The notes below the pieces were generated by a model, which had not been told where the DNA came from, ran no database searches, and saw only the letters and a list, made by a program, of their open reading frames with translations. Below are positions 1 to 21,823 of a stretch of 21,823 bases of DNA, in pieces. Within the stretch, counting starts at the first letter, position 1; every line of letters starts with the position of its first letter. A program made the position numbers and the translations under genes. Source of the stretch: a virus; the IMG/VR virus record IMGVR_UViG_3300030385_000138, positions 1 to 21,823 of that record. One strand, written 5' to 3'.

Positions 1-486
1 AACAACCAAGTAGATTGTATTCAAATAGCAACTGAAATTGCCTCGTGGTGTGAGAGAAACTATGGATATTTTATTCGTAGCAAGTCGGACAAGGTAAAAA
101 CAATTCAAGATTTTTCAGAGCAACTAGCAAGATTAACAATACATCAACAGAATGTATGGAATATTGCATTGAATCAACACTATGATATGGGGTTAGCACA
201 TCCACCATTACCTGCACAAATAATTAAAACAATGAGGGCATTAATGCCTATAAACCACGAGGAGATTAAAAAATTGACACATAATATTGATGCACAAATA
301 GATTGGTATGGACAATGGGAAATAGCAAACCATGAATCTAAATTAACTTTCTTTAAAGACCACCCACCGCAAGGAGTTGGATGGACTGACATCCCTTCTT
401 TTGTTCAATATGAGGCTAAGAAATATTATATGAGTGAGGCAGGTATGGATGGTCATGAAGCTACACAATGGATGCGAGGAGAATGA
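1..486 (+). CDS. Hypothetical phage protein, 5'-truncated by the window edge
   Basis: The reading frame is open from base 1, so the start lies upstream. At least 161 residues are visible, ending at TGA 484-486. A TTG at 169 could be taken as a start, but the frame continues cleanly upstream and the TTG has no obvious SD, so I treat the gene as truncated. The protein is soluble and rich in Trp, His and Tyr, with no membrane segment and no motif I recognise. It ends by overlapping the next gene and lies upstream of recombination genes. A role in replication or recombination is plausible from position only. Function unknown. Confidence 0.7.
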   Translation, partial: NNQVDCIQIATEIASWCERNYGYFIRSKSDKVKTIQDFSEQLARLTIHQQNVWNIALNQHYDMGLAHPPLPAQIIKTMRALMPINHEEIKKLTHNIDAQIDWYGQWEIANHESKLTFFKDHPPQGVGWTDIPSFVQYEAKKYYMSEAGMDGHEATQWMRGE

Positions 487-758
487 TTACTTCAACATTT
501 CCTTATCCCACTACTCAAGAGATAGCAACAATAACTAAAAATTGTTTAATGGGTCTTTATGTGGAAGTAAGAGATACTCGATACCCAAACTTTCCAAATA
601 ATAACTATATACCAATTGTTCCCGACATGCACCACTGGGATTTTGCACATCATCAATATAGAAGTGCCTATTCACAAGAAAATATATATGGAAAAACTTT
701 TACAGATGAGGAAATGTTAGAACGTATGGCTCAATCATTACAGGAGTGCGAAGGATGA
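468..758 (+). CDS. Small hypothetical phage protein
   Basis: A 96-codon frame that overlaps its upstream neighbour and ends with TGA at 756-758, overlapping the next gene's ATG at 755. Two starts are possible: ATG 468, which lacks a good SD, and ATG 483, which forms an ATGA overlap with the upstream stop but has its AGGAG (477-481) almost touching the start codon. The protein is rich in Tyr, Asn and His (for example DMHHWDFAHHQY) and has no recognised domain. Its tight coupling to both neighbours supports it being real. Function unknown. Confidence 0.6.
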   Translation: MDARRMITSTFPYPTTQEIATITKNCLMGLYVEVRDTRYPNFPNNNYIPIVPDMHHWDFAHHQYRSAYSQENIYGKTFTDEEMLERMAQSLQECEG

Positions 759-1237
759 AGATTACATTACAAAAATTTGAAACTGCTGGTGCAGAGTCGG
801 GAGTGCTACTTCCTGCTGATGAAACTTCAGCTAAGTTTGTTGGCAAATTAATTAAGAATGATGTAATTACTTCTGATTTTGTTAAGCCTAGAAATTATAG
901 ATTCCATAAGAAATGGTTTGCACTTGTTAAGTTTGCTTTTGACCATTGGAAACCTAGTTCTTTAGAAGATTCAAGATGGAAAGATGTTGTACCTGAAAAG
1001 TCTTTTGACCGATTCCGTAAAGACTTAATTATTTTGTGTGGAATGTTTAATGCTGTTTATCGTATTGATGGTTCTGTTCGGATTGAGGCAAAGTCAATAT
1101 CATTTGCAAAGATGGATGAAGAAGAATTTAATGAACTATGGAAACTTACAACCAAAGTTATTTTAGAACATGTTTTAACTAATTACACAAAAGATGATTT
1201 GGATAATACTGTTAAACAACTGGAGCAATTTTATTAA
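755..1237 (+). CDS. DUF1367 family protein
   Basis: A 160-aa protein. The start is ATG 755, with AGGAG at 742-746 and 8-nt spacing; a GTG at 746 is in frame but lies on the SD itself. The central segment RNYRFHKKWFALVKFAFDHW is the hallmark of the DUF1367 family, found in lambdoid and related phages near recombination genes. The biochemical role of DUF1367 is not established. The C-terminal half is helical and charged. The stop (TAA 1235-1237) overlaps the likely initiation region of the Ref-type nuclease gene that follows, so the two are probably translationally coupled. Confidence 0.75.
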   Translation: MKITLQKFETAGAESGVLLPADETSAKFVGKLIKNDVITSDFVKPRNYRFHKKWFALVKFAFDHWKPSSLEDSRWKDVVPEKSFDRFRKDLIILCGMFNAVYRIDGSVRIEAKSISFAKMDEEEFNELWKLTTKVILEHVLTNYTKDDLDNTVKQLEQFY

Positions 1238-1499
1238 TAAAAAAGAACGCAAATTTAGATTTGAGGCTTTAGCTGAATATGGATGTATTATTTGTATGCG
1301 ACCTGCTGAAATTCATCATTTAATTGGATATAAGTATTCTAGTCTTAGTAAGAAGGCTGACGATTCCAATACTATCCCTTTATGCGTAGAACACCATAGA
1401 GGTGGACAAGGAATCCATGCTCTCGGTATGAGGGCATGGGAGGAGGTCTACGGAACGCAGGAGTATTTGTTAGATAAGACTAATAAAGAGTTACTTTAA
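1194..1499 (+). CDS. Ref-like HNH nuclease (RecA-dependent nuclease family)
   Basis: Counted from ATG 1194, the protein has a CxxC at residues 31-34 (CIIC), HH at 41-42, a second CxxHH cluster at 64-68 (CVEHH) and a trailing GIHALG...YG block. This spacing fits the Ref family typified by phage P1 Ref, a zinc-containing HNH nuclease that cuts at RecA filaments. ATG 1194 has no SD and would overlap the previous gene by 44 nt. A GGAG at 1222-1225 lies 7 nt before an in-frame ATT at 1233, which overlaps the upstream TAA. The natural start may therefore be ATT 1233, giving about 88 aa and starting just before the conserved core. It probably acts in phage or host recombination with the ERF protein downstream. 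Confidence 0.75.
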   Translation: MIWIILLNNWSNFINKKERKFRFEALAEYGCIICMRPAEIHHLIGYKYSSLSKKADDSNTIPLCVEHHRGGQGIHALGMRAWEEVYGTQEYLLDKTNKELL

Positions 1500-1519
1500 A
1501 CGTAAAAAAGGCGTATAAT
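1491..1519 (+). promoter_or_regulatory. Candidate promoter before the small-gene cluster
   Basis: A perfect TATAAT at 1514-1519 sits in the short gap before a gene with a strong SD. The matching -35 position holds TTACTT (1491-1496), a poor match, so only the -10 box is convincing. Confidence 0.35.
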
Positions 1520-1555
1520 TATAGGGAACTTAAACCAAAAAAAGGAGATAAAAAA

Positions 1556-1753
1556 ATGAATACAGATACTAAAAGAAAATTAGATACTAAAATAAAATTA
1601 TTTGCTAAATTAGTAAGTGAAATTAATATATCAAAATATAAACAAAAAGAATATTTGAATATAATTGATGCAATTAAATTTGAAATATTTGATGCAAATG
1701 AAGCAGAGAAATTACCTAAATTTGGAGATTTATATGAGAAACCCAATGATTAA
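1556..1753 (+). CDS. Small hypothetical protein
   Basis: A 65-aa protein with an excellent SD (AAAGGAG, 1541-1547) before ATG 1556. It is Lys- and Ile-rich, predicted mostly helical, with an acidic C-terminal end (FGDLYEKPND). It has no recognisable domain, signal peptide or membrane segment. It is the first gene after a TATAAT box, and its 3' end overlaps the next gene by 20 nt, which suggests an operon. Function unknown. Confidence 0.7.
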   Translation: MNTDTKRKLDTKIKLFAKLVSEINISKYKQKEYLNIIDAIKFEIFDANEAEKLPKFGDLYEKPND

Positions 1754-1952
1754 ATTATTTGAGATAAGACACTCATTAAATGTATGGCTATGGCGTAAAG
1801 GTCTAGCCACTCGTAAACAAAGCTATCAACTTGACCAACCAATTCCTCACCAAAAATTCACCAAATCTTCACATAAAGGTAGATATATACTTGTTGGATT
1901 TTGTCTTGGACTTATTCCGTATGTTGTACACATGCAAGGGTGGTTAAGATGA
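1734..1952 (+). CDS. Small putative membrane protein
   Basis: The start is ATG 1734, with GGAG at 1724-1727 and 6-nt spacing; earlier in-frame ATGs lie inside the upstream gene and lack SDs. The 72-aa product has a very basic N-terminal half and one hydrophobic stretch near the C-terminus (YILVGFCLGLIPYVV) that could cross the inner membrane once. This arrangement is seen in many small phage proteins, such as holin-like, superinfection-exclusion or host-takeover peptides, but nothing ties it to one of these. The stop overlaps the next ATG (ATGA). Confidence 0.6.
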   Translation: MRNPMIKLFEIRHSLNVWLWRKGLATRKQSYQLDQPIPHQKFTKSSHKGRYILVGFCLGLIPYVVHMQGWLR

Positions 1953-2155
1953 AGGGTAGCAGAGAAGTCATAGAGATGGTAGAAGATGGTCAGATTGAAT
2001 TTAATGAAACCACTCGTTGCTATGAGCCTGTTGATTGGCAAGAACAACAAAGGCAGGACATGAAAGAAATTAAGAATGATGCTATCTACGAAGAAGAACG
2101 AGAGCGTAGAGCTGGATTGCTTGAAGCCTGTGGAATAAAGGAGATTAAAAAATGA
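1949..2155 (+). CDS. Small charged hypothetical protein
   Basis: A 68-aa protein starting at ATG 1949, which overlaps the upstream TGA (ATGA) and follows AAGGG at 1937-1940. It is highly charged, with an extended helical segment rich in Glu, Lys and Arg (around EEERERR), and resembles an adaptor or inhibitor peptide only in composition. Its stop overlaps the start of the next gene. No family recognised. Confidence 0.6.
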   Translation: MKGSREVIEMVEDGQIEFNETTRCYEPVDWQEQQRQDMKEIKNDAIYEEERERRAGLLEACGIKEIKK

Positions 2156-2349
2156 TAATTGTAGGTGATGATATTCACAAATTCCGTCTACTAACTCTAC
2201 GCAAGGGTTTAGAGATTGAAATAAAAGGCATGAAATTGTCTAGGGGTAGGTCGTGTTATACGATTATAAAGAGAGAGTTTGGATTTAAAGGTAACAAACA
2301 AAAGGTCTTAACTCAATTTAATAAAATATTAGCTAAACTGGGAGTATGA
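2152..2349 (+). CDS. Small basic hypothetical protein
   Basis: A 65-aa basic protein with a strong SD (AAGGAG, 2138-2143) and ATGA coupling to the gene before. The core LRKGLEIEIKGMKLSRGRSC followed by a helix looks like the short, highly basic proteins that recur in phage recombination regions, which would suit nucleic-acid binding. I do not know a functional name for it. It is followed directly by the HTH gene, 1 nt after the stop. Confidence 0.65.
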   Translation: MIIVGDDIHKFRLLTLRKGLEIEIKGMKLSRGRSCYTIIKREFGFKGNKQKVLTQFNKILAKLGV

Positions 2350-2350
2350 A

Positions 2351-2644
2351 ATGATAACTAATCAAAAAATAATAATAGAAAAATGGCTGTTAGATTATGG
2401 CTCAATTACAGGTAAACAGGCTATGGAAGAATGTGGTATTTATAGGTTGAGTTCTGTAATCCATGAGTTAAGAAAACGAGGCTTAGATATAACCACTAAG
2501 ACTTTGGTAGTTAAAAATAGATATGGTGGAAAAAGCCATGTGGCTCAATACACAATGAACAAAAATCCAAAGGTCAAAGGTTTTATTGCAGATTTTAATA
2601 ATATTGTTGAAAGAGCAATGAAAAGTTATAGGAGCGTGTCATGA
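2351..2644 (+). CDS. Helix-turn-helix domain protein (HTH_39-like)
   Basis: A 97-aa protein with GGAG at 2341-2344, 6 nt before ATG 2351. Residues 8-70 have the layout of a winged helix-turn-helix: a first helix, then GSITGKQAMEECGIYRLSS, then HELRKRG leading into a two-strand wing (VKNRYGGKSHVAQYTM). This matches small phage HTH proteins (HTH_39 type) that sit next to recombination genes. DNA binding is likely; the target is unknown. It may regulate this operon or assist recombination. Its stop overlaps the ERF start (ATGA). Confidence 0.65.
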   Translation: MITNQKIIIEKWLLDYGSITGKQAMEECGIYRLSSVIHELRKRGLDITTKTLVVKNRYGGKSHVAQYTMNKNPKVKGFIADFNNIVERAMKSYRSVS

Positions 2645-3252
2645 CTAAAACAATACATCAAGCATTATTTAACTTTGCTAATGAGATGGTAGTAGTCAAA
2701 AAGAATCAAAAGCATGGAGCATTTGGTGGTACTTTTTACACAGATGTAAATGAAATTCTTAGTACAATTAAACCTGTGTTGGAAAAGCTAGGTTTAGTAA
2801 TTATACAAACACCTCAAATTGACGATAGAGGTTCGTATCTTAATACTAAGATTTGTTTAAAAGATATTCCTTCGGAGTTTGTGGAAGCAAACATTAAGTT
2901 AATAGTTGACCCTAAAAGTCCTAAAGCAATGTGGAGTTTGGGGGGAGCAATTACTTACACTCGTAGGTATTCAATTGTAGCAATGCTTAATCTTGAATCA
3001 GTAGACGATGATTTTGTAGCTGGTACTAAGGATGCACAAAGCACAACTAAGAAGGCGTATAATAAACCTTTAACACCTAGTCAAGCTAGAAGCGTAGATG
3101 TAAATCTAATGAAACAAAAATTAGATATAGCAAAAGCTGAAGGCGATATTGAAACTGCTACTAATATTTATGAAGAAGCAGATGACAAGGGATTAATTCA
3201 AGTACAGGATTATCATGCTAGATTGTTTGAAAATCCAGTAGCTACATTATAA
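2641..3252 (+). CDS. erf: ERF family single-strand annealing protein
   Basis: A 203-aa protein, the usual size for the ERF family. The signature runs from residue 101 to 124: GGAITYTRRYSIVAML followed by the acidic DDD. ERF proteins (type member P22 Erf) form rings and anneal complementary single strands, allowing RecA-independent recombination and genome circularisation or repair. The C-terminal third is Gln/Lys/Ala-rich and variable, as in relatives. It starts at ATG 2641 with AGGAG at 2630-2634 and an ATGA overlap upstream. No partner exonuclease is visible in the window. It is followed by a 265-nt gap and then an SSB-like gene, a natural partner. Confidence 0.88.
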   Translation: MTKTIHQALFNFANEMVVVKKNQKHGAFGGTFYTDVNEILSTIKPVLEKLGLVIIQTPQIDDRGSYLNTKICLKDIPSEFVEANIKLIVDPKSPKAMWSLGGAITYTRRYSIVAMLNLESVDDDFVAGTKDAQSTTKKAYNKPLTPSQARSVDVNLMKQKLDIAKAEGDIETATNIYEEADDKGLIQVQDYHARLFENPVATL

Positions 3253-3451
3253 TGAGGCGTAACCGATACTATTTTATTTTATACTTCCTATTAACTATCG
3301 AATGAGTCGAGGTTATAGAAAAATGGTAAACGTGAATAAGTATCGTCAGGGTTGTAGGTTTACCTGTCCACAAACCTACACAAATTACTGTAACCCAATC
3401 GGTATTCGGGGTGTTTTTTAAGGTTATCATTCCTTATCTCCACGCCTCGTT
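3251..3451 (+). ncRNA. Candidate structured RNA between erf and the SSB-like gene
   Basis: The 265-nt gap 3253-3517 has no ORF above 40 codons but folds well by hand. A 10-bp closing helix pairs 3251-3260 with 3442-3451 (one G-U). Inside are a hairpin at 3292-3296/3311-3315 extended by 3298-3300/3308-3310, a 5-bp plus 8-bp stem (3349-3353/3392-3396 and 3354-3361/3372-3379, 10-nt loop), and TAAGG/CCTTA at 3419-3423/3432-3436. Segment 3262-3270 can pair with 3339-3345 (7 bp) or with 3398-3403 (6 bp), but not both, which hints at a switch. It could be a leader regulating the SSB-like gene, a free RNA, or a DNA-level element such as an origin. No known RNA class was recognised. After 3451 the gap holds only weak structure and the downstream SD (3506-3511). 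Confidence 0.45.
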
Positions 3452-3517
3452 AGGTTTTATGGGGGATTGGTTGCCCTAAGTAACCACTTATTTAATATCT
3501 AAAGCAAGGAGTAAAAA

Positions 3518-3859
3518 ATGACATACGAAACAAAACCAAATACTGCAGTAGTATATGTTGAAAATGGAATATTTAACAAAGCAGGTGTTGAAAACCTACA
3601 AGCACAAGGAAAACCTATAATCAAAGTTAAGATGAATGTAGATGGTAAAGATTTAGAAATACCTTTATGGTTTAAGATGGTATGGGATGAAGCAACAAAC
3701 CAGTCAACAAACCAGTTTTTTGTAACAAGTTCAGGTTCAAAAATGCTAAAAGGTAAAGTAGAGTTACCTTTTGTACCAACAAAGCGTGTCGAAGTGACAC
3801 AAGAAAGACCACAAGGTGATATTGGGAAAGATGAATTTGATGATGATATACCTTTTTAG
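3518..3859 (+). CDS. SSB-like single-stranded-DNA-binding protein
   Basis: A 113-aa protein with SD AAGGAG at 3506-3511. The last residues are acidic and end in DDDIPF, the conserved C-terminal tip by which bacterial SSB recruits partner enzymes. The body is predicted beta-rich (VDGKDLEIPLWFKMVW, KGKVELPFVP), compatible with an OB fold, though the fold itself cannot be proven by eye. It is shorter than E. coli SSB (178 aa), as is common for phage versions. Position after erf supports a role in coating ssDNA for annealing. The long structured leader upstream may control its synthesis. TAG stop; the next gene's SD overlaps the stop. Confidence 0.65.
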   Translation: MTYETKPNTAVVYVENGIFNKAGVENLQAQGKPIIKVKMNVDGKDLEIPLWFKMVWDEATNQSTNQFFVTSSGSKMLKGKVELPFVPTKRVEVTQERPQGDIGKDEFDDDIPF

Positions 3860-3872
3860 GAGTTAGATTATT

Positions 3873-4454
3873 ATGAACAAATCAATATTAGTTAAGCTAA
3901 GTGATATTAAGAACAACCCAGACAACCCTCGTGTACTTAAAGATGAAAAGTTAGCTAAATTGGTAGAGTCTATTCTAGACTTTCCTAAAATGCTTGAAAT
4001 ACGACCAATAGTTATTAATGATGACATGATGGTGCTTGGTGGTAATATGCGATTAAAAGCGTGCCAAGAAGCTGGGCTAAAAGAAGTGCCAGTTATTAAA
4101 GCTAGTGATTTTACTGAAGAAGAACAAGCAAAATTTATTATCAAAGATAACTTAGGCTCTGGTGAATGGGATTGGCAGATTCTTGCTGACAAATGGGATG
4201 CTGAAACATTAACAGGCTGGGGGGTAGATTTACCTTTCCCAGATGAAGATGTTGACTATTCAATTCTTGATGATGATTTAGAATCAGCACTAGACGCACT
4301 AGAGGGTGGCGTAAAAAAGGCAATTCAAATAGAGTTTGAACCGCATGACTATATTCAGGCTCTAGCAATGGTCAGAAAATATAGAGAGTCTGGCGCTTAT
4401 ATTGGGGGTATATTCTTACAGCACTTGATAGACCAACAGGGTGAGTTATCTTGA
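3873..4454 (+). CDS. ParB/Srx-fold domain protein (ParB-like nuclease)
   Basis: A 193-aa protein with AGGAG at 3858-3862, a slightly long 10 nt before ATG 3873. Its N-terminal ParB-like domain shows NPDNPR at residues 15-20, then IRPIVIND, and GGNMRLKA at 56-63, the conserved nucleotide-binding box. An acidic linker follows (residues about 122-145). The C-terminal segment (FEPHDYIQALAMVRKYRESG) resembles the tail of phage ParB-like proteins found beside DNA-modification genes. In such proteins the domain may bind or hydrolyse CTP, or act as a nuclease. It lacks the KorB-type HTH of plasmid ParB, so a partition role is unlikely. It overlaps the next gene (TTGA). Confidence 0.75.
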   Translation: MNKSILVKLSDIKNNPDNPRVLKDEKLAKLVESILDFPKMLEIRPIVINDDMMVLGGNMRLKACQEAGLKEVPVIKASDFTEEEQAKFIIKDNLGSGEWDWQILADKWDAETLTGWGVDLPFPDEDVDYSILDDDLESALDALEGGVKKAIQIEFEPHDYIQALAMVRKYRESGAYIGGIFLQHLIDQQGELS

Positions 4455-5131
4455 AAATTAAAAAGCTAGAGCATAACGGATTGATTTTGGCTTGTCGTGA
4501 AGGCACTTCAGATGAGAAAACATTTGACGAGGTTTTAGTAAGAAACGTATATGAAAAGCAATACTTTAAAATTAAACAGGGTGAGCATTGGATTGACTTA
4601 GGCGCTAACGTGGGCGCTTTTACTTTGAACGCTTTAAGCAAAGGGGCAACAGTTGACCTTTACGAACCAGACCCATTTAATTGTAAGATGATTGAGAAAA
4701 ATTTAAGGCTTAACGATTTTGACGCAAATATTCATCAGAAGGCGGTTGTGGCTAACGATTCAAAGAAGATGACTATGTATGTTGGTAATAATTTACAAGT
4801 GTGGCGAAACAGTCTTTACAAGGATTGGGGTAATCAAAAGTTCACGGTAGAATGCATCCACTTCTCAGAGGTTTTTAAAAATGAAACTGACTGCTGTAAG
4901 ATGGACATAGAAGGCGCAGAAATGGACATTTTAGAAGGTATGGACAAATTCCCAAGCAAGATGGTATTCGAGTGGAGTTTTGATATAGACGATAGTATTA
5001 CACGTTACCGTGAGTTGGTAAAAAAGATGAATGACCGTTATGATTATGTCAAATCTCCTAAATATAATGAAGGTTTTGTTGTTTGGCAGAAGTCTTGGTT
5101 TCCACCGTGTGCTAATGTTTACTGTTACTAA
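4451..5131 (+). CDS. FkbM family SAM-dependent methyltransferase
   Basis: A 226-aa protein starting at TTG 4451, overlapping the upstream stop (TTGA), with a GGTGAG SD 6 nt before. It shows the SAM-binding motif I WIDLGANVGAFTL (residues 47-59), the acidic LYEPDP loop (E72), and the FkbM-specific KMDIEGAE (150-157). FkbM enzymes usually add methyl groups to hydroxyls of sugars or small molecules; in a phage the substrate may be a modified base, a sugar on it, or a host glycan. No DNA-recognition domain is visible and there is no DPPY or PCQ motif, so it is not an ordinary N- or C5-base methylase. Its place between ParB-like and dioxygenase genes suggests a shared pathway. Confidence 0.85.
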   Translation: MKIKKLEHNGLILACREGTSDEKTFDEVLVRNVYEKQYFKIKQGEHWIDLGANVGAFTLNALSKGATVDLYEPDPFNCKMIEKNLRLNDFDANIHQKAVVANDSKKMTMYVGNNLQVWRNSLYKDWGNQKFTVECIHFSEVFKNETDCCKMDIEGAEMDILEGMDKFPSKMVFEWSFDIDDSITRYRELVKKMNDRYDYVKSPKYNEGFVVWQKSWFPPCANVYCY

Positions 5132-5909
5132 TTTAGAGCAAGTAAATCACAGCGTAAAAATCGGGGATGTTTGCGGAGATATAGAGCCAAACATTACAGA
5201 AGATACAATATTTTATTCTGACGGTGAGCCTATAGGATTTTATATAAATGACATACGCAAGCACTCAGAGAAATTAGCAAGTATGGTTGCTGTGGCAAAT
5301 AAAGAATTACGAAGTAAGAATGTACCGAAAAGCATAATGAAACGCTCAAGTGGTTTTCTTGATAAAGGTAAAGAGGTTTTACAGTATTCTACCATTATTG
5401 GCTCAATACCACCCAAGCCACACATGAGAAGGGCATACCCGACTAAATCAAGTGTTCATTCCGTGAATTCAGCAAGACCTTTTGTAAAGGCAATGATTAT
5501 GATTTGTAGGGAGAGTGAAGAATTGTTGAAGAGTATCTTGCCAGATGTTTATGAAAGGCAGATAAAAATCATAAACGATAACGTGCCTGATGAGTGGAAA
5601 TTTGGTAGACTATTCACAAGCAGCATTTCAAACTACAATATTTCAGCACCATTCCATAGAGATAACGCAAATTTAAAAGGTTGCGTAAACGTAATTATTA
5701 CAAAGAAGAATAATGCCAAGGGTGGAAATACAACAATACCCGACTATAATGCTACTGTTGATAGCTGTGATAATTCAATGCTAGTTTATCCTGCTTGGCG
5801 CAATGTACATGGTGTAACACCGATTATTACTTCACATGAAGGGGGTTATAGGAACAGTTTAATCTTTTATCCTTTAAAATCGTTTAAAATGAAATCTGAC
5901 AATACCTAA
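5115..5909 (+). CDS. Fe(II)/2-oxoglutarate-dependent dioxygenase, TET/JBP-like
   Basis: A 264-aa protein counted from ATG 5115, which overlaps the FkbM gene by 17 nt; no clear SD precedes it, so the start is uncertain. The double-stranded beta-helix core occupies the last third: HRDNAN (H181, D183, N184), a GGNTTIPDY strand pair at 203-211, the second metal ligand in NVHGVTP (H232), and R246 in GGYRNSLIFYP for 2-oxoglutarate binding. The H-x-D-x-x-N, GG...P-x-Y and HGVTP spacing is most like the TET/JBP nucleic-acid oxidases; a generic prolyl-hydroxylase-type enzyme remains possible. The N-terminal 165 residues are unassigned. It probably oxidises a base or an intermediate of base modification, just before the terminase genes. 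Confidence 0.75.
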   Translation: MFTVTNLEQVNHSVKIGDVCGDIEPNITEDTIFYSDGEPIGFYINDIRKHSEKLASMVAVANKELRSKNVPKSIMKRSSGFLDKGKEVLQYSTIIGSIPPKPHMRRAYPTKSSVHSVNSARPFVKAMIMICRESEELLKSILPDVYERQIKIINDNVPDEWKFGRLFTSSISNYNISAPFHRDNANLKGCVNVIITKKNNAKGGNTTIPDYNATVDSCDNSMLVYPAWRNVHGVTPIITSHEGGYRNSLIFYPLKSFKMKSDNT

Positions 5910-5924
5910 CAAAACCTAACAAAA

Positions 5925-6266
5925 ATGAAACTATCAAATGAACAATTCTGGGCAGGTCTTAGAGAAAGTGCAGGACTATATGCTAGGGCAGTGCGCCTTT
6001 ATAAAAAGGAATATGATGTTGATATAACAAGAATATCTGTAAGAGAGAGAGCATTAAAGGATGCTGACCAATTAAAAGATATTAGAGAACAAAACTTAGA
6101 TATTGCTGAAGAAGGCTTACACTCATTGATGAGAACAAAGAACGAAAACGTAAAACTAAGGGCAATAGAATTGTTCTTAAAACATCAGGGCGCAACTCGT
6201 GGCTGGGATGAAAAACAAAAATTAGAGATAACCGAGGATATGAATTTAACTATTAAATTTATTTAA
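5925..6266 (+). CDS. terS: Putative terminase small subunit
   Basis: A 113-aa, mostly helical protein directly before the large terminase; its TAA (6264-6266) touches the next ATG. The C-terminal part (ENVKLRAIELFLKHQGATRGW) resembles the end of many phage small terminase subunits, which bind the packaging site and load the large subunit onto DNA. The helix-turn-helix expected at the N-terminus is only weakly apparent (residues 15-50). No SD is seen before ATG 5925, where a short repeat CCTAACAAAA is present twice. The call rests on position and the C-terminal similarity. Confidence 0.65.
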   Translation: MKLSNEQFWAGLRESAGLYARAVRLYKKEYDVDITRISVRERALKDADQLKDIREQNLDIAEEGLHSLMRTKNENVKLRAIELFLKHQGATRGWDEKQKLEITEDMNLTIKFI

Positions 6267-7496
6267 ATGTCTGAAGTATCAGAAGTAGTGCCAGTAAAAG
6301 AAGAAGCGCTACTATTACCTAAAATATTCAAACCTCTTTTTACACCTTCTAGGTATAAAATCTATTACGGTGGCAGGGGTGGTGGTAAGTCTTGGAATTT
6401 TGCTATATCTTTATTGTCAATAGGAAGTAAAAAACCTATGCGAATATTGTGTACTCGTGAGATTCAAGGTTCTATCAAACAATCAGTACACAAACTACTG
6501 CATCAATGTATTAAACGAATGGGATTAGAACAATTCTATAGGGTTACTCGAGATGGTATTTATGGTATCAATGGCACTGAATTCTTATTTCTTGGACTTA
6601 AACATGACCCAAATCAAATCAAATCATTAGAAGGTATTGACATTTGCTGGTTAGAGGAAGCGCAGAAGATAACCTTTGAAAGTTATGAGTTGTTAATCCC
6701 AACCATTAGAAAGAAAGATTCAGAGATTTGGATTTCATTTAACCCTATATTGGACACAGACCCAACCTACCAACAATTTGTACTCAATAACACTAGGGAT
6801 AATTGCCAAATAGTTAAGGTTAATTTTTACGATAACCCATATTTCACTGATGAATTGAAAATTGAATTAGAGTATATGAAGGTGAACGACTATGATGAGT
6901 ATCTTCATGTCTGGGAAGGTGGTTGTAGAATATCAACGGATGCACAAATATTTAGGCATAAATTCACTGTTAAGGACTTTACCGCTCCAAGTGATGCAAC
7001 TTTTTATTATGGTTTGGATTGGGGATTTTCACAAGACCCTACAGTTGTGTTAAGAGCCCACATATATGATAATAGTCTTTATATTGATTATGAAGCTGGT
7101 GGTAGACAGGTAGAATTGGACAATACGCACAAACTAATAGATGAAATACCTTTAGCAAAACAGCATATAATAAGAGCAGATAGTGCTAGACCCGAATCCA
7201 TCAGCTTTGTAAGAAGGCAAGGTTACAGGATTGAATCAGTCCATAAATGGGGTGGTAGTATTGAAGATGGTATAGAATTTATACGAAGTTTTCGGATGGT
7301 TTATATACATTCACGTTGTTTGAAAACAGCAGAGGAGTTTGTTAAATATAGTTACAAGGTTGATAGGGTTACTGAAGATATATTGCCAACAATAGTTGAT
7401 TCTCATAATCACTATATTGATGCTTTACGTTATGCTTTACAACCAATGATTAAAAGAAAAGGGAAACCAAAATTAGCTAAAGTTATAGGAGTTTAG
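6267..7496 (+). CDS. terL: Terminase large subunit (PBSX/Terminase_3 type)
   Basis: A 409-aa packaging motor. The ATPase domain has Walker A GGRGGGKS (residues 35-42), Walker B ICWLEEA with catalytic E (126-132) and the coupling motif SFNP (157-160). The RNase H-like nuclease has the acidic residues D251 in YYGLDWGFSQDP, D305 in IRADSARPE, and D378/D385 in DSHNHYIDALRYAL. It cuts the DNA concatemer and pumps it through the portal. It starts immediately after the terS stop, so it is probably translationally coupled. All key motifs are present and the length is normal. It ends with TAG one base before the portal start. Confidence 0.95.
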   Translation: MSEVSEVVPVKEEALLLPKIFKPLFTPSRYKIYYGGRGGGKSWNFAISLLSIGSKKPMRILCTREIQGSIKQSVHKLLHQCIKRMGLEQFYRVTRDGIYGINGTEFLFLGLKHDPNQIKSLEGIDICWLEEAQKITFESYELLIPTIRKKDSEIWISFNPILDTDPTYQQFVLNNTRDNCQIVKVNFYDNPYFTDELKIELEYMKVNDYDEYLHVWEGGCRISTDAQIFRHKFTVKDFTAPSDATFYYGLDWGFSQDPTVVLRAHIYDNSLYIDYEAGGRQVELDNTHKLIDEIPLAKQHIIRADSARPESISFVRRQGYRIESVHKWGGSIEDGIEFIRSFRMVYIHSRCLKTAEEFVKYSYKVDRVTEDILPTIVDSHNHYIDALRYALQPMIKRKGKPKLAKVIGV

Positions 7497-7497
7497 A

Positions 7498-8808
7498 ATG
7501 GGAATTGAGAGTAAGCATCCTTTATACACAGAAACGGAGAGTAAATGGACAAGGGTCAGAGATTCTTTTTTAGGTTCAGATAGCATTAAAGACAAGGGTG
7601 AGGTTTACTTGCCAAAACTAAGCAGTCAAGATAAAGACCAATACGCATCTTATGTATTAAGAGCAATGTATGTAAACGTTATCAAGAATACAGTACAAGG
7701 ATTGGTAGGTGCTGTTATGCGAATAAACCCTGTGATAAATGCACCTGATAGAATATTAGAATTGACTGAAGATATTACGGGTACAGGCGTAAGCCTAAAA
7801 GATTTTATTTCTAATATGTTATCCGAGCAACTTCTAATGGGTAGACAAGGAATATTAATAGACCGAACAACAGATAGAGCCTATTTATCAGGATATACAA
7901 CAGAACAAATAACAAACTGGATGGAAGATGTTGTTGTTTTGAAAGAAACATTTGTATCTCATGATTCAAATGATGCTTATTCTATGACGTATGAGGTTCA
8001 GTATAGAGAATTAATGATTGATGAAGATGGTCATTATTTAGTAAGGATTTGGAGAGATAATAATGGATGGTCTGTTTGGAATGAGATTTACCCAACTAAG
8101 GTAGGACAATCATTAGATACGATACCATTTGTAGCTTTGAGTGGTAATGAATTAAACCTTAATCCAACACTACCACCTTTAATGTCATTAGTAGACACTA
8201 ACCTTTCAATGTATAGAACAAGTGCTGACTTGGAACATGGAAGGCATTTCACAGCGTTGCCGACTCCGTATGTAACTGGTATTGATGGGGATAGTGAACT
8301 GAAGATTGGTTCAGGCTCTGCTTGGATATTGCCTGACCCTTCTAGCAGAGCAGGGTATCTTGAATTTACTGGACAAGGGTTACAAGCATTAGAGAAAGCA
8401 GTAGAAGAAAAACGCTCTATCATGGCAGGTCTTGGTGCGAGTTTATTACAGAATCAAAAAAGTGGTGTTGAATCAGCAGAAGCACTACAACTTAGACAAA
8501 ACTCTGAAGCATCTGTATTGGTTGGTGCTGTATTGTCAGTTCAAGAGGGTATTGCGAAAGCGTTATCTGTAATGGCTGAATGGGAAGGCGTTAGTGGAGA
8601 TATTGACGTTTCCCTTAATACTGATTTCTCTGATGTCAAGATTAGTCCTGAAGATTTAACAGCATTAATGGGTGCGTGGCAGTCGGGTGCTATTAGCCAT
8701 GAAACATTCTTACACAACATGAAAAAAGGAGAAGTATTACCCGATGATGTTTCTGTGGAAGATGAAAGAGATAGAATAGACATGCAAAACCCTATGAACC
8801 TAGACTAA
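7498..8808 (+). CDS. Portal protein (DUF4055 family)
   Basis: A 436-aa protein after the terminase, with AGGAG about 9 nt upstream of ATG 7498. The N-terminus (W..VRDSFLGSDSIKDKGEVYLPKL), then AMYVNVIKNTVQGLVGAVMR and LLMGRQGILIDR match the DUF4055 family, which occupies the portal position in many siphoviruses. Residues about 300-350 (EKRSIMAGLGASLLQ...SAEALQLRQ) are the helical stem and wing seen in portals. It would form the dodecameric ring at one capsid vertex for DNA entry and tail joining. Size and place fit; the assignment is by family and order. Confidence 0.88.
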   Translation: MGIESKHPLYTETESKWTRVRDSFLGSDSIKDKGEVYLPKLSSQDKDQYASYVLRAMYVNVIKNTVQGLVGAVMRINPVINAPDRILELTEDITGTGVSLKDFISNMLSEQLLMGRQGILIDRTTDRAYLSGYTTEQITNWMEDVVVLKETFVSHDSNDAYSMTYEVQYRELMIDEDGHYLVRIWRDNNGWSVWNEIYPTKVGQSLDTIPFVALSGNELNLNPTLPPLMSLVDTNLSMYRTSADLEHGRHFTALPTPYVTGIDGDSELKIGSGSAWILPDPSSRAGYLEFTGQGLQALEKAVEEKRSIMAGLGASLLQNQKSGVESAEALQLRQNSEASVLVGAVLSVQEGIAKALSVMAEWEGVSGDIDVSLNTDFSDVKISPEDLTALMGAWQSGAISHETFLHNMKKGEVLPDDVSVEDERDRIDMQNPMNLD

Positions 8809-8820
8809 CCTCTCAAGGGT

Positions 8821-9894
8821 ATGAATGTCAACGAAAAAATACTTGATAAGATTAATGGTGATGCAATTAACATACAAAGGTATGAAGCAACTGTACAACG
8901 CCAAGTAATAAAACAGCTAAGAGATTTAGAAGCACAGATAGTTTCTGAACTTAAAGCATCTAATGTTATTACTGCTGTTAGAAAACAAACACAGAATAAA
9001 AGGCTTACAGCTTTACTCAAAAAAACAAGAGAAACAATAGCAGTAGCTTACAAAGACATTGCTAATTCACAATTAGTTATCTTGTCCGAAGTAGCAGAGT
9101 TATCTGAATTACAAACTGTTAATGCAATTAACAAATCAATTAAAGCTAATATTATCTCTCCAAGCATGAATAAGACAATGCTAAAAACTATTGCATCTGA
9201 TACTTTGATAGAGGGTGCTCCATCTAAAGTATGGTGGTCTAGGAGGGGGATTCAATTTCGAGCTAAGTTTGAAGATACCATTAGAATGGGAATGTTACAA
9301 GGTCAGACAACAGATAATATTGTGCGTACTTTGGTTGGAACACAAGTAAACAAATTTAAAGATGCAGCTTTACATGCACAGTTAAGAGGTGCAGAAGCAG
9401 TCGTAAGAACTTCCATACAGACAGTTGCCAATACTGCTAGATTAGATACTTATGCACAAAACTCAGATATTATTAAAGGCATAGAATGGTCAGCTACATT
9501 TGACAATAGAACTTCGGTTATATGTATGGAGTTAGATGGCTTGCAATGGGATTTAGACTATAACCCAATAGGACATGCTAAACCATTTCCGTCAGCTATA
9601 GCTCATTGGAATTGCAGAAGCACACAAGTACCTGTAACAAAAAGCTGGGAAGAATTAGGCTCAAAAGTTAAAGTAGAAGTGCCAGTAGGTACTCGTGCTA
9701 GTATGGATGGTCAGGTAGCAGGTGGTCAAAACTATCAACAATGGTTAGGCACTAAGTCTAAAGCCTTCCAACAAGAAGTGTTAGGTGTACAAAAACAAAA
9801 GCTATGGAAAGCTGGAAAGATTAGTTTTAGTGATTTAGTCAACCAGAGAGGACATCCATTAACACTTGAACAATTAAAAAGAAAAATAAAATAA
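8821..9894 (+). CDS. Head morphogenesis minor capsid protein (Mu gpF / SPP1 gp7-like)
   Basis: A 357-aa protein 12 nt after the portal gene; the SD-like AAGGG at 8815-8819 is unusually close to ATG 8821. The C-terminal domain holds the family block: WSATFDNRTSVICMELDG, then PFPSAIAHWNCRST with its conserved HWNCRS (around residues 260-267). The N-terminal two-thirds are helical. Members are minor head proteins bound near the portal that assist DNA ejection or head assembly. It is followed by a 101-nt gap with a promoter, separating it from the scaffold and capsid genes. Confidence 0.88.
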   Translation: MNVNEKILDKINGDAINIQRYEATVQRQVIKQLRDLEAQIVSELKASNVITAVRKQTQNKRLTALLKKTRETIAVAYKDIANSQLVILSEVAELSELQTVNAINKSIKANIISPSMNKTMLKTIASDTLIEGAPSKVWWSRRGIQFRAKFEDTIRMGMLQGQTTDNIVRTLVGTQVNKFKDAALHAQLRGAEAVVRTSIQTVANTARLDTYAQNSDIIKGIEWSATFDNRTSVICMELDGLQWDLDYNPIGHAKPFPSAIAHWNCRSTQVPVTKSWEELGSKVKVEVPVGTRASMDGQVAGGQNYQQWLGTKSKAFQQEVLGVQKQKLWKAGKISFSDLVNQRGHPLTLEQLKRKIK

Positions 9895-9922
9895 AGCGTA
9901 ACATCACGAAATTAAGGTTTTA

Positions 9923-9950
9923 TTGTGTAAAAGAAAATTTATGTTAAAAT
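9923..9950 (+). promoter_or_regulatory. Candidate extended -10 promoter for scaffold and capsid genes
   Basis: In the 101-nt gap before the scaffold gene, TTGTGT (9923-9928) is followed after 16 nt by TGT-TAAAAT (9942-9950), an extended -10 element with 5 of 6 matches to TATAAT. The -35 is only half-matched. The site is well placed to boost transcription of highly needed scaffold and capsid proteins. Confidence 0.45.
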
Positions 9951-9995
9951 GCGTATCGGCAGAGTCAGTTTTTTTAAATATAACGGAGTTATATA

Positions 9996-10664
9996 ATGAG
10001 TGAACAAGTAGAAACACCTAAAGAAGTACAACCAGTTACATATTCAGAAGAACAATTCACAGGGATTAAAACTAAATTAGACGAGTTTCGCTCTAATAAT
10101 GTTAAACTATTAAAAGACATGGAAACCCTTAGTCAGAAATTTGAGGGTATTGATGTTGAGGCTTACAACGAAATGTTGACTAAGCAAAATGAATTAAAAA
10201 GTAAAAAACTCATTGATGCAGGTAAGATAGACGAGTTACTTGCAGAAAAAACCAAATCAATGAGAGAAGTGCATAACAAGGAATTAGATAAAACTAATGA
10301 AGTGAACCTATCGTTACAAGAACAACTAGCTAAATTGGTAATTGATAATGCTGTAAGAGATTCAGCAACGAAAGCAGGTATTGTTGATACTGGTATGGAT
10401 GATATTTTGTTAAGGTCTAAATCTGTCTTTTCATTGAAAGATGGTAAAGCAGTACCAACAGATAAGCAAGGTAATACTATATTTGGACATGGAACAAGTG
10501 AACCCATGAGTGTTAATGAATGGGTCAATGCACAAATGGATGTTGCACCACACTTATTCAAATCATCTTCAGGGAGTGGTTCATCTCACGGTACAAGACC
10601 TAATGGTTTAGGTACAGAAAAATTAAATCCTTTACAAAAATTAGAACAAGGATTCGCAAAATAG
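9996..10664 (+). CDS. Capsid scaffolding protein
   Basis: A 222-aa protein with GGAG at 9985-9988, 7 nt before ATG 9996, directly upstream of the major capsid gene. It is Lys/Glu-rich and predicted coiled-coil from about residue 20 to 115. The C-terminal half has the pattern VDTGMDDILLR..VFSLKDG...DKQGN and then EWVNAQMDVAPHLFKSSSGSG, typical of phage scaffolding proteins whose basic tail contacts the capsid protein. It would guide procapsid assembly and then leave or be degraded. No protease domain is present, and no separate head protease gene is seen in the window. Confidence 0.82.
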   Translation: MSEQVETPKEVQPVTYSEEQFTGIKTKLDEFRSNNVKLLKDMETLSQKFEGIDVEAYNEMLTKQNELKSKKLIDAGKIDELLAEKTKSMREVHNKELDKTNEVNLSLQEQLAKLVIDNAVRDSATKAGIVDTGMDDILLRSKSVFSLKDGKAVPTDKQGNTIFGHGTSEPMSVNEWVNAQMDVAPHLFKSSSGSGSSHGTRPNGLGTEKLNPLQKLEQGFAK

Positions 10665-10667
10665 GTT

Positions 10668-10673
10668 TATAAT
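10668..10673 (+). promoter_or_regulatory. Candidate -10 box upstream of the capsid leader
   Basis: A perfect TATAAT lies just after the scaffold stop and 117 nt before the capsid start. No good -35 is found at normal spacing, so the call is weak. A transcript from here would begin with the capsid leader hairpin. A 10-bp palindrome (CCAATATTGG, 10675-10684) follows it immediately. Confidence 0.3.
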
Positions 10674-10714
10674 ACCAATATTGGCTGTCGGAGATAGTTA
10701 GACCCTACTTTATT

Positions 10715-10766
10715 GCCTGTGGCATACAGTAGTAGATTTTTTTTAATCTGCCTGTATATCATAGGC
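10715..10766 (+). promoter_or_regulatory. Long leader hairpin before the major capsid gene
   Basis: A 15-position arm at 10715-10729 pairs with 10752-10766 with one C-A mismatch and two G-U pairs. After a 2-nt bulge the stem continues for 7 more pairs (10732-10738 with 10745-10751) to a T6 loop. It ends 11 nt before the capsid SD (AGGAG, 10778-10782). No T-run follows, so it is not a standard terminator. It may stabilise the capsid mRNA, be an RNase III site, or tune translation. Confidence 0.55.
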
Positions 10767-10790
10767 ATTAAATTTATAGGAGTCATAATT

Positions 10791-11711
10791 ATGGCATCAG
10801 TTACACTGGCAGAATCTGCCAAATTATCACAGGATATGTTAATAGCAGGAGTGATTGAAAATATCATTACTGTTAATCCTTTTTATGAAGTTTTACCTTT
10901 TGGAAACATTGAAGGCAATTCACTAGCTTATAATCGTGAAAATGCTTTAGGTGCAGTTGAATGGACTACTGTTGGTTCAACTATTTCAGCAGGTAAAGCA
11001 GCAGCTACATTTACTCAAATTACAACTTCATTAACAACTTTGGTTGGTGATGCAGAGGTAAATGGTTTAATCCAAGCTACACGTTCAAATATCAACAATC
11101 AAAAAGCAGTACAAGTTGCCTCAAAAGCTAAATCTATTGGTCGTGCTTATCAAGATAAGATGATTAATGGTACTGGTTCAAGCAATCAACTTGATGGATT
11201 GTTAAATCTAGCATCTGCTGCACAAAAAGTAACAAGTGCAACAAATGGTTCTGCATTGACATTAGCAAAAATGGATGAGTGTTTGGACTTGGTTGTAGAT
11301 AAAGATGGTGAAGTAGACTACATTCTTATGAATGCAAGAACTCTCCGTTCATACTACACTTTGCTTAGAGCATTGGGTGGAGCAAGTATAAATGAGGTAA
11401 TTACATTGCCTAGTGGTCGTCAATTACCTGCTTACAGAGGAGTTCCAATCTTCCGTAATGACTATATTCCAATTACGCAGACTCAAGGTAGTATTTCTAC
11501 TGCAACTTCAGTTATTATGGGTACTTTGGATGATGGTTCTTTTAGTCATGGCATCTCTGGATTAACTGCAACTAATAACGCAGGTATTGAAGTAGTTGAA
11601 GTAGGTGTTGCAGAAACTAAAGATGAAACTATTACTCGAGTTAAGTTCTATAATGGTTTAGCTAATTTCTCTGAAAAAGGCTTGGCATTAATGACAGGTA
11701 TTAGCGACTAA
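10791..11711 (+). CDS. Major capsid protein (HK97 fold)
   Basis: A 306-aa protein starting at ATG 10791 with AGGAG 8 nt upstream; an in-frame GTG at 10713 lies inside the leader hairpin region and is rejected. The N-terminal block (VNPFYEVLPFGNIEGNSLAYNREN) and VGDAEVNGLIQATRSN, followed by KMINGTGSSNQLDGLLNL and later GRQLPAYRGVPIFRNDYIP, match HK97-fold capsid proteins of many uncultured siphoviruses. It has no long N-terminal delta domain, consistent with the separate scaffold gene. The codons used are common ones, as expected for a highly expressed gene. A terminator-like hairpin follows. Confidence 0.9.
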   Translation: MASVTLAESAKLSQDMLIAGVIENIITVNPFYEVLPFGNIEGNSLAYNRENALGAVEWTTVGSTISAGKAAATFTQITTSLTTLVGDAEVNGLIQATRSNINNQKAVQVASKAKSIGRAYQDKMINGTGSSNQLDGLLNLASAAQKVTSATNGSALTLAKMDECLDLVVDKDGEVDYILMNARTLRSYYTLLRALGGASINEVITLPSGRQLPAYRGVPIFRNDYIPITQTQGSISTATSVIMGTLDDGSFSHGISGLTATNNAGIEVVEVGVAETKDETITRVKFYNGLANFSEKGLALMTGISD

Positions 11712-11729
11712 TGTACCATTAGTTTAATT

Positions 11730-11755
11730 AACCCTCACTTTAGGGTGGGGGTTTT
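11730..11755 (+). terminator. Terminator- or attenuator-like hairpin after the capsid gene
   Basis: Nine pairs join 11730-11738 (AACCCTCAC) and 11745-11753 (GTGGGGGTT) with one T-G, leaving a 6-nt loop. Only four Ts (11752-11755) follow, so termination is probably partial. It would lower transcription of the connector and tail genes relative to the capsid gene. Confidence 0.5.
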
Positions 11756-11767
11756 ACTGGAGCAATT

Positions 11768-12271
11768 ATGGCAATTGATGCAACGGTAAATGGTGCAAAC
11801 TCTGATAGTTTTATAACTGTTGCAGTAGCAGACACTTACTGGGGAACTAATTTATACGCTACAACTTGGGATGCAGCTACAACTGCCAATAAAGAAAAAG
11901 CGTTAAAGATGGCAACACGAATCCTTGACGAAAAAGTAGTGTGGGTAGGAACAAGAGCAACAACCACTCAAGCATTAGGTTGGGGAAGGTCAGATGTTAC
12001 ATGGGATGGTACAACAGTATCATCATCAACAATACCTATTCAGATTTCCAATGCTACTGCTCAATTTGCAGGTGATTTATTAGTGAGTGATTTGACTGCA
12101 AACGCTGAAGGAAAAGGACTAAATTCACTCAAGGTTGGAGAAATAACTCTTGACTTTGATAAGAATGATACAGCAGGTGTAATGCCTGAAATTGTGCAGG
12201 AGATGTTACGTGGGTGGGGTACTATATATGCGAGAGCTAAATTTGGTACTGTACCAGTTGTGAGAACCTAA
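11768..12271 (+). CDS. Head-tail connector/adaptor (DnaT_2-like family)
   Basis: A 167-aa protein with GGAG 5 nt before ATG 11768. It has the family pattern SDSFITVAVADTYWGTNL, a helix with KEKALKMATRILDEKV, then QALGWGRSDVTWDG and a C-terminal helical part. This matches the DnaT-like single-strand-binding fold family that phages use as the adaptor ring below the portal. Position immediately after the capsid gene supports the adaptor role rather than DNA binding. Its stop shares a base with the next start (TAATG). Confidence 0.78.
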   Translation: MAIDATVNGANSDSFITVAVADTYWGTNLYATTWDAATTANKEKALKMATRILDEKVVWVGTRATTTQALGWGRSDVTWDGTTVSSSTIPIQISNATAQFAGDLLVSDLTANAEGKGLNSLKVGEITLDFDKNDTAGVMPEIVQEMLRGWGTIYARAKFGTVPVVRT

Positions 12272-12642
12272 TGGCTTTTAGAACATCTATAAAAAAATTA
12301 GTTGAATCAGCTATTGTTACTCTTAACGATATAGCAGAATCTGTTACTTATACTTCAATTGCTCAAGGTCAATATGATACTTTTTCAGGTCAAATAACAA
12401 ACACAAATACAGAATATACTTTTAACGCAGTAGTTAAGTATCTTGGTGCAATAGTAGGTGGAAATGATACAGAAACACCTGTTACTGGAGATATTGAGAT
12501 ACTGTTTGCTAGTAATGATTTGGCAATCTCACCAAGCACATCAGATACAATCACAAGAAGTGGTGAACTCTATTCAATCAACAGCATTAAATCTGACCCA
12601 GTTACTGCTTCATACACACTTAACTTAGTGAGGATGGGATGA
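12271..12642 (+). CDS. Putative head-closure (stopper) protein
   Basis: A 123-aa beta-rich protein between adaptor and gp10-like genes, the usual slot for the head-closure ring (SPP1 gp16-type). Features are an N-terminal helix, then alternating strands with VKYLGAIVGGND and a C-terminal YTLNLVRMG. I recognise no strict signature; the call relies on size, strand content and gene order. The start shares a base with the upstream stop, and the end overlaps the next ATG (ATGA). Confidence 0.55.
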   Translation: MAFRTSIKKLVESAIVTLNDIAESVTYTSIAQGQYDTFSGQITNTNTEYTFNAVVKYLGAIVGGNDTETPVTGDIEILFASNDLAISPSTSDTITRSGELYSINSIKSDPVTASYTLNLVRMG

Positions 12643-13013
12643 GTAGCGTTGCAGGTTTTAATGCCGATTTAAAGAAATTCGCAAAAGCTTCCAAGTTGGA
12701 ATTGGAGCTAGTTGTAAGAAAGATTGCATTTGAAGTGTTAAGGGGTGTTGTACAGAAAACACCTGTCGATACTGGTAGAGCAAAAGCTAATTGGAATCTT
12801 GGTTATGGAAGTGCTAATAGAAAAATTACCAACAATACAACTTTTAGATTAATTCAACCACCCAAAGGAAGTGGGAAAAGAGTTATATATATAACAAACC
12901 ATTTGCCTTATATTAATGCCCTAGAGCATGGCTCTAGTAAACAAGCACCTAGAGGTATGGTTGGTTTAACAATGCTTGATATTGAAAGGAGCATAAAACG
13001 TGTCATTCGCTAA
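12639..13013 (+). CDS. Neck / tail-completion protein (HK97 gp10-like)
   Basis: A 124-aa protein with the clear family blocks TPVDTGRAKANWN (about residues 42-54) and YITNHLPYINALEHGSSKQAP (about 88-108). HK97 gp10-type proteins join the finished head and tail. The start ATG 12639 overlaps the upstream TGA. Typical length; no oddities. Confidence 0.88.
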   Translation: MSSVAGFNADLKKFAKASKLELELVVRKIAFEVLRGVVQKTPVDTGRAKANWNLGYGSANRKITNNTTFRLIQPPKGSGKRVIYITNHLPYINALEHGSSKQAPRGMVGLTMLDIERSIKRVIR

Positions 13014-13380
13014 TGAACGAATAGAAATTGAAAATCGTTTAGAGGTTAATTGGTTAACAACACCTATTGCTTGGGGTAATATTACTTTCAATCCACCAAA
13101 TAATGATTCATGGGTTAGATTAAATATAATGAATGGCTCTACGGAATACAGAGCAATAAATTATAAAAAACGATATAATGGTATAATCAATATTCAAATT
13201 TTTGTGCCACTCAAAACTGGAACAAGTGTCGCAAGAGATTACGCTGATACTATGGCAGAAATCTTTGACTCTAAACTTTTTGATAGTATTGTGTGTGATG
13301 TGGCAAGTGTTACAGAAGTTGGAGCTGATGCTAAATGGTATCAGATTAATGTAGATACACCTTATTGGAGAGATTCATGA
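13000..13380 (+). CDS. Tail terminator-like protein (DUF4128 type)
   Basis: A 126-aa protein starting at GTG 13000 with AAGGAG (12986-12991) 8 nt upstream. It follows the gp10-like gene and precedes the tube gene, the usual slot of the tail terminator, which caps the tail tube (lambda gpU role). The pattern IENRLEVNW..TPIAWGN and YNGIINIQIFVPLKTGTSVA matches DUF4128 tail-terminator-like proteins. It overlaps both neighbours. Confidence 0.75.
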   Translation: MSFANERIEIENRLEVNWLTTPIAWGNITFNPPNNDSWVRLNIMNGSTEYRAINYKKRYNGIINIQIFVPLKTGTSVARDYADTMAEIFDSKLFDSIVCDVASVTEVGADAKWYQINVDTPYWRDS

Positions 13381-13529
13381 GTAAAAAAGATGTAAAATTA
13401 TACCCACCTCAAGGTGGGGGTTATGTAATTCCTCATCCTACACAGGTAGAGAGAATGAAAGCAAATGGGTGGGTTGAGAAACCCTTAACTAAAACAATGT
13501 CAAAGGAGAAATCAAATGGCAAATCATAA
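13377..13529 (+). CDS. Small hypothetical phage protein (50 aa)
   Basis: A 50-codon gene that overlaps the upstream stop (ATGA), has GGAG (13367-13370) 6 nt before the ATG, and ends 14 nt inside the tube gene. The protein begins MSKKDVKLYPPQGGGYVIPH and contains VERMKANGWVEKP, then a Lys-rich tail. Similar short proteins with a GWxEKP-like end occur at this place in other siphoviruses, but no function is known to me. Strong SD and perfect coupling argue that it is translated. Confidence 0.7.
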   Translation: MSKKDVKLYPPQGGGYVIPHPTQVERMKANGWVEKPLTKTMSKEKSNGKS

Positions 13530-13899
13530 AGGCTCTGAAGGAGTCGTAAAAGTTTCGAGTGCAACTGTTGCCGAAATTAGGGATTGGAGTCTTTCTGAAA
13601 CAGCAGAAACAATTGACGATACAACAATGGGTGCTGCTGCTCGGACTAAAAAATCATCTTTAACATCTGCAAGTGGTTCTTTAACTGCATTTTGGGATGA
13701 AACCGATACAGCAGGACAAGGAGCAATGACAATAGGAGCTCTTGTTTCTTTAATATTATATCCTGAAGGTGCTGCTGGAACAACTGCAACTATAAGTGCT
13801 ATAATTACTGAAAAAGGTGTATCTGCTACACTTGACGGTATGGTAGAAACAAGTATCAGTTTTGAAGCAGCAGCAGCAGTAGTGTGGGCAAACCCATAA
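13516..13899 (+). CDS. Major tail tube protein
   Basis: A 127-aa protein with AAGGAG (13503-13508) 7 nt before ATG 13516. The pattern GSEGVVKVSSATVAEIRDWS, then LTSASGSLTAFWDETDTAGQ and the final VETSISFEAAAAV is that of small major tail proteins that stack as hexamer rings. Position between terminator and chaperone genes is exactly as expected. The Ala/Thr-rich sequence fits an abundant structural protein. Confidence 0.85.
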   Translation: MANHKGSEGVVKVSSATVAEIRDWSLSETAETIDDTTMGAAARTKKSSLTSASGSLTAFWDETDTAGQGAMTIGALVSLILYPEGAAGTTATISAIITEKGVSATLDGMVETSISFEAAAAVVWANP

Positions 13900-13902
13900 T
13901 TC

Positions 13903-14223
13903 ATGAGTATTCTTGATAACGCAAAAGCCCACTTTGATACCTTAGAAACAAAAGTTATTGAAGTGGAAGAATGGGATTCGGTTATATACGCTACTCCCTT
14001 CACTATGGGTGAAAAGAAGAAACTTTGGAAACATGCTAAAGAAGATGATATTGAGTTCATGGTACGAACTTTAATATTAAAGGCTTTAAACAAAGAAGGT
14101 GAAAAAATGTTCGATTTATCAGATAAGCCAACATTAATGAACCATGTAGACCCTAATGTAATTGTACGAGTTGTAGGCGATATATCAGTAGCTGATACTA
14201 TTGAAGAAATGTCGGGAAACTAA
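13903..14223 (+). CDS. Tail assembly chaperone (lambda gpG-like)
   Basis: A 106-aa protein with FTMGEKKKLWKHAKEDD and FMVRTLILKALNKEGEKMF, typical of the first tail chaperone. Such proteins bind the tape measure protein before tube assembly. The stop TAA (14221-14223) follows directly after a GGGAAAC slippery site, so a fraction of ribosomes would shift to make the longer GT form. Start ATG 13903 lies 3 nt after the tube stop. Confidence 0.85.
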   Translation: MSILDNAKAHFDTLETKVIEVEEWDSVIYATPFTMGEKKKLWKHAKEDDIEFMVRTLILKALNKEGEKMFDLSDKPTLMNHVDPNVIVRVVGDISVADTIEEMSGN

Positions 14224-14270
14224 TAGGCGATTCCGAGTTAAAAGGAAAATATGAACTTGCGAATCGCCTA
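14214..14270 (+). promoter_or_regulatory. Programmed -1 frameshift site and stimulatory stem-loop (G/GT)
   Basis: The slippery heptamer G GGA AAC occupies 14214-14220 in the correct phase. The zero-frame stop follows at once. A perfect 10-bp stem (14224-14233 with 14261-14270) extends by 6 more pairs (14234-14239 with 14254-14259) past one bulged C, closing a 14-nt loop. The 3-nt spacer is short, so the base of the stem is probably open when the ribosome pauses. Confidence 0.85.
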
Positions 14271-14366
14271 AACAAGACTGTTGCAGAAATTGATGCAATA
14301 ACAGTTGAGGAGTTTAACGGTTGGATTGCCTATTTCAAATTAAAGGAAGAAGATGGCAATCAATAA
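14220..14366 (+). CDS. GT extension: -1 frame part of the tail assembly chaperone fusion
   Basis: In the -1 frame after the slip, 48 further codons run to TAA 14364-14366, starting LIGDSELKGKYELANRLN and ending KEEDGNQ. Joined to the first 106 residues this gives a 154-aa GT-type fusion. No start codon with an SD is found for this part alone, which supports production by frameshift. In lambda the T part recruits tail tube protein to the G-coated tape measure. The end overlaps the tape measure start by 14 nt. Confidence 0.8.
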   Translation, partial: LIGDSELKGKYELANRLNKTVAEIDAITVEEFNGWIAYFKLKEEDGNQ

Positions 14367-16422
14367 AATAGCAACTCTTGGTGTAAAGGTAGACCCTAGA
14401 GGTGCAGTCGCAGGTGCAAATAGAGCAAAACGAGCAATTACTGGGATTGGTAAAACTGCTAGTAATGTAAAAAGTCGTGTCTTATCCTTACAAGGTGCTT
14501 TGCTAGGTCTTGGTGCTGCAGCAATCCTTAAATCTATTATAACAACAGCTGCATCTGTTGAAAGTTTAAAAGTCCGTTTAAAATTCCTTACAAACTCTAC
14601 CCAAGAAGCTACACAAGCGTTTAAAGACATGAACGCTTTTGCTAGTAAAGTTCCATTTTCCCTTGAGGAAATAGAAAGAGCAGCCCCACTATTATTAACA
14701 GTTGCAGACAATGCTAGTGAGTTAAATAACTTATTAGCTATAACTGGTGATATTGCAGCAGTTTCAGGACTTTCTTTTGAAGCAACAGCAGGTCAATTAC
14801 AAAGAGCAATGGCAGGTGGTATTGCTGCTGCTGATTTATTTAGAGAGCGAGGTGTTAAAGCGTTCTTAGGGTTTCAAGAGGGTGTTCAATATACTGCCGA
14901 AGAAACTAAAAAGCTAATAGAGGATATGTGGCGAGATGGCACAACGACTGCTGTTGGAGCTACTGAAGAATTATCTAAGACCTTTATAGGTCAAGTATCT
15001 ATGATGCAAGATGCTTGGAGAGAATTAAAACTTGCTATTGCTGATGCAGGTGTATTTGAATTTGCGAAAGAATCTATTAAAGATATTACAAAGTTTTTAA
15101 AAGATAAAGACACTATTGAAGGTGCGAAGAAATTAGGTACTAATGTTGCTGTAATTGCAGCAAAAATTAAAGAATCCATAATGGCTTATCACGCATTACC
15201 ACCTTTTGTTAGGGATTATGGTTTAGTATTTGCTATATTTGGTGGAACGAAAGGGAAAATAGCATTGGGTATTCTAGTTACTCAAGCAGAAACTGTAGGA
15301 GCTATATTAAAAGGTCTTGGTGTTCAGAGTTTTTCGGCAGAGGAAATACACACTTCATTGAAGGCAGTTGAAGCACGTATATTAGATATTAAAGCAGCAT
15401 TAAAAGAAGTTGAGGAAACAGACAAGTCATTCCTTGAAAATGTCAAGAATTTCCTTTTTGCAGGTTCTGGACTGGTACTTGACGATTCAGTGCTTAAGGC
15501 ATACGAAAAACAAAGAGATGAATTACAGGCAATGTGGGCGAATTTGCCAATTCTTGAACAAGAGGCATTTCTAAGTACACTCTCTGATACTAAAGAAGTA
15601 GAAAAGGTTGTAGTAATTTTTGAAGAACTAGATAAGGTTATTTATGAGTATAACAAACAACTAGAAGATGCAGAGCGAAAAACAACAGGATATAAAAATG
15701 CTATTCAAATAATGGTAGATGCAAATCGCAAAGCTGAAGATGGAATGCATGGAATGTTAGATGTAGTTAAACAAGCTGAAGATGGAATGCATGGAATGTT
15801 AGATGTAGTTGAAAAAACAACTGTTGCAACAAATTTTAATGGCGTTGCAATAGAAGTGATGGGTGAAAAGTTTGATGAGATGGCTCGAATTGCTTTAGAA
15901 GCACAATTAAAAATCGAGGAATTTGCAAATGGTCTTGCTGACAGCATAGAAAATTCAATTATGAGAATGACACAAGGATTAATGTCATTTAAAGATGTTG
16001 TTAAAAGTATATTCCAATATGTGGCAGCACAGATGGTTAAAATGCACATTGCATCTCCTTTGGCAGATGCTCTGTCTGCTGGAATAAGTGCTGCAATGAG
16101 TGGTATGATAACTGGCTCTCCTACTTCTAATAGGGGTCAATTAGGTGGGGGTGGTAAGCATTATGCTAGTGGTGGTAGACCACCTCGAGGACAAGCAAGT
16201 ATAGTTGGTGAAAGAGGTGCAGAATTATTTGTACCTGATAGTTCAGGAACAATAGTTCCTAATAATCAATTAGGTGGTCAAACAATCAATGTTACCTATG
16301 CACCACAGGTAAATGCTTTAGACCCACGAACAGCACAAAGTGTAATAGCTGAAAACGCACCTACTATTGTGGGTGTGGTTAGACAGGCATTTGAACGTAA
16401 CGGACAGCAGGTGGCAATATGA
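14353..16422 (+). CDS. Tail tape measure protein
   Basis: A 689-aa protein, the expected length ruler for a tail of very roughly 100 nm, using the common 0.15 nm per residue. The N-terminus (LGVKVDPRGAVAGANRAKRAI, then VESLKVRLKFLTNSTQEA and VPFSLEEIERAAPLLLTVA) is that of lambda-type tape measures. There are two hydrophobic segments (near residues 46-68 and 289-312), long helical stretches and a Gly-rich C-terminus (QLGGGGKHYASGGRPP...GERGAELFVPD) usual in this family. SD AAGGA lies 5 nt upstream. A tandem 14-residue duplication lies near residues 460-487. Likely co-translated with G/GT. Confidence 0.92.
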   Translation: MAINKIATLGVKVDPRGAVAGANRAKRAITGIGKTASNVKSRVLSLQGALLGLGAAAILKSIITTAASVESLKVRLKFLTNSTQEATQAFKDMNAFASKVPFSLEEIERAAPLLLTVADNASELNNLLAITGDIAAVSGLSFEATAGQLQRAMAGGIAAADLFRERGVKAFLGFQEGVQYTAEETKKLIEDMWRDGTTTAVGATEELSKTFIGQVSMMQDAWRELKLAIADAGVFEFAKESIKDITKFLKDKDTIEGAKKLGTNVAVIAAKIKESIMAYHALPPFVRDYGLVFAIFGGTKGKIALGILVTQAETVGAILKGLGVQSFSAEEIHTSLKAVEARILDIKAALKEVEETDKSFLENVKNFLFAGSGLVLDDSVLKAYEKQRDELQAMWANLPILEQEAFLSTLSDTKEVEKVVVIFEELDKVIYEYNKQLEDAERKTTGYKNAIQIMVDANRKAEDGMHGMLDVVKQAEDGMHGMLDVVEKTTVATNFNGVAIEVMGEKFDEMARIALEAQLKIEEFANGLADSIENSIMRMTQGLMSFKDVVKSIFQYVAAQMVKMHIASPLADALSAGISAAMSGMITGSPTSNRGQLGGGGKHYASGGRPPRGQASIVGERGAELFVPDSSGTIVPNNQLGGQTINVTYAPQVNALDPRTAQSVIAENAPTIVGVVRQAFERNGQQVAI
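15731..15810 (+). repeat. Tandem duplication inside the tape measure gene
   Basis: Positions 15731-15768 and 15773-15810 are identical over 38 nt, a tandem repeat with a 42-nt (14-codon) period. It keeps the frame and encodes AEDGMHGMLDVV twice. Exact identity indicates a recent event. Confidence 0.9.
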
Positions 16423-16991
16423 GTTTTCCAACATCCCCAGTACCAAGTAGCATAACAATAACAAGTATTAATCCAACTTATACGAGTATTACCCATTCTT
16501 TAAAAAGACAAGTAAGAACAAGAGGTGGTCAGCGTTGGACAATAGATGCTACCTACCCACCATTAAACAGAACTGATTTTGCACCTATTTGGGCATTTGC
16601 TCAAAAACAACAAGGACAGTTTGGTACATTTTCCTTTACACCACCTATTTATTCTAACTCTAGTGGAACTGCTACTGGTACGCTGTTAGTAAATAATGTT
16701 GCAGGATATATAGCAGGTAGTTCAACTATTACAGTTGATGGTTTGACAGGTACTTTAAAAGCTGGTGATTTTATAAAATTTAGTGGGCATGATAAAGTTT
16801 ATTCAGTTGTTGCTGATGGTTCTGCTTCATTAATTATAGAACCTGTATTACAAGTTGCTATCGTAAACAATGAAGCTATAACTTATAACTCTGTTCCATT
16901 TAAAGTAGCCTTTACTACCGATACACAAAATATGTCAGTTGGTACTAATGGATTTGTTAATTATAGTGTTAAATTAATTGAGGTTGTTTAA
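16419..16991 (+). CDS. Distal tail (Dit-like) minor tail protein
   Basis: A 190-aa beta-rich protein directly after the tape measure, overlapping it by ATGA. The start (FPTSPVPSSITITSINPTYT), then SLKRQVRTRGGQRWTIDATYPP and QGQFGTFSFTPP define a family common in siphoviruses at this place. A Gly/Thr-rich inserted domain (KAGDFIKFSGHDKVYSVV) follows. It probably forms part of the ring connecting the tube end with the tail tip. No catalytic motif. Confidence 0.7.
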   Translation: MSFPTSPVPSSITITSINPTYTSITHSLKRQVRTRGGQRWTIDATYPPLNRTDFAPIWAFAQKQQGQFGTFSFTPPIYSNSSGTATGTLLVNNVAGYIAGSSTITVDGLTGTLKAGDFIKFSGHDKVYSVVADGSASLIIEPVLQVAIVNNEAITYNSVPFKVAFTTDTQNMSVGTNGFVNYSVKLIEVV

Positions 16992-17557
16992 TGAACAGAG
17001 GTTCTACTACAGCGTTTCAAAACGAGGTTGTCAAATCAGCCAATAGACCAGTTCATCTTGTAGAAATTATCTTTGATGATGAAAATATCTATATGAATGA
17101 TGGTTATAAAACAATTACCTATGATAGTAAAGACTATGTAGCTCTTGGTCATTTCATGAATTTCTCGAATATACAAGAATCTGTAGAAGTTACAGTTAGT
17201 AAAGTAACTATGTCTTTGTCGGGAGTTGACCAATCAATGATTTCACGCTTTTTAAATAAAGAATACATAGACAGACCAGTTAAAATATATACAGCTTTTT
17301 TAACAGATGCTCAAGTATTAGTAGTAAACCCTGTGTTAATTTTTGAGGGAAGAATGGATGCACCTGTTATTTCTGACGACCCACTTGCAGGAAAATCAAT
17401 TATGTCTGTTACAGCAACTAATTCATGGGTAGATTTTACAAGAAGAACAGGTAGACATACAAATCATGAAGAACAACAGATATTCTTTGCAGGTGATAAA
17501 GGATTTGAATTTGCTTCAGAAATAGTGAAGGATATTACTTGGGGGAAAAAGACTTGA
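16991..17557 (+). CDS. Minor tail / tail-tip hub protein
   Basis: A 188-aa protein with its ATG sharing a base with the upstream stop. Features are VHLVEIIFDDENIYMNDGYK, a repeated strand pattern (VEVTVSKVTMSLSGVD), and the end RTGRHTNHEEQQIFFAGDKG, which recurs in minor tail proteins between Dit-like and peptidase-like genes (the lambda gpL slot). It likely forms the tail-tip hub under J. I cannot assign a formal family with certainty. The stop overlaps the next start (TTGA). Confidence 0.65.
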   Translation: MNRGSTTAFQNEVVKSANRPVHLVEIIFDDENIYMNDGYKTITYDSKDYVALGHFMNFSNIQESVEVTVSKVTMSLSGVDQSMISRFLNKEYIDRPVKIYTAFLTDAQVLVVNPVLIFEGRMDAPVISDDPLAGKSIMSVTATNSWVDFTRRTGRHTNHEEQQIFFAGDKGFEFASEIVKDITWGKKT

Positions 17558-17979
17558 ATCCTGATGTTGAAATTAGATTACACAATTATGTAGAAAGTCA
17601 AATTGGTATTCCATTTGAGTTTGGTGTACACGATTGTCCTTTATTTGTTCTAGGTGCTATAGATATAATGCTAGGAACAGAGCATAGAAATGATTTTCTT
17701 GGTAAGTGGACTGACCAAAAGTCAGCTTGGAAGTATGCAAAAAAAAATGGGGATATATACCAACACTTACTCAAATGGGGTTTTAAGCGAGTAAATATCC
17801 AGTTTATTCAAGTTGGTGATATTATTATAATGGTTCAAGACTTAGCACACGCTAAGAAATGGCGAAGTGTAGCTGTCTGTATGGGTTCAATGGTTGCAAT
17901 AGTAACTAATGACAATGGTGTTGAATTATTTGGTATTAGACAAGTGCCAAATGTTACTGGAGTGGTAAGGTGGCAGTAA
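17554..17979 (+). CDS. DUF6950-like protein (NlpC/P60-related tail protein, gpK slot)
   Basis: A 141-aa protein from TTG 17554, which overlaps the upstream TGA (TTGA); an earlier in-frame TTG at 17539 is less likely. GGGGG at 17541-17545 may act as the SD. It contains GVHDCPLFVLGAIDIMLGTE, with the Asp-Cys that marks the active centre of NlpC/P60-like peptidases, and KWTDQKSAWKYAKKNG. The usual later His is not evident: that region reads RSVAVCMG. It may therefore be an inactive, structural relative, as in DUF6950. It lies in the gene slot of lambda gpK, just before J. Confidence 0.7.
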   Translation: MNPDVEIRLHNYVESQIGIPFEFGVHDCPLFVLGAIDIMLGTEHRNDFLGKWTDQKSAWKYAKKNGDIYQHLLKWGFKRVNIQFIQVGDIIIMVQDLAHAKKWRSVAVCMGSMVAIVTNDNGVELFGIRQVPNVTGVVRWQ

Positions 17980-20738
17980 GTATAATTGCAATTGCTTCTT
18001 CTGCTCTAGCAACAAGTGTATCGGCATCACTATTAGCAGGTGGATTATATACAGCTACAACTGCTTATATAGCTGGTGCAATTATTGGTAGTGTTGTTGC
18101 AGGTGCATTAACTGGACTTGTTACAAAAGGACAAGAAGCTGACCCGATAGCAGAACAACAAGCCAGTGCATTGATTAATAAGGCTTCTAATAACGCACCC
18201 TTACCAGTAGTATATGGTTTGAGAAAAGTTGGTGGTACTAGAGTATTTATGGAAGTTAGTGGCACAGACAATGAATATCTACACGTTATTATAACTATGT
18301 CAGAGGGCGAAATACACTCATTTGAGAATGTTTATATTAATGACGTAATATCAACAGACTCAAGATTTAGTGGTGTCTTAAACGTCTACACACATACAGG
18401 TGCAGACAATCAAACTGCTGATTCTAATCTTATAGCTAATTTAGCAGATTTTGGAGCAAACTGGACTTCTGACCATAGACTAAGAGGTACATCTTATGTT
18501 TATGTAAAAATGAAATTTAGCCAAGATGCTTATCCAAGAGGTTTACCTACAATTACTGCTGACTTAAAAGGTACAAAAGTCTATGACCCTAGAGATAGTT
18601 CTACAGCTTGGAGTGATAACCCTGCTTTATGTATTAGGGATTATTTAACAAACACAAGATATGGTAGAGGTATTGCAACTTCTTTAATAGATGATACTTC
18701 ATTTAATGTAGCAGCTAATTACTGTGATACAACAGTCAATATTGGTGGAGCAACAGTAAAAAGGTATACAACAAATGGCATAGTCAACACTCAACAAGGC
18801 TCAATGACTATATTAAAACAACTTCTTACAGCTTGTAAGGGTTTTTTAGTATTTAGTGGGGGTAAATATAAAATAATAATTGACAAAGTTGAAAGTGCTG
18901 TATTTACATTTGATGAAGATAATATTATTGGTGCATGGACAATATCTTTAGGAAGTAAGGCTAACCAATTTAATAGGATGAGAGCAGATTTCATTAACTC
19001 AAGTAAAGATTGGCAACCCGACATTGCTGTAATTGAATCAGCAGATTTACGAACACTAGATAATGGTATTTTATTAGAAAAAACAATTAGTCTGCCATTT
19101 ACAACTGATATTGATAGAGCAAAAATGATAACAACTATTAATCTAAATCAATCAAGACAAAAAATAAGTTGTTCATTTACAGCAACAATAGAGGGATTAA
19201 AAGCAGAGGTTGGGGATGTTGTTTATATAAAACACTCAACTGTTGGTTGGCAGTATCTTAATGCTAGTGCAGGTAAGAAATTTAGAATAATAAAACTCTC
19301 ATTAGAAAGTAATGATGAAGTCAAAGTTGAAGCTATAGAGTATTCAGATGGTTCTTATGATTTTGGTACAATTCACGTAAGTGATACAGCACCTAATACT
19401 AATTTACCTGATGTAACAACAACTAAAATTCCAGTAAACTTATTAGTTTCTGAAGAATTGTATATAACGAACACAGGACAGGGTGTTCAAGTAAGAGCAA
19501 ATGTATCATGGACTGCACCAACAGATGCCTTTGCACAATATTATGAAGTTGAATATGCAGTAGGAGCAGGTGCATTTGAATTTGTTACTCAAACAAGGGG
19601 TACATCAGCACCAGTAAATAATCTTAAAGCAGGTACTTTCTCATTTAGGGTTAGAACTGTAAATACAATTGGAGTTCGTTCAGACTTTACAACTATTACA
19701 ACGGTCTTAGCAGGTTTAACAACACCACCTGCACAAATAACTAACTTTTCTGTAAGAGCAATTGATGGTTCTGCACACATAGAATGGGATAGGTCAGCAG
19801 ATGTTGATGTAATTCATGGTGGATTTTTAAGAATAAGACACTCTAATTTGATTGTTGGTGCAGTATGGGAAGGTGGTTCAGATATGGGTAAAGCATTAGC
19901 AGGTACATCAACTAACGCTGTGTTGCCTTTGTTGGCTGGTACTTATATGATTAAAGCTGTAGATTCAGCAGGCAACTTTGCTACAAACGCTACTACAAGC
20001 GTAACAACAGTTCCTAATATCTTGGACTTTAATAGTGTTTCGACTACTACTGATTCACCAAACTTTACAGGTACAAAGGTAAATATGATAGTGGTAGGTA
20101 GTGTATTACGACTAGATAATACAGGTGGAGTGGTTGATTTGTCAGGTTCCTATGCGTTTTCAACAGGTACAGATTTAGGTGCATCTTATACATCTAGGGT
20201 TTCATCTAATATGATTTATTCAGGTGTTCTAGCATCTGCCTTAATAGACAGCAGATTGAACTTAGTTGATACATGGTTAAATTGGGATAGTGAAAACATT
20301 TCTGATAAGATTACAGCAGTTCTTCAAGTAAGAACCACTACAGATAATCCTAGTGGTAGTCCAACTTGGACAGCTTGGCAACCTTTAGTAATTGGTGATT
20401 TTCTAGCAAGAGCGTATGAGTTTAGAGTTATTGTAACTTCAACTGACTCAACAAGAAATATAGATATTTCAACATTAGCAGTACAAATTGATATTCCTGA
20501 TAGAAATGAAAGAGCAATTGATGTTACTGTTACAACTTCGGGATTAAATGTAACTTACACAAATGCTTTTAAAGACATACCATTTTTGGGAATTACTGGT
20601 AGAAATATGCAAACTGATGAATATTGGACTCTTACTAATGAAACAAGGACAGGTTTTAGCATTATAATATACAACACAAGTGGTGCAGTTGAAAGAAAAA
20701 TCAATTGGATTGCTACAGGATATGGGAGGGAAGTATGA
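17970..20738 (+). CDS. Tail-tip host-specificity protein (lambda gpJ-like)
   Basis: A 922-aa protein from GTG 17970 with GGAG at 17959-17962. The N-terminus has a long Ala/Gly-rich hydrophobic region (residues about 4-52), common in J relatives and possibly used on DNA entry. Residues about 75-480 hold the tail-hub domains (PLPVVYGLRKVGGTRVF; DNPALCIRDYLTNTRYGRG; GSMTILKQLLTACKGFLVF), then two fibronectin-III-like domains (about 500-585 and 587-680) and a beta-sandwich-like C-terminal region. It forms the tip and probably contacts the receptor. Shorter than lambda J (1132 aa), with receptor binding perhaps shared with the next protein. Confidence 0.9.
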   Translation: MAVSIIAIASSALATSVSASLLAGGLYTATTAYIAGAIIGSVVAGALTGLVTKGQEADPIAEQQASALINKASNNAPLPVVYGLRKVGGTRVFMEVSGTDNEYLHVIITMSEGEIHSFENVYINDVISTDSRFSGVLNVYTHTGADNQTADSNLIANLADFGANWTSDHRLRGTSYVYVKMKFSQDAYPRGLPTITADLKGTKVYDPRDSSTAWSDNPALCIRDYLTNTRYGRGIATSLIDDTSFNVAANYCDTTVNIGGATVKRYTTNGIVNTQQGSMTILKQLLTACKGFLVFSGGKYKIIIDKVESAVFTFDEDNIIGAWTISLGSKANQFNRMRADFINSSKDWQPDIAVIESADLRTLDNGILLEKTISLPFTTDIDRAKMITTINLNQSRQKISCSFTATIEGLKAEVGDVVYIKHSTVGWQYLNASAGKKFRIIKLSLESNDEVKVEAIEYSDGSYDFGTIHVSDTAPNTNLPDVTTTKIPVNLLVSEELYITNTGQGVQVRANVSWTAPTDAFAQYYEVEYAVGAGAFEFVTQTRGTSAPVNNLKAGTFSFRVRTVNTIGVRSDFTTITTVLAGLTTPPAQITNFSVRAIDGSAHIEWDRSADVDVIHGGFLRIRHSNLIVGAVWEGGSDMGKALAGTSTNAVLPLLAGTYMIKAVDSAGNFATNATTSVTTVPNILDFNSVSTTTDSPNFTGTKVNMIVVGSVLRLDNTGGVVDLSGSYAFSTGTDLGASYTSRVSSNMIYSGVLASALIDSRLNLVDTWLNWDSENISDKITAVLQVRTTTDNPSGSPTWTAWQPLVIGDFLARAYEFRVIVTSTDSTRNIDISTLAVQIDIPDRNERAIDVTVTTSGLNVTYTNAFKDIPFLGITGRNMQTDEYWTLTNETRTGFSIIIYNTSGAVERKINWIATGYGREV

Positions 20739-21547
20739 GTCAACATGATTACGTAATTGATAACGGTACAGGTTCTTATGTTAGGTCAGATATTAATGGT
20801 GCATTGTTAGCTATAGCAACTGCAAATAGTGGTGATGATGCACCAAGTACAACCTACGCTTATCAGTTATGGGCAGACACTGACAGTGGTAATTTAAAGA
20901 TTAGAAATGGTGGTAACTCTGCTTGGATTGTAGTTGGTGCTTTGGCAAGTGCAAATTTGGGCTTGATGTTGGCATCAAGATTTCCCAATGTAAATGCCAA
21001 TATAACATCTAGTGATGAAGAATTAAACATATTGGATGGTGTTACATCTACAGCAGCAGAATTGAATTTATTAGATGGTAGGACTTCGGCAGACTTCGTA
21101 ACAATGACAAGTATTTACCCTGTTGGTTCTGTGTTTACTTCAGTTGTGGCTACAAATCCTGCCACATTGTTAGCAGGAATGAGTGGAACAACGTGGGTAG
21201 CATTTGGAAGTGGTAGAACTTTAGTAGGATTAGATTCGGGTGACCCAGACTTTAACGCAGTAGAGGAAACAGGTGGTGCTAAAACAGATAATACGACAAG
21301 TGGAAGTCATACTCTAACAACCGCCCAAATGCCATCTCATAATCACACGACTGGTAGTTACACAGGTCTTTTGAAGGTCGATTCTAACTGTACAATAGCT
21401 AATACTGATTCCACAGGTGGTGAACCAAATCTTTGTAGTGTTGAAAATATGGTTCCTCAAGGCGGTAATGCAGGTCATACTCATACTAATTCACACTCAA
21501 TAGTACAACCTTATTTTGTAGTTTATTTTTGGAAAAGGACAGCATAA
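20735..21547 (+). CDS. Tail fibre with His-rich collar-type tip domain
   Basis: A 270-aa protein; ATG 20735 overlaps the J stop (ATGA) with a GGGAGG SD just upstream. Residues about 1-70 form an attachment domain (APSTTYAYQLWADTDSGNLK), followed by repeats of the ELNxLDG type (ELNILDG, ELNLLDG), which usually form trimeric shafts. The C-terminal part (IYPVGSVFTSV...PATLLAGMSGTTW) has TTAQMPSHNH and AGHTHTNSHS, HxH motifs of the T4 gp12-like collar tip that bind metal along a trimer axis. It ends with PYFVVYFWKR. It is the likely receptor-binding fibre. Confidence 0.8.
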   Translation: MSQHDYVIDNGTGSYVRSDINGALLAIATANSGDDAPSTTYAYQLWADTDSGNLKIRNGGNSAWIVVGALASANLGLMLASRFPNVNANITSSDEELNILDGVTSTAAELNLLDGRTSADFVTMTSIYPVGSVFTSVVATNPATLLAGMSGTTWVAFGSGRTLVGLDSGDPDFNAVEETGGAKTDNTTSGSHTLTTAQMPSHNHTTGSYTGLLKVDSNCTIANTDSTGGEPNLCSVENMVPQGGNAGHTHTNSHSIVQPYFVVYFWKRTA

Positions 21548-21823
21548 TGGCATATTACAAACCAATAAATTTAGTCGAAGGAGATGACTTACCAGCTCTT
21601 GAAATAATATTACGAGATAGCAATAAAGCTGCTGCTGGAACAACGTTAGATGTAAGCGACCCTACAACATGGAGTCCGATAGATACAACTAATATGACGA
21701 GTGTTGTATTGAAATTTAGAAAAATTGGCACAACAACTCCAGTATCTTCCATTATTTTTACTCGTATACAGCCTTATGCTGATGGAAAAGTAATTATGGA
21801 TTGGGGTTCAACTACTTTAGATG
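21547..21823 (+). CDS. BppU-like baseplate/tail protein, 3'-truncated by the window edge
   Basis: The start ATG 21547 shares a base with the fibre stop (TAATG), and the frame remains open to the window end (92 codons). The N-terminus reads LVEGDDLPALEIILRDSN, then SVVLKFRKIGTTTPVSSI and VIMDWG, a beta-sandwich pattern like the N-terminal domain of BppU-type phage proteins that attach receptor-binding proteins. Partial, so the rest is unknown. Confidence 0.65.
   Translation, partial: MAYYKPINLVEGDDLPALEIILRDSNKAAAGTTLDVSDPTTWSPIDTTNMTSVVLKFRKIGTTTPVSSIIFTRIQPYADGKVIMDWGSTTLD

Follow-up and report, generated by a model that had tools for sequence, protein, structure and literature searches.

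A three-gene cassette in the record of an aquatic bacterial virus, encoding a ParB-like protein, an FkbM-family methyltransferase and a TET/JBP-type dioxygenase, probably carries out a post-replicative hypermodification of phage DNA, in which TET hydroxylation is followed by FkbM capping and is targeted by ParB. In the proposed pathway, the dioxygenase would place a hydroxyl on the 5-methyl group of a phage DNA pyrimidine; this base is most likely thymine, which would become 5-hydroxymethyl-dU. FkbM would then use SAM to cap the new hydroxyl, with 5-methoxymethyl-dU as the likely product (5-methoxymethyl-dC if the substrate is 5mC). Targeting is probably the task of the ParB-like protein: its N-terminal DNA-binding domain, which is changeable, would bring the oxygenase to sites on the DNA, and its constant C-terminal tail would contact that enzyme. 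The likely purpose of the modification is protection from host restriction enzymes. This pathway is the best explanation of the domain identities, catalytic residues, predicted fold, linkage and FkbM exchange described below, from which we infer the base, the product, the role of ParB and protection.

Gene content of the window

The window, meaning the whole stretch of DNA that was analysed, comprises the 21,823 bases of a virus record that is probably a fragment. The cassette contains the following features:

3873..4454, + strand: ParB-like protein, 193 aa (PF02195, 31.9 bits)
4451..5131, + strand: FkbM-family SAM-dependent methyltransferase, 226 aa, TTG start (PF05050, phrog_28597, alignment, AlphaFold2 model)
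4589..4621, + strand: FkbM SAM-binding motif WIDLGANVGAF, residues 47-57 (W47, D49, G51 and F57 invariant in 41 sequences)
4904..4921, + strand: FkbM signature DIEGAE, residues 152-157 (D152, I153, E154, G155 and E157 invariant in 41 sequences)
5115..5909, + strand: TET/JBP-type Fe(II)/2-oxoglutarate dioxygenase, 264 aa (PF12851, TET2 profile match, AlphaFold2 fold)
5655..5663, + strand: dioxygenase HxD iron-binding motif H181-R-D183 (invariant in 63 sequences; aligned with TET2 HRD)
5808..5810, + strand: dioxygenase distal iron-binding histidine H232 (invariant in 63 sequences)
5850..5852, + strand: dioxygenase 2-oxoglutarate-binding arginine R246 (invariant in 63 sequences; aligned with the arginine of TET2 RISLVFY)

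The three genes are real and intact, and domain searches together with the sequence bear out the coordinates, domains and overlaps given in the original prediction. The ParB and FkbM genes overlap by 4 nt (TTGA) at 4451-4454, and the FkbM and TET genes by 17 nt at 5115-5131. The TTG start of FkbM at 4451 is backed by the family alignment; for TET, the ORF caller placed the start at 5031, whereas the family alignment favours the ATG at 5115. The cassette had also been placed directly before terS. The large terminase was confirmed at 6267-7496 (PF04466, 142 bits), but the ORF between it and TET (5925-6266) has no family match and is terS by position only.

Among the scanned ORFs of the 21.8-kb window, probably an incomplete record, no C5 methylase, glycosyltransferase, kinase or amino acid:DNA transferase (ADDT) was recognised and no ParA was seen; the window contains no tRNA or Rfam RNA. 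Upstream of the cassette, positions 746-3252 hold a lambdoid-style recombination block with a NinB/Orf-like recombination mediator, a DUF968/HNH-type nuclease and an ERF single-strand annealing protein. It is followed by a 265-bp non-coding gap (3253-3517) whose ends pair (GAGGCGT/ACGCCTC) and which is predicted to form a closed multi-branch fold (-59.8 kcal/mol, z -1.8). Rfam and phage DNA searches gave no match to this gap, which is possibly a small RNA or regulatory element.

The three proteins

The dioxygenase matches PF12851 (Tet_JBP) with 36.3 bits, barely over the cut-off of 34.9, and for this reason its assignment was tested further. It matches phrog_6059 with 192 bits, and the profile of its family matches human TET2 (E = 3e-7), with HRD on HRD and the Arg-bearing C-terminal strand aligned. 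The AlphaFold2 model (mean pLDDT 92.6) has TET2, CcTet, NgTET1 and CMD1 as best fold matches; rows from annotated phage records were left out of the input of the AlphaFold2 runs. The iron ligands HxD...H and the 2-oxoglutarate-binding Arg are present, H181, D183, H232 and R246 being conserved without exception in the 63-sequence alignment, and profile and fold fit TET/JBP over generic 2-oxoglutarate oxygenases. Sequence and model thus identify the enzyme as a TET/JBP protein, as originally predicted, and its active site is intact; it is the proposed base hydroxylase. Public labels for this family can mislead. phrog_6059 is named 'queuine tRNA-ribosyltransferase', a name also borne by mycobacteriophage TET records, and in phage MED4-184 (L127, NC_020847.1, 15790-17914) the TET gene carries this label and the ParB-like gene is mislabelled 'DNA methylase'. 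A true DNA methylase at the MED4-184 cassette was considered and rejected: the gene encodes a ParB-like protein and PF00145 is absent from MED4-184.

The ParB-like protein contains the ParB N-terminal domain of partition proteins (PF02195, ParB_N, cut-off 26.3), in agreement with the predicted ParB fold. This ParB/Srx domain spans approximately residues 7-93 and is followed by a C-terminal tail (approximately 126-190) typical of the cassette. The N-terminal domain occurs in at least two forms. When the protein is compared with relatives that carry a different ParB domain, the N-domains are 25-30% identical and the tails 46-52% across most. A search of 50,697 phage records with the tail from locus L046 matched only five records, all of MED4-184 type and all with the cassette. 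With its changing N-domain and constant tail, the protein may serve as a targeting subunit and dock on the oxygenase.

The methyltransferase has a PF05050 domain (59 bits, cut-off 22.7) with the SAM motif and the D-I/V-E-G signature, and matches phrog_28597 with 185 bits. D49/G51, E72, D152-I-E-G155 and E157 are invariant in the 41-sequence alignment, which upholds the FkbM-type methylase of the original prediction. The AlphaFold2 model (pLDDT 92.9) shows a Rossmann methyltransferase fold. Its distant matches, RNA methyltransferases among others, leave the substrate undecided. A conventional base methylase was also considered and rejected: the protein has no DPPY-type motif and the family no invariant cysteine. 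A scan of contigs from one genome per bacterial and archaeal species gave no host link; the loci it returned hold only distant generic FkbM genes, with identities that do not exceed 40% and cover just a portion of the protein. The subfamily thus appears to be phage-restricted.

The usual substrates of FkbM enzymes are small molecules and sugars or glycans, and we know of no FkbM family member with DNA as an established substrate. We propose that the window FkbM is an O-methyl tailoring enzyme. A literature search gave no relevant description of FkbM in phage DNA modification, although earlier mention in the core hypermodification papers is possible. Giant viruses also have FkbM-domain genes; no methylation was assignable to these genes in a SMRT study that was not aimed at such bases (PMC7253447).

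Linkage of FkbM to TET

Linkage was assessed in 80 IMG/VR loci retrieved with the window FkbM sequence, of which approximately 40 sequences are left at 93% identity. A TET gene adjoins FkbM in all 80 viral loci, in the order ParB-FkbM-TET in 78, and the junctions between the three genes mostly touch or overlap. As a control, TET was found in none of 80 distant bacterial or archaeal FkbM loci (flanks of up to 6 kb), whereas the same profile finds 69 of 69 viral ones. FkbM genes not linked to TET exist in some other phages (Dorin, ctIqW946), and the linkage is therefore peculiar to this subfamily rather than to FkbM generally. ParB-FkbM-TET is a conserved and widespread cassette of phages from environmental samples, and the original prediction, which was to fall if homologues of the three genes never co-occurred, withstands this comparison.

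An exchangeable slot next to TET

In TET loci without FkbM, ParB is kept upstream and the slot between the two genes holds a TET-associated glycosyltransferase (TAGT), putative glycosyltransferases or a kinase and ADDT operon, or is empty. The TAGT was found in locus L009 (PF20691, 59.5 bits). In nine loci a glutamine amidotransferase (GATase) stands with a P-loop kinase and an ADDT (PF18724, 67.3 bits), and a GNAT is present in some of these nine as well. Putative glycosyltransferases without a Pfam match fill the slot in 13 loci and in L010, L014, L050 and L051. The family in the 13 loci, GTx (L019, L031, L034, L037 and nine other loci), is conserved and has a QRNSAL...DDF motif, around which it resembles TAGT; the L019 member has no significant Pfam or PHROG match. 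Since profile comparison with TAGT gives just 7.6% probability, GTx is called only a putative glycosyltransferase.

The closest view of the exchange comes from loci L046 and L045, whose ParB proteins are 96% and TET proteins 93% identical and whose flanking DNA is 84-91% identical. Homology of the DNA breaks off at the end of ParB and returns at the start of TET. Between these points L046 has FkbM (approximately 690 bp), whereas L045 has kinase-GNAT-GATase-ADDT (approximately 2.6 kb). Across the TET tree, FkbM switches between present and absent approximately 10 times, at least five of the changes being forced by supported branches, with bootstrap not fully settled. The L045 insert (2942-5534) is in itself a four-gene tailoring cassette; judging by its acetyltransferase and amidotransferase, the cap may be of an amino-acid type that is N-acetylated or amidated.

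A second TET lineage shows the same alternation. Pelagibacter phage HTVC112P has ParB, TET and FkbM; its TET is annotated DnaJ/SNF2 but matches PF12851 with 103 bits and is approximately 25% identical to the window TET. In 25 of 36 IMG/VR loci of this lineage FkbM lies directly downstream of TET, in the order ParB-TET-FkbM. Four loci without FkbM were read in detail: L246 has a TAGT (80 bits), L249 an ADDT (87.8 bits) and a kinase, and L250 and L253 a TAGT-like gene with a phosphotransferase-like gene, the TAGT-like gene of L250 scoring 25.9 bits, slightly under the cut-off of 27.5. Two of these loci have further features. The ADDT domain of L249 is the C-terminal part of a 620-aa protein (7144-9003) adjoining the P-loop kinase and TET; with an unassigned N-terminal half, the protein is possibly a fusion of amino-acid supply and transfer. 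In L250 (6921-9103), TET is followed by the TAGT-like glycosyltransferase, a HAD/phosphotransferase-like protein and a nucleotidyltransferase-looking protein, a set that possibly gives the base a cap that is phosphorylated or activated by a nucleotide.

Because FkbM swaps with TAGT, glycosyltransferases and kinase plus ADDT in one slot, it is most likely a tailoring enzyme for the TET product. The alternation of FkbM, TAGT and ADDT/kinase in two TET lineages and two gene orders is the main argument that FkbM likewise decorates a hydroxymethyl base. The exchange suggests the same pathway step, not the same chemical atom. Co-occurrence and exact slot exchange thus lend good support to the module first proposed, in which the oxygenase hydroxylates a base and FkbM methylates the hydroxyl.

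Substrate base and order of reactions

Thymine is the likely substrate, because a C5-methylase is mostly absent and because near-identical TETs lie beside ADDT/kinase operons. Thymine already has its methyl group and needs no prior methylation, and ADDT and kinase partners act on 5-hydroxymethyluracil in the thymidine pathway. In addition, the YQH histidine of TET2, which we take to be the cytosine-contacting residue, aligns with Leu254 of the window TET. In phage Tonitrus, ParB, TET, aGPT-PPlase2 and a 5-hmU kinase have been read as thymidine hypermodification (PMC11955845).

The same cassette might instead act on cytosine that a C5-methylase of phage or host has already converted to 5-methylcytosine, with TET producing 5hmC and FkbM 5-methoxymethyl-dC. 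Characterised phage TET systems do act on cytosine together with C5-methylases and glycosyltransferases (PMC12730594), and PF00145 occurs in 7 of the 46 related records, five of which also carry FkbM. It is absent from the other 39, however, and from 12 of the 13 records that carry FkbM and reach 30 kb or more, among them the isolate genomes MED4-184 and HTVC112P. The near-identical TETs (93-96%) that serve thymidine-pathway ADDT/kinase operons likewise count against cytosine, which we regard as unlikely for the cassette as a whole; a cytosine substrate is possible in some relatives, particularly the C5-methylase-bearing minority. With thymine as substrate, the earlier worry about a missing C5-methylase partner probably dissolves, as thymine is pre-methylated and most related genomes have no PF00145. 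Other partners could lie outside the window, which is probably a fragment.

It is very improbable that FkbM acts before TET, as a methylase that supplies TET with 5mC or some other methylated base. FkbM is immediately upstream of TET in most loci, and several of its distant fold matches are RNA uracil-C5 methyltransferases, but these matches are generic (TM approximately 0.5) and the DPPY-type motif and invariant cysteine discussed above are missing. Moreover, TAGT, kinase and ADDT, the alternatives in the slot, act after hydroxylation, and in several TET loci the slot is empty. Equally slim are the chances that FkbM works off DNA, methylating a virion sugar, protein or host metabolite and being merely co-transcribed: typical FkbM substrates and the TET-unlinked genes of Dorin and ctIqW946 speak for this, but the invariable linkage with overlapping genes, the exact swap with DNA-tailoring genes and the occurrence of FkbM, in two gene orders, beside TETs of two divergent lineages speak against it.

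TET-type hypermodifications described so far end, to our knowledge, in sugars or amino-acid-derived groups. A methyl cap would be a very small block, and the resulting base would shield its free hydroxyl against recognition or additional tailoring. That FkbM, glycosyltransferase and kinase-ADDT operons replace one another exactly in nearly identical phages suggests an arms race waged through swapping of the final tailoring step. The unassigned PHROG family 28597 gains a suggested function from the cassette, and the cultured phages that carry the cassette (Prochlorococcus phage MED4-184, Pelagibacter phage HTVC112P) make the model directly testable. There is about an even chance for the fullest form of the model, in which TET and the first DNA-acting FkbM make a new base, 5-methoxymethyl-2'-deoxyuridine, as one option of an exchangeable slot through which near-identical phages vary the cap (methyl, sugar or amino acid) placed on one and the same base. 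For the predicted methyl-capped DNA base no description was found; related TET-based hypermodification modules are already known.

Comparison with known systems

Among FkbM methyltransferases such as PDB 2py6, the window protein shares the domain and signature residues (profile match 3.6e-5), but differs in being apparently phage-restricted and in having DNA as its proposed substrate.

In kinetoplastid base J (JBP1/2 and a glucosyltransferase), a TET/JBP oxygenase also acts on thymine in DNA and the hydroxyl is then capped (PMC12730594). There the cap is glucose and the organism a eukaryote, whereas the cap in the window is predicted to be methyl and the organism is a phage. The phage system of TET, C5-methylase and glycosyltransferase is similar in that TET hydroxylates a methylpyrimidine and a tailoring enzyme decorates the hydroxyl (Burke et al. 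2021, as reviewed in PMC12730594), and one relative of the window carries a TAGT in this slot. In contrast, the window (probably incomplete) and most relatives lack the phage-encoded C5-cytosine methylase of such cytosine hypermodification, and the tailoring enzyme of the window is a methyltransferase.

The thymidine modules of the actinobacteriophages Tonitrus, CloverMinnie and Nigel resemble the window in having TET at the genome start near the terminase, and in Tonitrus and CloverMinnie an annotated ParB adjoins or is near TET. Their TETs are approximately 27-31% identical to the window TET and have the same catalytic residues. Kinase genes follow TET in these modules, joined in Tonitrus by aGPT-PPlase2 (PMC11955845), and a ParB tail of the window type was not found in the three modules. 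The window shares with TET-based thymidine modules a TET gene that adjoins a ParB-like gene and is near the terminase. It differs in the tailoring step: actinobacteriophages use a kinase and a transferase, whereas in the window, where no 5-hmU kinase or ADDT/aGPT-PPlase was recognised among the scanned ORFs, FkbM fills the slot. The window cassette is therefore a variant that works like the kinase/ADDT type rather than a member of it.
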